Source: Nostoc sp. NIES-3756 (GTDB lineage Bacteria > Cyanobacteriota > Cyanobacteriia > Cyanobacteriales > Nostocaceae). Taken from it: 64,000 nt of DNA. This document shows, piece by piece, positions 1 to 64,000 of the stretch; position 1 is the stretch's first letter, and the number at the start of each line of letters is the position of its first letter. The notes under the pieces are model-generated. The model worked only from the letters and a program-made list of their open reading frames with translations. It made no database searches and was not told where the DNA came from. The stretch lies in contig NZ_AP017295.1 of NCBI RefSeq assembly GCF_001548375.1, positions 3,692,501-3,756,500 on the forward strand, given 5' to 3'. The position numbers were made by a program, and so were the translations under genes.

Positions 1-1591
1 CTGCATCTACCCCAGCCGCAATACTCATGTAAATTAAGGCGTTTTCTGTCGCCGAACCTGTAACTACATACTCACCCTCGGTCTTACTGACTTGGGTTTC
101 ATTACACAAAACTGAGACATGAATCAGCTTTAACAGTTCATCGTACATATAGGGGTTGATATTTTCCTGCCCAGCGATGAACTGACCATCGACTACTTTA
201 ATTTCCCGCGAGTTGGTGTGAATTTCCACCACCGACATTTTATTTTCCGTAATTGTCCCGGTCTTATCCATGCAAATTGTCTGCACAGAACCCAAAGCTT
301 CCACCGCACTCAAACTACGCACAAGTACTTTATTTCGGCGCATATCGCGGATACCCAAAGCTAAGGTTGTTGTGGCAATTGTTGGTAAACCTTCGGGAAC
401 AGCCGCCACCGCCAAAGATATGGATGACTTCAACATCTGCACTATCCCATATCCCCGCAGTAGTCCCATGCCAAACACCAACCCGCAAAGACCCATCCCA
501 ATAATTACAAGTTGACCACCTACCTCGTCTAATTGTCTAGCGAGGGGTGTTTCGGTGGCATTGGCTGTACCTACCAGGGTTTGAATATGACCCATCTCCG
601 TAAATTGTCCCGTGGCTACAACCGCCGCCAGTCCTTGACCCCCGGTGATATAGGTTCCTCTGTAGATCATATTCAGGCGATCGCCTAAAGGTACATCTTC
701 CCCAGTCAAAGATGCGGTATTCTTACTAACAGGCAAACTCTCACCCGTTAAAGCCGATTCATCAATACTTAAATTATCTGCCTCAATTAGTCTGGCATCT
801 GCGGCTACATAACTACCGGGTTTGAGAATTAAAATATCTCCCACAACTACATTTTCTGTGGGAATTTCCTGTACCTTCCCATCGCGCACCACCCAAGTAG
901 AAGTTTGTTCTTGGTGTTTTAGGGAATGAATGATGCGTTCTGAGTTAGTTTCTGTAGCGAAGCCAATCACAGCATTCAACCCAACTACACCCAAAATTAC
1001 CACAGCATCAATCAATCCTCCAGTAAACACCGAAACCCCAGCCGCCACACCCAGCAAAGCCACTGGTAAAGATTTAAACTGGTCAACTAAGATACTTAAA
1101 CTAGAACGTACCTCCGTTTGGGATAGGACATTTGCCCCGTATATACTCAAATTACGGGCAGCCGACTCACTAGATAATCCTGATGAAGATGTCTTGAAGG
1201 TATCTAGAACAGTGTTTACTGGTATCAGATGCCAATCTTCAGTTTTTTGCTGTTTACCAGCAGCAACTTGTTTATTTTTCTTAACAATTTTCTCCGACTT
1301 TTTCGCCCTAACTAGCTGATTGCTTTTGCGATAATTTAATATAACTTCATCAATCAAATAAGCAATTTGCTTGTAATTATATTCCGGCGAAAAAAAGACC
1401 AAGATGTTACTTGTAGAGATATTAGCAGAAACATTAATAATTTCTGGTCTATTGATGAGCGCTCGCTCCAAATATGCTTTTAGAGATAGCGAATGATAAA
1501 GTTCTTGTACCTTATATCTAGCTCTCCCTTTGACACTAGTATGTATTGCTTGAATCACCTCGATTCCTACTCCTGTAACGCCCTGAGCCAA
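1..1591 (-). CDS. P2-type (Ca2+-ATPase-like) cation-transporting P-type ATPase, 5' part only
   Basis: This gene reads leftwards off the window edge, so only the N-terminal ~530 residues are present. Reverse translation shows an actuator motif (IDESALTGES), a PEGLP motif in the fourth membrane segment (typical of P2A Ca2+/Mn2+ pumps), the phosphorylation motif DKTGTIT near position 270, and the start of the nucleotide-binding domain. The first ~110 residues resemble the HMA-like N-terminal extension of many cyanobacterial pumps. No ATG is in frame near the 5' end. TTG at 1591 follows an in-frame stop (TAG), while GTG at 1558 has a better AGGA-type ribosome site, so the start is uncertain. The transported ion cannot be fixed from this part. 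Confidence 0.88.
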   Translation of the reverse strand, partial: MAQGVTGVGIEVIQAIHTSVKGRARYKVQELYHSLSLKAYLERALINRPEIINVSANISTSNILVFFSPEYNYKQIAYLIDEVILNYRKSNQLVRAKKSEKIVKKNKQVAAGKQQKTEDWHLIPVNTVLDTFKTSSSGLSSESAARNLSIYGANVLSQTEVRSSLSILVDQFKSLPVALLGVAAGVSVFTGGLIDAVVILGVVGLNAVIGFATETNSERIIHSLKHQEQTSTWVVRDGKVQEIPTENVVVGDILILKPGSYVAADARLIEADNLSIDESALTGESLPVSKNTASLTGEDVPLGDRLNMIYRGTYITGGQGLAAVVATGQFTEMGHIQTLVGTANATETPLARQLDEVGGQLVIIGMGLCGLVFGMGLLRGYGIVQMLKSSISLAVAAVPEGLPTIATTTLALGIRDMRRNKVLVRSLSAVEALGSVQTICMDKTGTITENKMSVVEIHTNSREIKVVDGQFIAGQENINPYMYDELLKLIHVSVLCNETQVSKTEGEYVVTGSATENALIYMSIAAGVDA

Positions 1592-2165
1592 TGTAAGCTT
1601 CTATAATATGTATGCTGTAACTAATTATAAAGAATAAAAAGAGGATTTATAATCACAAAAATTGTTAAGACTTTCAAAGTCATATTCATTACCAGTTAAC
1701 AAATACAATTATTTCCTAAATAAATCCTATAAAACATATCATTATCAAGAGCGCAATTCTACATTAAAAAATTAAATATTTACTTTTATAAAAGATTAAC
1801 CATATAGAAGATTACTTAAATAAAATACTGCATCCATCAGCCTAAAGTTACAAACAATAAAGAAGAATTAGTCTTTGCCCGTCGATAATCTAACTTAGCT
1901 ATCATTTAAAGTGAGTTCGACGAATTTAAAAGACCCCTCTCCAAACCTCTCCCCTACAAGGAGAGAGGCTTCAAAACCTTAATTTTAGTTGACATTTAAA
2001 GCTATTTAAGCCCCTCTCCGCGTCGGAGAGAGGTTGGGGAGAGGTCATCAAACTCACGTTCATTTAAACTACCACTTTAGTCTGAAGAATTGGCTAAAGA
2101 AAAATGCTAGTAGTAGTTAGGTGGCTTGTCAGCCGACGCATTCATAACTAACACATACTAAATAA
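1592..2165. other. Intergenic region, AT-rich, with one repeat element
   Basis: There is no supported gene in these ~570 bases. The region holds the upstream sequence of the divergent P-type ATPase and PPOX genes and a C/T-rich inverted repeat at 1933-2045, listed separately. The rest is AT-rich with no clear promoter that I could defend. Confidence 0.6.
1933..2045. repeat. Interrupted inverted repeat, CCCCTCTCC type
   Basis: The left arm begins GACCCCTCTCCAAACCTCTC (from 1933). The right arm, GGAGAGAGGTTGGGGAGAGG (about 2025-2044), is its approximate reverse complement. Each half also contains its own small hairpin (CCTCTCC...GGAGAGAGG and CCTCTCCGCGTCGGAGAGAGG). Such C/T-rich palindromes are dispersed in Nostoc genomes. 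It carries no coding frame. Confidence 0.65.
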
Positions 2166-2609
2166 ATGACAATTTCTACAGACCGCAATCAACAGATTCA
2201 GCAGTTGCAACAATTAATTCAAGACATTGATTATGCCATGCTGACTACCATCGATGATGATGGCAGTTTGCACAGCCGCCCAATGTACTTTAATGGTGAT
2301 ATTGACACCAATGGCACACTCTGGTTTTTCTCATCTGCTAGTTCTCACAAAGCATTGGAAGTAGAACATCATCAACAAGTGAGTGTTAACTTTTCATCCC
2401 CAAATCAACAGCGATTTATATCTATATCAGGCACAGCAGAATTAGTAAAAGACCGTCAAAAAATTCAAGAAGAATGGCAGCCTGAATTAGAAACTTGGTT
2501 TCCCCAAGGATTAAATGAACCCGATATAGCTTTACTCAAAGTTAATATCAACAGGGTCGATTATTGGGATGATAAATCTAATTTCCATGCCAAAACAATT
2601 AGTCTATAA
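2166..2609 (+). CDS. Pyridoxamine 5'-phosphate oxidase-fold stress protein (general stress protein 26 family)
   Basis: This 147-residue protein matches the single-domain split-barrel PPOX family that binds FMN or a related flavin. Seen features are AMLTTIDDDGSLHSRPM at residues ~24-40, the WFFSS strand at ~53-57, and a C-terminal DYWDDKS segment typical of the general stress protein 26 group. Its length is normal for that family, so it is unlikely to be PdxH, which is longer. The start ATG is the only good one. It is flanked by long gaps and appears monocistronic, with a 14-bp-stem hairpin just after the stop. The substrate is unknown. Confidence 0.85.
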   Translation: MTISTDRNQQIQQLQQLIQDIDYAMLTTIDDDGSLHSRPMYFNGDIDTNGTLWFFSSASSHKALEVEHHQQVSVNFSSPNQQRFISISGTAELVKDRQKIQEEWQPELETWFPQGLNEPDIALLKVNINRVDYWDDKSNFHAKTISL

Positions 2610-3237
2610 ATAAGGAAAATATTGATAAGGATAAAATCTATCTTCATCCTTATCAATATATGGAAATTTTACTATTTTAAGCATATATGTATGATACATA
2701 AGTAGGAACTCACATCTGCGGGTTCCTACTTATGCGTTAATATACTACGGTATTTGCAGTGTTTAAATGTAAAGAAAAATTATAATTTATCCAACTATCA
2801 AACTTGAGGCGATCGCCACAATACATCCTGTCTTAAATATTTCTAAAACCAACCTTATATTAGGCGGATAGTTAACTAAGAAGTTACCAAACAATAAGAT
2901 TTTTATTATGATCATTAACTATTAACTGTTGACGGGCAACACTCAACAACTTTGCAGAGTAAGAATCTTGTGATTGTAAAGTTAATTGATTAGATTATTT
3001 ATACAAGTATAAGTTTTCACTTACTTTACTTAAAAATTCATCCATCGTAGAGTAAGAATAGTTTAAATTTTTTAGAATCATATCAAATTTATTTTGAGGT
3101 TTGTTGATTTAGCTTACTAAATCAGCAACTTCAGTTAATATTAATCAGGTTTTACTGTTTAGTTGCTCATCCTGACCTAGTAGCTCACTTGGTATTAATT
3201 TCAACTCATTCAATAGCTTTTAGCTCTCATTGCTCCC
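2610..3237. other. Intergenic region with two hairpins
   Basis: This ~630-base gap holds the stem-loop at 2619-2659 and a second perfect 12-bp inverted repeat (ATAAGTAGGAAC at 2698-2709 with GTTCCTACTTAT at 2722-2733). A HIP1-like site lies near 2790. I see no coding frame or RNA gene in the remainder. Confidence 0.55.
2619..2659 (+). terminator. Stem-loop after the PPOX-fold gene
   Basis: A perfect 14-bp stem (ATATTGATAAGGAT paired with ATCCTTATCAATAT, 13-base loop) lies ten bases after the stop codon. No long T-run follows, so it may act as an mRNA 3' stabiliser or a weak terminator rather than a classical intrinsic terminator. Confidence 0.5.
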
Positions 3238-3750
3238 ATGCTGACCCATCACCGCAAGCCCGTGTGCTTATCACTCATATCAACTGATCTGCCATTCTGG
3301 TCAGTTGTAGAAACTGCTGGAACACTATATCAAAAAGATATTGATAGGTTCCATTTATTACTCACTGCACCACCACTAATCACTTGTGAAGTAGCTAGTC
3401 CCGAAAATTCAGAAGAAAAACTTTTACCACGTACTAGTAAAGCTTATGCCCCCGCTAGTCCTAGAGTTTTGTGGTTAGAAATTTCTCCCTATCGAGTAAT
3501 TATGACCATGCAAGGTAACGACCAAGTGAGTTATCGTCACTTTTGGGAACAGGGGGTTTATGGTGTGAGTCGGTATTGGCTACCTACTGAATCATTACAA
3601 CCCAGTGATCCTATTCGCTTACGAAACTATACCAATAGTTTAAGCCTAAGCGGACGCGAACTGCCTGAGAATTTACGTGTGGAATATGAATTATGGGCAG
3701 AAAAAGTGCAATTAGGTCGCTATATTCTTAATTTAGAAATTCAACATTAA
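3238..3750 (+). CDS. Conserved hypothetical cyanobacterial protein (170 aa)
   Basis: I do not recognise a named domain. The 170-residue product is soluble-looking, without signal peptide or membrane segment. It has a charged linker (residues ~55-75) and an aromatic-rich C-terminal half (residues ~80-170) with WLEISPYRVIMTMQGNDQVS and a tail LGRYILNLEI, which looks like a beta-sandwich. Start ATG follows a CTCCC-rich stretch with no strong ribosome site. A clear intrinsic terminator follows directly, and codon use resembles neighbouring genes, so I think it is real. Confidence 0.7.
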   Translation: MLTHHRKPVCLSLISTDLPFWSVVETAGTLYQKDIDRFHLLLTAPPLITCEVASPENSEEKLLPRTSKAYAPASPRVLWLEISPYRVIMTMQGNDQVSYRHFWEQGVYGVSRYWLPTESLQPSDPIRLRNYTNSLSLSGRELPENLRVEYELWAEKVQLGRYILNLEIQH

Positions 3751-3752
3751 TC

Positions 3753-3786
3753 AAAAAACTCCACCCACAAGCGGGTGGAGTTTTTG
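3753..3786 (+). terminator. Intrinsic terminator, bidirectional
   Basis: The hairpin ACTCCACCC-loop-GGGTGGAGT is bounded by A-rich sequence on the left and TTTTT on the right, three bases after the stop of the 170-aa gene. It can also serve the aldehyde dehydrogenase gene that converges from the other strand. Confidence 0.85.
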
Positions 3787-3822
3787 TCAGTGGTCAATTG
3801 CTATTTTCCTCATTCCACTCTT

Positions 3823-5289
3823 TTACAACTTGATAGTCACAGTCTTCACTTCCGTGTACTGTTGCAACCCATATTCACCTAGTTCTCGACCAATACCAGA
3901 CTGCTTAAACCCACCAAAAGGTGCAGCCGCATCGAATACGTCGTAACAGTTTACCCATACTGTACCCGCACGCACATTGTTAGCGATCGCATGAGCTTTA
4001 GTGATATCCTTTGTCCAAACGGCGGCGGCGAGTCCATACATGGTAGTGTTTGCCCGTTGTATCACCTCATCAATGTCTTTGAACTTGATGATACTCATCA
4101 CTGGGCCAAAAATTTCCTCTTGGGCAATCTTCATATCGTCGCGCACATCCGCAAAGACGGTGGGGGCGATAAAAAAGCCCTGTTCCCCAACGCGATTTCC
4201 ACCACACAACATCTGTGCGCCATCACGCATCCCCGACTCGATGTAACCCATTACTTTGTCGAATTGTTCTTTATCTACCTGCGGCCCTTGTTGGGTATTG
4301 GCATCGAAGGGATCACCAACTACACGCCTTCTAGCTTGTTCTACAGTTCTGGCGACAAACTCGTCATAACATTTCTCTTCCACAAATAGCCGCGAACCAG
4401 CGCAACAACACTGACCTTGGTTAAAGAATATCGCATCGTGAGCGCCGGCGATCGCTTCATCAAAGTCAGCGTCAGCAAACACAATATTGGGACTCTTACC
4501 ACCTAATTCCAAAGTTACCCGCTTCAAGTTAGTTTTAGCGGCCGCTTCCATAATTAGATGTCCCACTTCCGTCGAACCAGTGAATGCCACCTTATCTACA
4601 TCCATATGATGAGATATGGCCGCCCCAGCCGTTGGCCCGTATCCTGATAAAATATTCACCACCCCAGGAGGAAACCCAGCTTCCACAATCAACTCTCCCA
4701 CCCGTAGCGCTGATAGTGGAGTTTGTTCGGCTGTTTTCATCACCACAACATTACCCGTTGCTAAAGCTGGTGCTAACTTCCACGCCTGCATTAACAAGGG
4801 AAAATTCCAAGGGATAATTTGCCCAACCACACCCACCGGTTCATGGCGAGTGTAACAGAAATACGGTCCATTAATTGGGATGGTTTTTCCTTGTACCTTA
4901 TCCGCCCAACCTGCGTAGTAACGATAGCAGGCAATGACTAAAGACAAATCACCCAAAGAATCTTGTAAAGGTTTACCGTTATCTAGAGTTTCTAACCGCG
5001 CCAACTCATCAATATTCTGCTCAATTAAATCTGCTAACTTATAAAGCAAATCGCCCCTTCTAGTAGCAGATATCTTTGACCATTCTCCATTGAAAGCGGC
5101 ACGGGCTGCTTTTACAGCCTTATCCACATCTGCCGCATCTGCTTGGGCTACATCGCAGATGACCTCGCCCGTGGCTGGATTAATTGTCTCAAATCTCTGA
5201 CCGCTAACACTTTCCACCCATTCATTGTTTATTAGCAGCCTGGTTGGGCCGATTTTCACCAGTTGCTTTGGTTCCTTCGCCGTAACCAT
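3823..5289 (-). CDS. NAD(P)+-dependent aldehyde dehydrogenase
   Basis: This 488-residue enzyme oxidises an aldehyde to the carboxylic acid. Diagnostic ALDH-superfamily features are visible: the PWNFPLLM motif (~residue 160), the Rossmann turn FTGSTEVG (~240), the general base Glu in LELGGKSP (~262) and the catalytic Cys within [10 protein letters not shown] (~296). The overall sequence resembles the retinal/ALDH1-2-like class used by cyanobacteria for alkanals, retinal-type aldehydes or betaine aldehyde; the substrate is inferred only. ATG at 5289 is preceded by a strong AGGAGG at 5-base spacing. Monocistronic; ends against the bidirectional terminator at 3753-3786. Confidence 0.93.
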
Positions 5290-5728
5290 CAGGCCCTCCT
5301 AAAGCTATGAAAAGTTTGTTTAAATCTATATCTTTATGTTTCCTGCTATACAGCAGTTAGCTAGATTTCTTTAGATATTTTTTGTTTTTGCTTAACATTA
5401 CTATGTGAAATATTACTAACAATTCACTTGCTTCCGTATTCTTTTATCCTCCTTATAAGAGTACGGAATAATCTACCTTCTGCAAAAACAACCAACATGG
5501 GCAGGTCACTATTCAGACTCATCTACAATAAATATCATTTTATTTCTTAAGTTAGTAGACAAAAGTTGGTATATGACTTTAGGAATACAACTAAAGTATG
5601 AGATCGGTTCTTATCTAACTCAAAATTAATTGAAAATAATAGATTCATTTATGGAATAGAGAATTTAGGAAATTATCAAGACACAATTATAAGATTTACC
5701 TATAAAGTTGATAACAAAAAATAATAAT
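5290..5728. other. Intergenic region, nothing identified
   Basis: These ~440 AT-rich bases lie upstream of the aldehyde dehydrogenase and downstream of the peptidoglycan-binding gene. I see no open frame, RNA gene or strong hairpin. Confidence 0.5.
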
Positions 5729-6211
5729 TTAACCGTAAAAAATAGGTGCATTACTAATAGCAAACCAAGTGCGATCGCCGACAACACCATCGACTTTTAG
5801 GCTATTACGCAATTGAAAAGATTTCACGGCTACTTCTGTAATTAAACCGAAATCACCATCAAGCGCTCCTGTGTAATAGCCAGAAACCTGTAATCTTTGT
5901 TGCAACGCTTTTACCAGTTTGCCTTGGCTTCCATGTTGCATCACAGGTAAATCAGTTGCCCCTCCCGTATACAGTGCTTGCCAAGTTTTATACTCAACCA
6001 CACCAGTATCCGGCAAGAAAACACGATGTTGAAATAATATTACACCCCCAACCGTCTCCAAATTTAGCACCCCATCAATAGGGCCAGAATAACAATAGTA
6101 CTTGTTTAAAAGTCGTTGTAATTCTTTCACCGCCTCTCCTGTATCGCCTTGTTTCAGTATTGGTTGATATTCAGGAAATCTTTTATTAATTGGATTTGCC
6201 ATAATTCTCAT
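5729..6211 (-). CDS. Protein with two peptidoglycan-binding (PG_binding_1) domains
   Basis: The 160-residue product consists of two tandem PG_binding_1 repeats. The first begins QPILKQGDTGEAVKELQRLL (~residue 18), the second MQHGSQGKLVKALQQRL (~90). Each carries the D-G-x-[FL]-x-x-x-T core (IDGVLNLET, LDGDFGLIT). No catalytic hydrolase domain is attached and no clear signal peptide is visible, so it probably binds cell wall as an accessory. Methionine 4 (MANPINKR) is an alternative start nine bases downstream. It is a lone gene between two long gaps. Confidence 0.85.
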   Translation of the reverse strand: MRIMANPINKRFPEYQPILKQGDTGEAVKELQRLLNKYYCYSGPIDGVLNLETVGGVILFQHRVFLPDTGVVEYKTWQALYTGGATDLPVMQHGSQGKLVKALQQRLQVSGYYTGALDGDFGLITEVAVKSFQLRNSLKVDGVVGDRTWFAISNAPIFYG

Positions 6212-6587
6212 ATCTGAGACTCCAAACTAGTCGGTTTTTATACTACAACAATAAAATAATAATATAAATGAAAACTTCACCCATTCTGAGTGAATTTGTA
6301 CTACCCAACTGGTTAACCCGTTAGCAGGAAGCCAAACTATAATAATGGGTCATAATCATTTTGAACTGTAATTGTTTTAACAGGTAAATAGCAGAAAGAA
6401 AAGATGAAAGCTAAAAAAAGTTTAAGTATAATTTGATTTACGCATTATTTAAAGAGAAAATATTAATACGTAGATACGCTTCTAAGCTTTTATTTAGAAA
6501 ATAGCTGTCAAATTTATCACTTAGTGGAACTGCAAAAGTTTCTTAGTGCTAACTTTAAGAGGTCATAACTAAAATATTCTCCAGCCT
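6212..6587. other. Intergenic region, nothing identified
   Basis: An AT-rich gap of ~375 bases between cobS and the peptidoglycan-binding gene (both on the minus strand). No open frame, RNA gene or convincing terminator was found. Confidence 0.5.
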
Positions 6588-7343
6588 TTATACCCATACA
6601 CACAGTACACACATAAATAGGGCTTCAGTCCATTCCACAACTGCACCGTAGGTATCGCCAGTGTGTCCGCCTAATTTGTGGTTGAACCATGCACCTATTA
6701 AAGTAGCGATCGCACTCCCAGCAATCACCATCACCATTGGTTCTAAGAAATTGTGACCATTGCCTAACCAGAGTAAACCACTGACTGCAAACATCAGCAA
6801 TAAACCTGGTAATAAATCTTGATAGTTGCGAATAGCTTGTTTATGAAATGCGCCTTTACCAGTGGGTTTTAGGTAAGGATAGCAGGCGATCGCCACTTGT
6901 TGTCCCCAACGTCCCCAACCACAAGCAGCTATTAAAATTAGCCAGCGAAAAGAAGCTATATCAGTTAAAGCCGAAGTCTTGAGTAAGAGAATAGCGATCG
7001 CACTCATCGCCCCAAAAGCACCCGTAGCACTATCTGCCATTACCTCTAACCGCCGTTCCGGGTTCCCCACCGCCAAACCATCAGCCGTATCCATCGCCCC
7101 ATCCAAATGTAATCCCCCTGTGATAAAAATCCACAGCCCCACCACCAACGCGCTACGAGTTAATACAGGCATTCCCAAATAACTCATACCCACATCAACC
7201 AATCCTAAAACACCCCCAATAAATAACCCCACCACAGGCGCAAAACGCGCCACCCCTTGAAAATCCAAACCATTGATATAAGGCAATGGGATACTCGTAT
7301 AGAATAAAACACTCGCCCACAAACCCAACAAAAACCTCATCAT
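6588..7343 (-). CDS. cobS: Adenosylcobinamide-GDP ribazoletransferase (cobalamin synthase)
   Basis: CobS joins adenosylcobinamide-GDP to alpha-ribazole (phosphate) in the last step of cobalamin assembly, at the membrane. The 251-residue sequence is a polytopic membrane protein. It carries the family hallmarks [15 protein letters not shown] (~residues 77-91) and [17 protein letters not shown] (~225-241), whose acidic residues bind Mg2+. Length is normal. The start is one of two adjacent ATGs preceded by AAAGGGG. No other cobalamin gene is adjacent, and I saw no cobalamin riboswitch upstream. Confidence 0.95.
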
Positions 7344-7365
7344 CCCCTTTCTTACTCCTCATAAA

Positions 7366-7440
7366 AACCTCTACGCGACGGCAGTCCGCTCAAGTCGGGA
7401 AACCCGCCCATGCGGCTGCCTCCCCTCGGTGTTAAAAACT
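7366..7440. repeat. GC-rich palindromic repeat cluster
   Basis: A short GC-rich stretch between divergent cobS and the nucleoside transporter contains GGCAGTCCGCTCAAGTCGGG and GGAAACCCGCCCATGCGGC-type sequence. The same GGGAAACCCGCC core recurs near 11765. It stands out from the AT-rich surroundings and looks like a dispersed Nostoc palindromic repeat. Confidence 0.5.
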
Positions 7441-7510
7441 CCTGCAAACCTCACAAAGCAATAAAATCTCATGTACACTTTTTGACCAAACCACAAAAAA
7501 CAAAAACCAC

Positions 7511-8719
7511 ATGGAACGCGCCATTTCTGCCTTAGGAATTTTATTATTCATTGGTATCTCCTACGCCCTCTCAGTTCAGCGTGATGCAGTACGTTGGCGC
7601 ACAGTAGCCTGGGGATTAGGTTTAGAGTTTGTCTTTGCCTTGATAATTCTCAAAACACCTTGGGGATTGAACGTTTTTAAAACTTTAGGTGATACAATCA
7701 GCAACTTTCTCTCATTTTCCGATGTGGGAGCGAAATTTGTCTTTGGCGATAACTATAAAGATCATCTATTCGCCTTTCAGGTACTGCCGACAATTATCTT
7801 CTTTTCCGCCTTCATTAGTGTGACGTACCATTATGGCATCTTGCAAAGAGTAGTAAATATGCTGGCGTGGGTAATGATGAAGACCATGAAAACCTCCGGT
7901 TCCGAGTCTCTATCTTGTGCCGGCAACATTTTTTTAGGGCCGACAGAATCAGCACTCATGGTAAAACCCTACGTAGCCAACATGACACTATCAGAAATCC
8001 ATGCCGTGATGACTGGAGGCTTTGCAACCATAGCTGGTGGTGTATTGGGGGCTTATCTTTCCTTTGGGATTCCTCCAGAACATCTAATAGCTGCCTTTTT
8101 TATGACGGCTCCCACTTCATTAGTAGTATCAAAATTACTTTATCCAGAAATGGAAGTATCGGCAACGGCGCTTAAAGTGCAGATGGATGTAGAAACCAAT
8201 TATGTGAATGTGATTGATGCTGCTACTAGCGGGGCTATAGACGGTGTGAAGTTAGCAGTTAATGTTGGGGTAATGATTATCGCTTTCTTGGGATTACTAG
8301 CCGTAGTTAATGCCCTACTAGGATGGCTAGGTTCCTTTGTTAATTTGCCACAATTATCTTTAGAATGGATTTTATCTTTTATTATGGCTCCGATTGCCTT
8401 TTTCATGGGTGTACCTTGGGCTGATTGCGCTCAAGTGGGGGCGCTACTAGGTAAAAAAACTATCTTGAATGAGTTTATAGCTTATGTAGATTTAGGAAAT
8501 TTAATTAAAAGTGGGAAAATTTCCCCTAGAGGCGTAATTATTGCCACTTATGCCTTGTGTAACTTTGCAAATATTGGTTCAATTGGGATTACCATTGGGG
8601 GTATGACTGGTATGGCTCCCCAACGTCAACATGACTTTGCACGTATGGGTGTAAGAAGTATGATTGGCGGATTATTAGCTAGTTTTATTACTGCCTGTAT
8701 TGCTGGGATACTAATTTAG
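7511..8719 (+). CDS. Concentrative nucleoside transporter (NupC/CNT family)
   Basis: This 402-residue inner-membrane protein takes up nucleosides using an ion gradient. It shows CNT signatures: the hydrophobic N-terminal helix pair, GNIFLGPTESALMVKPY (~residues 136-152) containing the (Q/T)E motif that contacts nucleoside, and CNFANIGSIGITIGG (~350). The length equals bacterial NupC. Its stop codon abuts the stop codon of the converging gene with no gap. Substrate range cannot be read from sequence. Confidence 0.92.
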   Translation: MERAISALGILLFIGISYALSVQRDAVRWRTVAWGLGLEFVFALIILKTPWGLNVFKTLGDTISNFLSFSDVGAKFVFGDNYKDHLFAFQVLPTIIFFSAFISVTYHYGILQRVVNMLAWVMMKTMKTSGSESLSCAGNIFLGPTESALMVKPYVANMTLSEIHAVMTGGFATIAGGVLGAYLSFGIPPEHLIAAFFMTAPTSLVVSKLLYPEMEVSATALKVQMDVETNYVNVIDAATSGAIDGVKLAVNVGVMIIAFLGLLAVVNALLGWLGSFVNLPQLSLEWILSFIMAPIAFFMGVPWADCAQVGALLGKKTILNEFIAYVDLGNLIKSGKISPRGVIIATYALCNFANIGSIGITIGGMTGMAPQRQHDFARMGVRSMIGGLLASFITACIAGILI

Positions 8720-9178
8720 CTATTGTTTGACATACCCAAGTCGCCAATTTTGAGGTTGCTTTAACTGATTAATTTTACCTTGAAAAATTAGATTTAGGGC
8801 GATACGAGTATTTAGGTATCCTCGAGTTAAATAGTATCCTTGCTTGCGAGGAATACCAGCCAGAACATTTTGCTCAACAGGTGCAAGTCCCCCACAATGA
8901 ATAGGTTCTTTGGGGATTTTTAGCCTGAATAAATATTCATGTTGATAACCATTGGGAATCTGAAATACAGCATATGTATGATGGGGGCCACGCCAGGGCT
9001 GAATGACTATCTTGTCAGGATATGTATAGTATTTAGCATTCTTTGTTTGAAAAAATCCATAGGGCATATTGCAACTCATAACAGGCGATCGCTCTAATTT
9101 ATCTGAGATAAAAGATACGCCCATCACCCCAAATAAACTCAAGGCAAAGAATATGTAAAATAGAGACTTTTTTAGCAC
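8720..9178 (-). CDS. Hypothetical protein with N-terminal membrane anchor or signal peptide (152 aa)
   Basis: I do not recognise the family. Residues 1-25 form a Lys-led hydrophobic segment (LFYIFFALSLFGVMGVSFI) consistent with a signal peptide or signal anchor, so the remaining ~125 residues should lie in the periplasm. Two cysteines (in VMSCNMPYG and IHCGGLAP) could form a disulfide. The gene converges stop-to-stop with the nucleoside transporter. Codon use looks native. Confidence 0.65.
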   Translation of the reverse strand: MLKKSLFYIFFALSLFGVMGVSFISDKLERSPVMSCNMPYGFFQTKNAKYYTYPDKIVIQPWRGPHHTYAVFQIPNGYQHEYLFRLKIPKEPIHCGGLAPVEQNVLAGIPRKQGYYLTRGYLNTRIALNLIFQGKINQLKQPQNWRLGYVKQ

Positions 9179-9216
9179 TTATCGAGTTCCTACATTATTT
9201 CTGTTTGCTATTTTAG

Positions 9217-9474
9217 CTATTAATAAAAAAAGGTATTCCTGAGTATTGGATTATAGATTATGCGGCTTTTGGTACTAGAAAGTTTATTGGCAATCCTAAA
9301 CAGCCTACTATATCCATTTATCAATTAATCGATGGTGAGTACCAAGTTACTCAATTTAAAGGCAATACCCATATCGTCTCACCTACTTTCCCCGAATTGA
9401 ATTTAACCGCCGAACAGATTTTTCAAGCTGGCGGCTTGTCAACGCTGACTACACAACCACATGACGGAATGTAA
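9217..9474 (+). pseudogene. Uma2-family (DUF820) restriction-endonuclease-like protein, C-terminal remnant
   Basis: An open frame without a start codon runs from just after an in-frame TAG at 9214 to TAA at 9472. It reads KKGIPEYWIIDYAAFG, the conserved core of Uma2 proteins, then ISIYQLIDGEYQVTQFKG and a typical tail FPELNLTAEQIFQAG. Uma2 proteins are normally ~190 residues; only about 86 C-terminal residues remain. The missing N-terminal half would lie where the 152-aa gene now starts on the other strand. This is a truncated relic. Confidence 0.8.
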
Positions 9475-9634
9475 CGGAAAATTTTCTGACTTTTTTATCG
9501 GGTAAACCATTGTGAAGTCACGCGATCGCAATTTTTACTAAATATAAAAATTTACCCGCTATTAAAGTAGCGATCGCTTTCGTCTTGCTAAATTAACATG
9601 GGATTACAATCAAGCAAGCTAGCAGCAAATAACA

Positions 9635-11641
9635 ATGGTATCTACTACTACACGCTTCTCGGATACTCAAAACCATTGGGCAAGTTTATTCATTGAAGCT
9701 TTATCAAAACGGCGGATTTTGAATGGCTATGCTGATGGGACTTTTCGTCCTAATAATCCAGTTAACCGTGCTGAGTTCGCCGCCATAATTGCCGCCGTCT
9801 TTAATCTATCAGTCAAACGTCAGTATATCAATTTTACGGATATTCCTGCCAATTTTTGGGCGGCTGGTGCAATTAAAAAAGCTTACGAAACCGGATTTTT
9901 AAGTGGTTTCCCTGATAAAACCTTCCGACCAGGTAATCAAATTTCCAGGGGTGATGTTTTAGTATCTCTAGTCAATGGCTTGGAAATGTCCAGCAAAATT
10001 CAACCAGATTTACTAGACAGATTGCCACAAATATACCAAGATGCAGCTAGTATTCCAGGTTATGGCAGAAATCAAATTGCGATCGCCACTAGTGCAGGTT
10101 TAGTTGCTAGCTTTCCCAATACCAAATTACTCAATTTTGGTAATGCGGCTACCCGTGGTGATGTAGCCGCAATTATCTATCAAGCTTTAGTCTATCTCGG
10201 TCAAGCAGAAAAGATTCCCTCTGCTTATTTAGTTGTACCGCCAACATCTACATCAACTGTCAGAGTCAGCCATACCAGAGAGTTTCGCGGCGCTTGGATA
10301 ACCACAGTGTGGAATAGTGACTGGCCTTCCAAAGCTGGACTCTCAACAACTCAACAGCAAGAGGAGTTGGTAGCAATTCTTACCAGGTTGCAACAGTTAA
10401 ATTTCAACGCCGTAATTTTGCAAGTGCGTCCAGAAGGGGATGCTTTGTATGCTTCTGAATTGGAACCTTGGAGTGCTTGGTTGACTGGTACACAAGGTAA
10501 AGCCCCAGAACCATTTTATGACCCCTTGCAGTTTGCGATCGCCGAAGCCCACAAACGCAACCTAGAAGTTCATGCTTGGTTCAACCCCTACCGCGCCAAA
10601 ACTACTATCAAAAGTGGGTCTAACGTCCGTCCCCATATAGCTGTAACTAACCCAGAAGTAGTTTATCAATGGGGGAATCAATTGTGGATGGATCCAGGCA
10701 TAAAAATTGTTCAAGATAGGGCTTATAACGTCATCATCGATGTTGTGCGTCGCTACGATATAGATGCAGTCCACCTCGATGACTATTTCTATCCCTATCC
10801 CATTCAAGGACAGTCTTTCCCCGATAATAAAACTTACGCCGCCTACAAGTCAGCAGGTGGACAACTTAGCTTAAACGACTGGCGACGACAAAATGTAGAT
10901 CAAATGGTGCTGCGTCTATCCCAAGGCATTAAAGCTACAAAACCTGATGTAAAATTTGGTATCAGTCCCTTTGGCATATATCGTCCTGGACAACCACCAG
11001 GAATCACAGGCTTAGATGCCTATAGTGTATTGTATGCTGACGCGAAGAAATGGTTAGAGCAAGGCTGGGTAGATTATTTAGCACCCCAACTATACTGGCG
11101 GACTGACCAAACCCAGCAGAGTTACCCCGTACTGTTGAAATGGTGGACAGAAATTAATTCCCAACAACGACATATTTATGCAGGCAATAATCTTGGACAA
11201 CTCGACGGCAAAGCTTGGAAGAGTGAAGAAATAGAAAAGCAAGTCAAAATCAGCCGCAACCAAGCAGCAGACTTATCATTAGGTAATATCTTCTTTAGTG
11301 TCGGTTCCATCATTGAAAACCGCCAAGACATCTCCGACACCTTCCAAAACTCACTATACAATAGACCAGCTTTAGTCCCTACAATGCCCTGGCGCAGTAC
11401 AACAGCACTCCCTCCACCAAAAGAACTGCAAGTCAACAACCGCAGACTCAGTTGGCAACCAGGAGATAACCAACCTGTGCGTTCTTGGACACTTTACCGC
11501 CAAAGTGATGCTAATTGGACACTACAGCGAGTGTTGTCAGCAGGTACAACATTCGCCACAGTCCAACCAGGAACCTATGCTGTATGTGCAGTAGATAGGT
11601 TAGGAAATGAAAGTCAAGGTGTAGTTATTAGTGTTAGTTGA
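9635..11641 (+). CDS. SLH-domain glycoside hydrolase (GHL10/DUF187-type)
   Basis: The 668-residue protein starts with three S-layer-homology repeats (~residues 8-57, 67-115, 134-185; for example GYADGTFRPNNPVNRAEF). These are followed by a GHL10-type hydrolase barrel (~215-540) opening with FRGAWITTVWNSDWPSK and containing the acidic motif AVHLDDYFYPYP. The last ~80 residues look like a beta-rich Ig/FN3-like module. SLH repeats usually anchor proteins to the cell wall and the hydrolase group acts on polysaccharide. Oddly, no signal peptide precedes the SLH region: the ATG at 9635 leads directly into VSTTTRFSDTQ. Monocistronic. Confidence 0.88.
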   Translation: MVSTTTRFSDTQNHWASLFIEALSKRRILNGYADGTFRPNNPVNRAEFAAIIAAVFNLSVKRQYINFTDIPANFWAAGAIKKAYETGFLSGFPDKTFRPGNQISRGDVLVSLVNGLEMSSKIQPDLLDRLPQIYQDAASIPGYGRNQIAIATSAGLVASFPNTKLLNFGNAATRGDVAAIIYQALVYLGQAEKIPSAYLVVPPTSTSTVRVSHTREFRGAWITTVWNSDWPSKAGLSTTQQQEELVAILTRLQQLNFNAVILQVRPEGDALYASELEPWSAWLTGTQGKAPEPFYDPLQFAIAEAHKRNLEVHAWFNPYRAKTTIKSGSNVRPHIAVTNPEVVYQWGNQLWMDPGIKIVQDRAYNVIIDVVRRYDIDAVHLDDYFYPYPIQGQSFPDNKTYAAYKSAGGQLSLNDWRRQNVDQMVLRLSQGIKATKPDVKFGISPFGIYRPGQPPGITGLDAYSVLYADAKKWLEQGWVDYLAPQLYWRTDQTQQSYPVLLKWWTEINSQQRHIYAGNNLGQLDGKAWKSEEIEKQVKISRNQAADLSLGNIFFSVGSIIENRQDISDTFQNSLYNRPALVPTMPWRSTTALPPPKELQVNNRRLSWQPGDNQPVRSWTLYRQSDANWTLQRVLSAGTTFATVQPGTYAVCAVDRLGNESQGVVISVS

Positions 11642-11848
11642 CGGTTGTCAGTTGTCAGTTATGATTATCATTCTGACTTCTGCCCTTTCAATTTTGGATT
11701 TGGGATTTTAAATTTTAGATTGGATGGTTCAATCTAACAATCTGTCTTGAAAAGTTTCCTACGGCGGGAAACCCGCCTACAGAACTTTTGTCTGCGACAC
11801 GCTACCGCGAACGCAAAATCTAAAATCTAAAATTCTCCTGCCTCCTAA
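11642..11848. repeat. Intergenic repeat cluster
   Basis: The stretch holds short direct repeats (GGTTGTCAGTTGTCAGTT; TTTGGATTTGGGATTTTAAA), then a GC-rich palindromic block CGGCGGGAAACCCGCC near 11763 and CGACACGCTACCGCGAACGC, matching blocks near 7400 and 27610. No gene is present. Confidence 0.5.
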
Positions 11849-12115
11849 TTAATTACAAAAATCATCTACTCTAATATCTCGCCAAATATCAGAAACTTGC
11901 CAGCCAGAGTTTCCGACAGACTGAATTACAGGATTATCTCGCACAGGAATATATTTAGCTTCTCTAATATCTATATATAGTTCTTTTTGTTCGTCAACAA
12001 TGGGTTCTGGAGTATCTAGAGGTTCGAGAGACAGGTTTTCTTCTTCTGTTTCCTCCATCATTTTTATCTTTTTCAGAACTAATTTTTCCGATTTTTTTAT
12101 TAGTCGTATATCCAT
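11849..12115 (-). CDS. Small acidic hypothetical protein
   Basis: Unrecognised. The frame is open on the minus strand up to 12178 (GTG), but no start has a good ribosome site; I chose ATG at 12115 (MDIRLIKKSEK, 88 aa). ATGs at 12061 and 12058 are also possible. The product has a basic N-terminus, an acidic middle (EETEEENLSLEP) and a C-terminal segment with SGWQVSDIWRDIRVDD. It lies downstream of a repeat cluster and apart from neighbours. Confidence 0.45.
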   Translation of the reverse strand: MDIRLIKKSEKLVLKKIKMMEETEEENLSLEPLDTPEPIVDEQKELYIDIREAKYIPVRDNPVIQSVGNSGWQVSDIWRDIRVDDFCN

Positions 12116-12562
12116 TGATTTTGATGCCTTATACAGTGACAGAAAAAAGTTAATCTCAAGACTGATTTTTAGACACACTAGTATAGTTCTTCAAGAATCT
12201 TGGAAAAGATCCGTAATGAAGTCCATGTAGTATCTAATGTTGTAAAAAATACTCAGGACAAACTAGAATACACCAAATTTAGATAAAATAAAACTAATAT
12301 GCTGAAAAATTTATAGAAATTAAGAGGAGTCAATTACCAAAGAATAGCGAATTACTCAAGATTCACCACTAATTTTTAAACGCTTCTCATTTTTTCATAA
12401 AAATCTTCACAAAAGCAAAATAAATTTTTTCAAAAAAAATAAAAAAATGATGCCTGAAGCATCAATAAGATTAATCTTACTTAACTAGCTCGAAATAGTT
12501 CTATAGCTATTGACAGATAGATAAAAACATATAGTTATCATCAGACACTGTTCTCTGTCATA
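12116..12562. other. Intergenic region, nothing identified
   Basis: AT-rich gap of ~450 bases before the 3' end of the response-regulator gene, with poly-A and poly-T tracts around 12415-12450. I see no gene or clear terminator. Confidence 0.45.
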
Positions 12563-13237
12563 TTACCCATTGCTAGATTTAATTAACTGTTTTTGTAAGG
12601 CAACGACCACAGCTTGGTGGCGATCGCTCACCTCTAACTTATGTAAAATGGTGTGAACATGAACCCTAACTGTACCTGGACTGATGTATAGTGCTAGCGC
12701 AATTTCTTGATTTGTCTTACCCTCAGCTAACAAAGACAAAATTTCCAATTCACGCCCAGTTAAAAGATTAGGTGATTTGCTGAGGTTAGTTGCCCCTTGG
12801 GACTGACTCTCCTCAATAGAAGAACGAATCTCTCTAGTTGCAGTTTCATCCCACCAAGAAGCACCAACAGCCACCGAACGCAGTGCTAATAATAATTTTT
12901 CCGCAGCAATTCCTTTAAGACAATAGCCTTGAGCGCCTACTTCAATTAACTTAGAAATTAGGGGTTTTTGAGAATGGGAAGTCAAAACCAAAATGGGTAA
13001 TTTGGGGTTTTGCTGCTTAATTTGTCTGCAAGCTTCAACACCTCCAAGTCCTGGTAAGCCTACATCTAATAACACCACATCTACAGGGTGTTGCTTAATT
13101 AAATCAAGGGCTGTTTCGCCATCTTCCGCCTCAGCAATAATTTCTAAACCCGTCTCTTGTTCTAACCGCACACGTAAGCCTAAGCGAAAGAGTTCGTCAT
13201 CTTCAACCAACAAAATTTTCACAGGATGAGAAGCCAT
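12563..13237 (-). CDS. NarL/FixJ-type response regulator
   Basis: The 224-residue product has an N-terminal receiver domain (VKILLVEDDELFRLGL; phospho-acceptor Asp in VVLLDVGLPG at ~residue 57; conserved Thr in LVLTSH and Lys in CLKG). It ends with a LuxR-type helix-turn-helix (LTGRELEILSLLAEGKTNQEIA, ~160-180; then GTVRVHVHTILHKL). It is a DNA-binding regulator, not the OmpR/KdpE type. The gene begins one base after the stop codon of the upstream sensor kinase, so the two form an operon, divergent from kdpA. Confidence 0.93.
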   Translation of the reverse strand: MASHPVKILLVEDDELFRLGLRVRLEQETGLEIIAEAEDGETALDLIKQHPVDVVLLDVGLPGLGGVEACRQIKQQNPKLPILVLTSHSQKPLISKLIEVGAQGYCLKGIAAEKLLLALRSVAVGASWWDETATREIRSSIEESQSQGATNLSKSPNLLTGRELEILSLLAEGKTNQEIALALYISPGTVRVHVHTILHKLEVSDRHQAVVVALQKQLIKSSNG

Positions 13238-13238
13238 C

Positions 13239-14321
13239 TTACGCAGTCAGAGAAGGAGGAAATGGGAGAATGGGCAATTTAAAAGCAAACATTGCACCAT
13301 AAGGAACGCGATTCTCTGCCCAAATTATACCGTTATGCGCAGCGATAATTTGCCGCGATAGATAAAGTCCTAAGCCTGAACCTTTGGCTTGCCGTTCACT
13401 ATGCCCTTGATAAAACCTGGCAAATAAATGAGGAAATTGTTCTGGTTGGATACCTGCACCAGTATCTAAAATTTTTACCACTTGATAAGAGGCTTGTGTT
13501 TCTAAAGCTACCTCAACGTGATCGCCACGACGCGAATGATTGATAGCATTAACTAGAAGATTCTGTAATACCCTGTGCAATTGTAGAGGATCACCTTGCA
13601 CCCATAAACTCTGCCGCCAACCGACATCACCATAGTTAAACGATATATGAACTCGGCGATTAGCTGCTAATTCTGTCAGCGTAGTGGCGGCTTCTTCTGC
13701 CAAACTGGTTAAATCCACAGGCATTAAATCTAAATGCAAACCTTCTGTATCATTGCGATAGATATCTAATAGGGTTTCTAGGAGTTGCAGAGAAGTTTTA
13801 TGAGAGCGGATAATTGTGGTCAATAGTGGCTGCTGTGCTGGGAGTATGACACCGAATTTTTCCTGTTGTAAAGCCTTAAGAGTTTCAATAGCACCTAAAA
13901 GTGGCGTTTTTAAATCGTGGGTGAGTGTGGAAGCAAAATCTTCTCGCAACCGCACCAACTCTGCTTGTGACTCCAACTTAGCGCGGGTGAGGGCGATCGC
14001 CTCTTGAGAACGACGCAGGCGATCGCTTAAAATACCAGTAACAATCAAAGCGATAGAAGCGATCGCTCGATCAGCAACTATAGCAGTTGTAATTATTTCT
14101 CCTCCAGGAACTACTAAATTCAAAATAGTTAAACTCACAGCCATCACTGTTGTCAGCAAAGTTCCTACTCTACCCAACCAAAAATTTGCTAACAATATCG
14201 GCCCAGTATAAAGATAGCCAAATACATAATCTGCTGGCGTAACAAACTCCATCGACATGACGAGAATAAATAAGCCAACGATGATAGAAATTCTGATTAA
14301 CTGTGAGTTTCTAGATACCAA
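13239..14321 (-). CDS. Membrane sensor histidine kinase
   Basis: This 360-residue kinase has an N-terminal membrane region of roughly four helices (~residues 8-105), a short coiled linker, the H-box FASTLTHDLKTPLLGA (His ~138), and a C-terminal ATPase domain with N-box NLLVNAINHS, G1 ILDTGAGI and G2 GSGLGLYLS. It has no KdpD or USP domain. With the NarL-type regulator that follows by one base, it forms a complete two-component system. Divergence from kdpA across ~330 bases makes control of the Kdp operon plausible, but this is inference from position. Confidence 0.9.
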   Translation of the reverse strand: MVSRNSQLIRISIIVGLFILVMSMEFVTPADYVFGYLYTGPILLANFWLGRVGTLLTTVMAVSLTILNLVVPGGEIITTAIVADRAIASIALIVTGILSDRLRRSQEAIALTRAKLESQAELVRLREDFASTLTHDLKTPLLGAIETLKALQQEKFGVILPAQQPLLTTIIRSHKTSLQLLETLLDIYRNDTEGLHLDLMPVDLTSLAEEAATTLTELAANRRVHISFNYGDVGWRQSLWVQGDPLQLHRVLQNLLVNAINHSRRGDHVEVALETQASYQVVKILDTGAGIQPEQFPHLFARFYQGHSERQAKGSGLGLYLSRQIIAAHNGIIWAENRVPYGAMFAFKLPILPFPPSLTA

Positions 14322-14654
14322 TTTTCTTAACTTTGTAATATTCCGGTAACAACTGTCTACTAAATATAGCGTTTCCTAATCATCATTAATAAAACTGGTA
14401 AAACCTCTGCGTTCCTCCGCGTTTAAAAACATTACTCTACTTCACTTAGCCGGAAACCGCCATAAATCAAATTTTATGACATTAATCATCTAAAATATCG
14501 CGTTTAGAAGATATCTAAACGACCTAAACACCGATATATATTTCCTACTAAACATCATCTAGAAAAATAAACCCACTTTTATATCCATCTACTCCTTGTT
14601 TTCCCAAGTACAAAAGCCAATGATGTAATCATAATTACGAATTACAAAATTCCC
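14322..14654. other. Divergent control region between sensor kinase and kdpA
   Basis: These ~330 bases separate the two-component operon from the kdp operon and must contain both promoters. I see AT-rich sequence with short imperfect palindromes (AAATATCGCGTTTAGAAGATATCTAAACG near 14490-14520) but no site I can assign to a known regulator. Confidence 0.45.
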
Positions 14655-16400
14655 ATGTTGCCAGGATGGATACAAATAGCCTTAACCTTACTAATTGTCG
14701 TAGCCATAACTCCCTTTTTTGGGCGATATATGGCGCGTGTATATCAAGAGCAGCGTACATTTCTTGACCCAATTCTCAAACCAGTTGAACGATTACTTTA
14801 CGCTCTAATTGGCGTAAGTACCAAAGAAAATATGAGCGGCTGGCAGTATGCACGGGCAATTCTGTACAGCAATATAGTGATGGGGGTGCTGATATTTTTT
14901 ATCTTAATGAATCAGGGATGGCTACCCCTCAACCCCACTAAAATAGGCGCACCAACTTGGGATACTGCACTGCACACAACTATTTCCTTCATTACTAACA
15001 CTAACCAACAGCATTATTCAGGAGAAACCTATTTAAGTTATGCCAGTCAAATCTGGGGATTGGGGTATCATATGTTTACCTCAGCCGCCACTGGTTTAGC
15101 TGTGGGCATTGCCTTTATTCGTGGGTTAACTGGTAGACCTTTGGGTAATTTTTATGTAGACTTAATCCGCTCTATCACCAGAATATTTTTACCTATTTGT
15201 ATTGTTGGTGGGATTGCTTTAATGGCATCTGGTGTACCAGAAACATTAGGAGGGCCAGTTGTATTTCCTACCATAGAAAATCCTAATATAAGTCAGGCGA
15301 TCGCGCTTGGCCCTGTTGCCCATTTTGAAATCATCAAACAACTAGGAGAAAATGGCGGCGGCTTCTTTGCTATCAACTCAGCCCACCCATTTGAAAATCC
15401 CAACGGCTTGTCTAACTTAATAGAGGTTGTGGCGATGCTGTCAATTCCCACCTCCTTAATATATACCTACGGCTTATTTGCAAATAATAAAAAACAAGCG
15501 TGGTTAGCGTATGGGATGGTGAGTGTAATATTTATCGCCTTTGTCATAATTAACGGTATTGGCGAGTATAACGGTAATCCAGCAGTCAATACACTATTAG
15601 GAAGTACGCAACCAAATTTAGAAGGTAAAGAAGTCCGTTTTGGTTGGGCGCAGTCAGCGCTATTCGCCACAGCCACCACAGCCACAATGACGGGTGCAGT
15701 CAACAGTTTACATGATTCATTCATGCCCAACGGCGGCTTTGTTACCCTCTCAAATATGTTTTTGCAAATTGTTTGGGGTGGACAAGGTACAGGAACAGCA
15801 TACTTATTTGCCTATCTAATTCTGGCAGTCTTCGCTACAGGCTTAATGGTCGGACGTACACCAGAATTTCTCGGACGTAAAATCGAAAAACGCGAAGTAG
15901 TCCTAGCCAGTTTCCTCATTCTCCTAGTCCACCCCATAGCCATCATGATTCCGGCGGGAATTACTCTAGCCTTTAGCGAACAACTAGCAGGAATTAGTAA
16001 CCCCGGCTTCCACGGCTTGGCGCAAGTCATCTATGAATACGCCTCCGCCGCCGCCAACAACGGTTCTGGCTTTGAAGGCTTAGGAGATTCCCAACCTTCA
16101 CCATTAGCCACTGCGGCTGGTGCAAAACCCACTATCACCGCCCTCTGGTGGAACCTTAGCACCTGTTTCAGCCTCCTCGCCGGGCGTTATATTCCCATCA
16201 TCGGCTTACTGTTACTAGCAGATAGCATATCCCGCAAGCAAAAAGTTCCTTTAACAGTCGGTACATTACGCACCGACACCAGTTTATTTACAGGCGTAAC
16301 AGCAGGCGTAATTTTAATTCTCGGCGCACTGACATTCTTTCCAGTTCTAGCATTCGGCCCCATTGGTGAAGCGTTCTGGATTAGCAAAGGTATTGGGTAA
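14655..16400 (+). CDS. kdpA: Potassium-transporting ATPase subunit A
   Basis: KdpA is the K+-selective channel-like subunit of the high-affinity KdpFABC pump. The 581-residue membrane protein shows the family pore segments, including [11 protein letters not shown] (~residues 115-125), [16 protein letters not shown] (~235-250), [18 protein letters not shown] (~343-360) and [13 protein letters not shown] (~463-475). Length is slightly above the 557 of E. coli. ATG at 14655 begins [13 protein letters not shown]. It is the first gene of kdpA-kdpB-kdpG-kdpC. A 425-base gap filled by a 21-bp repeat array separates it from kdpB, which is unusual for kdp operons. Confidence 0.97.
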
Positions 16401-16428
16401 TACCAATTCAAAATTCAAAATTTTAATT

Positions 16429-16755
16429 TCAAAGGTGCAACTGTCAGGCTTAAAGCCTCAACGTTCTAGTTCAAAACCTCAACGTTTTAGTTCAAAACCT
16501 CAACGTTTTAGTTCAAAGCCTCAACGTTCTAGTTCAAAGGTGCAACGTTCTAGTTCAAAACCTCAACGTTCTAGTTCAAAACCTCAACGTTCTAGCTCAA
16601 AGCCTCAACGTTCTAGCTCAAAGCCTCAACGTTCTAGCTCAAAACCTCAACGTTCTAGCTCAAAACCTCAACGTTCTAGTTCAAAGCCTCAACGTTTTAG
16701 TTCAAAGCCTCAACGTTCTAGCTCAAAGCCTCAACGTTTAGGTTCAAAGCGTCAA
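16429..16755 (+). repeat. 21-bp tandem repeat array between kdpA and kdpB
   Basis: Fourteen consecutive 21-base units start at 16450, preceded by one degenerate unit (16429-16449) and followed by a partial one. Each unit has the core CCTCAACGTTCTAG preceded by TCAAAA or TCAAAG; variation is mostly C/T or A/G at three positions. In one forward frame each unit reads Ser-Lys-Pro-Gln-Arg-Ser-Ser with no stop, and this frame is open from 16363 (inside kdpA) to 16878 (inside kdpB). There are no unique spacers, so it is not a CRISPR. It sits in the transcribed interior of the kdp operon. Confidence 0.9.
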
Positions 16756-16825
16756 AACATTACAAATTTACAACAAAACTCCGCTTATTTCTCCCCCCTC
16801 TCCCCCCTCTCCCTCATCTCCACAT

Positions 16826-18967
16826 ATGACAACTATCAACCCATCCCCCTCACCCCGTACTCCCCAAGGAACTCGTGACTCCCGCAGACACACTCCCAAG
16901 GCAGATATGCGGGGCATTTACCAAAGAGCAATTAAAGAGTCATTTGTCAAGCTCAATCCTCAATATGCAGTCAGAAATCCAGTCATGTTTATTGTTTGGG
17001 TAGGGACAATTGTCACATTTTTAGTCACTCTTGACCCCAATTTATTCGGGACAGTCCAAGCCAATGTCAACCAGCAACGCTTATTAAATGGATTAATTAC
17101 CTTAATTCTCTTTTTCACCGTCTTATTTGCCAATTTTGCCGAAGCTGTAGCCGAGGGACGCGGTAAAGCTCAAGCAGATACCTTAAGAACTACCCGTTCT
17201 GATACTCCTGCCAAAAAAATCTTACCCGATGGTTCTATAGAAACGGTTAATTCTACACAACTACGTCGGGGTGATTTAGTCAAAGTAGTTGCTAATGATA
17301 TGATTCCCGCCGATGGAGAAGTAATACAAGGTCTTGGTTCAGTCGATGAGTCGGCAATTACTGGAGAGTCTGCACCAGTCCTCAAGCAACCCGGTACAGA
17401 TATTGCTAGTTCTGTCACCGGAGGAACACGCCTCCTTTCCGATGAGTTGACAATTCGCATTACAGCCGATCCTGGGCAGGGTTTTATTGACAGGATGATT
17501 TCTCTTGTGGAAGGGGCGGAACGTTCTAAAACACCTAACGAGATTGCCCTAACAGTCTTACTTGCTGTACTCACACAGGTGTTCTTGATTGTAGTGGCAA
17601 CTATGCCACCCTTTGTTAACTACATTGCCAACTTCATTAATACAATATTTGGCGCAGAGGCAGCAAACAGTTTACGTGCAGGTGCAAGTATTGCTATTCT
17701 CATTTCCCTACTGGTGGCTTTGATTCCTACAACTATTGGCGGTTTATTAAGTGCCATTGGGATTGCAGGGATGGATAGAGTCGCCCAATTTAATGTCATT
17801 GCTACTTCAGGACGAGCTGTCGAAGCCTGTGGGGATATTAATACTTTGGTATTGGATAAAACAGGTACTATTACCTTGGGAAATCGGCTGGCGGATGAGT
17901 TCATTCCTGTGAATAGCTATACAGTTGAAGATGTAGCACGTATCGCCAGAGATGCCAGTGTATTTGATGAAACCCCGGAAGGTAGATCAATTGTCCAACT
18001 TGCCCAAAGATACCAGATTGAGTTTGATTTTCCTCTCAATCAAGCCGAGGGTGTAGAATTTTCTGCCAAAACTCGGATGAGTGGCACTAATTTACCCAAT
18101 GGTAAACAAGTTCGCAAGGGTGCAGTCGATGCTATTAAGGGGTTTGTCCGTTCCCGTGGTGGTTCAGTTGGGGCTGATGTTGATGCTGCTTATGAGCGTG
18201 TTTCTCGCTTGGGCGGTACGCCGTTAGCCGTCTGTCAAGATGACCAAATTTTTGGTGTGATTTATCTTAAAGATATCGTCAAGCCAGGTTTGCGAGAACG
18301 ATTTGACCAACTGCGCCGCATGGGTGTACGTACTGTCATGTTGACAGGTGACAATCGAATTACAGCTGGTGTTATTGCCGAGGAAGCCGGAGTAGATGAT
18401 TTCATTGCCGAAGCTACACCAGAGGACAAAATCAGTGTCATTCGCTCTGAACAGTCTCAGGGTAAGTTGGTAGCCATGACTGGAGATGGTACTAACGATG
18501 CACCTGCCCTTGCTCAAGCTAACGTGGGTTTAGCAATGAACTCTGGGACACAAGCTGCTAAAGAAGCTGCCAATATGGTGGATTTGGATTCCGATCCTAC
18601 GAAATTAATTGATTTGGTAACTATTGGTAAGCAATTATTAATTACTCGTGGGGCTTTGACTACATTTTCTATTGCCAATGATATCGCTAAATATTTTGCA
18701 ATTATTCCTACTATCTTTGGGGCTGCGGGAATTGGCGCATTGAATATTATGGGTTTGAAAAGCGCTCAATCTGCGATTATTTCGGCTTTGATTTATAACG
18801 CTTTGATTATTCCTGCTTTGATTCCCATTGCACTTAAGGGTGTAAAGTTTCGTCCTTTGACGGCAGATCAGTTATTAAGACGCAATATTTTGATTTATGG
18901 GTTGGGTGGGATTATTGCTCCTTTTGTGGCGATTAAGTTGATTGATGTTGTTTTGCCTTTTTCTTGA
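16826..18967 (+). CDS. kdpB: Potassium-transporting ATPase subunit B (P-type ATPase)
   Basis: KdpB is the ATP-hydrolysing subunit of KdpFABC. The 713-residue protein shows the actuator motif [12 protein letters not shown], the phosphorylation motif [10 protein letters not shown] (Asp ~344), the hinge motif [18 protein letters not shown] and C-terminal membrane helices. Its length is ~30 residues longer than E. coli KdpB because of a Pro/Ser/Arg-rich N-terminus ([20 protein letters not shown]). The ATG at 16826 is the earliest in frame after the repeat array. Confidence 0.97.
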
Positions 18968-19056
18968 GGGTTTATTTGAGAAACGCAGAGGGGCGCTGAG
19001 GTTAGCGCAGAGTTTTGATTTTTTACGTTTTTTACAATAGATGTTTGCTGAATATT

Positions 19057-19293
19057 ATGAAATCGATTCGTTCGTCTTTTTCCCAATCTCCAATCCCCAA
19101 ATTTAAGCAAAAACTGCCCTTATTTTTATTCTTGGCAATGTGTTTCAACCTTGTGGTTGCACCTGTTGTTTATGCGGCTACGGGAGAACAGTTTTCTCAT
19201 TTCCAAGCTTGGGCTTTGGGGCTTTTAGGGTTGGTGACTTTGAGTCTTTCTATTTATCTATTTTTTGTGATGTTTATACCGGAGAAATTCTAA
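19057..19293 (+). CDS. kdpG: KdpG/KdpF-like small membrane subunit of the Kdp pump
   Basis: The 78-residue product has two hydrophobic segments (~residues 22-40 and ~50-70) and ends YLFFVMFIPEKF. That matches the end of KdpF subunits (…RPEKF), so it looks like a KdpF with an added N-terminal helix, the form described as KdpG in Anabaena. I placed the start at ATG 19057 (MKSIRSSFSQS). An upstream in-frame codon at 19015 would add 14 residues without support. Its stop TAA overlaps the ATG of kdpC (TAATG). Confidence 0.85.
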   Translation: MKSIRSSFSQSPIPKFKQKLPLFLFLAMCFNLVVAPVVYAATGEQFSHFQAWALGLLGLVTLSLSIYLFFVMFIPEKF

Positions 19294-19910
19294 TGAGTTT
19301 TGCACGCGAAGCAAGTAGGGCTATTCGTTCTACGTTTGTACTTTGGGTAATTGCTGCTGTTATTTATCCTTTTGTGATGATTACTTTGGGGCAGATTGTA
19401 TTTCCCTATCAGGCAAATGGTAGCTTAATTAAAGATAGTCGGGGTCAAGTTTTGGGTTCTGCTTTAATTGGTCAACCATTTACAAGCGATCGCTATTTTA
19501 ACTCCCGCCCCAGCACCACCAGCTACAGCACCGCCGATCCTAAAAAAGATGATGCTAAAGTCTTACAAACAGGGGTATCCGGCGCAAGTAACCTAGCACC
19601 CAGCAATTCGGCGTTAATTGAACGAATCAAAAATGAAAACTTAAAAAGCCTCAACAATGTAGGTATTCCACCTACCGCCGATTTAGTCTACACCTCTGGT
19701 TCTAGCCTTGACCCCCACATTACCCCAGTCGCCGCCAGGGCGCAAATACAGCGCATCGCCAAAGCACGGGGACTCCAAGCGCAGCAATTAGAAAATTTAA
19801 TTAATCAAAATACTGATGGTCGTTTTTTGGGTATTTTCGGGGAACCGGGAGTCAATATTGTCAAATTGAATCTAGCTTTGGATAAGATGAAATCTGCTAG
19901 TGCTTACTGA
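19293..19910 (+). CDS. kdpC: Potassium-transporting ATPase subunit C
   Basis: KdpC is the single-span subunit that stabilises ATP binding by KdpB. The 205-residue product has one N-terminal membrane helix (~residues 14-36) followed by the conserved LGSALIGQPFTSDRYFNSRPSTT and ASNLAPSNSALIERI segments of the family. The ATG overlaps the kdpG stop, showing translational coupling, and this fixes the start even though the frame is open further upstream. It is the last gene of the operon; a long perfect palindrome follows at 19961. Confidence 0.96.
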   Translation: MSFAREASRAIRSTFVLWVIAAVIYPFVMITLGQIVFPYQANGSLIKDSRGQVLGSALIGQPFTSDRYFNSRPSTTSYSTADPKKDDAKVLQTGVSGASNLAPSNSALIERIKNENLKSLNNVGIPPTADLVYTSGSSLDPHITPVAARAQIQRIAKARGLQAQQLENLINQNTDGRFLGIFGEPGVNIVKLNLALDKMKSASAY

Positions 19911-19960
19911 TAATGGTTGATGAGTACTTAAACGGATAAGTATACAGCGCTTTTTATTTC

Positions 19961-20010
19961 AATTAGGTGAGTTGCATTAAGCATTACAGCTTAATGCAAC
20001 TCACCTAATT
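19961..20010. repeat. Perfect 22-bp inverted repeat after kdpC
   Basis: Two 22-base arms (19961-19982 and 19989-20010) are exact reverse complements around a six-base loop (ATTACA). No T-run follows on either side, so it is not a standard intrinsic terminator. It may stabilise the kdp mRNA end, or be a small dispersed palindrome. Confidence 0.85.
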
Positions 20011-20103
20011 CCGTAAAATTTGTATTGTAAATCACAAAAAAACAAAGTAAAAAATATATCATATTATTCTTGATTCTTAGTGACAACACTAACGGTAATA
20101 TAA

Positions 20104-20113
20104 GGTGTGAGGA
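20104..20113 (+). promoter_or_regulatory. Putative Yfr1 small-RNA target site in porin leader
   Basis: GGTGTGAGGA lies two bases upstream of the porin ATG (20116) and doubles as its ribosome-binding site. It is complementary to the invariant unpaired Yfr1 motif (CUCCUCACACC), which is known to repress porin translation in marine cyanobacteria. The second porin in this window carries the same element. Yfr1 itself is not in the window. Confidence 0.5.
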
Positions 20114-20115
20114 AG

Positions 20116-21738
20116 ATGTCTGATATATTGTGGAAAGCGATCGCATTAAGTCCGATAGTTTTGGGCATAAGTATCTTCGTTTCAGCTAACGCAGATGCGG
20201 TAGAAACAATCGGCTCATCTCAAGGTACAAAAGTAGAAACCAATCTTTTAATTTCTCAAGCTAAAACTGATGACAGTAGCACAATAGCCGAAACCAATAA
20301 CGCCCTGTCTCAAGTCACCTCAGTTTCTCAATTTTCTGATGTACAACCTACTGACTGGGCATTTCAAGCCTTACAATCTCTAGTTGAACGTTATGGTTGT
20401 ATTGCTGGTTATCCTAACGGCACTTACCGAGGTAATCGTGCTTTAACTCGTTATGAATTTGCCGCAGGTTTGAATGCTTGTTTGGATAGAGTTAATGAAC
20501 TAATTGCCACCGCTACGGCTGATTTAGTCAGAAAAGAAGACCTAGCCACATTACAACGTTTGCAAGAAGAATTTAGCGCCGAACTCGCAACTTTACGGGG
20601 AAGAGTAGATGCGCTAGAAACACGAACAGCAGAGTTAGAAGCAAATCAATTTTCCACAACCACCAAATTAGTAGGGGAGGCAATTTTTGCCGTCACTGAT
20701 AGCTTTGGGGAAGACGATGATAACAACACCGTATTCCAAAATCGGGTAAGGTTAAACTTCCAAACCAGTTTCACAGGTAAAGACACCTTAAATACACGTC
20801 TTGCGTCTGGAAATGCTGTCGGATTAACTTTACCAAATGGTACATTTGAAGGAACTCAAACTTTTAATATCTCCCCCAATACTAGCAATGGCGTTGCTAT
20901 AGATTGGTTAAGTTACTACTTCCCTGTGGGCAATACCCAAGTTTACCTTGCTGCTACAGGTGCTATTCACAGCGATTATGTGCCTACAGTCAATCCTTAC
21001 TTTGAAGACTTCGACGGTGGAAATGGTGCTTTATCCACATTCGCCACAGAAAGTCCCATCTATCGTATTGGTGGCGGTGCGGGTATTGGTGTGAATGTAC
21101 CTTTTGGTAGTGGTAGTTTCAAACCTACCTTAACCTTGGGTTATTTTGCCTCAGAACCGAATAATCCTGCCGCTAGTGCTGGTTTATTCGAGGGTAATTA
21201 TGCCGCTTTGGGACAATTGAAACTTGATGTAGGCGATCGCCTCACCGTGGCTGCAACTTACGTTCACGGGTATCATGGTGCAGGGAGTGCTTTATTCGAT
21301 GCAGGGTTAGTAAGTACAGGTGTAGTTGGTACTAATCAAGCTAACTTTGTTGCTGCTGGCAACCCTTACTCCAGTAACTCCTTCGGTTTTGAAGCTGCTT
21401 TCAAACCTAGTAATCAGCTCTCAATTAGTGGCTTTGTACTTTACAGCGATATTACAGGCTTTGGCGCTAATGATGATGGGGAAATTTGGAGTTATGGACT
21501 TGGTGTAGCCTTGCCAGACTTCGGCAAGAAAGGCAACCTCTTAGGAATTTTTGCAGGCGCTCAACCATATTTAGGTAGTGTAGATGGTGATAGACCTTAT
21601 CATGTAGAAGGTTTTTACCGATATCGCGTCAGTGACAATATCTCTATTACCCCTGGTGTCATTTGGTTAACCAATCCTGGTCAAGCTGATGACGATGATG
21701 CCATAATTGGCACTTTAAGAACTACCTTCACGTTCTAA
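20116..21738 (+). CDS. SLH-domain OprB-type outer-membrane porin (iron-uptake porin family)
   Basis: This 540-residue outer-membrane channel has a signal peptide (MSDILWKAIALSPIVLG…ANADA), one SLH domain (~residues 72-135; FSDVQPTDWAFQALQSL) that contacts the cell wall, a coiled coil (~140-185; LRGRVDALETRTAELEANQ) and an OprB-type beta-barrel ending in aromatic TTFTF. I chose ATG 20116 over GTG 20107 because the GAGG ribosome site lies between them and because the paralogue at 48021-49742 starts at the same MS(D/N)ILWK. It is monocistronic, with a candidate terminator before the next gene. Confidence 0.92.
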   Translation: MSDILWKAIALSPIVLGISIFVSANADAVETIGSSQGTKVETNLLISQAKTDDSSTIAETNNALSQVTSVSQFSDVQPTDWAFQALQSLVERYGCIAGYPNGTYRGNRALTRYEFAAGLNACLDRVNELIATATADLVRKEDLATLQRLQEEFSAELATLRGRVDALETRTAELEANQFSTTTKLVGEAIFAVTDSFGEDDDNNTVFQNRVRLNFQTSFTGKDTLNTRLASGNAVGLTLPNGTFEGTQTFNISPNTSNGVAIDWLSYYFPVGNTQVYLAATGAIHSDYVPTVNPYFEDFDGGNGALSTFATESPIYRIGGGAGIGVNVPFGSGSFKPTLTLGYFASEPNNPAASAGLFEGNYAALGQLKLDVGDRLTVAATYVHGYHGAGSALFDAGLVSTGVVGTNQANFVAAGNPYSSNSFGFEAAFKPSNQLSISGFVLYSDITGFGANDDGEIWSYGLGVALPDFGKKGNLLGIFAGAQPYLGSVDGDRPYHVEGFYRYRVSDNISITPGVIWLTNPGQADDDDAIIGTLRTTFTF

Positions 21739-21875
21739 CTAGCAAACAAGAGACTGGGTGGGGAGGTGAATCTCTACCCAACCTCTCAGTTTAACCCCGC
21801 ATTCGCTCACAACTGCTAATGCTTTTGGTTAAACTTGCTTCTGAGAATTGTCTATGATAACTTGCTATCTATAAT

Positions 21876-21911
21876 ACTACGACGACCCTATCGAGTTATC
21901 GTAGTTTTTTT
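21876..21911 (+). terminator. Probable intrinsic terminator after the porin gene
   Basis: ACTACGA (21876-21882) pairs with TCGTAGT (21899-21905) and is followed by a run of T residues. The loop of 16 bases is long. It separates the porin from the MFS transporter. Confidence 0.55.
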
Positions 21912-21938
21912 GTTGAAACTTAAGTACTCTGGAGTTAA

Positions 21939-23369
21939 TTGCCCCCATTGCAAGCACAACCTCTGGCTGTATCAGGCGCTAGTAAATTTTGGGTTCTACT
22001 CGGTGTAGGACTGGGAGTCTTCATGTCTACACTAGATGTAGGCATCATTAATGTCGCCCTCCCTTCCATAGTTAAAGCTTTCAATACTACCTTTCCTACA
22101 GCACAGTGGGCTGTACTCGCCTACTCATTGGTGAGTTCTGGTTTAGTTTTAGGTGCAACTCGCCTGGGGGATATGTGGGGTAAAAAATCCCTATATCAGA
22201 CCGGACTGGCTGTATTCACCTTCAGTTCCTTTTTGTGTGGTTTAGCACCTAGTATTGAGTTACTGATAGGCTTTCGTGGGTTGCAAGGATTAGGTGCAGT
22301 ATTTATTTCTGGGTTGGGTTTAGCAATTGTGACGGAGGTGTTTCCGGCTGCTGAACGGGGTCGGGCTGTAGGTATCATTGGCAGTGTAGTGTCCTTGGGT
22401 ATTGCCTTTGGCCCTTCAGTCGGCGGACTCATCTTGAGTCTTTTTGGCTGGCACACCATATTTTTAATTAACGTACCATTGGGAATTATCGCCAGTATTT
22501 TAGTAGCGCGAGTAGTACCGCCTTCTGTGCGTGCGGAAGGCAAACAAAAATTCGACCCCTTCGGTGCAGTATTAGCTCTACTGGCTTTGGGAAGTTTTGG
22601 TTTAGGGATGACTTTTGGGCAAAGTCAAGGTTTTAACAGTGCCACTTCTCTAGTTTTACTATCTATTGCTGCTATGAGTTTGCTCACGTTTCTTGTAGTG
22701 GAATCAATTTTAGAGTTTCCACTGGTGGAGTTAAAGCTATTTCGCAACCTGCAAATGAGTATGGGTTTGCTGAGTGGCTGGCTAGCTTTCATCGTCATCA
22801 CTGGTGCATTGTTAGTCACTCCCTTCTTTTTAGAACGGGTTAAAGAATATCCCACAGCAAAAGCTGGGTTGCTGCTAGCTGTTTCGCCTGTGCTGAGTGG
22901 GTTAATAGCTCCGGTTGCGGGGATACTGAGCGATCGCTTTGGCGCTCGTCGTATTAGTATCATGGGGTTGGGTTTGATGATTGGTGGTTGTTTGGCAATC
23001 AGTACCTTTGATGCCCAAATCACAGAGTTTGGTTATATATCGCGTTACTTTATCTACGGTCTAGGTTTAGGTTTATTCCAAGCACCTAACAATACAACCG
23101 TCTTAGCCTCTGCACCCAGAGAACGTTTAGGCATTGCCTCTGGCTTACTTTCCTTATCACGTACCTCCGGCGGCACAGTAGGAGTTCCATTGATGGGTGC
23201 AGTCTTTGGTGCAGTTATCGGTAGTGTTGCTGGGGGTGTAGATGCAGCAGTTGCCCCTCCAGAAGCAGTTGTTGTGGGATTTCAAGTAACATTCCGCCTA
23301 GCAGCCGTCATTCTATCAGGTGCAGCCATTGCATCGGTTATTAGGTTACGGAGTAGTGATAAAGACTAG
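21939..23369 (+). CDS. MFS drug/solute exporter, DHA2 (14-helix, EmrB/QacA) family
   Basis: The 476-residue inner-membrane protein has about fourteen hydrophobic helices. It carries MFS motif A between helices 2 and 3 (GATRLGDMWGKK), motif C GIAFGPSVGGLIL in helix 5 (the antiporter signature) and a second motif A (GILSDRFGARR). It is expected to export drugs or metabolites in exchange for protons; the substrate is unknown. TTG at 21939 is preceded by GGAG at four-base spacing; a second TTG nine bases later (21948) is equally credible. No regulator gene is adjacent. Confidence 0.88.
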   Translation: MPPLQAQPLAVSGASKFWVLLGVGLGVFMSTLDVGIINVALPSIVKAFNTTFPTAQWAVLAYSLVSSGLVLGATRLGDMWGKKSLYQTGLAVFTFSSFLCGLAPSIELLIGFRGLQGLGAVFISGLGLAIVTEVFPAAERGRAVGIIGSVVSLGIAFGPSVGGLILSLFGWHTIFLINVPLGIIASILVARVVPPSVRAEGKQKFDPFGAVLALLALGSFGLGMTFGQSQGFNSATSLVLLSIAAMSLLTFLVVESILEFPLVELKLFRNLQMSMGLLSGWLAFIVITGALLVTPFFLERVKEYPTAKAGLLLAVSPVLSGLIAPVAGILSDRFGARRISIMGLGLMIGGCLAISTFDAQITEFGYISRYFIYGLGLGLFQAPNNTTVLASAPRERLGIASGLLSLSRTSGGTVGVPLMGAVFGAVIGSVAGGVDAAVAPPEAVVVGFQVTFRLAAVILSGAAIASVIRLRSSDKD

Positions 23370-23410
23370 GATGATGGTAAATCCCGCCTCTGGGTTCTCC
23401 CATCTCCACA

Positions 23411-24181
23411 CTAAATGGGATTTTCAAACAAACTTAAAGCGAGAATAAAATCCATAATAAAAATTGCTACCCAAGTGGTAACAACAGCAGTTGTTGCTGA
23501 CTCACCTACTTCTTTAGCTCCTCCTTTTGTAGTTAACCCCCAACTACAACCATTAATAGAAATAATCGCTCCAAAAATTAGGCCTTTTAACACAAGAATG
23601 TATAAATCAGATGGTTCTAAAAAATCTCTCACTGACTCTAAAAATACTTCTGGCTCAACATGATAAAGTTGAAACGCGACAAAAAGACCACCAATTATCC
23701 CAGTCGTTAAAGCAAAAATTATCATGATGGGCATCATGACACAGCAAGCAATGACTCTGGGCAGTATAAGATAATCAACTGGGTCAGTTTTTAGCATATA
23801 AAGTGCATCAATTTGTTCTGTAACTCGCATCGCACCAATTTCTGCTGCAAAAGCAGAGCCTACTTGTCCGGCAATAATACTAGCAGTTAAAATTGGGGCT
23901 AACTCTCGGCAAAAAGCTAAAGAAAAAGCTCCTCCTACAGTATTTACAGCGCCAAATTTTACTAATTCTCTGGCTGTTTGAAGAGTAAAAATCATTCCCG
24001 CAAATAGATTAACAAGCAACACGGGAGAAAGAGAATTTGGGCCTGCGGTTTCCATGTGTCTTAGAATTTCACGATAGTAAGTTTTTCCTTGAACTATATG
24101 TACTAAAACTTGTCCAAAGAGGAATATCGATAAAAAACAGCGTACAATCCACGAGTTATCTAGCTTTCTTTTTGGTTGCAA
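23411..24181 (-). CDS. MlaE/TGD1-like ABC transporter permease
   Basis: The 256-residue membrane protein belongs to the MlaE permease family, which moves phospholipids between membranes with an MCE protein and an ATPase; chloroplast TGD1 is a relative. Visible family features are MIFTLQTARELVKFGA (~residues 63-78), FCRELAPILTASIIAGQVGSAFAAEIG (~89-115, containing the E-x-G pattern) and EQIDALYMLKTDPVDYL. No ATG exists near the 5' end; TTG at 24181 follows an AAGGA site and is taken as start. Its ATPase and MCE partners are not next to it. Confidence 0.88.
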   Translation of the reverse strand: MQPKRKLDNSWIVRCFLSIFLFGQVLVHIVQGKTYYREILRHMETAGPNSLSPVLLVNLFAGMIFTLQTARELVKFGAVNTVGGAFSLAFCRELAPILTASIIAGQVGSAFAAEIGAMRVTEQIDALYMLKTDPVDYLILPRVIACCVMMPIMIIFALTTGIIGGLFVAFQLYHVEPEVFLESVRDFLEPSDLYILVLKGLIFGAIISINGCSWGLTTKGGAKEVGESATTAVVTTWVAIFIMDFILALSLFENPI

Positions 24182-24346
24182 CTTTACTATCCTTAAAGTA
24201 AAAGTTTTTGATAATTATTAGCTAAGTTTATTTATATATAAATAAATAGACTTAATCAGCTTTGCATTAACACTAAATCAGACTAATTATGAGAAAATTC
24301 TCAAAAAGACCTTAAATAAAACCAGCTTTTAATAAGGAGTTTAGAT

Positions 24347-25096
24347 ATGACTGGCAAATTAGAAGGTAAAGTAGCATTTGTTACTGGTGCTTCGTCGGGC
24401 ATTGGTGAAGCAACGGCGATCGCTCTCGCAGCAGAAGGGGCAAAAGTAGCAATTGCGGCTAGGCGTAGTGATCGCCTAGATAGTTTAGCAGAACGGATTG
24501 CTACTAATGGTGGTCAGGCATTGCCACTAGTAACTGATGTGACAGATGAAACTCAAGTTAATAATGCTGTAGAGAAGGCGATCGCTCAATTAGGTGGATT
24601 AGATATTGTCGTTAATAATGCTGGGATTGCTGTCTTGGGAAACATTGACACAGGTAATCCTAGTGAGTGGAGGCGATCGTTTGAAGTTAATGTTTTTGGT
24701 GTGTTGTATGTCACAAGAGCTACTGTACCTTTCCTTAAACAGCAACAGTCAGGACATATCGTCAATATTTCCTCAGTCGCTGGACGCACCGCCAGGGCTG
24801 GAGTTGGTGTTTACAATGCTACTAAATGGGGTGTAAATGCCTTTTCTGAAGCCTTACGTCAGGAAGTACATAAAGATAATATCCGAGTAACAATTATCGA
24901 ACCCGGTTTAGTAGATACGGAAATCAACGACCTAATTAGCGACCCCATCGCCAAACAACGTTCTGAAGAACGGCGCAAAGCCATTACACCATTGCAAAGC
25001 GAAGATATCGCCGCCGCCATCCTTTACGCCGTCACCCAACCCCCGCGCGTGAACGTTAACGAGATTTTGATTAGACCGACTGGGCAGGATATTTAG
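24347..25096 (+). CDS. Short-chain dehydrogenase/reductase (classical SDR)
   Basis: The 249-residue enzyme has the nucleotide-binding motif TGASSGIGEA (~residues 14-23), NNAGIAVLG (~91), the catalytic Ser in VNISSVAGR (~139) and the catalytic pair in YNATKWG (~155-159). The basic residues after strand 2 (AARRSDR) suggest NADP(H). It resembles the YdfG/serine-3-dehydrogenase-like group; the physiological substrate is unknown. ATG follows AAGGAG at good spacing. Confidence 0.92.
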   Translation: MTGKLEGKVAFVTGASSGIGEATAIALAAEGAKVAIAARRSDRLDSLAERIATNGGQALPLVTDVTDETQVNNAVEKAIAQLGGLDIVVNNAGIAVLGNIDTGNPSEWRRSFEVNVFGVLYVTRATVPFLKQQQSGHIVNISSVAGRTARAGVGVYNATKWGVNAFSEALRQEVHKDNIRVTIIEPGLVDTEINDLISDPIAKQRSEERRKAITPLQSEDIAAAILYAVTQPPRVNVNEILIRPTGQDI

Positions 25097-25101
25097 GGTG
25101 T

Positions 25102-25141
25102 AGGGATGAGGGGGATGAGGGGGATGAGGGGGATGAGGGAG
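25102..25141. repeat. Short tandem repeat, GGGGATGAGG type
   Basis: About three and a half copies of a 10-base G-rich unit follow the SDR stop codon, then a stretch with the dispersed ACACGCGCTAAACGCGCC palindrome (near 25164). Simple intergenic repeat. Confidence 0.7.
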
Positions 25142-25260
25142 CAGAAGAGAAAATAATTACTCAACACGCGCTAAACGCGCCGCTACTGCTAACAGCACTC
25201 CTCACTCATCACTCTGCCAATGCTACGATTTGGATAGCCTTTATACTGATCCTATTTTGA

Positions 25261-26481
25261 ATGGCTTCTGATTTCGCTGCTTCCGTGATTCTTGATACAG
25301 CACTTTCTGTATCTGGGTTAACTGACTATCTGCGCTTGCTGTTGGAACATGATGAACAACTACGGCAAGTTTGGGTAGTGGGGGAAGTTTCTAGTGCGAA
25401 TAATCATCGCAGTGGGTTGTTTTTTACTCTACAAGACCCTGATGGTACAGCAGCAATTAAGTGTGTTGCTTGGGGTGGTCAAGTAGCCAAGCTTGCTCAA
25501 TTGCCCGTTGCAGGTGAACAATTAATAGTATTGGGTAGTATTCGCCTGTATCCACAAAGGGGAGAGTATCAATTAACAGTGTGGCAAGCTTTGCCTGCTG
25601 GGTTGGGTTTACAGGCGCTACGTTATCAACAATTAAAAAATCGGTTGCTGGCTGAGGGGTTGTTTGATCCCCAAAGAAAGCGATCGCTTCCTATACATCC
25701 GCAAACTATCGCCGTTGTAACTTCACCAACAGCTGCGGCTTGGGGTGATATTCAAAAGACTCTCAAACATCGATATCCGGGGTTACACGTTTTATTTTCC
25801 CCGGCGACAGTGCAAGGTGAACAAGCACCAGAATCTATTGTCAAAGCGATCGCACGGGTGGAACGGGATGGACGCGCCGAGGTGTTAATCTTGTCACGGG
25901 GTGGCGGTGCGGTTGAGGAGTTGGCTTGCTTTAATGATGAGCGGGTAGTCCGTGCAGTGGCTGAGTGTTCCATCCCGGTAGTGACGGGGATCGGGCATCA
26001 ACGAGATGAATCTTTGGTAGATTTAGTGGCAGATGTATGTGTACATACACCGACTGCTGCCGCCGAAACAGTTGTACCCTCACTAGCCGAGTTATATAAT
26101 CAACATCGCCAACGAATTGCGGCTTTACACGAAGTTTTACTTTATTCCCAAACCTCGGCAGAAAACCAACTGCAAACATTACGCCACCGTTTGCGAAATC
26201 TGCGCTTAGATAAGCATTTGCAACAAGAAGCACAAAAATTAAATTGGCAGCGTCAGCAATTGTTACAGTTAACTTTAGGGCGATCGCAACAAGCCAAGCA
26301 ACACCTAGAACTTTTGCGGCAAAAATTAATTAGCCTTGACCCTAAAGCTGTGTTACAGCGTGGTTATGCAGTAGTGAGACAAGAAAATGGTGCGATCGCC
26401 CGCACTGCTGATGAACTAGCTGTAGGGGATGAGTTGTTAATTCAACTGGGAGAAGGTGAGGTTAAAGTTAAGGTGATATAA
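25261..26481 (+). CDS. xseA: Exodeoxyribonuclease VII large subunit
   Basis: XseA is the catalytic subunit of exonuclease VII, which degrades single-stranded DNA and acts in repair. The 406-residue protein has an N-terminal OB-fold (VWVVGEVSSANNHRSGLFF, ~residues 37-55), the catalytic-domain motifs VVTSPTAAAWGDI, LILSRGGGAVEEL and TGIGHQRDESLVDLVAD (~242-258), HTPTAAAETVVPS, and a long helical C-terminal region that binds XseB. ATG at 25261 is the only plausible start. I found no xseB candidate downstream in this window. Confidence 0.95.
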   Translation: MASDFAASVILDTALSVSGLTDYLRLLLEHDEQLRQVWVVGEVSSANNHRSGLFFTLQDPDGTAAIKCVAWGGQVAKLAQLPVAGEQLIVLGSIRLYPQRGEYQLTVWQALPAGLGLQALRYQQLKNRLLAEGLFDPQRKRSLPIHPQTIAVVTSPTAAAWGDIQKTLKHRYPGLHVLFSPATVQGEQAPESIVKAIARVERDGRAEVLILSRGGGAVEELACFNDERVVRAVAECSIPVVTGIGHQRDESLVDLVADVCVHTPTAAAETVVPSLAELYNQHRQRIAALHEVLLYSQTSAENQLQTLRHRLRNLRLDKHLQQEAQKLNWQRQQLLQLTLGRSQQAKQHLELLRQKLISLDPKAVLQRGYAVVRQENGAIARTADELAVGDELLIQLGEGEVKVKVI

Positions 26482-27026
26482 AAGGCAGGAGGAAATAATA
26501 TTTACCCCGCACTCAACACGCTGCTCATCGCCCCGCTACCGCTAACAGCATTTTCAAAGCAGTCGCTATAAAACAAGTTTCACAGCCATTCTTACTGTTT
26601 ACTCCCCACTTTCTATCAAGTCAGAAGGGAAGAAATTTTTAGTTTAATTTACTTTTAGTAACATAATTCATTGTTTTATCACTGTTTTACTTATTAGACT
26701 ACAGCTATATAAAAAATAGACAATAAATTTGAATTATTTTTATTTATATAAAATGCCAATTTGGCTCAATTACACGCGAAGAAATAGTATTCTGTATTGT
26801 AAGTAACTCTTTGGCGATTAATTTTTATCGATGAATTAGTTTCTGGAGTAGAAATATGGCTATAAATTTTCCAGGTTCTTACTGTAAAACGCAAAATTAA
26901 GAGAGCTGAATATTATGCAATTTGCTAAGTTTAGCTTTCCTGCTTAATTTTAATGAATATTAAATAACTGAATCTATAACAAGAAAATATCGCTAACAAA
27001 AGACCTGTACCTTATTGAAAACCATC
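26482..27026. other. Intergenic region upstream of the hetP-like gene
   Basis: About 545 bases. The first ~100 contain CTCAACACGCTGCTCATCGCC, a dispersed-repeat fragment similar to sequence at 25160. The rest is AT-rich leader sequence for the hetP-like gene. I could not find xseB or an unambiguous NtcA or other operator. Confidence 0.45.
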
Positions 27027-27308
27027 ATGAGATACAACATTTATTCTTCTCAGTCTAGTTTTCAGAATACAATTACAACTGAACAATTAAATCAGGTAAT
27101 TGAAGCAATTACAGAAGGCAGATATTCTTGGGCTTGTGTTTTAATGTTGCGTTTTGTTGGCTACAATCCTCTCCACTTCATACCCCAAAGAACTTATAGT
27201 CGTTTATTAAAGGAAAATAAACAAGTCCCAAGCACTCCAGCAGATACAACAGAATTAAGAATAGCTTGTGGACAGTCTACATCTACAGATATTGGGAGAA
27301 ATAACTAA
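27027..27308 (+). CDS. HetP-family protein
   Basis: The 93-residue product contains the compact domain typical of HetP and its homologues: [20 protein letters not shown] (~residues 19-38), then [20 protein letters not shown] and the RLLKEN end. In Anabaena, HetP promotes commitment to heterocyst differentiation and its paralogues modulate timing. This copy lacks the long C-terminal tail of HetP itself, so it is more likely a paralogue. I chose ATG 27027 (MRYNIYSS) instead of TTG 27015. Function as a differentiation regulator is inferred from the family. Confidence 0.75.
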
Positions 27309-27367
27309 CACCAATGTCAAGTTGTTGCTTATCTTTTGTCTCCTGTTATATGTTGTCGTTGATGCCA

Positions 27368-27513
27368 TTACCAAGTATGAATGATAATTTCATCCAAATT
27401 TAGATATTGAGGATTCCAACTTAATTTTGTTTTTGCTTTATTACTACTGTCTATTAAAATTGGTGGAGTGGAGGCTAATATAGTCGGCTCCACCTGTGAC
27501 TAAGAACGACTTA
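27368..27513 (-). pseudogene. Internally deleted UDP-glucose 4-epimerase (galE) remnant
   Basis: On the minus strand the first ~15 codons read SFLVTGGADYISLHS, a degraded version of the GalE N-terminal NAD-binding motif LVTGGAGYIGSH. After a frame change the sequence reads PPILIDSSNKAKTKLSWNPQ followed by a LNLDEIIIHTW end and a stop, which is the C-terminus of GalE. Over 250 internal codons are missing, so start and end were joined by deletion. Confidence 0.75.
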
Positions 27514-27557
27514 AAAAACCAAACTATGTTAAGTAATGTAAAAAGAATAGGATTCAA

Positions 27558-27673
27558 TTCGTAGTAAGGACTTTAGTCCTTTTTTGTTCTCTACGAGACG
27601 CTTACGCGAACGCGGAGCGTCTGTCTACGACACGCTATGCAAACGCAGAGAGAAATAAAGTTCTTACTACGAG
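27558..27673. repeat. MITE-like element with terminal inverted repeats
   Basis: TTCGTAGTAAGGACTT at the left end and AAGTTCTTACTACGAG at the right end are inverted copies (14 of 16). Inside is the GC-rich palindrome GACGCTTACGCG…AGCGTC and CTACGACACGC. The left-end motif GTAGTAAGGACTTTAGTCCTT recurs right after hisD (35537). It has no coding capacity. Confidence 0.6.
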
Positions 27674-27727
27674 CCTTTAATTATTTAACCTGTTCTACTT
27701 AAGTAAGTGTTACAAAAGTAGGCAGAT

Positions 27728-27895
27728 GCAATATGAATGCAGGTCAATGTAATTTGAATGTAGGTCAATGCAATGTAAATGCAAGTCAATGTAATTTGAA
27801 TGCAGGCCAATGCAATGCGAATGCAGGTCAATACAACTTGAATGCAAGTCAATGCAATATGAATGCAGGTCAATGCAAGGCGAATGCAATCTAGT
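27728..27895 (+). repeat. 21-bp tandem repeat array (8 units)
   Basis: Eight imperfect 21-base units start at 27728, each built around GAATGCAGGTCAATGCAA. Unlike the kdp array its sequence is G/A-rich on this strand, but the period is the same. Several frames stay open. There are no spacers, so it is not a CRISPR. Confidence 0.85.
27733..27894 (+). CDS. Possible small heptapeptide-repeat protein (53 aa), coding status unproven
   Basis: ATG 27733 to TAG 27892 reads seven copies of a heptapeptide close to N-L-N-A-G-Q-C, with regular Cys and Asn spacing. The frame is kept open by the 21-base period itself, so openness is weak evidence. There is no good ribosome-binding site (upstream AAAAGTAGGCAGATGCAAT). 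The opposite strand is also open. I list it because a Cys at every seventh residue could matter if translated. Confidence 0.2.
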   Translation: MNAGQCNLNVGQCNVNASQCNLNAGQCNANAGQYNLNASQCNMNAGQCKANAI

Positions 27896-27987
27896 GAATA
27901 ACGAATGTGTTATACTATTTCCAAAAATTTTTGTAACAGATAAATTGGTGATAAGGGCGCAAAGCTTTGCACCCCTATTTTGCTTTT

Positions 27988-30195
27988 CTAACTTCTCTCG
28001 TTAAAATAACGAGACATGGCACTGTCGAGGCAAGGCATAATTTCGCCGCGACTGCTACCAAGAACACTGTAGCTAGGACGAGGAGCAATCCAGCCAAGTT
28101 CTTGTGCAGGTAAAGCTACTAAACTACTGATACTTACGCCAGCTTGTTTTGCTGCTAGTTTAGCTAAATCAGCCCAGGCGATACCTTCGGTAAGCTGCGC
28201 TGACGCACTTTTGTTAGCCAAGTGCCACAAACCGCTTTCACCATCAATTAATAAATCTAAGCTAGCATGAACCAAGTCTGGTACATAAGTAGGAGAAACA
28301 ACTGCATCCTCAGCAGCAACAAAAGTATTGCCAGCGCTCAATTCACGCAAGGCAATAGTGACAAAGTTGTACTCATCCCACGGGCCAAAAAATGCACTGG
28401 TACGAATCACTAAAGATGCAGGGTTAGCTTGTAACACTAATTTTTCTGCCAGAACTTTGCTGCAACCATACACATTAAGAGGGGCAACTGTATCAGTTTC
28501 TACATAAGGATTTGTGACAGCACCGTTAAATACTAAATCGGAGGAAAAGGTTAACAAGGCTGTGTTATTTTGAGCGCAAGCAGTAGCTAATATTTCCGCA
28601 CCTTCAGTATTAATTTTCAAGCAAACATGAGGTTCACGTTCTGCATCATCTACCCGCACGTATCCCGCAGCATTTACAACTCCCCAAGGTTTTAATTCCG
28701 CAAATACTGCATTCACAGAAGCCGCATCGGTAATATCCATTTCTTGGCGTGTCAACAAGCGATAGGTGATACCCCGCAATTCACACAACCGAGCGAAAGC
28801 TTTTCCTAATGTGCCTTTAGCCCCAATGATTAATAAAGGACGAGAAGCAGCAGGAACAACTTCTGTTCCGCACCCTTCATGAAAACAACTCACAGCCGGA
28901 TACTCTAAACGTTCTGGTCGCCGCCACCATCCTGGTGTCTCAAATAATGGATGATTAGGTTGACGACCATAAGCTAAATCCGCAACTAATTTGGCGATCG
29001 CAGTTGGTCGGGGATTTGGGGAACGCAAATCAAACACACCTGCTTCGTAGTAACCAACCGAGCGAGTTAATAAGCTATTCCAATCGTAACTACCTAACAA
29101 AGACCAAGCTGTGACAGCACGAATATCGACACCTTCATCTTGTAACTTATTAGCAGCATTCCACACCTCATAAAACCAGCGCAGTTGTTCCTCGCGGGTA
29201 CAGTGCAGGTGAATTTCAGTCACAGCTATAGGTAGTTTATAGCGTTCCCATGTTTCTTTAAGTAATATGTACGCGCCTGCTGTCCCTTCAGCACACACCC
29301 TAACTGCCTCAACATCTGCATATTTATCTTTGCCATTACCACCATGTGTCCAAGTTGGATAAATTTTTAGATTTTCATCTAGAAAGCGCTCACTTGTTAA
29401 GTAATGGTTAATACCAATAATATTTGGTGGACAATAACTATTTTTGGCAGATGCTTCTAGTTCCGCTTCACTAATGCCGCAGTTACACAAGTATTCCCAA
29501 ATAAAATGAGTCTGGTTAATACGACCACATAATAAATCAAAACTCAACCAACGGCGCTCATTTTCAAACTCTGCTTGATAAGCAAGCTTTGGTGTAGTGT
29601 GAGTTTTACCTAAATCCTCCGTTTGCACAAGTTTAGCATCGGGGTTAACTTCGCGGATTGCTTTCATCGCCAGTGCGATCGCTTGACACTCTCCTAACAA
29701 AGCCCGGACAAAAGTTAAAGGGTCTCGTCCATGAGGATACCAATGACCATACATCCCACTAAATCGTGCTGTTGTCAGTGGTTCATTGACAGGTGTGTAG
29801 TATGTTACCCAAGGATATCGTTCCGCTACCGCACGAGCAAACACCGCCAATTTTTGCGGAAACTCTGGGTCTACCAAACTAGTGTTACGGGGGCCACTAC
29901 CATGATGCACCAATCCTACAATTGGAGTAATACCAAGTTTGTGTAACTTCTCCAGCCGTTCATCCGCCCACGACCAATCAGCAGTCTCCAACCCATGAGG
30001 TGCTATCTTCTCCCACAACACCGGGTAACGAATTTTTTTAATCCCCAGTTCGGCAAACAACTCTAAATCATCCAAACGCTTTGCATGACCGTTGCGTTCT
30101 AACTGGTCAAAATACTCATCACCTACACGATTGACAGTACACTCGATACCAGCCCACATCTCTAAAGGATGCTTTGCATTGAAGAGAGAAGTCAT
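27988..30195 (-). CDS. Fusion of family-1-like glycosidase with dTDP-4-dehydrorhamnose reductase-like domain
   Basis: The 735-residue protein joins two enzymes. Residues ~10-410 are a glycoside hydrolase TIM barrel of GH1 type: YTPVNEPLTTARFSG carries the acid/base NEP motif (~136-140) and AVTEIHLH the nucleophile Glu (~323). Residues ~450-735 are an RmlD/SDR-like sugar-nucleotide reductase: LLIIGAKGTLGKAFARLCEL Rossmann start, SSDLVFNG, and YGCSKVLAEKL with the catalytic Tyr/Lys. Together they suggest a role in deoxysugar-containing polysaccharide. It lies ~210 bases after the GT-Glf fusion gene on the same strand, probably functionally linked. Confidence 0.85.
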   Translation of the reverse strand: MTSLFNAKHPLEMWAGIECTVNRVGDEYFDQLERNGHAKRLDDLELFAELGIKKIRYPVLWEKIAPHGLETADWSWADERLEKLHKLGITPIVGLVHHGSGPRNTSLVDPEFPQKLAVFARAVAERYPWVTYYTPVNEPLTTARFSGMYGHWYPHGRDPLTFVRALLGECQAIALAMKAIREVNPDAKLVQTEDLGKTHTTPKLAYQAEFENERRWLSFDLLCGRINQTHFIWEYLCNCGISEAELEASAKNSYCPPNIIGINHYLTSERFLDENLKIYPTWTHGGNGKDKYADVEAVRVCAEGTAGAYILLKETWERYKLPIAVTEIHLHCTREEQLRWFYEVWNAANKLQDEGVDIRAVTAWSLLGSYDWNSLLTRSVGYYEAGVFDLRSPNPRPTAIAKLVADLAYGRQPNHPLFETPGWWRRPERLEYPAVSCFHEGCGTEVVPAASRPLLIIGAKGTLGKAFARLCELRGITYRLLTRQEMDITDAASVNAVFAELKPWGVVNAAGYVRVDDAEREPHVCLKINTEGAEILATACAQNNTALLTFSSDLVFNGAVTNPYVETDTVAPLNVYGCSKVLAEKLVLQANPASLVIRTSAFFGPWDEYNFVTIALRELSAGNTFVAAEDAVVSPTYVPDLVHASLDLLIDGESGLWHLANKSASAQLTEGIAWADLAKLAAKQAGVSISSLVALPAQELGWIAPRPSYSVLGSSRGEIMPCLDSAMSRYFNERS

Positions 30196-30404
30196 AATTT
30201 ATAATTCGTAATTCGTAATTCGTAATTAAGAAAGGCTAACTATACCTAGTACAAAATCTCAATAAAATACTCAGCGTTCCTTTGCGAGAACTCTGCGTCC
30301 CTCTGCGTTTAAAAAAACCCACTCATTAAACCCGCAAGGCAATAATTCATAATTCGTAGTTAAATAAGCTAATTACGAATTACGAATTACGCATTACGAA
30401 TTAT
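30196..30404. repeat. Heptanucleotide repeats in opposite orientation
   Basis: TAATTCG units (three to four copies from ~30199) and ATTACGA units (four copies from ~30372) are reverse complements, so the gap is bounded by a large imperfect inverted repeat. Between them is a short GC-richer block (CTCAGCGTTCCTTTGCGAG). Heptamer repeats of this type are characteristic of Nostocales. Confidence 0.75.
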
Positions 30405-32831
30405 TTAAGCCTTGACAGCAATTTGCTTATACACAGACAAAGCCTGCGCCACACATTGATCCATGTTGTAATACTTGTAAGTCGCCAAGCGTCCTACAAA
30501 ATATACTCCGGGAGTGCTATCTGCCAAAGTTTTGTATTGCTTGTAAACTTCCTGATTCTCAGGACGAGGTACAGGATAATAGGGATCGCCCTCTGCTTGA
30601 GGATATTCATAAACAATGCTAGTTTTAGCGTGTTCCTGTCCAGTCAAATACTTAAACTCAGTTACACGAGTATATAAGTGTTCATTGGGATAATTGATAA
30701 CTGGTGCAGATTGGAATACTTGGGTGTTATGCGTTTCGTGTTTGAACTCAAGTGAGCGATAAGGTAACTTACCGTAGCGATATTCAAAAAACTCGTCCAC
30801 TGGCCCAGTGTAAACCATCTCCCGGCAAGGTATCGCTTTCTCAATTTCCCGATAATCTGTATTTAGCATTACCTTGATGTTCGAGTGATTTAACATATTC
30901 TCAAACATCCTGGTAAACCCATGTAATGGCATTGCTTGATAACTATCAGTAAAATAGCGATCGTCCCTATTAGTACGAGTAGGTATTCTAGCAATTACCG
31001 ACTTATCAAGTTCTGAAGGGTCAAGTCCCCATTGCTTTCTGGTGTAATTGCGGAAAAACTTTTCATATAAAACTCGGCCAACTTTGCTGATGACTACATC
31101 CTCTGAAGTATTGATGTATTCTTTGGGTTCAGCTAGTGATTTAAAGAACTCCTCCGCCTCAAATGAATTGAGGTTCATCCCATAAAGTTTGTTGATGGTG
31201 TCTAGGTTGATGGGGATGGGAACTAGTTGTCCATCTACGCTGGCGAGGACACGATGTTCATAAGCACGCCACTGGGTGAAGCGAGAAAGGTACTCAAAAA
31301 CTTCGCGGGAGTTGGTATGGAAGATATGCGGCCCGTATTTATGGACGAGAACACCATGTTCATCATAATGGTCGTAAGCATTACCGCCAATGTGGTTACG
31401 CTTATCTACAACTAGCACCTTCTTTCCATCAGCTGCTAAACGTTCGGCAATTACACTACCAGAAAATCCAGCACCAACAATTAGGTAATCGAAGACAAAA
31501 TCTCTAGTGATGATATTGGGTGCTTGTTTACCTGTAACTGCACCGATTTTATCCTCTTTGCTATCAGCTGCGATCGCCGAATCTATCAGCTTAATCATCG
31601 ATGCCAAAGTCCGATCCCAAGAAATCTTTTCCAAAAAGGCATCAACTCGACTCAACCAACCAGATGCTACATTATCTTCCTGCATTGCCAACTCAGCAGC
31701 AACAACGAACTCATCAACTGTATCGGCAATACGTACCAACTTCAAATCCCCGTAAGGACGGACTACATCGCGGATGGAAGTAGACACTACAGGTGTAGCG
31801 GCTGCAAGATACTCTGGAGTTTTGGTAGGACTAATATAGCGGGTTGATTCATTACGCGCAAATGGCAACATCGCCAAGTCCCACCCAGACAAATATTTAG
31901 GTAGTTCTTTATAATCCTTACTGCCAAGATAATGAATATTTTCATGTTGAGGCAGAGTTGCGGGATCAATTTTCACCACTGGCCCAATAATTACTAAATG
32001 CCAGTCGGGACGCGCTTCGGCAATTCCCCGCAACAATTCAATATCCATCCGCTCATCAATAACACCATAGAAACCCAGACGCGGATGGGGAATACTTGCC
32101 TGATCTTTTGGTTCTTGCAGATTTCTGGCTTTGGCAAAGTGCGCTACATCAACGCTGCTGGGGAAAGCGTAAACATTAGGGTGATGATTAACTTTACTTT
32201 CGTAAAGGCTTTGTCCGCCTGTAAATACTAAGTTTGCACGGCGGAATAACTCTGCTTCGTATGTTTTCAATTTAGGTGATGCACCTTTAAAAGCAGATAA
32301 TTCATCCATGCAATCATAAACGATAGCTTGGGGTTGCCAATGACTTGTAAATGCGATCGCCATTGGTGTGTAATACCAGCAGATATAATTGCTAATTTTA
32401 TGTTCAGCTAATAAACCATCAACCAATACTCGCAAATCTGCGTTAATTGCTTCTTCACTTAAACCTTCTGGTAGGTGTGGCACAACCACCACTACACCGC
32501 TATCATCTTGGCTGACATCTAACCTACCTAAAGGTTCTTTACTAAAAATCGGCTCTTCAATGAAAAATACTCGTCTTCCTTGAGCGCAACGACTCAGAAT
32601 GTGTTGTGGTCTTTGAAAGACAAAATTCCACCGCAAATGGGATAAGCAAACTATATCAGGTGTTGGTGTAAAATCTTGGGATTTTTGTTGTTTTTTTTGG
32701 GACGAAGAGATAGGAGATGATACACCTGAAGCTTGCTGCTCAGTTAATTCTGGTAGATTGGTTTGAGCAACTTCCTGTGAGATTATCTGCTTAAATCCGT
32801 TACCGTTGATGTTAGATTTGCTTTGTGTCAT
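30405..32831 (-). CDS. glf: Fusion of glycosyltransferase with UDP-galactopyranose mutase
   Basis: The 808-residue protein has an N-terminal GT-B glycosyltransferase-like region (~residues 45-420; DIVCLSHLRWNFVFQRPQHI, and the C-terminal lobe LPKYLSGWDLAMLPF…YISPTKTPEYLAA). The C-terminal UDP-galactopyranose mutase (~445-808) has the FAD motif YLIVGAGFSGSVIAERLAA, NHIGGNAYDHYDEHG and RPENQEVYKQY. Glf converts UDP-Galp to UDP-Galf, the galactofuranose donor, so the fusion may couple donor formation to transfer. I chose ATG 32831 (MTQSKSNING); the frame is open 20 codons upstream without support. Confidence 0.9.
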   Translation of the reverse strand: MTQSKSNINGNGFKQIISQEVAQTNLPELTEQQASGVSSPISSSQKKQQKSQDFTPTPDIVCLSHLRWNFVFQRPQHILSRCAQGRRVFFIEEPIFSKEPLGRLDVSQDDSGVVVVVPHLPEGLSEEAINADLRVLVDGLLAEHKISNYICWYYTPMAIAFTSHWQPQAIVYDCMDELSAFKGASPKLKTYEAELFRRANLVFTGGQSLYESKVNHHPNVYAFPSSVDVAHFAKARNLQEPKDQASIPHPRLGFYGVIDERMDIELLRGIAEARPDWHLVIIGPVVKIDPATLPQHENIHYLGSKDYKELPKYLSGWDLAMLPFARNESTRYISPTKTPEYLAAATPVVSTSIRDVVRPYGDLKLVRIADTVDEFVVAAELAMQEDNVASGWLSRVDAFLEKISWDRTLASMIKLIDSAIAADSKEDKIGAVTGKQAPNIITRDFVFDYLIVGAGFSGSVIAERLAADGKKVLVVDKRNHIGGNAYDHYDEHGVLVHKYGPHIFHTNSREVFEYLSRFTQWRAYEHRVLASVDGQLVPIPINLDTINKLYGMNLNSFEAEEFFKSLAEPKEYINTSEDVVISKVGRVLYEKFFRNYTRKQWGLDPSELDKSVIARIPTRTNRDDRYFTDSYQAMPLHGFTRMFENMLNHSNIKVMLNTDYREIEKAIPCREMVYTGPVDEFFEYRYGKLPYRSLEFKHETHNTQVFQSAPVINYPNEHLYTRVTEFKYLTGQEHAKTSIVYEYPQAEGDPYYPVPRPENQEVYKQYKTLADSTPGVYFVGRLATYKYYNMDQCVAQALSVYKQIAVKA

Positions 32832-33613
32832 ATTGCGGCAAAAAAGATATATGTTTAAATTGAAGTGAAAATTTATCAACAATACTGACAAATCAAAAGA
32901 GAAATATTTAACTCGTCAGCATATTTTCGTTTAAAAATGTTGTTAAATATATTGGCACTATGATTTGTAAGCATCGGTAAAATGATGACAATAACTAACA
33001 GTAGATAATATTTTCCATTTTCACATCGGCTGAAGATAGAGCTTTGTGTATATCAAAAGCATTATTTTTCCTCTAAATAAGCACAGCAGCTTAAATGCAG
33101 GTTTGATATTTGATTCTCGAAAACGTACACCTAATAAAATGGTATGATTATAATTACAGATACTAAAATCCCGTCAACGAGCAAGTTAGATTTTTATATC
33201 TGCAATTAAGTTATGATACCTAGCAACAAGCTTAAGCACAAATCGTTCTCAGCTTAGTTCACATATTCTAATAAATTGCTAGGCACAAACAAACCTTCAA
33301 GCTTAACTAGATTAAACCTTCCTCTACCGTGCCTAACTACAACTACCAATATTCTCGCCTAAGAGTTTCAAGTTTGTTTTCTTTTATTACATAAATTTTA
33401 GTTTTCAAAAGAAATTAATATCTTTAGGCGGGTTATCTCTTGTAAAACAAATCTTTTTGGAATGATCAACCATTAGCTAATAGAAATAAAAGGTAATGGC
33501 AAGCAATATAAAAATTATTGCTCGTTCTCCAGATGATATTGCTGAATAAAAATATCATAGTACGAACAAAGGAGAAGACGAGCATTTATCCTGAGCCAAC
33601 TTCCAGAATCTTG
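32832..33613. other. Long intergenic region, nothing identified
   Basis: About 780 AT-rich bases lie between the GT-Glf fusion gene and the small disordered protein gene. I looked for tRNA-like folds, long hairpins and short frames with ribosome sites on both strands and found none convincing. One small frame across 33518-33862 is antisense to the neighbouring gene. Confidence 0.45.
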
Positions 33614-33853
33614 CTAGCGAGATTCTGTTCCTTGATTAGGAAGACCAGGTGTTGTTACTGTACCGCCAGCAGCTTCAGGTTCAGCACCTTGACGAACATC
33701 AGTACCAGATTCTTGACCAGTCATCCGATATCTTTCATCAAGAGGAGTATCACCTTCTTCTGTGGTTGGCACAGTTGTTTGGGTTCCAGGGTTATCTTCT
33801 GGATTATATTTATCATCATTTTGACGATTATCGGGAGGAGTTTTAGATGTCAT
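33614..33853 (-). CDS. Small, Pro/Gly/acid-rich disordered hypothetical protein
   Basis: The 79-residue product (MTSKTPPDNRQNDDKYNPED…) is almost entirely polar, with many Pro, Gly, Thr, Glu and Gln and no hydrophobic core, so it should be intrinsically disordered. I do not recognise a domain. ATG 33853 was preferred to the codon seven residues upstream. Stand-alone gene; function unknown. Confidence 0.6.
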   Translation of the reverse strand: MTSKTPPDNRQNDDKYNPEDNPGTQTTVPTTEEGDTPLDERYRMTGQESGTDVRQGAEPEAAGGTVTTPGLPNQGTESR

Positions 33854-34249
33854 AATATTTAGTACCTTTTGCAATCCGGTTATTGTATTAGAATAGATTT
33901 TTCTTATCTTTATTCCGACTACCCTGAGATAGAAATGTTTCTCTAACTTATTTCAAAAAAATCTTTGCAAAACAATAAAATATTGAGTATATCAAAGCAC
34001 TAAATAAGTTAATATTTCCTATTGCAAGATACTTTAGTAAGAAATTAGAATCCAAAAGTTAGATTAAAGAAGGCACAGGGGAGATAAAGAAGATAAGGGA
34101 GTGGGGGGAGATGAGGGAGTAATCAATTCAAAATTAAGAAATTCTGTTTCCTGACTAATGACTGTTGACTAATGACTAAAAACGTTAATATCGCTCTACA
34201 CTAAATATTGTCCTTACTGCAAACCTGCATTAATTCAGAGATACTGTCC
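33854..34249. other. Intergenic region with heptamer repeats
   Basis: The gap contains a G-rich GGGAGTGGGGGGAGATGAGGG stretch near 34100 and the repeats GACTAATGACTGTTGACTAA (from ~34154). The same strings recur at 47400 and, inverted, at 61940. No other gene is seen; the hisD promoter must lie here. Confidence 0.5.
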
Positions 34250-35533
34250 ATGCTAGTCCTGAAAACAACCGCCCCAGAATTTAACAGCAAATTCCCAGCC
34301 TTAGTGAGCGATCGCCGAGAAGCAACGGTTGATGTTAGTGGTACAGTACGCGAGATCCTGGCTGATGTGAAAGTGCGGGGTGATGCCGCAGTCAAGGACT
34401 ACACCAGTCGTTTCGACCATTACAGCCCCGATTCCCACCATTTAAGTGCAGCTTTCATTGCCGAACAAGCAGCAAAATGTTCTGCTGAGGTGAAAGCAGC
34501 AATAGAATTAGCAGCTGAACGCATCACTTCCTTTCACCAAAAGCAACTACCCCAAGACATTGGTTACACAGATGCCACAGGCGTAAAATTGGGCTTAAAT
34601 TGGGTAGCTCTATCCCAAGTAGGAATTTACGTCCCTGGAGGACGCGCCAGCTATCCTAGTTCAGTGTTGATGAATGCCCTACCCGCCAAAATTGCCGGGG
34701 TAGAAAGGATAGTGATGACAGTACCCATGCCTCACGGAGAAATCAATCCTGCCGTCCTGGCTGCTGCCCAAGTCGCTGGCGTGACAGAAATATATAGTAT
34801 TGGTGGGGCGCAAGCGATCGCCGCCTTAGCCTACGGTACACAAACCATTACCCCTGTAGATAAGATTGTCGGCCCTGGTAACGCTTACGTTGCCGAAGCC
34901 AAACGTCAAGTATTCGGGACTGTAGGTATTGACAGCATCGCCGGGCCTTCAGAAATTTTAGTTGTCGCCGATCGCCAAAATAATCCAGAATGGATTGCCT
35001 GGGATTTATTATCGCAAGCTGAACACGACCCCAGCGCCCAATCTATCTTAATTACCGATGATGAATCCTTTGCCCAAGAGGTAATCGCCGCAGTTGAGCA
35101 AATTCTTACCAAGCTACCTACCAAACAAGTAGCAACTAGCAGTTGGCAAAATCACGGTGCAGTAATTATAGTTAACGATTTCGCCGAAAGTATCCCCTTA
35201 CTTAATCAACTAGCGCCAGAACACGTAGAACTGTGCGTAGATAATCCCCAATTACTAGCTAGTCAAATTAAATGCGCTGGTAGCCTATTTTTAGGACGCT
35301 ACACCCCAGAAGCGATCGGCGATTATCTAGGCGGCCCCAATCATGTCCTACCCACTTCCCGTTCCGCCCGTTTTGCCTCCGGCTTAAGCGTTTACGATTT
35401 TCTCAAACGCATCACCTACTTGGAATGCAATCAAACCGCACTGCAAACAATCGGTCAAGCAGCCGTCACACTTGCCCAAGCCGAAGGCTTACCAGCCCAC
35501 GCAGGCAGCGTTGCCATCCGGTTACAATCCTAG
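34250..35533 (+). CDS. hisD: Histidinol dehydrogenase
   Basis: HisD catalyses the final two NAD-dependent oxidations from histidinol to histidine. The 427-residue protein shows the family motifs VGIYVPGGRASYPSS (~residues 124-138), PVDKIVGPGNAYVAEAKR, DSIAGPSEILVVAD (~225-238), the Zn/substrate-binding Gln and His in LLSQAEHDPSAQS (~252-265) and LGGPNHVLPTS (~363-373). I chose ATG 34250 (MLVLKTTAPEF), as the frame upstream to TTG 34208 adds no family-like sequence. No other his gene is adjacent. Confidence 0.95.
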   Translation: MLVLKTTAPEFNSKFPALVSDRREATVDVSGTVREILADVKVRGDAAVKDYTSRFDHYSPDSHHLSAAFIAEQAAKCSAEVKAAIELAAERITSFHQKQLPQDIGYTDATGVKLGLNWVALSQVGIYVPGGRASYPSSVLMNALPAKIAGVERIVMTVPMPHGEINPAVLAAAQVAGVTEIYSIGGAQAIAALAYGTQTITPVDKIVGPGNAYVAEAKRQVFGTVGIDSIAGPSEILVVADRQNNPEWIAWDLLSQAEHDPSAQSILITDDESFAQEVIAAVEQILTKLPTKQVATSSWQNHGAVIIVNDFAESIPLLNQLAPEHVELCVDNPQLLASQIKCAGSLFLGRYTPEAIGDYLGGPNHVLPTSRSARFASGLSVYDFLKRITYLECNQTALQTIGQAAVTLAQAEGLPAHAGSVAIRLQS

Positions 35534-36051
35534 CTTGTAGTAAGGACTTTAGTCCTTAAAAAAAATCACTCAAAACAACCTTTTTTGCAGAAAGTAGAAG
35601 GAAAAAGCTAAAAAGTGTAGCCTTTTCTCCTTCTACTTTTTTATTTACGTTCCTTATATCAATTGTTTTTATCTAAAACTCTTGTTGAAAGATAGTTAAT
35701 TAACTATTTCTTAAAAAACCATTAATATTTAGCCGAGTAATATAGGTAAATTTTACAAATATATCAAATTAAGATCAAGAAAATTATTAAATATTTCTGA
35801 ACTGTTTGATTAATCCAAAATCCCAAATTGATACATTTCCGCAAATGTAAAGAAATATCTTACTAAAGATAGGAATTTATGAATAAACATAATTCAATTG
35901 CTAGAGGATAAAATTTCCAGGCTATCGTACTAGTATTTGCAATCACCGTACAAATACCAAATATCGTAGATGAAAATCCTGTTACTTTCTTCCTATTGTT
36001 AGACAAGCATCAGGTTTTCTGTAACTTTGTGTTTAGAAAGAGGTAATACTT
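35534..36051. other. Intergenic region downstream of hisD
   Basis: It holds the repeat motif at 35537, the terminator at 35591-35643, then ~400 AT-rich bases leading to the TerB-like gene, which has AGAAAGAGG as ribosome-binding region. No other feature is visible. Confidence 0.5.
35591..35643 (+). terminator. Intrinsic terminator after hisD
   Basis: A long stem pairs AAAGTAGAAGG (35591-35601) with CCTTCTACTTT (from 35629) and is followed by further T residues. Just before it stands the dispersed GTAGTAAGGACTTTAGTCCTT motif (35537-35557), which is also part of the MITE-like element at 27558. Confidence 0.8.
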
Positions 36052-37104
36052 ATGACTAGTTACGAGCAGATTTTTAACTCAAAACAGACCCTAGAAGAAA
36101 CATTAACACCAGAAGAAGCCGTTGCTGCGATCGCAGTTGTTACAGCCCTTGCAGATTCAACCATTGAACAGATAGATGCTGAGAGTTTAGCTGGTATTCT
36201 ATGGCAATTTCAGGTCTTTGCAGAATATTCAGAACAAGAGATTGTGGAAATAGTTGATGAACTAATTGCCATTGTCCAAGAAGAGGGTATTGGCGCTTTG
36301 TTTAACGCAGCCAATCAAGTCCTTGCTGATGAATTAGTTTGGGATGGTTTTGCAGCTGGAGTAATTATTCTCCTAGACGAAGAACTACTAGTCATTCCCC
36401 AAGATAAACAAGCTTACCTGAAAAAATTGCAAGAAGCATTAAAACTAGAAAAATCAGAAGCTCAAGAGGTTATTCAAGAGATAACCGCAGCCTTTCAGGA
36501 TACAGAAAATGAAGATGATTTCGATGAGGACAACAATACTCTCATCGTAGAAGATTACAGCGAAGAGGTTTATGAATCTCCTTTGGGTAACTTCTCTGTA
36601 CCTATTCCTGTTGATGTCCAACAAGGAGGAAAAATTCAAAGTCAAGAAGGCGTAGTTGGCTTTTCAGATGACTTTGGAACCCTATTGAGAATTGATTATT
36701 ATCCCATCCCTCCAGAACAATTAGAAGAACTGGACTCCACAGAAAAACAAGAATATCTTCGCTCTATCATGGTTGACAAGTATGTGCCTCAAGCGATTTT
36801 ACAAAATCTACCAGATGCGGCCATCAAACATACAGAATATCAAGAACAAGGGGAGTTAGACTATTATTATGCCCTGGTTGATATGCCACATGGCTCAACA
36901 CTTTCTCAACAAGATAACAATGGAACTATTACTAGATTGAGTGCCTATCGAGGATTAATTTCATTTATTCAAGATGATTTTTTGTATATAATTAGCAGCC
37001 AACGTAGCTTTTTTAATGGTGACACTCCCGATTCTCTAGAAGAAGAAGCGGAAAACATTAAAGAAAGTATTTTAGAGTTTGTGGAAACGATAGAGTTTAC
37101 TTAG
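36052..37104 (+). CDS. TerB-like N-terminal domain protein with PsbP/DUF-like C-terminal domain
   Basis: The 350-residue acidic protein has an all-helical N-terminus (~residues 14-155; LTPEEAVAAIAVVTALADST) resembling the cyanobacterial TerB-type tellurite-resistance fold. An acidic linker (~156-172, DTENEDDFDEDN) leads to a beta-rich C-terminal domain (~180-350) beginning YESPLGNFSVPIPV, which resembles PsbP-like lipid or surface domains only loosely. No signal peptide. The function is unknown; the TerB call is family resemblance, not proof of metal resistance. Confidence 0.6.
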   Translation: MTSYEQIFNSKQTLEETLTPEEAVAAIAVVTALADSTIEQIDAESLAGILWQFQVFAEYSEQEIVEIVDELIAIVQEEGIGALFNAANQVLADELVWDGFAAGVIILLDEELLVIPQDKQAYLKKLQEALKLEKSEAQEVIQEITAAFQDTENEDDFDEDNNTLIVEDYSEEVYESPLGNFSVPIPVDVQQGGKIQSQEGVVGFSDDFGTLLRIDYYPIPPEQLEELDSTEKQEYLRSIMVDKYVPQAILQNLPDAAIKHTEYQEQGELDYYYALVDMPHGSTLSQQDNNGTITRLSAYRGLISFIQDDFLYIISSQRSFFNGDTPDSLEEEAENIKESILEFVETIEFT

Positions 37105-37678
37105 AAGCAAAATGAGGGCGTTGCTGATTGAGTAGATGATGTGTCTTATACCCAAAGGTAGAAAAATAAGAAAGATAATTTTACCTTTTAATACTCATAT
37201 TCAGCAATGCCAAAATAAGACTTTAGCTGACATGAAGCAAACTTTAGGATTGCAACAGTGTAAACAGATTTCTATCCTGAACAATAGATATTATCTTGCT
37301 TGCCTCTACTGTTTGTTAAAGGTGTAGAAGCAAGCAAAATTTTATGGAGTAAATTTAATACATTTATAGATAAAGAAATAAAAATAAATATTTTGTAGCA
37401 AAGTACATATAGAATGGAAGCGCCAATACGCGAACAAACTTTTAAAAGCTATTAATAAAGCAATAAATACCTTTATAAGAGCTTTGACTGATTGACTATC
37501 AACTATGGACTGTGGCTTCACATAAAGTCAATTTTGTGTCAATTTTTTATTCAATTGAAATAGTGTTACTTTTCCAACGTAATAGGGAATAATTTATTTT
37601 GGAACTATAAATATTTATGGTTCTTAAAAGTAAGTTCTAAGTAAAATCCCTAAGTTCCAACAAGATACAAAATTGAAC
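37105..37678. other. Intergenic region upstream of the hybrid kinase
   Basis: About 570 AT-rich bases. A 63-codon frame (37136-37327) is present but has no family-like features. TTTTTATTCAATTGAAATAG near 37543 contains the small palindrome TTCAATTGAA. No promoter is assigned. Confidence 0.45.
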
Positions 37679-40600
37679 ATGAGTGAGATATTTCCATCGG
37701 AAAGTTGCCAGGTGAATGAGTGTTCCCAAAGTATGCGCCAGATACCACAAGCCAAACCCCAAGAAGCTCTTCAGCCAAAACAAGCACAATGTAATAGTGT
37801 GATTGGTGAGTCGATGAAAGGAAATACTCATATAAATTCAGAAATAAGTCAAAACCAAGTATACTTGCAGCAGTCAATTGAATTTGCTCCTATAGCGATC
37901 GCCATATTTGATCAACAAATGCGCTATCTGGCTTGTAGTCGCAAATGGCTGGAAGAATATCATCTCAAGGATGATATTATCGGTCGCTGCCACTATGAGA
38001 TATTTACTGATATTTCCCCAGAATGGCAGCAAATTCATCAACGGTGTTTAGCAGGGGCAATAGAACAATGTGATGAAGATCCTTTTCCCCGTGCTAATGG
38101 TTCGTTAAATTGGGTGAGTTGGTCAATTCACCCGTGGTACGAGGCAAGCGGTGAAATTGGCGGCATTACCATATTTAGTGAGAACATCACCCAGCGTAAA
38201 CAAACAGAAACTGCCATACAGCATAACCAAGATCGCTATCGGTCTCTGGTTAGTGCTATCTCTCAGGTAGTTTGGGTAGTTCCAGGTGATGGCAATGTCA
38301 TTCATGATAATCCCAGTTGGAGAGAATTTACTGGGCAAACATTTGAGGAATTTGTGGGTTGGGGATGGCTAGATGTAATTCATCCAGATGATCGCCAATT
38401 AGCTCTTGAAACTTGGGAGACGGCAGTTAAAACAGGAAATGCCTATGAAGTAGAGTATCGTTTACGAAGATATGACGGCGAGTATCGCTATATGTTGATG
38501 CGGGGCGTACCAGTTCTGGAAGCAGATGGTAGTATCCGAGAATGGATAGGGATTTGCAACGACATCCACGAGAGCAAAGAAGCGGAATTTGCCCTACGCG
38601 AAAATAACGCACTTTTACGCTCAATTTTAGAAAATACACCAGACTTTATTGTTGTTAAAGACTGTCAAGGCCGCCATGTGGCATTGAACTCGAATTTAGC
38701 CAATTTCATGGGTAAATCAATCCAGGAGATTATCGGTAAAGACGATACGGAATTACTGCCACTGGATACTGCCCGTGAAATTATGGCAAAAGACCAGGAA
38801 GTGATAACTACAGGCAAGAAATTAACTTATGAGGAAGGATTTTTTGATGGTGAAATCTATCAAACCTTTCTCACAGCCAAAGTTCCTTGGCAGGATAATC
38901 ATGGTAACATCCTGGGGATAATTGGCACTACACGTAATATCAGCGATCGCAAACAAGCTGAACTAGCACTAAAACAGAGTGAAGAACGACTTCGTTCACT
39001 GATTGAAGCCACATCACAGATTGTTTGGAGTACAAATGCTGAAGGTGGATTTGTCACAGACCAACCACAATGGCGAGCTTTTACAGGACAAACCGTTGCA
39101 GAAATTCAGGGTTGGGGTTGGTTAAATAGAGTACATCCCGAAGACCAACAATACACTAGTGAAACTTGGTTAGCAGCCCTTGCTAATCACACCGTTTACG
39201 AAGCCAAGACCAGGATTCAGCGTTATGACGGCGAATATCGCTACATGAGTGTGCGGGGTGTGCCGATTTTAGCAACAGATGGTAGCATTTGTGAGTGGAT
39301 AGGAACACATACTGACATTACTGAACGCGAAGAAGCTGAACAAGAGTTACGTCGAACGCTAGAAATTTTAGACTCAGCCAGTGACAGTATCATCATTCGA
39401 GATATGGATGACCGGATTATGTATTGGAATCGTGGAGCAGAACTCCTCTACGGCTGGGCAAAGGAAGAAGTGATTGGGCAGTATATTCACCAATTCCTGC
39501 AAACGGTCTTTCCTAAATCTTTAGAAATAGTTTTGAGTGAGTTTTTAGAGCGGGGAAACTGGGAAGGTGAACTACATCACACCACTCGTGATGGTCAGCA
39601 TATTATCGTTGCCAGTCGCTGGACACTACAGCGTGATGCTCAAGGACAGACCTATACTCAACTGGAAATTAACACCGATATTAGCGATCGCAAACAAGCA
39701 GAACTCGCCCTAGCCCAAGCAAAAGAAGCAGCAGAAGCCGCTAATCGGACAAAGAGCGAATTTCTCGCCAACATGAACCATGAACTACGCACCCCACTCA
39801 ATGGCATCTTGGGCTATGCTCAAATCCTCCAGCGTGACCCCGCCACCACCCCTAAGCAGCAAAAAGGATTAAGCGTAATTTACCAATGTGGCTATCACCT
39901 ACTGACCTTAATCAACGATATTTTAGACCTGTCAAAGTTGGAAGTACAGAAGATGGATCTCTATCCCCAGGATTTCCACTTTGCCAACTTCCTCACCACC
40001 ACCGTAGAAATTTGCCGCATCAAAGCCGAACAAAAGGGTATTGCCTTCAACCACCAAACTATCAACTTACCTACTGCCGTTCATGCTGATGACAAACGCC
40101 TGCGGCAAGTATTACTGAACCTACTAGGCAATGCAGTGAAGTTTACCGATTTTGGCAGCGTCACCTTTACGGTTGAGGCAGTGGAAACTCAACAAACTTC
40201 CCAAACTCCCACTACTAGAATCCGCTTTCAGATAAAAGATACAGGTATTGGCATTCCTAGAGATAAGTGGCAATCTATCTTTTTACCCTTTGAACAGGCC
40301 GGAAAACGCGATCGCAACAGCGAAGGTACGGGATTAGGGTTAGCCATCAGTCAGCAAATAGTGCAAATGATGGGTAGTTCTATTCAGGTTGAAAGTACAC
40401 CAAATCAGGGCAGTTGCTTCTGGTTTGAGGTGGAATTGCCGCCTGCTGACTGGCTGAGTCAGCCCACATCTAATAACCGAAAAGTGATTGGCTACCAAGG
40501 CAACCCACGCAAAATTTTAGTTATCGATGACCGTTCTGAAAACCGTGCTGTTGTAGTGGGAATGTTAGCACCTCTGGGTTTCAAACTAGCTCAAGCCGAT

Positions 40601-41128
40601 GATGGACAGACAGGACTGGATTTAGCACTCCAGATGCGTCCAGATTTGATTATTACTGATGTGATGATGTCAACTATGAATGGGTTGGAAATGACTCGCC
40701 GTCTGCGTCAGTTGCCAGATTTTGCCCTCACACCCATTATTGCCTCTCCTGCCAGCTTGTCCCAAGTGGATATGCAGGAGGCTCTTGACGCAGGATGCAG
40801 TAGCTTTTTCCCCAAACCGCTTGAGTTTAACGGCTTGCTGGGAGAACTGCAACGCCATTTAGAGTTGCACTGGATTTACGATACACCCCCAGCAGACCCA
40901 GTATGTTCGGAAGTTGCCAGTACGCCTCAATTGGTAGTGCCATCACCACAGGAACTGACAACTATTTACCGGGCAGCCCAAGATGGTTTTATGAGCGATA
41001 TCCAGCAGGAAGCTAACCGCCTCAAGCAGCTCAACTCCCAGTACGTCCCCTTTGCCAATAAGCTACTCGAACTGAGCCAGAAGTTTGACGACGAAGCCAT
41101 TCTCAATTTGTTAAAACCGCATATTTAA
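37679..41128 (+). CDS. Multi-PAS hybrid sensor histidine kinase with C-terminal receiver
   Basis: The 1149-residue soluble kinase contains five PAS/PAC modules in series (~residues 60-176, 186-303, 310-428, 438-558, 563-683). PAS2 and PAS4 are close paralogues (FTGQT…GWGWL…[14 protein letters not shown]). These are followed by a HisKA domain ([17 protein letters not shown]), an ATPase domain ([27 protein letters not shown]) and a receiver domain ([12 protein letters not shown]; acceptor Asp in IITDVMM). No membrane segment is visible, so it senses a cytoplasmic signal. ATG 37679 was chosen over TTG 37673. The REC-kinase gene 32 bases downstream is the likely partner. Confidence 0.93.
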
Positions 41129-41160
41129 CTACAACGCAAACCTCCTGCATTTTACGTAAT

Positions 41161-42495
41161 ATGTCTGATTTATCTATTTCCGGGAGTTCACGTATGTCTA
41201 TTGAAACTACAGCTACAACGAAAACTATTTTGGTTGTCGATGATAATCCTACTAATATTCAAGTTTTATTTGATGTATTGACTGAGATTGGCTATCGGGT
41301 TGCGATCGCCAAAAGTGGAGAAGCTGCCCTGCAACGCCTCCAGTCTTACCATCCAGATATCATTCTTCTGGATGTGATGATGCCAGGAATCGATGGCTTT
41401 GAAACCTGTCAGCGCCTAAAAGCCAACTCCGCCACCCGTGAAATTCCCGTAATTTTTATGACTGCTCTCTCCGACTTAGTTGATAAGGTCAAAGGGTTAA
41501 GTTTGGGTGCAGTAGATTACATTACTAAGCCCATCCAACATGAAGAAGCCTTAGCCCGAATCCGAGTACACTTACAACTACGAGAAGCACAAAAGTCTTT
41601 ACAGCAACAGACTACCCAGCTTACCCAGACACTAGACCATCTCAAACAAACACAGGTACATCTAGTACAGAGTGAAAAAATGTCTTCCCTTGGTCAAATG
41701 ATGGCAGGTATAGCCCATGAAATCAATAATCCTGTGACTTTCATCTACTCTAATCTTGTTCCTGCCGAACAACACGTCAATGATTTACTAAATTTTATCG
41801 AGTTATATCAGCAGTATCATCCTCAACCTCACCCACAAATTCAGGAATGGATGGAAGAAGTAGATATTGACTACTTACAAGCAGATTTACCAAAACTGAT
41901 GAGTTCTTTAAAATTGGGCAGTGAACGCATCCGGCAATTAGTTGTGTCACTCAATAAGTTTTCTCGTTTAGATAAATTAAAAACTGCCATAGTCGATGTG
42001 CATGAGGGCATCGATAGCACTCTATTAATTTTGCAACACCGTCTTAAACCCAGACCAGAACATCCTGGTATTCATATTATGCGAGATTATGGACAACTAC
42101 CTCATGTAGAATGCTATCCTGGTCAACTCAATCAAGTATTCATGAATATTTTTAGCAATGCCATTGATGCCTTAGAACATAAGGATCAACAACGTAGTAT
42201 CAATGATATTCAAGCCCATCCCAGCAAAATTTTTATCCGCACTGAACACTTACCAAACAATGAGATAGCTATCCAAATTGCAGATAACGCTGACGGTATT
42301 GAAGAAAGTTTATGTTCTCGATTGTTTGAACCATTTTTTACTACCAAACCCGTTGGCAAAGGCACGGGATTAGGGCTTTCCATCAGTTATCAAATTGTTA
42401 CCGAAAAACACGGTGGTAAAATCTACTGCCAGTCTAAACCAGGAACGGGAACTGAGTTCACAATTCAAATTCCGGTTCGACAACCTCTGTGTTAG
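41161..42495 (+). CDS. Response regulator-histidine kinase (REC-HisKA-HATPase)
   Basis: The 444-residue protein starts with a receiver domain (ILVVDDNPTNIQVL; acceptor Asp in IILLDVMMPG, ~residue 76; Lys in YITKPI). A coiled linker (LREAQKSLQQQTTQL) leads to a kinase core with the H-box MMAGIAHEINNPVTF (His ~187), N-box IFSNAIDAL and G2 GKGTGLGLSIS. This layout suggests a kinase whose activity is set by phosphorylation of its own receiver. It lies 32 bases after the multi-PAS hybrid kinase and is probably co-transcribed, forming a phosphorelay. No DNA-binding output is present. Confidence 0.92.
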   Translation: MSDLSISGSSRMSIETTATTKTILVVDDNPTNIQVLFDVLTEIGYRVAIAKSGEAALQRLQSYHPDIILLDVMMPGIDGFETCQRLKANSATREIPVIFMTALSDLVDKVKGLSLGAVDYITKPIQHEEALARIRVHLQLREAQKSLQQQTTQLTQTLDHLKQTQVHLVQSEKMSSLGQMMAGIAHEINNPVTFIYSNLVPAEQHVNDLLNFIELYQQYHPQPHPQIQEWMEEVDIDYLQADLPKLMSSLKLGSERIRQLVVSLNKFSRLDKLKTAIVDVHEGIDSTLLILQHRLKPRPEHPGIHIMRDYGQLPHVECYPGQLNQVFMNIFSNAIDALEHKDQQRSINDIQAHPSKIFIRTEHLPNNEIAIQIADNADGIEESLCSRLFEPFFTTKPVGKGTGLGLSISYQIVTEKHGGKIYCQSKPGTGTEFTIQIPVRQPLC

Positions 42496-42588
42496 GTAAT
42501 ATTAAATGATTATTGAAAAATCAAAAAGGTAGTAGTGAGGAATATTCCTATTCCTCACCCCCAATTAAGTTACATCTTTGAGTTTATT

Positions 42589-44214
42589 TCACAGATTTTC
42601 TATTCCCAGTTGAGTATCAGCATCTTTCCAAGCAATAGCAAACTCAGATTTAACTTGTTGTGCTGGAGTATTTTTTTCTAATGCTTGCAAACTAGCTTGT
42701 AACCCAAATAGAGAACGCCCATTATGAGGATACTTAGCTAAGTCATCTCGAAAGACTTGTTCTGCGGCTGCATAATCTCCCTTAGCTAACAGCACACCAC
42801 CTAATGCTTCTCTCGTGGGGAAGTACCAATCTGGTGGTTCCACATAATCTAAAGCATCTTCGGCTGCTACTGCTTGTTGCAAAATTTCTACAGCAGAGTT
42901 GTAATCATGGTTAGCTTTGGCAATTTTGGCATCAAGAAATTTTTGTGCAAGATTGAGAATACGGCTGGCGGGAGTAAAACCAATAGTCGCCTCGGCTGGT
43001 ATTACCTGCGTTGCAGCTAGTAAGGCGCGGCTTTCATCGGCTGCATCTTGTAAATTACCTTGAGCCGCCTGTGCTAAACCCCGAGTAAAATGCCAAATAG
43101 CCGTGGTAGTTGGTAGTTTACTATCAGGAGCCGGAGTTTGTAAAATTGCCTCCCAGTCACCAAAACGCGCCTGCATCAGCAGCTTATTACCTAGAAACCC
43201 CTCCATCATCGGTAAATGAGGGTCTATAGAAGTAGCATGAGCTACTAGTTTATCAGCCGCCGCTAAAGCATCATGGTATCTACCAGCCATACTATTGGCT
43301 ACCATCAGGAAGTGCATGTTATGGGTGAGATACAACTGGGGGTAAATACCCTGGACTTGATTGTGACAAATATAAGGCACATCTTGAGCGATCGCCAACT
43401 CATTGACTCTCCTTGCCCCTGTATAATCTCCCACACGAAAATAAATATGAGCCGGCATATGTACCAAGTGTCCCGCCGCCGGCGCAAGCTTTTCTAAGCG
43501 ATTTGCACTTGCTAGGGCGCGTTCTGGATGTAAAGATGCTTCTACTGCATGAATATAGTAATGATTAGCTCCCGCATGGTTGGGGTCTTGTTGGAGAACT
43601 GATTCTAAAACAGCAACAATTTCTTCTGTATCTGTTTGCGGCTTCCCATCATGCGTCCAAAGTTGCCAGGGATGTAAATCCATCAAACTTTCCGCAAACA
43701 GTGTAGCTGCATCTAAATCATTGGGGTAACGTTTGGCGAGACTTGCCATTGCTTTGGCATAATCTACATTTAATTGATGTAAATCTGCATCGGCATTTGA
43801 GGAGTAACGCTGGGCAAGAGCTGTAATATAGTCTCGTTCTACTGTTGGTGCTTGTTGGGAAAGTACCAAAGCCTGCTGTATGGCTTGATAAGCAAGTTGT
43901 TCTTTTTCAGGAGTAACGACTGCATTAATATTTTGCCCCAAAGCCAAAGCTATACCCCAATACGCCATCGCCATTTGGGGGTCGAGTTCCGCAGCATGAC
44001 GAAAAGAGCGTACTGCTTCGTCATGGTTAAAGGCGTAAACTAAGTTTAATCCTTGGTCAAAAAACTGTTGCGCTTGAGGATTTTGGGTAGAAACAGGATG
44101 ATGGTGTGTTCCTAGTCCAGATATTAAACTGTAAGGCGGTTTTGTTTGAGCAAATGCCTCACTAGGTAAGAGTAAATATAGTATGAGTACCCAAACTATA
44201 AATAAGTACTTCAT
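42589..44214 (-). CDS. Exported TPR-repeat protein
   Basis: The 541-residue product begins with a signal peptide (MKYLFIVWVLILYLLLPSEAFA), then an N-terminal motif QAQQFFDQGLNLVYAFNHDEAVRSFRHA that opens a solenoid of tetratricopeptide-like helices to about residue 530. It matches the family of large secreted TPR proteins of unknown role in bacteria. Several His-rich short motifs (GTHHHPVS, HMPAHIYF, THNMHF) are conserved in that family and could bind metal. ATG 44214 was chosen; a TTG four codons upstream is less likely. Confidence 0.75.
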   Translation of the reverse strand: MKYLFIVWVLILYLLLPSEAFAQTKPPYSLISGLGTHHHPVSTQNPQAQQFFDQGLNLVYAFNHDEAVRSFRHAAELDPQMAMAYWGIALALGQNINAVVTPEKEQLAYQAIQQALVLSQQAPTVERDYITALAQRYSSNADADLHQLNVDYAKAMASLAKRYPNDLDAATLFAESLMDLHPWQLWTHDGKPQTDTEEIVAVLESVLQQDPNHAGANHYYIHAVEASLHPERALASANRLEKLAPAAGHLVHMPAHIYFRVGDYTGARRVNELAIAQDVPYICHNQVQGIYPQLYLTHNMHFLMVANSMAGRYHDALAAADKLVAHATSIDPHLPMMEGFLGNKLLMQARFGDWEAILQTPAPDSKLPTTTAIWHFTRGLAQAAQGNLQDAADESRALLAATQVIPAEATIGFTPASRILNLAQKFLDAKIAKANHDYNSAVEILQQAVAAEDALDYVEPPDWYFPTREALGGVLLAKGDYAAAEQVFRDDLAKYPHNGRSLFGLQASLQALEKNTPAQQVKSEFAIAWKDADTQLGIENL

Positions 44215-44624
44215 AAAATCGTCCAATATTTTTCACGTTTGCTATGTAAATAACAGGCATTTTTACAAAGAATACGCATCTACCCCAATGATGAGAGTTG
44301 CCTTTGCCAAGGTGGGCGAACTTATGCACTAAAATTCTGAAACAGATCCAAGCTCAGAAACCCTTGTATAAGCTGAATTTCTTAATGCGCGAATTTTTAA
44401 GTGGTATTAGTTGTTGATAAGTAGAAGCACTAAATTAAACTAAAAAAGAAGTTGCCGGGTTTCGACTGCGCTCAACCCTCGTCTTCTCTGGGATCGAGCA
44501 TTGAGCGCAGTCGAAATGCGTCTTCTAAATAATTGTGTCCACATACTTATTTCCCATCAACAAAATAGGGCAACACAATTGTGCTACCCTACTTTAGTTT
44601 ATATTCTCAATGAAAAGAGAGAAA
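44215..44624. other. Intergenic region with a 16-bp inverted repeat
   Basis: This ~410-base gap holds the exact inverted repeat at 44460-44516 and ends with ACACAATTGTG near 44573, just downstream of the PTPS gene. No gene is seen. Confidence 0.5.
44460..44516. repeat. Exact 16-bp inverted repeat (TTTCGACTGCGCTCAA)
   Basis: TTTCGACTGCGCTCAA (44460-44475) and TTGAGCGCAGTCGAAA (44501-44516) are perfect reverse complements, 25 bases apart. A partial copy (GAGCGCAGTCG) occurs near 52300. It is probably a dispersed extragenic palindrome. Confidence 0.8.
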
Positions 44625-45497
44625 TTAAATCCGCGCTAACAGTGGCTCTTGTTTTGTTGTATTGACGCTATTTGATTCAAAATCAGTGCTGTAGATTTCA
44701 CAAGAGTTATTAGGACTTTCAATCAGCTTCACTTTATAAAGCTTGGCTCCTAGTTCTTGAATGGGCGATCGCAGTAAATTACTAATATACAAAGCGATAT
44801 TCTCAGCCGTTGGTACAACTTCGGCAAAGTAAGGAATATCTTTATTTAAGAATGTGTGGTCGAATGGTTCCACAACATGATCTTCAATCACTTGATTCAA
44901 AGCACCTAAGTCAACAATCATCCCGGTGCGTTGATCAATCTCGCCCTTAACTGTCACTTCTAAATGATAGTTGTGTCCGTGACCGTGGGGACGCGCACAC
45001 TTACCATAAATTTCTGTGTTGTCTTCTTGGCTAAGATTAGGATGAGCCAGCCGATGGGCGGCGCTAAAGTGAGTGCTAATAGTGAGGTAAGCTTCCATTC
45101 CGTTTCCTAGATAATCTGCCCAAAGTTCAGGATGTTCAAACAACTGTACGCGGACTAGAGGCAAGTGAGGTGCTAGTCGCTGCCAGATAACCCGTGCGAT
45201 ATTTTCTGTCGTCGGCAAGGTTTGCCCAAATTCTGCCCAGACATCGTTGAGATAGGAAAAGTCCAGTTGGCTTGTAACTTCTCGCTTGATGACTTGTTTC
45301 ACATCAGACAAGTTCAACACCATGCCATACTCATCTAATTCCCCAGCTAGGGAGATAAATATGACATAGTTGTGTCCATGCCCAGGAAACCGAGAGCAAG
45401 CACCAAATTTTTCAATATTCTCGGCTTCACTCAATTCTGGCAACCAATAGCGATGGCTAGCCGAAAACTGAGCGCGGCGGTTTACAATACATTGCAT
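44625..45497 (-). CDS. Tandem 6-pyruvoyl-tetrahydropterin synthase / 6-carboxytetrahydropterin synthase-like protein
   Basis: The 290-residue protein is two PTPS domains in one chain (~residues 1-130 and ~135-270). Each has its own zinc-ligand histidines: FSASHRYW with PGHGHNYVIF in the first, FSAAHRLA with HGHGHNYHLEV in the second. Both have the Cys region (FGACSRF, YGKCARP) that holds the catalytic Cys in the family. Usual PTPS/QueD proteins are ~120-150 residues and form oligomers, so this is a covalent dimer. It may act in biopterin or queuosine synthesis; genomic context does not decide. Confidence 0.88.
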   Translation of the reverse strand: MQCIVNRRAQFSASHRYWLPELSEAENIEKFGACSRFPGHGHNYVIFISLAGELDEYGMVLNLSDVKQVIKREVTSQLDFSYLNDVWAEFGQTLPTTENIARVIWQRLAPHLPLVRVQLFEHPELWADYLGNGMEAYLTISTHFSAAHRLAHPNLSQEDNTEIYGKCARPHGHGHNYHLEVTVKGEIDQRTGMIVDLGALNQVIEDHVVEPFDHTFLNKDIPYFAEVVPTAENIALYISNLLRSPIQELGAKLYKVKLIESPNNSCEIYSTDFESNSVNTTKQEPLLARI

Positions 45498-45609
45498 GAG
45501 TACACTGGGAGCAAATTTTAAACTTTCTTAATCTTTCACTGCTACCAGCATAAACTAATTTTTTAGTCATTAGTCATTGGTCATTAGTCATTTGTGTAGA
45601 AATTTTTCA

Positions 45610-46317
45610 CTATTGACTATTTACAGAAGCCTGTGCTTCACAATGTAATCTTGTAGCGATTCGGAATAATTCTTGACCAGTATGTAAATAGCGATCGTCA
45701 TAGTTTAAGGGAAAATAAGCCAACTCTTCCAACCCATCCGCCACTTGATTGAGGCTGTAGTAAAGATGGGCGGCTGCTCTAGCCATACTGGGAGGATTAG
45801 GACGGGAACGAAAAATAGTTTGGGCTTGCTTGAAGTCTTCTTTACAAGTGACTAAATATTCCTGAAACGTATCCAATAATTCATCATCAAAGGGATCAGC
45901 CGCTAGTTCCTCTATTTGTTCTTCTAATGAACTGAGAATGGTACAAAGTAAGCGGTTGACTGGATGATAAACCAAGCGTAGCCATTCTTCTACCTGCTCA
46001 TCTGCATCCTTACCACTTTTACGCCTCTTTTTGTACTGTTCTTGGGCTGATGTAGTACGTTGTTGACGCTCACTATTTAATCTTTGTAATTTGTCCCGTA
46101 ATCCTTGGTCATAATTGAAGCGACTTTGATTGTCGCCTAAAACCTCGTATGCAGCATTAATGCGAATAATCTGCTCTTTATCTGCTGTGTCCTGATTAGT
46201 ATCGGGATGAAATAATTTTACCAAGCGGCGATAAGCTTGCTTAATCTCCGCTTGGCTGGCGTTGGGACTGACTTTGAGAGTGTCGTAATGATTTATGTCT
46301 TTCTTAGAATCGACCAT
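45610..46317 (-). CDS. J-domain (DnaJ-like) protein
   Basis: The 235-residue protein has an N-terminal J domain (~residues 8-68) with the essential HPD motif in LVKLFHPDTNQD. It is followed by a charged segment and a helical C-terminal domain with no zinc finger or client-binding barrel, so it is a type III co-chaperone for DnaK. It begins 13 bases after cysK ends on the same strand, so the two are likely co-transcribed. Confidence 0.9.
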   Translation of the reverse strand: MVDSKKDINHYDTLKVSPNASQAEIKQAYRRLVKLFHPDTNQDTADKEQIIRINAAYEVLGDNQSRFNYDQGLRDKLQRLNSERQQRTTSAQEQYKKRRKSGKDADEQVEEWLRLVYHPVNRLLCTILSSLEEQIEELAADPFDDELLDTFQEYLVTCKEDFKQAQTIFRSRPNPPSMARAAAHLYYSLNQVADGLEELAYFPLNYDDRYLHTGQELFRIATRLHCEAQASVNSQ

Positions 46318-46330
46318 TCATCCAATGTAG

Positions 46331-47293
46331 TTAGCTAATGCTAGCTGTTGCCTTCATCTCTAGGTCTTGGAACAAGGGTGTACTTAAGTACCTTTCGCCA
46401 AAACTAGGTTGAATCAACACAATTAAGCGTCCTTCATTTTCAGGACGTTGAGCGACGCGAATGGCTGCACACAAAGCTGCACCACTGGAAATTCCAGATA
46501 GTAAGCCTTCTTCTCTGGCTAAACGCCGACCATAAGCGATCGCTTCTTCATCGGTGACAGTAATCACCTCATCTATTAATTGTAGCTTGAGGACTTGGGG
46601 AACAAAACCCGCGCCGATTCCCTGAATTTTGTGGGGGCCTGGTTTACCTCCTGACAATACTGGGCTATTGGTAGGCTCAACGGCGATCGCCTGGAAACTA
46701 GGTTTACGAGCTTTCAAAACTTCCGCTACACCTGTAATCGTACCACCAGTACCCACCCCAGCAACAATCATATCTACTTGCCCATCGGTATCTTCCCAAA
46801 TTTCTAGGGCGGTAGTTTCCCGATGTATTGTCACATTCGCGGGATTGCGGAACTGCTGCAACATATAAGCATAAGGCGTACTGTTAACTATTTCCTGCGC
46901 CCGGCGAATCGCACCACTCATCCCTTCCATTCCCGGTGTCAGCTCCAATTCTGCCCCATAAGCCCGTAACATTGCCCGACGCTCACCACTCATGGTTTCT
47001 GGCATCGTTAAAATTAAGCGATAACCCTTAGCTGCTGCGGCCATTGCTAAGGCAATACCTGTATTCCCTGATGTCGGTTCTACCAATACTGTTTTTCCTG
47101 GAGAAATCAGTCCTTCCTGTTCTGCCGCATTAATCATACTCACCCCAATTCGGTCTTTCACAGACGAAGATGGGTTCATACTTTCCATTTTCACAAGAAT
47201 CTGCGCCACACATCCTTCCGCTTGAGGAATGCGATTTAACTGTACTAGAGGTGTACGACCAACCAATTCTGTAACGTTACGAGCAACCCGCAT
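46331..47293 (-). CDS. cysK: Cysteine synthase (O-acetylserine sulfhydrylase)
   Basis: CysK makes cysteine from O-acetylserine and sulfide using PLP. The 320-residue protein shows the PLP lysine in [11 protein letters not shown] (~residue 44), the substrate loop [10 protein letters not shown] (~71-80), the phosphate-binding [10 protein letters not shown] (~176-185) and the SGISSGAA motif near 265. Length is normal. It lies between an Rrf2 regulator gene upstream (136 bases, with heptamer repeats between) and a J-protein gene downstream, all on the minus strand. Confidence 0.95.
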
Positions 47294-47429
47294 ATTTTTT
47301 TCCTTATTTAGTTAATGGTCATTTGTCATTTGTCATTTGTCACTAGTTATTAATCATCTTCGCTGATGCACAGTACCTACTATTTACTCCTAAACTATGG
47401 ACTGTTGACTAATGACTGTTGACTAATGA
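47294..47429. repeat. Heptanucleotide repeats (GTCATTT and GACTAAT types)
   Basis: The cysK-rrf2 spacer includes three GTCATTT units (from ~47317) and two copies of TGTTGACTAATGAC (from ~47402). The same heptamers occur near 34154, 53500 and 61940. Their lengths keep to a period of seven. Confidence 0.75.
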
Positions 47430-47873
47430 CTAAATGTAATACATTACATCTAACTGCCTACGTGCATCTCTTTTTTCACAAAGATCCTGAAGGCTATATT
47501 TTTTCAAAACAGCATTTGCTGCTAGACGTGCTTCATGCCAAATTTCTTCTATAACCGAACCATCTAAGGTTTGAGACTTGACATGATCCTCCCCAGCAGT
47601 TGCCTCTAAACCTTCCAAGCATTCCAATATATCAAAAACGCTAATTCTACGGGGTTCACGGGCTAAAAAATAGCCACCTCTTGATCCCCGTTGACTTTTG
47701 AGTATACCTCCACGCCTTAAAGTTGCTAGTAGTTGCTCTAAATAGCGGTCGGGTATGCTTTGTTGAGCAGCTATTTGCCTAATCTGCATGGGTTCGCCAC
47801 TGTCGTAATGTGTTGCCATTTCGATTAAAGCAAGGATGGCGTATTCTGATTTACACGATAGTTCCACAAGCAA
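47430..47873 (-). CDS. Rrf2-family transcriptional regulator
   Basis: The 147-residue protein has the Rrf2 winged helix (CKSEYAILALIEMATH, then IPDRYLEQLLATLRRGGIL and RGSRGGYFLAREP). It lacks the C-x5-C-x5-C type cluster that carries Fe-S in IscR; its cysteines (about 7, 86, 131) are far apart. This is like the cluster-free CymR, which controls cysteine metabolism with CysK in Firmicutes. Its place directly upstream of cysK supports a similar role, but that is inference. Confidence 0.88.
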   Translation of the reverse strand: MLVELSCKSEYAILALIEMATHYDSGEPMQIRQIAAQQSIPDRYLEQLLATLRRGGILKSQRGSRGGYFLAREPRRISVFDILECLEGLEATAGEDHVKSQTLDGSVIEEIWHEARLAANAVLKKYSLQDLCEKRDARRQLDVMYYI

Positions 47874-47958
47874 TAATTAATAAATAGTGTTTAGTTTTAG
47901 CTTCTTCCAGTATACTCCGGTTAAGCAGTGGGGTTTGTCTTTCACCGCTAATGACAGC

Positions 47959-47987
47959 AAAAAACCCCGCCATTAGACGGGGTTTTT
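47959..47987. terminator. Strong intrinsic terminator, bidirectional
   Basis: AAAAACCCCGCC-ATTA-GACGGGGTTTTT is a GC-rich stem bordered by A and T runs. It lies downstream of the porin gene (minus strand) and in front of the Rrf2 gene start, so it primarily ends the porin transcript. Confidence 0.9.
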
Positions 47988-48020
47988 GGATTTAAAAATT
48001 TTTAGTGAATTGTTAACACC

Positions 48021-49742
48021 TTAGAAGGTGAAGGTAGTTCTCAGAGTTCCGATAAACGCATCATCGTTGTTACCGTTCTGGTTAAGGTTAGTAACCCAGA
48101 TTACACCAGGAGTGATAGAGATGTTATCAGATACACGATATTTGTAGAAACCTTCAACTTGGTAAGGAACTTCATTGTTACCACCAGATGTTCTACCCAA
48201 AGAATAGGGTTGAGCGCCTGCGAAGATACCCAATACGTTTCCTCTCTTACCAAAGTCAGGTAAAGATATACCAGCACCGTAAGTCCAAGCTTCTCTATCA
48301 TCACCAGCACCACTACCTACGACATCAATGTAGGATACGAAACCACTGATTGATAGATTATTGCTGGGTCTAAACGCCGCAGATAAGCCGTAAGCGTTGA
48401 TGGAAGATGGGTTGGGTAAAGCGTTGGCGAATGAACTACCAACTAAGGCGATATCATCTTCATTGCCAAAGAGATTGCCGTTTAATCCGCCTCTATAGCT
48501 GTGAACGTAGGTAGCAGCTAACGCCACGCGATCGCCTACACTAAAGTTCAACTGACCTAAAGCGGAGTAATCACCGTTGAACAAACCTGCATCTGTACCT
48601 GGGTTATTAGCATCTGATGCCAAGTAACCAAGTGTTAAAGAGCTAGGTTTCAGGATACCGCCACCTTGACCAAAAGGTATGTTGAACGCAATACCTGCGC
48701 CACCACCAATACGGTAGATGGGGTTTTCGGAAGAGAAGGTGGATAAAGCACCATTACCGCCGTCGGTTTTGTCAAAGAAGTAGGGGTTATTGACAGCAGC
48801 ATAATGGCTATGACGACCGCCAGCAGCAGCTAAGTAAACTTGAGCTGGGCCGATAGGGGCTTCATAGGTCAATTTGTCTATTTCAACAGCGTTGTTACCT
48901 GTGCTATCAACTTGGAAAGTTTGTAGTCCTTGACCACTAGCACCAATGGGATTGTTATTGTTGTCTCTAAAATCAAAGCCTACTGCATTACCAGAGGACA
49001 GACGGGTAGTTAAAACGTCTCTACCTGTGAAGCTGGTTTGCAAGCCTAAACGTACTCTGTTTTGGAAGACAGTGTTGTTAGCGTCACCTGTGTTGTCACC
49101 AAATACATCGGTAACAGCAAAGATAGCTTCACCAACTAGCTTGGTGGTGGTGGAGAACTGGTTAGCTTCCAATTCTGCTGTGCGTGCTTCTAATGTATCA
49201 ACACGACCACGCAGGGTTGCCAGTTCTGCGGAAAATTCTTCTTGTAAACGTTGTAAAGTAGCTAAATCTTGTTTGGTTACTAGGTCAGCTGTTGCTGTTG
49301 CAATCAATTCGTTAACGCGATCCAAACAAGCGTTTAAACCGGCTGCAAATTCATAACGAGTTAATGCACGGTTTCCGCGATATGTACCGTTAGGATAACC
49401 TGCGATACAGCCATAGCGTTCAACCAAGGATTGTAATGCTTGGAATGCCCAGTCGGTTGGTTGTACGTCAGAGAACTGAGAAACTGATGTTACCTGGCTT
49501 TGAGTAGCTTTACCTTCGTTACCGTAACGGTCAACTTGGTTGATAATTTGGGTTTCGTTGGTTGTTGGGGCTGCTTGAGCCACAATTGCTGGCTGTTGTG
49601 CAACTTCAGTAGGTACTACTGTGTCAGTTGTTGCTACTTCTGTGGTTGCGTTTGTCGCTGCGATCGCTGTTGACGAAACTAACAGTGTTGCGCCTAAAAC
49701 AGCTGGGCTAACCACCAGGGATTTCCACAATATATTAGACAT
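48021..49742 (-). CDS. SLH-domain OprB-type outer-membrane porin (second copy)
   Basis: The 573-residue paralogue of the porin at 20116-21738 has a signal peptide (MSNILWKSLVVSPAVLG…), a Thr/Val/Ala-rich linker, an SLH domain (FSDVQPTDWAFQALQSL), a coiled coil (LRGRVDTLEARTAELEANQ) and an OprB-like barrel ending TTFTF. Its SLH and coiled-coil portion is almost identical to the other copy, while the barrel differs, which suggests gene duplication with partial conversion. ATG 49742 was chosen over 49799 because of the GAGGAG site and identity with the paralogue's start. The gene is monocistronic with a strong terminator. Confidence 0.94.
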   Translation of the reverse strand: MSNILWKSLVVSPAVLGATLLVSSTAIAATNATTEVATTDTVVPTEVAQQPAIVAQAAPTTNETQIINQVDRYGNEGKATQSQVTSVSQFSDVQPTDWAFQALQSLVERYGCIAGYPNGTYRGNRALTRYEFAAGLNACLDRVNELIATATADLVTKQDLATLQRLQEEFSAELATLRGRVDTLEARTAELEANQFSTTTKLVGEAIFAVTDVFGDNTGDANNTVFQNRVRLGLQTSFTGRDVLTTRLSSGNAVGFDFRDNNNNPIGASGQGLQTFQVDSTGNNAVEIDKLTYEAPIGPAQVYLAAAGGRHSHYAAVNNPYFFDKTDGGNGALSTFSSENPIYRIGGGAGIAFNIPFGQGGGILKPSSLTLGYLASDANNPGTDAGLFNGDYSALGQLNFSVGDRVALAATYVHSYRGGLNGNLFGNEDDIALVGSSFANALPNPSSINAYGLSAAFRPSNNLSISGFVSYIDVVGSGAGDDREAWTYGAGISLPDFGKRGNVLGIFAGAQPYSLGRTSGGNNEVPYQVEGFYKYRVSDNISITPGVIWVTNLNQNGNNDDAFIGTLRTTFTF

Positions 49743-50110
49743 TTTGCTTTTCTCCTCACACCTTGTATAGATAATTGTTTTTGTTGCAGCTACTCTCAAA
49801 AGTGCGATATCTTATTTGACTCTTTTGATGAGGCATAGTTGCCACTTTTACAATTTTAGTTTTTGCCAAGCTAATAACTAATTAACTTAATCTTAAAAAT
49901 TAATGCAATCAACTTATGCAAAAACTTACCCATATAGCTGATTATTATAGAGCATTTCGACTGCATGACAAGCCAGTAACGATCACCTCATTAACTGTCA
50001 CACTTAATTCTACATATATACCAAAAAGGAGTAGCCAATGCTTGACTTAGTATGTATAAAAAAATATGTATTTTTTTATATATTTACTTTGCAATTTCCT
50101 AAGGAAAACC
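49743..50110. other. Porin 5' leader and promoter region
   Basis: This ~370-base gap upstream of the porin includes its leader with the Yfr1-like site. The rest is AT-rich with a T-rich run at 50060-50080 (AAAAAAATATGTATTTTTTTAT), near the 3' end of the pterin dehydratase gene. No other gene. Confidence 0.5.
49752..49762 (-). promoter_or_regulatory. Putative Yfr1 small-RNA target site in porin leader
   Basis: On the minus strand GGTGTGAGGAG lies nine bases before the porin ATG, overlapping the ribosome-binding site. It gives 11 contiguous pairs with the conserved Yfr1 loop (CUCCUCACACC). The first porin leader has the same element at 20104. Confidence 0.55.
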
Positions 50111-50392
50111 CTAGTTAATTTGTGAAATCTCCGTTGCCAGATCAAAATCCTTTTGTGTCAAACCGCCTGCATCATGAGTTGTCAGCGTAATTTTGACTTT
50201 ATTATAAGACACCTCTATATCTGGATGATGTCCTGCTGTTTCCGCCGGCTCTACTAACTTATTGACAAATGCGATCGCTTCCACAAAATCTTTAAACTTG
50301 CGGGTAGTCTCCAACTTGGAACCTTGTCGCGTCCACCCAGAGAGTTTACTGGCTTGTGCTTCAATTTCCGCATCACCTAATAGTTGTGCCAT
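50111..50392 (-). CDS. Pterin-4a-carbinolamine dehydratase
   Basis: The 93-residue enzyme dehydrates 4a-hydroxytetrahydropterin, regenerating the cofactor of aromatic amino-acid hydroxylases, or acts in a related pterin or moco role. The active-site signature is complete: AGHHPDIEVSYNKVKITLTT (~residues 54-73), with the two adjacent histidines and the later His of TTHDAGG. Length is normal. It is preceded by the structured RNA region (50511-50810) on the same strand. Confidence 0.94.
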   Translation of the reverse strand: MAQLLGDAEIEAQASKLSGWTRQGSKLETTRKFKDFVEAIAFVNKLVEPAETAGHHPDIEVSYNKVKITLTTHDAGGLTQKDFDLATEISQIN

Positions 50393-50510
50393 TGCCGAAA
50401 TCTCCTACATTTATTACGCCAGAGCATGTCAGTTTATTTTGGCTGTGGTCTATTAACTTTACCACCAACTGTTTTTATATCTCTTTACCACTGACTACTG
50501 ATAATCCCTA

Positions 50511-50559
50511 TAAAAAACTATCCGCTCTGATTTAGATCAGATAATCTAAGTCAGAGCGG
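50511..50559 (-). terminator. Intrinsic terminator of a minus-strand transcript
   Basis: Read on the minus strand, CCGCTCTGA and TCAGAGCGG (50559-50551 and 50530-50522) form a perfect 9-bp stem extended by weaker pairs, followed by ATAGTTTTTT. No protein gene ends here, so it terminates a short RNA starting between psbD and this point. Confidence 0.8.
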
Positions 50560-50660
50560 TCTAGCGGGTCTTCAGGTTGCAACCAGACTGCCGGAAGGAA
50601 CTCCGAGCTTTAGCCTAGCTTTTGGAGCTAACTTAGTCTCAAAAAGACTAAGGCTAACTT

Positions 50661-50732
50661 TTAGAGAACAGCCCCGGCACACAGCCGGCTAACTGCAACC
50701 TGATGACCCATGCTTATACTACTTTCTATCAT
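50661..50732 (-). CDS. Possible 23-aa leader peptide inside the structured RNA
   Basis: ATG at 50732 is preceded by an ideal AAGGAGG ribosome site at 8-base spacing, one of the best in the window, and runs 23 codons (MIESSISMGHQ…AGAVL) to TAA. The start region sits in a hairpin formed by GATGCCCATG and CATGGGTCATC, so translation could be gated by folding. I do not recognise the peptide. Confidence 0.35.
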   Translation of the reverse strand: MIESSISMGHQVAVSRLCAGAVL

Positions 50733-50933
50733 GGGCATCACCTCCTTGTTGCCTAAACGGTCTTAGTCTCAAAAAGGCAGAGAATTTATCTCTGGGTTTT
50801 CACCTTCGACCAATATAACATGAAAAAGTAATTAGTCTATAGTTATTAGTCCATAGTCACTAGTTTTTCTCTCCTGCTTCCTGTTTCCCTCCCAGGAGGG
50901 GCTAGGGGTAGGTTTCTCCCTCATCTCCCCAAT

Positions 50934-50961
50934 AAAAAACCCCCGCACAGGGGCGGAGGCT
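50934..50961 (-). terminator. Intrinsic terminator after psbD
   Basis: On the minus strand CCGCCCCTGTGCGGGG is followed by TTTTTTATT, about 40 bases after the psbD stop codon. It ends the psbD transcript, which confirms that no psbC is co-transcribed. Confidence 0.85.
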
Positions 50962-50998
50962 ATTAACACAATGGCAAGCGATGAATCTTAAATCATGC

Positions 50999-52054
50999 TT
51001 AGAGAGCATTACCGCGAGGTAATACTTCTTCGGGGAATACAAATTTTTCGTGAGGCTGGTCTTGAGGAGCCATCCAAGCGCGGATACCCTCGTTCAGCAA
51101 AATGTTCTTGGTATAGAAGGTTTCAAATTCTGGGTCTTCTGCTGCACGTAACTCTTGGGATACGAAGTCATAAGCCCGTAGGTTTAATGCCAAACCGACA
51201 ATACCTACAGCACTCATCCATAAACCAGTTACGGGTACGAACAACATGAAGAAGTGCAACCAGCGTTTGTTGGAGAAAGCAATCCCGAAAATCTGTGACC
51301 AGAATCGGTTGGCTGTCACCATTGAGTAGGTTTCTTCTGATTGGGTGGGGTTGAAGGCGCGGAAGGTGTTTGCGCCTTCGCCGTCTTCAAATAGGGTGTT
51401 TTCTACTGTTGCACCGTGGATGGCACATAGTAGCGCTCCACCGAGTACACCCGCTACTCCCATCATGTGGAAGGGGTTGAGTGTCCAGTTGTGGAAGCCT
51501 TGGAGGAATAGTAAGAAGCGGAAGATTGCGGCTACACCAAAGCTGGGTGCGAAGAACCAGCTTGATTGTCCCAAGGGGTACATCAAAAATACGCTGACGA
51601 ATACCGCGATGGGTGCTGAGAATGCTAGGGCGTTGTAGGGTCTGATGCCTACTAGACGCGCAATTTCAAACTGACGCAGCATGAAGCCAATCAGTCCAAA
51701 GGCTCCGTGTAATGCTACGAATGTCCACAAACCTCCTAGCTGACACCAACGGGTGAAGTCGCCTTGGGCTTCAGGCCCCCACAATAACAACAGGGAGTGT
51801 CCCATGCTGTCTGCGGGGCTAGATACTGCTACTGTCAGGAAGTTTGCTCCTTCCAAGTAGGAGGATGCTAATCCGTGGGTGTACCAGGAGGTGACGAAGG
51901 TTGTGCCGGTTAGCCAACCGCCTAATGCGAGGAAGGCGCAGGGGAATAATAATATTCCTGACCAACCTACGAATACGAAGCGATCGCGCTTTAACCAGTC
52001 GTCTAGTACGTCAAACCACCCTCTACTGGGGGCGCGTCCTACTGCGATGGTCAT
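50999..52054 (-). CDS. psbD: Photosystem II reaction-centre protein D2
   Basis: D2 binds the P680 chlorophylls, pheophytin and plastoquinone A in photosystem II. The 351-residue sequence is that of cyanobacterial D2 from [20 protein letters not shown] to the end [12 protein letters not shown]. It includes the chlorophyll-ligand His in [17 protein letters not shown] and the iron-ligand His residues near 214 and 268. psbC does not overlap its 3' end: a terminator follows. It is therefore the solitary psbD copy; cyanobacteria commonly also have a psbDC operon elsewhere. Confidence 0.97.
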
Positions 52055-52119
52055 TACAACAAATCTCCAAAATTTTTATAAGTTCGGGTTTGTCTACAGA
52101 TTGGCTTTAGATTGCCTTC

Positions 52120-52155
52120 CATAAACAGACAATTAACTAGATTGTCAATCTAGTT
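52120..52155 (-). promoter_or_regulatory. Putative psbD promoter overlapping a palindrome
   Basis: On the minus strand TTGACA (52148-52143) and TTTATG (52125-52120) are spaced by 17 bases, a plausible -35 and weak -10 pair, about 65 bases before the ATG. The -35 element lies inside the perfect palindrome AACTAGATT-GTC-AATCTAGTT (52135-52155), which could be an operator. Confidence 0.35.
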
Positions 52156-52289
52156 TACAATTTTTTACTGACTCTAATAATTCTAGGCGTAAATCACTAA
52201 TTTTTCCAGTGAATTTTGGAAAGATTTTAATCTTTAGATACATAAGGGGTTAGGCAGGAGGCAAAAGTTAATAATTTCTTCCTCATCTC

Positions 52290-52425
52290 CTGGTTGGTGA
52301 GCGCAGTCGTACCACTACGTGGTTCGCGGTAGCGTTGCGTAGCAAAGCAAGCTACGCGTTAGCGTCTCCGTTCTCTGCGAGAGGCTACGCCAACGCGCAG
52401 CGTCCCGGAGGGAAGGAGAACCACA
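52290..52425. repeat. GC-rich palindromic repeat cluster
   Basis: The stretch GAGCGCAGTCGTACCACTAC… to GCGCAGCGTCCCGGAGGG contains several nested palindromes (GGTTCGCGGTAGCGTTGCG, AAGCTACGCGTTAGCGTC, CTCTGCGAGAGGCTACGC). Related strings occur near 27600 and 11800. It is a non-coding dispersed repeat of Nostoc type. Confidence 0.65.
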
Positions 52426-52492
52426 TCTTCCCCCAATCCCCAATCTCATAACGCTAAAATGAGTCCTACAGTTATATCTAAATTCCTGCTAA

Positions 52493-52765
52493 ATGTTTAC
52501 CATTGACTTAACCATCAAAAATACCGCCTTCCCTGTAACAGTACAACGTAAGACAGCAGAGGATGCTGAGGCTGTTTATCAGCTGATTTTGGCTGCTATC
52601 CGCTCTGGCAATCCCGATATTGTGGAACTCAAGTGTGAGGGCAAGACAGAAAAGAAAATTGCCGTCCGCGCTAGTGAAATTTCAGGAGTCCAGATCACTC
52701 AGAAAGATGGTGTTACAACCAGCAGTGGTAGAGCGCCCGGATTTTTTGCCCTAGCTGGTGAGTAA
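52493..52765 (+). CDS. Conserved hypothetical cyanobacterial protein (90 aa)
   Basis: Unrecognised domain. The 90-residue product (MFTIDLTIKNTAFPVTVQRK…) has an alternating beta/alpha pattern, with a helix at TAEDAEAVYQLILAAIRSG and a strand pair IVELKCEGKTEKKIAVRASE, resembling a small ferredoxin-like fold. It ends 14 bases before the ABC ATPase gene on the same strand and is probably co-transcribed with it. Confidence 0.7.
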   Translation: MFTIDLTIKNTAFPVTVQRKTAEDAEAVYQLILAAIRSGNPDIVELKCEGKTEKKIAVRASEISGVQITQKDGVTTSSGRAPGFFALAGE

Positions 52766-52779
52766 ACCAAGGTGCAAAC

Positions 52780-53457
52780 ATGGCGGACATGGGCATTATC
52801 GTTAAAGATTTAAGTTTTAGTTGGCCGAGTGGTGAGACAGCAATTCAATCTTGCTCTTTGGAAGTACCTCAAGGTGAATTTTGGATGCTTCTCGGTACTA
52901 ATGGCAGTGGCAAATCCACATTACTCCGTCTGTTAGCAGGGCTTCTGGCTCCTAAGTCTGGTGAAATTGGAGTTTTGCAACCTGTGGGTTTTGTATTTCA
53001 AAACCCCGACCATCAATTGGTGATGCCAACTGTAGGTGCGGATGTGGCTTTTGGGTTGGTTGAGGAAAAACTGCCAACTGCTGCTGTTAGAGCCAGAGTA
53101 GAGGAAGCGCTGGGAGCAGTAAATCTGAGCGCACTGCAACTACGCCCAATTTACGCCCTTAGTGGAGGGCAAAAACAGCGTGTAGCCATTGCTGGGGCGA
53201 TCGCTCGATGCTGTGAAGTCTTATTATTAGATGAGCCTACCGCCCTACTCGATCCAGATAGCCAACTGGACTTAGTGGCCAGTGTCCGCCGCTTAGTCAA
53301 AAGTAGGGGTATCACTGCTTTGTGGGTGACACACCGCTTAGATGAGCTGAACTACTGCGATGGCGCTTTCTTACTAGAAAAAGGTTGTTTAATAGACCAA
53401 GGCGAACCCGAACGCCTCAAACAGCGTCTCATGGAAGCGCATCAAGAAACTTCTTGA
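52780..53457 (+). CDS. ECF/CbiO-type ABC transporter ATP-binding protein
   Basis: The 225-residue ATPase has Walker A GTNGSGKST (~residues 39-47), Q-loop VGFVFQNPDHQLVMPTVGAD (~68-87, typical of ECF/CbiO energy-coupling ATPases), signature LSGGQKQRVAIAG (~129) and Walker B VLLLDEPTALLD. ECF systems use such ATPases with a T component and vitamin- or metal-binding S component. No partner is adjacent here; the only neighbour in the operon is the 90-aa gene. ATG 52780 (MADMGII) is used; the second Met is three codons later. Confidence 0.9.
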   Translation: MADMGIIVKDLSFSWPSGETAIQSCSLEVPQGEFWMLLGTNGSGKSTLLRLLAGLLAPKSGEIGVLQPVGFVFQNPDHQLVMPTVGADVAFGLVEEKLPTAAVRARVEEALGAVNLSALQLRPIYALSGGQKQRVAIAGAIARCCEVLLLDEPTALLDPDSQLDLVASVRRLVKSRGITALWVTHRLDELNYCDGAFLLEKGCLIDQGEPERLKQRLMEAHQETS

Positions 53458-53720
53458 ATTGGAGAGTGGGAAGTAGGGGGAGATGAGGAAGAAATTAATG
53501 ACTAATGACCAATGACCAATGACTGATTAATCAATAATTTCTGACAACTGCAACGCGCCATTAGTGGCGCGTTTGTTGTTATTAGAGCTTTTTTCAAAAA
53601 AACTTTGCAAACAAATTATATTTTTAAGTTATCTGTAACATAGTGTTACAAGCAGTGCTTCAATTACTATAAAAGTTATGAATGGATCTTGTTAACTCTA
53701 GAAAATTGTGATTGAAAACC

Positions 53721-54269
53721 ATGCCCCGTTCCCTAATCCCAGCCGTTTTATTAGTAGACGGCTACAATATAATTGGCGCTTGGCCTTGCCTGAAAAAAAC
53801 CCGTGATAAAGATGGACTAGAAGCGGCTCGCTGCGAACTTGTGGAAACAATGACAAGTTACAGCTCGTTTCAGGGTTACGATACTCAGATAGTTTTTGAT
53901 GCCCACTATCAAAATACTGCTAGTAATAGAGAAATCATTACAGAGCTAGTCTCAGTTCATTACACAGATTTTGGACAAACGGCAGACACATACATCGAAA
54001 AAATTTGTGCGTCCTTACGTGCCGAAATTGCCCAAGCTCGCATTTCTCGCGTAATTGTGGCGACATCAGACCGCGCACAGCAATTAACGGTACAGGGGTA
54101 CGGGGCTGAATGGTTATCAGCACATCAACTGTGTGGGGAAGTGGAAGCTACAGTTTGTCGGATGCGACACAAGTATCAATCCCGTAAACAATCGAAAAGT
54201 AGATTTTTAGCTAGTGCCATTGACCCTAAAGCACGACAGAAACTAGCCCAGTTACGCATGGGCATTTGA
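53721..54269 (+). CDS. NYN-domain ribonuclease (YacP/Rae1-like)
   Basis: The 182-residue protein has the NYN/PIN-like fold found in YacP/Rae1, with LLVDGYNIIGAWP near the N-terminus, TQIVFDAHYQ (~residues 52-61), YIEKICASLR (Asp/Glu-rich centre) and VIVATSDRAQQLTVQGYGAEWLSA (~107-130). Rae1 cleaves mRNA on the ribosome in Bacillus; whether this homologue does so is inference. I chose ATG 53721 because the codon used upstream (TTG 53712) lacks support. A lone gene upstream of tRNA-Asn. Confidence 0.85.
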   Translation: MPRSLIPAVLLVDGYNIIGAWPCLKKTRDKDGLEAARCELVETMTSYSSFQGYDTQIVFDAHYQNTASNREIITELVSVHYTDFGQTADTYIEKICASLRAEIAQARISRVIVATSDRAQQLTVQGYGAEWLSAHQLCGEVEATVCRMRHKYQSRKQSKSRFLASAIDPKARQKLAQLRMGI

Positions 54270-54421
54270 ATAAATGTTATCACCTACAAACCTCTAGTGT
54301 CTGACTAGAGAGGGTTTTGACTGAAATGATCTAGACAATTAAGGCAACGGAAAAAAAATTTGCAAAAGTACTTGCCATTTCCTATTGACTGCGCTAACAT
54401 TATAAATCGTGAGAGCAACGT

Positions 54422-54493
<72 letters not shown>

Positions 54494-54835
54494 TTTTAAA
54501 ATTAAGTAAATAGTGATTGTTAAAATCTGATTCAGGAGTTATTTTCCTGAATCATGGGTGTTAAGGTGGTATTGGTAGCACAAGAAAAAGTGCGATCGCA
54601 ACTGTAACAAGAATATCTGCGATTTTTTGTGTGGAGTGGGAACCACTGTATAGATAACGCCAGAGCTAAATACTCAAATCTCCAGAATAAAATCGAAGTA
54701 TACCCAGTTTCATGCAAAAACTGATGAAAAGAGAAAAAGGCAAAGTTTTGAAGGCTTTCCCTTCTCCTTTGGCTTCTCATATAATGCTCTGATTGTCATC
54801 CTTGAAGTGAATAATTCCAAGCACTCACAGACACT
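54494..54835. other. Intergenic region after tRNA-Asn
   Basis: It contains a perfect 9-bp hairpin GATTCAGGA…TCCTGAATC (54529-54553), possibly the end of the tRNA transcript although no T-run follows. The rest is unremarkable. Confidence 0.5.
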
Positions 54836-55108
54836 ATGGAAATTAAAGAAATCAAAAAACCTTTCAAGCCAAAAACTCAAGACTACGAAACTAAAAACTT
54901 TCAACACGTAAAAATACTAGACTGCAACCAACCAGTTAGCAGAGTAATTTTTGAATGTTGGCACTGTAAGCAAGGTTTATTAAGTGAGGTTGAAGGAGTA
55001 TCTCCCCAAGTTCTAGAAGTAGCTTGTCCTAGCTGTGGCAGAACAGCAATTCGGTTAATGGCTAATAAGGTACTGTCAACAACACCTATCCCTTCTCCCT
55101 GGAACTGA
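54836..55108 (+). CDS. Small protein with four-Cys (zinc-ribbon-like) motif
   Basis: Unrecognised. The 90-residue product has a basic N-terminus (MEIKEIKKPFKPKTQ) and a C-terminal half with two Cys pairs, CWHCKQ and CPSCGR, spaced ~25 residues. This layout can bind one zinc ion as in zinc-ribbon proteins. It is followed directly by a clear terminator. Confidence 0.6.
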   Translation: MEIKEIKKPFKPKTQDYETKNFQHVKILDCNQPVSRVIFECWHCKQGLLSEVEGVSPQVLEVACPSCGRTAIRLMANKVLSTTPIPSPWN

Positions 55109-55125
55109 TAAGAGCATCAGATTTG

Positions 55126-55160
55126 ACAAAACTCCCCTTTCTGCTATCAGGGAGTTTTGT
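55126..55160 (+). terminator. Intrinsic terminator after the four-Cys gene
   Basis: ACAAAACTCCC pairs with GGGAGTTTTGT around an ~13-base loop, 17 bases after the stop codon. The T-run is part of the stem. Confidence 0.8.
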
Positions 55161-55358
55161 ATTAGTTGTGGGCAGTAGTCACTAGCATTTCAGGTCAGTC
55201 ATTAATACCAGTAAAATTTTTATAAACATAAAGCTTAGCAGGTTACAGCTTTAAAAACTGCTGTACGTAAAGATTTTATGATTTATCAATGTCCTAACCT
55301 ATATGGCTAATGCCAGAAGTGTTAAATGTTAAGAAAAAGACTTCTGACCAATTACCAA

Positions 55359-55937
55359 TTACCTATTTTCATATGATTTCCATTTAGGGTTGGTGAGACT
55401 AGTTAAGATGTGGTCTTGCCATTTACCATTAATCAACAAATAATCTCTAGCATAACCTTCAACAACAAAACCCAATCTTTTCAGTACATTACCACTGCGT
55501 TGATTGTGAGGCATATAATTAGCCATCACACGGTGCAGATTTAATTCTTGGAATACATAATCAGTAGCGGCTTTTAAAGATTCTGTCATATACCCTTTAC
55601 CTTGTTCAGCCTCTGCCAAGCTATATCCCACATAGCAAAAATGGGCAGCACCTTTGACAAAGTTACTAAAATTTATAGTGCCAATAATTTTAGTTGGTTG
55701 CTTTTTGGGAAATATGAATAACTTTAAAGATTGGTCGTGAATAAATTCTAAAAAATTATTTTCAACTTGATAATGCCAATATTCTGTTGTAAAAAAATGT
55801 TCAGCCCAAGTAGGGTAATATGGGGTTAAATAGGCTTTATTATCAATAAAGTATTTGAGGATGCTGGGAATATCTTCTTGAATACCTATACGTAATAATA
55901 GGCGATCGCTAGTAATTATCGGTAGTTCTGACTTCAT
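55359..55937 (-). CDS. GNAT-family N-acetyltransferase, RimJ/RimL type
   Basis: The 192-residue protein has the RimJ/RimL layout: SDRLLLRIGIQEDIPSILKY start, IGTINFSNF, CYVGYSLAEAEQGKGYMTES (~residues 103-122, the acetyl-CoA loop with QGKGYM) and YMPHNQRSGNVLKRLGFVVEG. The family acetylates N-termini of ribosomal proteins or detoxifies small molecules; the target here is unknown. Its start overlaps the 3' end of the small upstream frame by 29 bases. Confidence 0.9.
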   Translation of the reverse strand: MKSELPIITSDRLLLRIGIQEDIPSILKYFIDNKAYLTPYYPTWAEHFFTTEYWHYQVENNFLEFIHDQSLKLFIFPKKQPTKIIGTINFSNFVKGAAHFCYVGYSLAEAEQGKGYMTESLKAATDYVFQELNLHRVMANYMPHNQRSGNVLKRLGFVVEGYARDYLLINGKWQDHILTSLTNPKWKSYENR

Positions 55938-56112
55938 AACCTAGATGGGCAAATGCTATTCCTTGATCTATGTTAAGAGTTGCGATCGCTTTCTGGCACA
56001 GATTATCAATGCAATTACGTAACGACTCAGCATTGCTTAATGTGAAGAGAGCTTCATCTATCTGATCAGTCCTTCTTGATGTTTGTAATAAAGTAGCTTG
56101 ATTGAAGCGCAC
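55909..56112 (-). CDS. Small hypothetical frame overlapping the GNAT gene
   Basis: The 67-codon frame (MRFNQATLLQTSRRTDQIDEALFTLSN…) overlaps the acetyltransferase start by 29 bases and starts four bases after the end of the 156-aa gene, so the three may be co-transcribed. I do not recognise it. It could be a fragment of a degraded gene; the coding evidence is weak. Confidence 0.3.
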   Translation of the reverse strand: MRFNQATLLQTSRRTDQIDEALFTLSNAESLRNCIDNLCQKAIATLNIDQGIAFAHLGYEVRTTDNY

Positions 56113-56115
56113 TCA

Positions 56116-56586
56116 CTAAATCACGTATGACATGAAATATATTTGTCTTTGCCAACCATTGATGTTGTAGTTAAATAACAGGTAATAGCCACAAGCTGAG
56201 TAGGCAATGTGAACAAGTCCATAATGCCCTGAATCATCAAATCCTACCCGTGACAAAGTGAAGACTCCACGACGCTTTTGATATTCTTGCGGTTCGATTT
56301 CTGAGAGAAAGCGGTATCCATTCTCAACTTGAAATTTCTTTTCTAAACGCCATTCACGGGAGTTTTTAGTTTCATAGTCTTCAATCATCCCTTTACGCCT
56401 CAAGCACTCATATTTGAATGCTCCTGCAAAGCGTGGTTTATTAATGTGATATCTGTAAAATGGATTGTCGCCTGTATAGTCATTGAAAATTGTATCGGGG
56501 CGATGAAACAAAAATAATCTTGTTTCCTGACAAAGCGCAGTGTATATTTCATACTCAGCTTGTGAAATTACGCTTTCAGTTTCCAT
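56116..56586 (-). CDS. Hypothetical protein (156 aa)
   Basis: Unrecognised. The 156-residue product is rich in Tyr, Arg and aromatic residues (for example NPFYRYHINKPRFAGAFKYE). Its C-terminal half has beta-strand character (VGFDDSGHYGLVHIAYSACGYYLLFNYN). No signal peptide. The start MET follows sequence with a weak ribosome site. It precedes the small frame at 55909-56112 by three bases. Confidence 0.6.
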   Translation of the reverse strand: METESVISQAEYEIYTALCQETRLFLFHRPDTIFNDYTGDNPFYRYHINKPRFAGAFKYECLRRKGMIEDYETKNSREWRLEKKFQVENGYRFLSEIEPQEYQKRRGVFTLSRVGFDDSGHYGLVHIAYSACGYYLLFNYNINGWQRQIYFMSYVI

Positions 56587-56633
56587 GACGCTTTTTCTTT
56601 TCTCAATCGCCTCACCAAAAGCTTGAGTAACTG

Positions 56634-57806
56634 CTAACCAATGATTTGGATTTTACTTGCTGCATCTGTCGCTTTCTCCCTAGCGGCTTCCACGTTCTCG
56701 GCTTTGGCTAAGGCTACACCCATGCGGCGGTAAGGGTGTGCTGTGGGTTTACCAAATAATCTGATGTCTACATCTGGTTCGGCTAAGGCTTCAGCGATTC
56801 CTGTAAAGGCTACTGTATCTAATTTTTCTGATGCTAAAATTACGGCACTGGCTGATGGCCCTAACTGTTCTATTTTGGGAATTGGTAAGCCTAAAATTGC
56901 TCGTAAATGTAACTCAAATTCGTTCAAGTTTTGGGAGATTAATGTTACCATTCCCGTATCGTGGGGACGGGGTGATAGTTCGGAAAAGATTACTTCGTCT
57001 TTGGTAATAAAAAATTCTACGCCAAATATGCCGGCTCCACCTAAAGCGTCGGTGACTTTTTTGGCTATTTCTTGAGCTGCTAATATTTTATCTTCACCAA
57101 GGTTGGCTGGTTGCCAAGATTCTTGATAATCGCCTCTTTCTTGACGATGGCCGATGGGTGAACAGAAAACTGTCGGACTATCCCACTGTTTAATAGTCAG
57201 GAGGGTGATTTCGATTTCAAAGTTGATAAATTCTTCGACTATGACTTTTTGACTGTCACCACGAGAATTAGCGATCGCATAATTCCAAGCTTTCTCTACT
57301 TCCTCTTTTGTCCCTACTACCGATTGTCCTTTACCAGAGGAAGACATCACAGGTTTAACTACGTTAGGAAAGCCTATTTTATCAGAAACAGCAATCAATT
57401 CTTCCAGAGTTACAGCATAGCCATATTTCGCTGTTCTAATACCTAATTCTGCATGGGCTAATTCCCGGATGCGATCGCGGTTCATTGTATAGTTTGTAGC
57501 CACAGCCGTAGGAATTACAGTTATACCTCGCGCTTCAAATTCCTGTAATTTCTCGGTTCTAATCGCTTCAATCTCTGGTATAATAAAGTCTGGTTGATGC
57601 TTAGTAACTACCGCTTCTAAATCATCAGCACTAAGCATCGATATGACTTCACAACAGTCGGCGACCTGCATGGCTGGAGCGTTGGCGTAGCGGTCAACGG
57701 CTATAACATAATTTCCTAAACGTTGAGCCGCAATGACAAATTCTTTGCCCAATTCCCCTGACCCCAATAACATTAATTTTTGGGGTAACTTAGTCGCCTT
57801 AATCAT
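56634..57806 (-). CDS. purT: Formate-dependent phosphoribosylglycinamide formyltransferase
   Basis: PurT makes formyl-GAR from GAR, formate and ATP, an alternative to folate-dependent PurN in purine synthesis. The 390-residue ATP-grasp enzyme shows LMLLGSGELGKEFVIAAQRLG (start), the ATP loop VMSSSGKGQSVV (~residues 157-168), EEFINFEIEITLL and the metal/ATP residues in FGVEFFITKDEVIFSELSPRPHDTGMVTL (~270-298). Length is close to E. coli PurT (392). The stop is followed by a 48-base gap to the next gene. Confidence 0.96.
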   Translation of the reverse strand: MIKATKLPQKLMLLGSGELGKEFVIAAQRLGNYVIAVDRYANAPAMQVADCCEVISMLSADDLEAVVTKHQPDFIIPEIEAIRTEKLQEFEARGITVIPTAVATNYTMNRDRIRELAHAELGIRTAKYGYAVTLEELIAVSDKIGFPNVVKPVMSSSGKGQSVVGTKEEVEKAWNYAIANSRGDSQKVIVEEFINFEIEITLLTIKQWDSPTVFCSPIGHRQERGDYQESWQPANLGEDKILAAQEIAKKVTDALGGAGIFGVEFFITKDEVIFSELSPRPHDTGMVTLISQNLNEFELHLRAILGLPIPKIEQLGPSASAVILASEKLDTVAFTGIAEALAEPDVDIRLFGKPTAHPYRRMGVALAKAENVEAAREKATDAASKIQIIG

Positions 57807-57833
57807 GCACCTTATCTCAGCTAATTCCTCAAT

Positions 57834-58343
57834 CTAATCATCTTCAACCAAATGGTTAAACTTAGCTCCCCGCAGTTGTAATTCTTTACGTTGCTGCTTG
57901 GTTAAACCATTACCAATACCTAGTTGACACTCTTCCACAAGGGTTTCTAACCAAACAGTTCCGTTGAGGGTTGCGCCTCTTAAATCTGCTTTTCTCAGGT
58001 CAGCTTTGGTGAAATTGACAAAAATTAGGTCAGCGTTTAATAGGCTAGTTCCTTGTAAATTTGCCTCTGTTAAGTTACCGCGAATTAAACTGACATCATC
58101 TAAGTTTAAATTAGACAAATCAGCCCCAGACAGATTCGGAAATTTCATCTCTCCCGGATTTTGGAGAAAGCGGATTACACAATCAATGTTCTCATCATTC
58201 AATCGAATTTTAGACAAGAATTTAAAACGACCTAGACCTAATTCTTGGAGAATTTGCAGGCGTTGTGCTGGACTCTGTTCTAAAAAATGAATGGACTGAG
58301 AGCGGAGTTCTTGGTCTTGAGTATGAGGATTGATCATGATCAT
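57834..58343 (-). CDS. Pentapeptide-repeat protein
   Basis: The 169-residue protein contains an A(D/N)LxX pentapeptide solenoid at residues ~75-130 ([42 protein letters not shown]). It is preceded by a helical N-terminus and followed by an [26 protein letters not shown] tail. Such right-handed beta-helices are abundant in cyanobacteria; individual roles are mostly unknown. Confidence 0.88.
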
Positions 58344-58387
58344 TGTTTGGCACTATATCTAACTATTTGGATGCACGGCTAAAGTTA

Positions 58388-58600
58388 TCAATAGCCCGAT
58401 GAACAGCAGTAACCTGAAAACCTAGTCCAACTTCCACTCAGACAAAGAGTAACATCTGATTGTAAATAGTAAGGCAAACTTTTGGTAAACTCGGTAGCAG
58501 AATTTTTAAAGAATTGGCTTGCTTTGACAAGTTGGGCATTTTTTAATGCCCACTTTGGTTGTAGATTCAGCTTTTGAGCCATCATTTTGCTCTCACCCAT
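58388..58600 (-). CDS. Possible small hypothetical protein overlapping the ABC-F gene end
   Basis: The 70-codon frame (MGESKMMAQKLNLQ…SGYCCSSGY) starts eight bases before the end of the ABC-F gene, a typical translational-coupling overlap. A second start, MMAQ, is five codons downstream. I do not recognise it; the late Cys pair is the only feature. Could be spurious. Confidence 0.35.
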   Translation of the reverse strand: MGESKMMAQKLNLQPKWALKNAQLVKASQFFKNSATEFTKSLPYYLQSDVTLCLSGSWTRFSGYCCSSGY

Positions 58601-60533
58601 TCTCGGAAGACTCTATCTGGGCTAATTCCAACCAGCGCTCTGTGGCTGCATCAATTGCTTGCTTTAGCGCTTCTATTTGGTCGTAGAGTTTTTGTACTTG
58701 GGTATAATTACCGGGAGGGACATTAGCTAGTGATTGCTCGGCTTGGGCTTTATCTGACTCTAACCCAGCAATTTTACCTTCTAGCTGGTCAAATTCCCGC
58801 TTTTCCCAGTTGGAAAGTCTACGGCGTTTTTTGGGTTCTACATCTTTAGTTTGCGATGTAACTTTTGTTTCTGGGGAATTTTTTGTCTTTTCTTTAGTGT
58901 TGGCTGTTGTTTGTTGAGATTCTTCGGCTTTTTTGTAATCTAGGTAGACTGAGTAATTACCCGGATATTGTCGCAGGTTGCCACCCTCTTCTAAGGCAAA
59001 TATTGTGTCAACTGTGCGGTCTAAAAAGTAGCGATCGTGAGATACTACAATAACACAACCGTTAAAGTCTTCTAAGTAATCTTCTAATACTGCTAGTGTT
59101 TGCACGTCTAAATCGTTTGTCGGTTCGTCCAGAATCAAGACGTTGGGTGCGCTAATGAGGATACGCAGGAGGAAGAGGCGACGTTTTTCACCACCTGATA
59201 ATTTATGAATTGGTGCGTACTGCTGATTTCCTGGAAAAAGAAACCTTTCTAACATTTGGGAAGCAGTAATTTTTGTGCCATCGGTTATTTGCACAAATTC
59301 CCCCTCTTCTTTAATGTAGTCAATCACGCGCTGATTTTCATCTAAAGCAGAGAGTAATTCCTCTGAATGTTGGTCGAAATAACCGATATGAATGGTGGAA
59401 CCAATGTCTACATTACCAGAATCGGGGGGTACACGCCCAGTTATGATGTTCATTAAGGTTGACTTACCTGCGCCATTCCCGCCAATGATGCCGATGCGGT
59501 CTTCTGGACTAAATTCGTAGGTAAAATCTTTAATTAAGGTGCGTCCATCGTAGGCTTTGGAAATGTTAGTTATGTCAATAACTTTCTTACCAATGCGGCG
59601 GCCAACTGTGGAAATATCTACTTTACCCTGAGCTTGTTTAAACTGGGTTTCGCGCATGGCGTGGACGCGCTGAATACGGGCTTTTTGTTTGGTACTTCTG
59701 GCTTTGGGGCCGCGTTTGAGCCATTCTAATTCTCGCCGCAATACTCCCTGATGTTTGCGTTGGGTGCTAACGGCTGATTCTTCGGCTAGGGCTTTCTTTT
59801 CCAGGTAATATGAGTAGTTACCGGAGTAGCTGTAGATGTCGCCTCTGTCGATTTCGATGATGCGGTTGGTGACTTTATCTAAGAAGTAGCGATCGTGGGT
59901 GATGAGGAATAATGCACCACGAAAACGGTTAAGATAGCTTTGTAACCATTCTACAGACAAAGCATCAAGATGGTTTGTTGGCTCATCCATGAGTAAAACA
60001 TCTGGTTCGGAAAGCAAAGCTGTTGCTAAAGCGATGCGTTTACGATAGCCACCAGATAAACTACCAATGGTTGCGTCAAAATCGGTAATTCCTAATTTGC
60101 TGAGGATGATTTTAGCGTTGGTTTCTAACTCCCAAGCGCCAGTTGAGTCCATGCGTTGCATGACAGCAGAAAGGCGAGACATTAACTGACTGTCTTCTGG
60201 GTAGTGAGCGAGTTTATCAGATAGTTCTTCATACTCACGTACTAAAGACATTTGTTCGCCACTGTCTGCGAAAATCTGTTCTAAAACTGTGTGGTTTTCA
60301 TCTAAGTCTGGTTGTTGGGGAAGGTAGATGATTTTGGAACCAGAGTTGGTGATAATTTGTCCGCTATCAACTGGTTCTAGTCCGGCTATCATTTTTAATA
60401 AGGTTGATTTGCCAGAACCGTTTGTACCTATTAAGCCAACTTTATCGGTAGCATCTAAGCTAAAGCTAGCATCTTTTAAAATTTCTTTAATTCCAAAGTC
60501 TTTTTTTACTGATTGTAGGGTGATGATGCTCAT
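58593..60533 (-). CDS. ABC-F family ATP-binding protein (Uup/translation-factor type)
   Basis: The 646-residue protein has two ABC ATPase domains without membrane segments: Walker A GTNGSGKST with signature LSGGYRKRIA and Walker B VLLMDEPTNHLD; second Walker A GGNGAGKST, LSGGEKRRLF and VLILDEPTNDLD. A linker of charged helices (~residues 235-320) and a C-terminal coiled coil (~560-640) place it nearer Uup than EttA. ABC-F proteins act on ribosomes, and Uup also affects DNA and transposon excision. Confidence 0.92.
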   Translation of the reverse strand: MSIITLQSVKKDFGIKEILKDASFSLDATDKVGLIGTNGSGKSTLLKMIAGLEPVDSGQIITNSGSKIIYLPQQPDLDENHTVLEQIFADSGEQMSLVREYEELSDKLAHYPEDSQLMSRLSAVMQRMDSTGAWELETNAKIILSKLGITDFDATIGSLSGGYRKRIALATALLSEPDVLLMDEPTNHLDALSVEWLQSYLNRFRGALFLITHDRYFLDKVTNRIIEIDRGDIYSYSGNYSYYLEKKALAEESAVSTQRKHQGVLRRELEWLKRGPKARSTKQKARIQRVHAMRETQFKQAQGKVDISTVGRRIGKKVIDITNISKAYDGRTLIKDFTYEFSPEDRIGIIGGNGAGKSTLMNIITGRVPPDSGNVDIGSTIHIGYFDQHSEELLSALDENQRVIDYIKEEGEFVQITDGTKITASQMLERFLFPGNQQYAPIHKLSGGEKRRLFLLRILISAPNVLILDEPTNDLDVQTLAVLEDYLEDFNGCVIVVSHDRYFLDRTVDTIFALEEGGNLRQYPGNYSVYLDYKKAEESQQTTANTKEKTKNSPETKVTSQTKDVEPKKRRRLSNWEKREFDQLEGKIAGLESDKAQAEQSLANVPPGNYTQVQKLYDQIEALKQAIDAATERWLELAQIESSENG

Positions 60534-60637
60534 GATTTTAAAAGATACTTTTTAGCCGCGCACAGGCGATAAGACGCAAAGGAAGAAATTAAGAGGTACG
60601 TTTATTAGTTTAGCGTACCTCTGTTTATGGCTGGTTT

Positions 60638-61054
60638 TTAAACGAATAAATCGAGGGGTAGGTGTCCATACATTTCGTTGATTCCTCCTTCGTAATATGA
60701 TTGGCATGATACTAGAACACCTCGATGATGTCCGGCGTATGAATCGAGGTAACACAAGCCGTTTTTGCCGTTTAATTTGATGTAAACTGGGCCTTCAACT
60801 AAGGGTAAATCAATGGGAACTTCATAGCCTAAAGCATGAGAATAAGTTCTCATGGCAAGTAGTCCTTCTGCGGCTGTGTCGGCGCAAATTCCGAGTATTT
60901 GATAGTCGGAAAGTTTGGTGATGAAAATTAAAGCGCGACGCACAGATTCTTTTTCTGATGGCTTAAGAATTGGGGCAATATCTAAGCAGTTAAATTTGTT
61001 GAGGACTTTTTTTGCGTCGGCGATGGTAAGATTAGGATGATTGGGAATTGTCAT
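60638..61054 (-). CDS. DUF1824 family protein
   Basis: The 138-residue product matches the cyanobacterial/plastid DUF1824 pattern: ITKLSDYQILGICADTAAEGL (~residues 50-70), the central YEVPIDLPLVEGPVYIKLNG, and GHHRGVLVSCQSYYEGGINEMYGHLPLDLF at the end. The family is of unknown function in photosynthetic organisms. It appears as a lone gene ahead of the SPFH gene. Confidence 0.8.
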   Translation of the reverse strand: MTIPNHPNLTIADAKKVLNKFNCLDIAPILKPSEKESVRRALIFITKLSDYQILGICADTAAEGLLAMRTYSHALGYEVPIDLPLVEGPVYIKLNGKNGLCYLDSYAGHHRGVLVSCQSYYEGGINEMYGHLPLDLFV

Positions 61055-61110
61055 AGATTACTTAATTATGAACTGTGGTTGTGTTTGTGTGCGAGTAGGC
61101 AAATTACAAC

Positions 61111-61944
61111 TTAATTTTGGGTGTTTCCCAGGTTGAAAATGAAGGGGACAGTATTTGGAGATTCTCCACCCATCACCAGCACTCTTGGCATTTGAGCGCC
61201 TCCAGTTTTCCACGCTTCTATGGCTTCTTTTTGCAGCACTAATTGCCCTCCTTGGGCTTTGAGCGTTTCTGCTAAAAGTCTTTGAGCTTCTGCTTTCCCT
61301 TTGGCTCGATTAATTTCTGCTTGGGCTTCTTGTTCAGCTTCTCGCGCTACATAAACGGCTCTTTGGGCGCGTTGTTCGGCGATTTGTTTTTCTTCTACGG
61401 CTCTAGCAAATTCAGGCGAGAAAGTCAAGTCAACGACGCTAGTATCTAATACTATGATTCCATATTTATCTAAGCGATCGCCTAACGCATTATCGAAGTC
61501 TTCCTTTAATTCACTACGTTTAGTAATTGCTTCTTCTACTGTTCTTCTCGCAGCAGCAATTTTAAATGCTTCTTGCGTCTGGGGCGCGATAATTTTTGAG
61601 ACAATATTCTCTAAGGTTCCTTGCTTTCTTCTCACATCAACTACCTGAATGGGATCAAGACGAAAGTTAATGGCAAATCTAGCAGACAAATTTTGCAAGT
61701 CCTTAGTAGAACTTTCTGCTGGCACTTCAAACTTTTGTACAGTTAAATCATACACATCAATTACCGAGATGAAAGGCGGTTTCAAGTGAATACCCTCCAT
61801 TAAAGCACCATCCCTAGCCTTACCTAAGATACTCAGCACCCCCGCTTGTCCTGGGTTGATAATAATAAAGGAATTTAACCCAACAATCACTAAAATTGCC
61901 ACTAAAATTCCTAACGCAGTAGTTTGCCAATTGTCTTTAGTCAT
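61111..61944 (-). CDS. SPFH/Band-7 (prohibitin-like) membrane protein
   Basis: The 277-residue protein has one N-terminal membrane helix (~residues 10-32) and an SPFH domain (IINPGQAGVLSILGKARDGA, then YDLTVQKFEVPAESSTKDLQNLSA and TLENIVSKIIAPQTQEAFKIAA). A long coiled coil (~190-250; EEKQIAEQRAQRAVYVAREAEQEAQAEI in pieces) follows. It resembles prohibitins that form ring scaffolds in membranes. The start codon lies in a heptamer repeat (ATGACTA units). Confidence 0.92.
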   Translation of the reverse strand: MTKDNWQTTALGILVAILVIVGLNSFIIINPGQAGVLSILGKARDGALMEGIHLKPPFISVIDVYDLTVQKFEVPAESSTKDLQNLSARFAINFRLDPIQVVDVRRKQGTLENIVSKIIAPQTQEAFKIAAARRTVEEAITKRSELKEDFDNALGDRLDKYGIIVLDTSVVDLTFSPEFARAVEEKQIAEQRAQRAVYVAREAEQEAQAEINRAKGKAEAQRLLAETLKAQGGQLVLQKEAIEAWKTGGAQMPRVLVMGGESPNTVPFIFNLGNTQN

Positions 61945-61987
61945 TAGTCATTAGTCCATAGTCATTAGTCCATAGTCCATAGTCCAT
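61939..61987. repeat. Heptanucleotide array AGTCATT/AGTCCAT overlapping the SPFH start codon
   Basis: Seven successive 7-base units run from 61939; the SPFH gene's ATG (61944, minus strand) and second codon lie within the first units. C/T-rich repeats CCCTCATCT (three copies, ~62008-62035) continue in the adjacent gap. Confidence 0.8.
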
Positions 61988-62089
61988 TTCTTCCCTTTCT
62001 CCCCCCACTCCCTCATCTCCCTCATCTCCCTCATCTCCCCCCACTCCCCACCATGTGGTAATATCAGATGCACACAACTTTCAACGGCT

Positions 62090-63898
62090 GTGGCTATAGC
62101 ATCTCCATCTCAACGGGTATTAAAAAGGCGTAGACATTCGGTTCATCCCCTCCAGCGCCTGTTTGACTACGGATACCAGTATCGTCAACAAATTTGGTTG
62201 GCGACTGGTTGCTCGATTTTAAACAAAATTTTTGATTTGGCTCCACCTGCTTTAATTGGTATTGCGGTGGATGTTGTGGTTAAGCAGCAGGATTCTATCA
62301 TTGCTCAGTTGGGAGTGAAAGATATCCTGGGGCAATTTTTAATTGTTTCGCTGCTGACAGTCATCACTTGGATACTAGAGTCATTTTTTGAGTATCGCTA
62401 TAAATTGTTCTGGCGCAACTTGGCACAGAATATCCAGCATAACCTACGTTTGGACGCATATAAACACCTTCAGGAGTTGGAGTTAGCTTATTTTGAGGAA
62501 CGCAGCACAGGTGGTTTAATGTCCATCCTTAGTGATGATGTTAACCAACTAGAACGCTTTTTGGACGTGGGAGCCAGTGAAGTTATTCAGGTCGTCACGA
62601 CTATTGTAGTCGTTGGTGGCGCATTCTTTGTTCTGGCTCCTGGCATAGCTTGGATGGCGATTTTACCCATGCCTTTTATTCTGTGGGGTTCGGTGGCTTT
62701 CCAGAAATCGCTAGCACCGCGTTATGCTGAGGTGCGGGAAAAGGTGGGGTTATTAAATGGACGCTTATCTAATAACCTGAGTGGGATAACGACAATTAAA
62801 AGCTTTACGGCGGAAGAATATGAGATAGGACGTTTAGAAATCGATAGTTCCGCTTATCGTGAGAGTAACACAAGAGCGATCGCACTCTCGGCGGCTTTCA
62901 TTCCTCTCATCAGGATGCTGATTTTGATAGGGTTTACCTCGCTACTCCTATTTGGGGGTTTGCAAACTGTCGCCGGGAGAATGTCGGTAGGCGCTTATAG
63001 TTCGCTGGTATTTTTAGTGCAGTTGCTATTGTGGCCTTTAACTAGGTTAGGCGATACCTTTGACCTTTATCAACGGGCAATGGCTTCTACTAACCGCGTG
63101 ATGGAGTTATTGGATACGCCTATCACAGCGCACACGGGAAATATTGCTTTACCTGTGGAAGAGGTACGGGGTGAGGTGCAGTTCCACACTGTCACCTTTG
63201 CCTATAAGGATAGATTACCTGTGATTAAACATCTATCTTTGACGATACCCGCAGGTAATACAATTGCCATTGTTGGTTCGACAGGTTCGGGTAAAAGCAC
63301 CTTAGTTAAGCTGTTGCTGCGGTTGTATGAGGTGCAAGGTGGAAAAATTACCTTAGATGGGATCAATTTAGAGGATTTAAGATTACGCGATTTACGCCGT
63401 AGTATTGGTTTGGTGAGTCAGGATGTCTTCTTATTTCACGGTACGGTAGCTGAGAATATAGCTTATGGTACATTCGATGCGACGCAAGCAGAAATAGTTA
63501 CAGCCGCTAAGATAGCGGAGGCGCACGAATTTATTACCCGCCTACCCGAAGGTTATGAAACAATTGTCGGGGAAAGAGGACAAAAGTTATCGGGGGGACA
63601 AAGACAGAGAATTGCTATTGCACGCGCGGTTTTGAAAAATCCCCCGATTTTGATTTTAGATGAAGCGACCTCGGCGGTGGATAATGAAACAGAGGCAGCT
63701 ATTCAGCGATCGCTAGAACGGATTACAGTAAATAGGACGACAATTGCGATCGCTCATCGTCTTTCTACAATTCGCAATGCCAACTGTATCTATGTCATGG
63801 AACATGGACAATTGATTGAGTCAGGAACCCATGAGGAGTTGTTAGATAAAAATGGTGTTTATGCTAGCCTCTGGCGTGTGCAGAGTGGGTTGAGGTGA
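62090..63898 (+). CDS. ABC exporter (fused membrane and ATPase domains)
   Basis: The 602-residue half-transporter has six membrane helices (~residues 30-320) and an ATPase domain (~345-590) with Walker [12 protein letters not shown]-loop [10 protein letters not shown], signature [13 protein letters not shown] and Walker [13 protein letters not shown]. It would work as a homodimer exporting lipid or drug. The start is GTG at 62090, with no good upstream ATG; it is divergent from the SPFH gene. Confidence 0.92.
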
Positions 63899-64000
63899 AC
63901 TGATGTTAGCGGTAGCGCCGCTATTAGCGCGTGCTGAGTTATGAGTTGTGAGTAAGGCGAAAAAGACTATTGACTGTTGACTATGGACTAATAACTAATT
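63899..64000. repeat. Repeat-rich window end
   Basis: The last ~100 bases hold the GTTAGCGGTAGCGCCGC palindrome seen also near 25165 and 26540 and GACTATTGACTGTTGACTAT heptamer units. No gene is visible. Confidence 0.5.

Follow-up and report, generated by a model that had tools for sequence, protein, structure and literature searches.

Which kind of element occupies the 300-nt block between psbD and the pterin-4a-carbinolamine dehydratase gene of Nostoc sp. NIES-3756, and does it serve these neighbours or act on its own? An initial annotation made from the sequence alone had taken the block for a structured RNA that looked undescribed, and had offered three readings, namely a small RNA, a leader peptide or attenuator for the dehydratase gene, or a mobile palindromic element. 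The window referred to in the following is the whole stretch of 64,000 nt that was analysed (assembly GCF_001548375.1, contig NZ_AP017295.1, positions 3,692,501-3,756,500 of the forward strand). Our preferred reading, to which we assign a probability of roughly 45%, is a dedicated and ancient cyanobacterial RNA gene with its own promoter and terminator, which would work as a translation-gated, possibly dual-function regulator whose freed 3' arm, peptide or both act elsewhere.

Conserved Elements of the Block

The sequence items listed in the annotation were all found on the minus strand between psbD and the dehydratase gene (Table 1), and the block folds with -116.8 kcal/mol (z = -6.6), while none of 200 dinucleotide shuffles was equally good. 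A comparison across loci identified the closing stem, the Shine-Dalgarno (SD) sequence, the ORF and the terminator as the conserved items. The 16-base closing stem joins 50566-50581 with 50694-50709 (16 nt, 94% complementary) and is kept in relatives, the strong intrinsic terminator has arms at 50522-50537 and 50544-50559 (16 nt, 94% complementary) followed by a T-run, and the mini-ORF with its ideal ribosome site is conserved together with the SD. A 15-base repeat was also correctly located, as CTTTTTGAGACTAAG is present at 50762-50776 and 50632-50646, but it is not a conserved feature among relatives: an exact internal repeat of at least 12 nt is found in just 3 of 114 related loci, and we therefore regard it as a local accident and reject it as a functional element. 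Directly upstream of the RNA promoter, the segment 50827-50859 (minus strand) belongs to a dispersed genomic repeat, for which numerous short matches exist in this genome and in related ones.

TABLE 1. Coordinates of the predicted RNA gene, its parts and the neighbouring genes in the window.
Feature	Position	Strand	Basis
Whole RNA gene, predicted transcript of ~295 nt	50512..50805	-	Promoter motif to terminator
-10 element TATATT, context TGTTATATT	50812..50817	-	Sequence; predicted transcription start ~50805
Conserved 5' element ACCGTTTAGG	50752..50761	-	Alignment A1
Extended Shine-Dalgarno sequence AAGGAGGTGAT	50737..50747	-	Sequence, alignment A1
ORF, 23 codons plus stop, MIESSISMGHQVAVSRLCAGAVL	50661..50732	-	Sequence, comparison of loci
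Rod 5' arm, codon 9 to last sense codon	50664..50709	-	RNAalifold and pair counts on A1
Rod 3' arm	50566..50603	-	RNAalifold and pair counts on A1
Terminator hairpin CTA-GA-CCGCTC.../GAGCGG-A-TAG plus T-run, asymmetric GA/A internal loop	50512..50564	-	
psbD (photosystem II D2), upstream neighbour	50999..52054	-	TIGR01152, E 6.5e-235
Pterin-4a-carbinolamine dehydratase, downstream neighbour	50111..50392	-	PF01329, NF002017
SLH/OprB porin, por_somb ("iron uptake porin") family, second downstream neighbour	48021..49742	-	NF033921, E 5.5e-161; PF04966, PF00395

Search for Known RNA Classes

The failure to recognise a standard RNA class in the block was borne out by a covariance search against Rfam 15, which returned nothing above the gathering threshold in the block or in six relatives of the RNA; the sole match at this threshold in the whole window is a tRNA at 54422-54493. 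Even at E values up to 5, the region 50000-51300 gave only six weak matches, all far under their thresholds, and ARAGORN, which searches for tRNA and tmRNA, reported no tmRNA in the window. Yfr6, or Downstream-peptide RNA (RF01704; glutamine riboswitch), was considered as a candidate and rejected, as RF01704 matched neither the window nor the six relatives. The 3' end of psbD (50935-51003, minus strand) resembles PsrR1 with 21.1 bits compared with the 42 needed (E 0.36), which is probably chance. The lack of an Rfam class match in combination with strong covariation supports the small RNA among the three readings.

Covariation Between the ORF and the 3' Part

The covariation was analyzed in a MAFFT alignment of 34 diverse members (A1), for which RNAalifold predicts a rod followed by the terminator hairpin. 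In this rod, the coding sequence between codon 9 and the last sense codon, both included, is paired to the 3' untranslated region of the same RNA. Compensatory changes in the stems, which the initial annotation had proposed to look for across relatives, are two-sided in 28 of 54 pairs (129 such cells), with 96.9% of the cells paired. All 500 shuffles scored lower on each of five measures, a count that is not a probability, and the 28 compensated pairs compare with a shuffle mean of 11.7. Sliding the partner by one column reduced pairing to 49%, and every slid version had at most 19 compensated pairs, although the alignment is also the source of the rod structure and favours it in this test. 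The strongest helix (columns 69-77 with 231-240) carries two-sided changes in eight of its nine pairs at 97% pairing, and the base of the rod, GGGUC/GACCC, is nearly invariant. In the main group of sequences the last pair of the main arm falls on column 107 and the stop codon on columns 108-110, beyond which a weaker further helix is paired in 86.7% of the cells. A local hairpin CCGGC/GCCGG competes with the long-range pairing, which we favour because more cells are paired (99.7% vs 96.5%) and seven cells instead of one are compensated.

The terminator has the form with the internal loop in 91 of 114 loci (23 do not fit). Among those that fit, the outer three base pairs are CTA/TAG in 70, CGA/TCG in 10, CCA/TGG in four and others in seven, and the internal loop is GA/A in 68, CA/A in 15 and different in eight. 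This suggests that the element might be more than a plain terminator, since the triplet closing the asymmetric GA/A (or CA/A) loop changes in a compensated way.

A diverged form of the RNA, found in presumed picocyanobacteria (see below), has the same folding plan with a different sequence. Its rod is too invariant for a covariation test, and nearly all compensatory changes sit in the terminator. Here the stop codon starts two bases past the arm in one predicted fold, and another fold adds three pairs that include the stop. In L099, a locus outside this form, the stop codon lies within a predicted hairpin.

Frame Constraint on the Short ORF

Of 55 loci, 54 have retained the ORF, with 23 codons in 52 and 24 in two, while L054 is frameshifted; the end falls on the same codon in 52 of the 55. 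From AUG to the conserved GGGTC the spacing is 23 nt in 102 rows, 26 nt in 10 and 32 nt in three, which is always in phase; these 115 rows count L116 and L138 twice and leave L054 and some other loci outside the search rule. The distance from the stop to the 3' landmark ignores phase, with 36, 35 and 22 of 93 measurable rows in the three phases. From the base of the rod to the landmark CGGCTG there are 22 nt in 94 rows, 16 in three, eight in L055 (probably a false landmark) and 24 in 12 rows, all of them from picocyanobacteria, where the landmark is possibly not homologous; five rows are unmeasured. A purely non-coding small RNA with an incidental ORF would agree with the dominance of nucleotide-level constraint, with the weakness of the codon-score test described below and with the lost frame of L054, but this locus stands alone among the 55, and length differences between AUG and rod that are multiples of three next to a 3' region indifferent to phase argue against this explanation, which we consider very unlikely.

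Among 141 loci that pass the search rule, some genomes being represented twice, the ORF has 23 codons in 111, 24 in 12 and 17 in 18 (14 of them picocyanobacterial). No 25-codon form occurs in this set; L134, one of six loci that have the ORF outside the rule (with L045, L128, L089, L098 and L118), can be read as 25 codons from an upstream in-frame ATG. Stop codons in the 127 non-picocyanobacterial loci are TAA (94) and TAG (33). An ORF of 17 codons was also observed outside the picocyanobacterial form in L089, L092, L099, L106 and L110, with TAG as stop and TGA in L089. The picocyanobacteria themselves have 17 codons and an AUG-to-GGGTC spacing of 23 nt in 27 of 27 extracted loci (from 30 further loci, L171, L177 and L180 not being extracted).

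The codon-substitution score lies marginally above that of column shuffles (p 0.05); the set consists of 32 ORFs chosen to represent 86 distinct ones of 23 codons without gaps, in which the stop position and the S[SCY] pair are required by the search rule and hence uninformative. For the putative translation of the ORF, this marginal score stands next to the in-phase spacing of the 115 rows, and it is the spacing that supports a frame-constrained short ORF within the RNA. The peptide matched no Pfam or NCBIfam entry at E 0.01. It is possible, though less likely than our preferred reading, that the RNA is simply the mRNA of a micro-protein of 17-24 residues, and that the rod and the shaped terminator merely stabilise the message or tune its translation. 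The in-phase spacing and the strong SD agree with such a message, as does an acidic residue at position 3 in 31 of the 32 representatives, and codons 3-6 show some conservation within the main group. Two AGT serine codons of the main group, however, are conserved base by base with invariant third positions (A1), which indicates selection on bases as well as on frame and thus a constraint on the RNA beyond the peptide. In the picocyanobacterial ORF, codons 2, 3, 6 and 7, which precede the rod, vary widely whereas the RNA arms are nearly invariant, and the last six residues are missing in some clades, as the 17-codon forms demonstrate; both observations also speak against a mere micro-protein mRNA.

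Promoter, Shine-Dalgarno Sequence and Start Codon

In a 110-nt interval upstream of the ORF, the promoter motif TGY(D)YTANNNT, which was chosen after the alignment had been viewed, is present in 59 of 114 loci compared with 9.8 expected from mononucleotide shuffles. Within ACCGTTTAGG, the positions C2, C3, A8, G9 and G10 are at least 90% conserved in the 34 sequences of A1, and GGAGGTGATG is invariant in all of them.

The SD lies outside the rod, but folding does not support an open SD and predicts it to be mostly paired. By partition-function folding of 107 loci, the median probability of being unpaired is 0.31 for the SD, 0.53 for the AUG, 0.67 for codons 4-6 and 0.30 for the rod arm, and values above 0.5 were obtained in 18, 58, 89 and none of the loci, respectively. 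The SD is mostly paired upstream in 47 of the 107 loci, and its main partner in the close relatives of the window is the 5' part. For the window itself, the predicted fold pairs AAGGAGG (50741-50747) with the upstream CCUUUUUG (50770-50785), and it is possible that this predicted pairing acts as a separate on/off control; the consensus contains a short helix of GGAG with CCC before the AUG, in which no compensatory change was found. As the SD is predicted to be mostly paired, ribosomes may not load freely, and loading may be a regulated step.

The start codon had been described as buried in a hairpin. The underlying complementarity is real, as CCCATG/CATGGG is paired in 97.5% of the cells and its GATG/CATC extension in 83%, but we regard the hairpin as unproven, because it has no compensatory change, its 3' side is shared with the rod, and the AUG is more open than paired in 58 of the 107 folded loci. 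Long-range pairing is a property of hok-type mRNAs, and a tiny ORF that pairs over a long distance with the 3' region, together with an SD predicted to be mostly paired, could also be expected for a compact mRNA of a type I toxin-antitoxin-like system. A peptide without an obvious membrane segment by eye, a single copy per genome and broad retention speak against this reading, so that it appears highly improbable.

Distribution in Cyanobacteria

A DNA search found the block in 55 of 59 near genomes, the own genome included; of the 56 genomes with matches, G009 has only the dispersed repeat at the 5' edge of the query. The remaining three genomes, G025, G049 and G057, gave no match. A covariance model built from 34 sequences (R1) has one match each in 135 of 386 genomes of the phylum, 134 of which belong to the class of the window, while the match in G130, outside the class, is doubtful (E 6e-4). 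A pattern for the start region of the main form is present once each in 93 of 373 genomes of the phylum, all in the class; by hand count the set comprised 180 genomes of the class and 193 others, and the backward control gave zero matches.

The diverged form with the 17-codon ORF was found in a family of the class with genomes of 1.0-3.9 Mb, presumably picocyanobacteria. A second model from 14 sequences of this family (R2) matched 63 of its 101 genomes. G181, the sole two-copy genome among the 101, has a second, diverged and weaker copy (G181:C1:2023795-2024015) about 5 kb from the first. Some genomes of 1.7-1.9 Mb (G150, G157, G179, G207) match neither R1 nor R2, and loss and divergence are indistinguishable there. 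The picocyanobacterial form is recognised by R1 with E values from 1e-9 to 4e-6. Among 10 sources searched with R2, the main form was detected in L049, L088, L099 and L001 with E values from 3e-11 to 3e-4, whereas L035, L093, L119 and L121 were missed and L055 was reached at E 0.11 only. Judging from these reciprocal searches we take both forms as one family. The RNA gene is, as far as sequence comparison can tell, ancient, widely kept in the cyanobacterial class and nearly always present in a single copy.

The proposal of a mobile palindromic or repeat element, which the palindromes in the block had invited, does not agree with this distribution: nearly all genomes have one copy instead of dispersed ones, neighbours are shared between loci, and viral contigs have no match to the start pattern. 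We give this explanation next to no credence. Outside the phylum, a MAG contig of Anaerolineales (Chloroflexota; L146:6667-6740) contains the same extended SD and start region, an 18-codon ORF (MSDSSTLRSAAASLLIAG and stop) and a structured tail; its match to R2 is weak (E 0.0087) and its fold differs.

Neighbour Genes

The position between psbD and the pterin dehydratase gene is correct for the window, but across loci the dehydratase is just one of several neighbours. In 114 loci, one per genome, psbD upstream and the dehydratase and SLH/OprB porin downstream are always on the strand of the RNA and on these sides where they are detected; all three are present in 37 loci and none in 27, flanks being short in many. 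Where both flanks reach at least 2.9 kb, the porin was detected in 29 of 66 loci, the dehydratase in 18, psbD in 14 and none of them in 24, and with at least 2.9 kb downstream the porin in 42 of 82 and the dehydratase in 26. The simplest history is that an ancestral psbD-RNA-dehydratase-porin cluster broke up piecemeal and the RNA stayed.

These data bear on a cis-acting leader or attenuator, in which translation of the peptide would control whether transcription passes the terminator and enters the dehydratase or porin gene. The anatomy is leader-like, the constant downstream position and strand of both genes fit, and a SomB-type porin directly follows the RNA in L049, L133, L134 and L145. 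As a general reading, however, an attenuator of the dehydratase fails, since this gene was undetected downstream in 62 of the 114 loci, among them some whose flanks are short, the RNA is followed by a gene of opposite orientation in L094, L101, L107, L109 and L117, and a transposon-type gene parts the RNA from the dehydratase in L053, which by eye resembles TnpB of an IS200/IS605-type element. The frequent absence of all three neighbours noted above points in the same direction, and it is unlikely that the RNA is obliged to act in cis on the dehydratase or the porin gene, because the cluster broke up while the RNA stayed. We therefore consider a cis leader improbable; the decay of neighbour order around a persisting RNA indicates that this RNA does not serve as a leader of the dehydratase gene and does not move. 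The -10 motif, the terminator and the loss of neighbours one by one argue for autonomy. At the level of sequence, the comparison of loci establishes the gene, its structure, the frame constraint, its autonomy, the broad presence in the class and the loose neighbours.

Pairing of the RNA with the start region of the neighbouring porin mRNA showed no excess (mean z -0.15, 53 of 70 porin loci) compared with mononucleotide shuffles, with start codons assigned by rule and some of them doubtful. A motif GTG[T/C]GAGGA, resembling the published target site of Yfr1, precedes the porin start in 42 of the 53 loci, and in the window it lies upstream of the porin start near 49742; repression of alr4550 by Yfr1 has been reported (PMC6974561).

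A Candidate Translation-Gated RNA

We infer gating by the ribosome, and any target, from the arrangement of these elements. In the preferred reading of an autonomous, translation-gated RNA, the near-perfect SD and the first eight codons lie outside the rod, and the ORF from codon 9, with the conserved GGGUC, forms one arm and the 3' untranslated part with GACCC the other. As the main-group stop directly follows the ORF arm, a ribosome translating to the end would have to open the whole rod, which would set the 3' arm free until translation stops and the rod can re-close; the freed arm, the peptide, or both would act elsewhere. The act of translation is favoured over the peptide as the functional element, since in picocyanobacteria codons 2, 3, 6 and 7 vary while the spacing stays fixed at 23 nt. 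The micro-protein is kept in play because the partial conservation of main-group codons 3-6 would not be needed by a pure gate.

A more specific version, which we consider rather unlikely, treats the ribosome itself as the ligand of a free-standing RNA whose age would be that of the cyanobacterial class: with a near-perfect, conditionally exposed SD and a frame-locked, largely sequence-indifferent ORF, the transit of the ribosome would open the rod and expose a 3' effector arm, so that the RNA would report the capacity for translation initiation. The architecture gives sharp predictions on a translation-controlled RNA switch, and the locus represents a widely kept cyanobacterial small RNA gene that reaches 63 of 101 picocyanobacteria-like genomes, yet has no Rfam match.

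Comparison With Known Systems

The term undescribed in the initial annotation is probably wrong, and the RNA represents a sound family that is probably already in print. In Synechocystis PCC 6803, ncl0160 has been described as an RNA with a ribosome site and a putative peptide of 23-25 aa, whose homologs are widely distributed and strongly conserved across cyanobacteria (Brenes-Alvarez et al. 2016, PMC4734099). The pipeline of that study used mapped transcription starts of Nostoc 7120 and predicted terminators, and the marine Prochlorococcus/Synechococcus lineage was left out (PMC4734099). The RNA analyzed here has an ORF of matching length with a ribosome site, and the stop codons of the 83 ncl0160 homologs (47 TAA, 34 TAG, 2 TGA; PMC4734099) follow the order found here, with TAA before TAG and few TGA, the latter in L089. 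It is therefore very likely that our RNA belongs to the ncl0160 family, an identity drawn from the published description and not from sequence. The account of ncl0160 mentions a predicted structure, and the sections consulted contain neither a covarying rod of ORF and 3' part nor synteny; alr4548, alr4549 and psbD do not appear in its main text (PMC4734099), nor do slr1841, psbD, alr4549, porin or peptide in the main text of Voss 2009 (PMC2662882). In the open-licence literature, ncl0160 is named in no further paper, and no functional study of the RNA was found.

According to the descriptions consulted, Yfr6 is likewise a cyanobacterial RNA, about 250 nt long, that carries a short ORF, but it differs in its peptide of 33 aa, in a conserved part that is its 5' region, and in having its own Rfam family, RF01704. 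Dual-function small RNAs like SgrS/SgrT and RNAIII combine a regulatory RNA and a short ORF on one transcript and have known targets. The RNA described here also joins a short ORF with a structured RNA; to our knowledge, the ORFs of SgrS/SgrT and RNAIII do not form one arm of a rod with their own 3' part. Leader-peptide attenuators of the trp, tnaC or erm type act in cis on a fixed operon, where translation of the short ORF rearranges the RNA ahead of the terminator, whereas the RNA of Nostoc and its relatives has no fixed co-directional gene downstream. On present evidence, we place its architecture as a variant among the dual-function or leader-peptide RNAs and see no need for a separate category.
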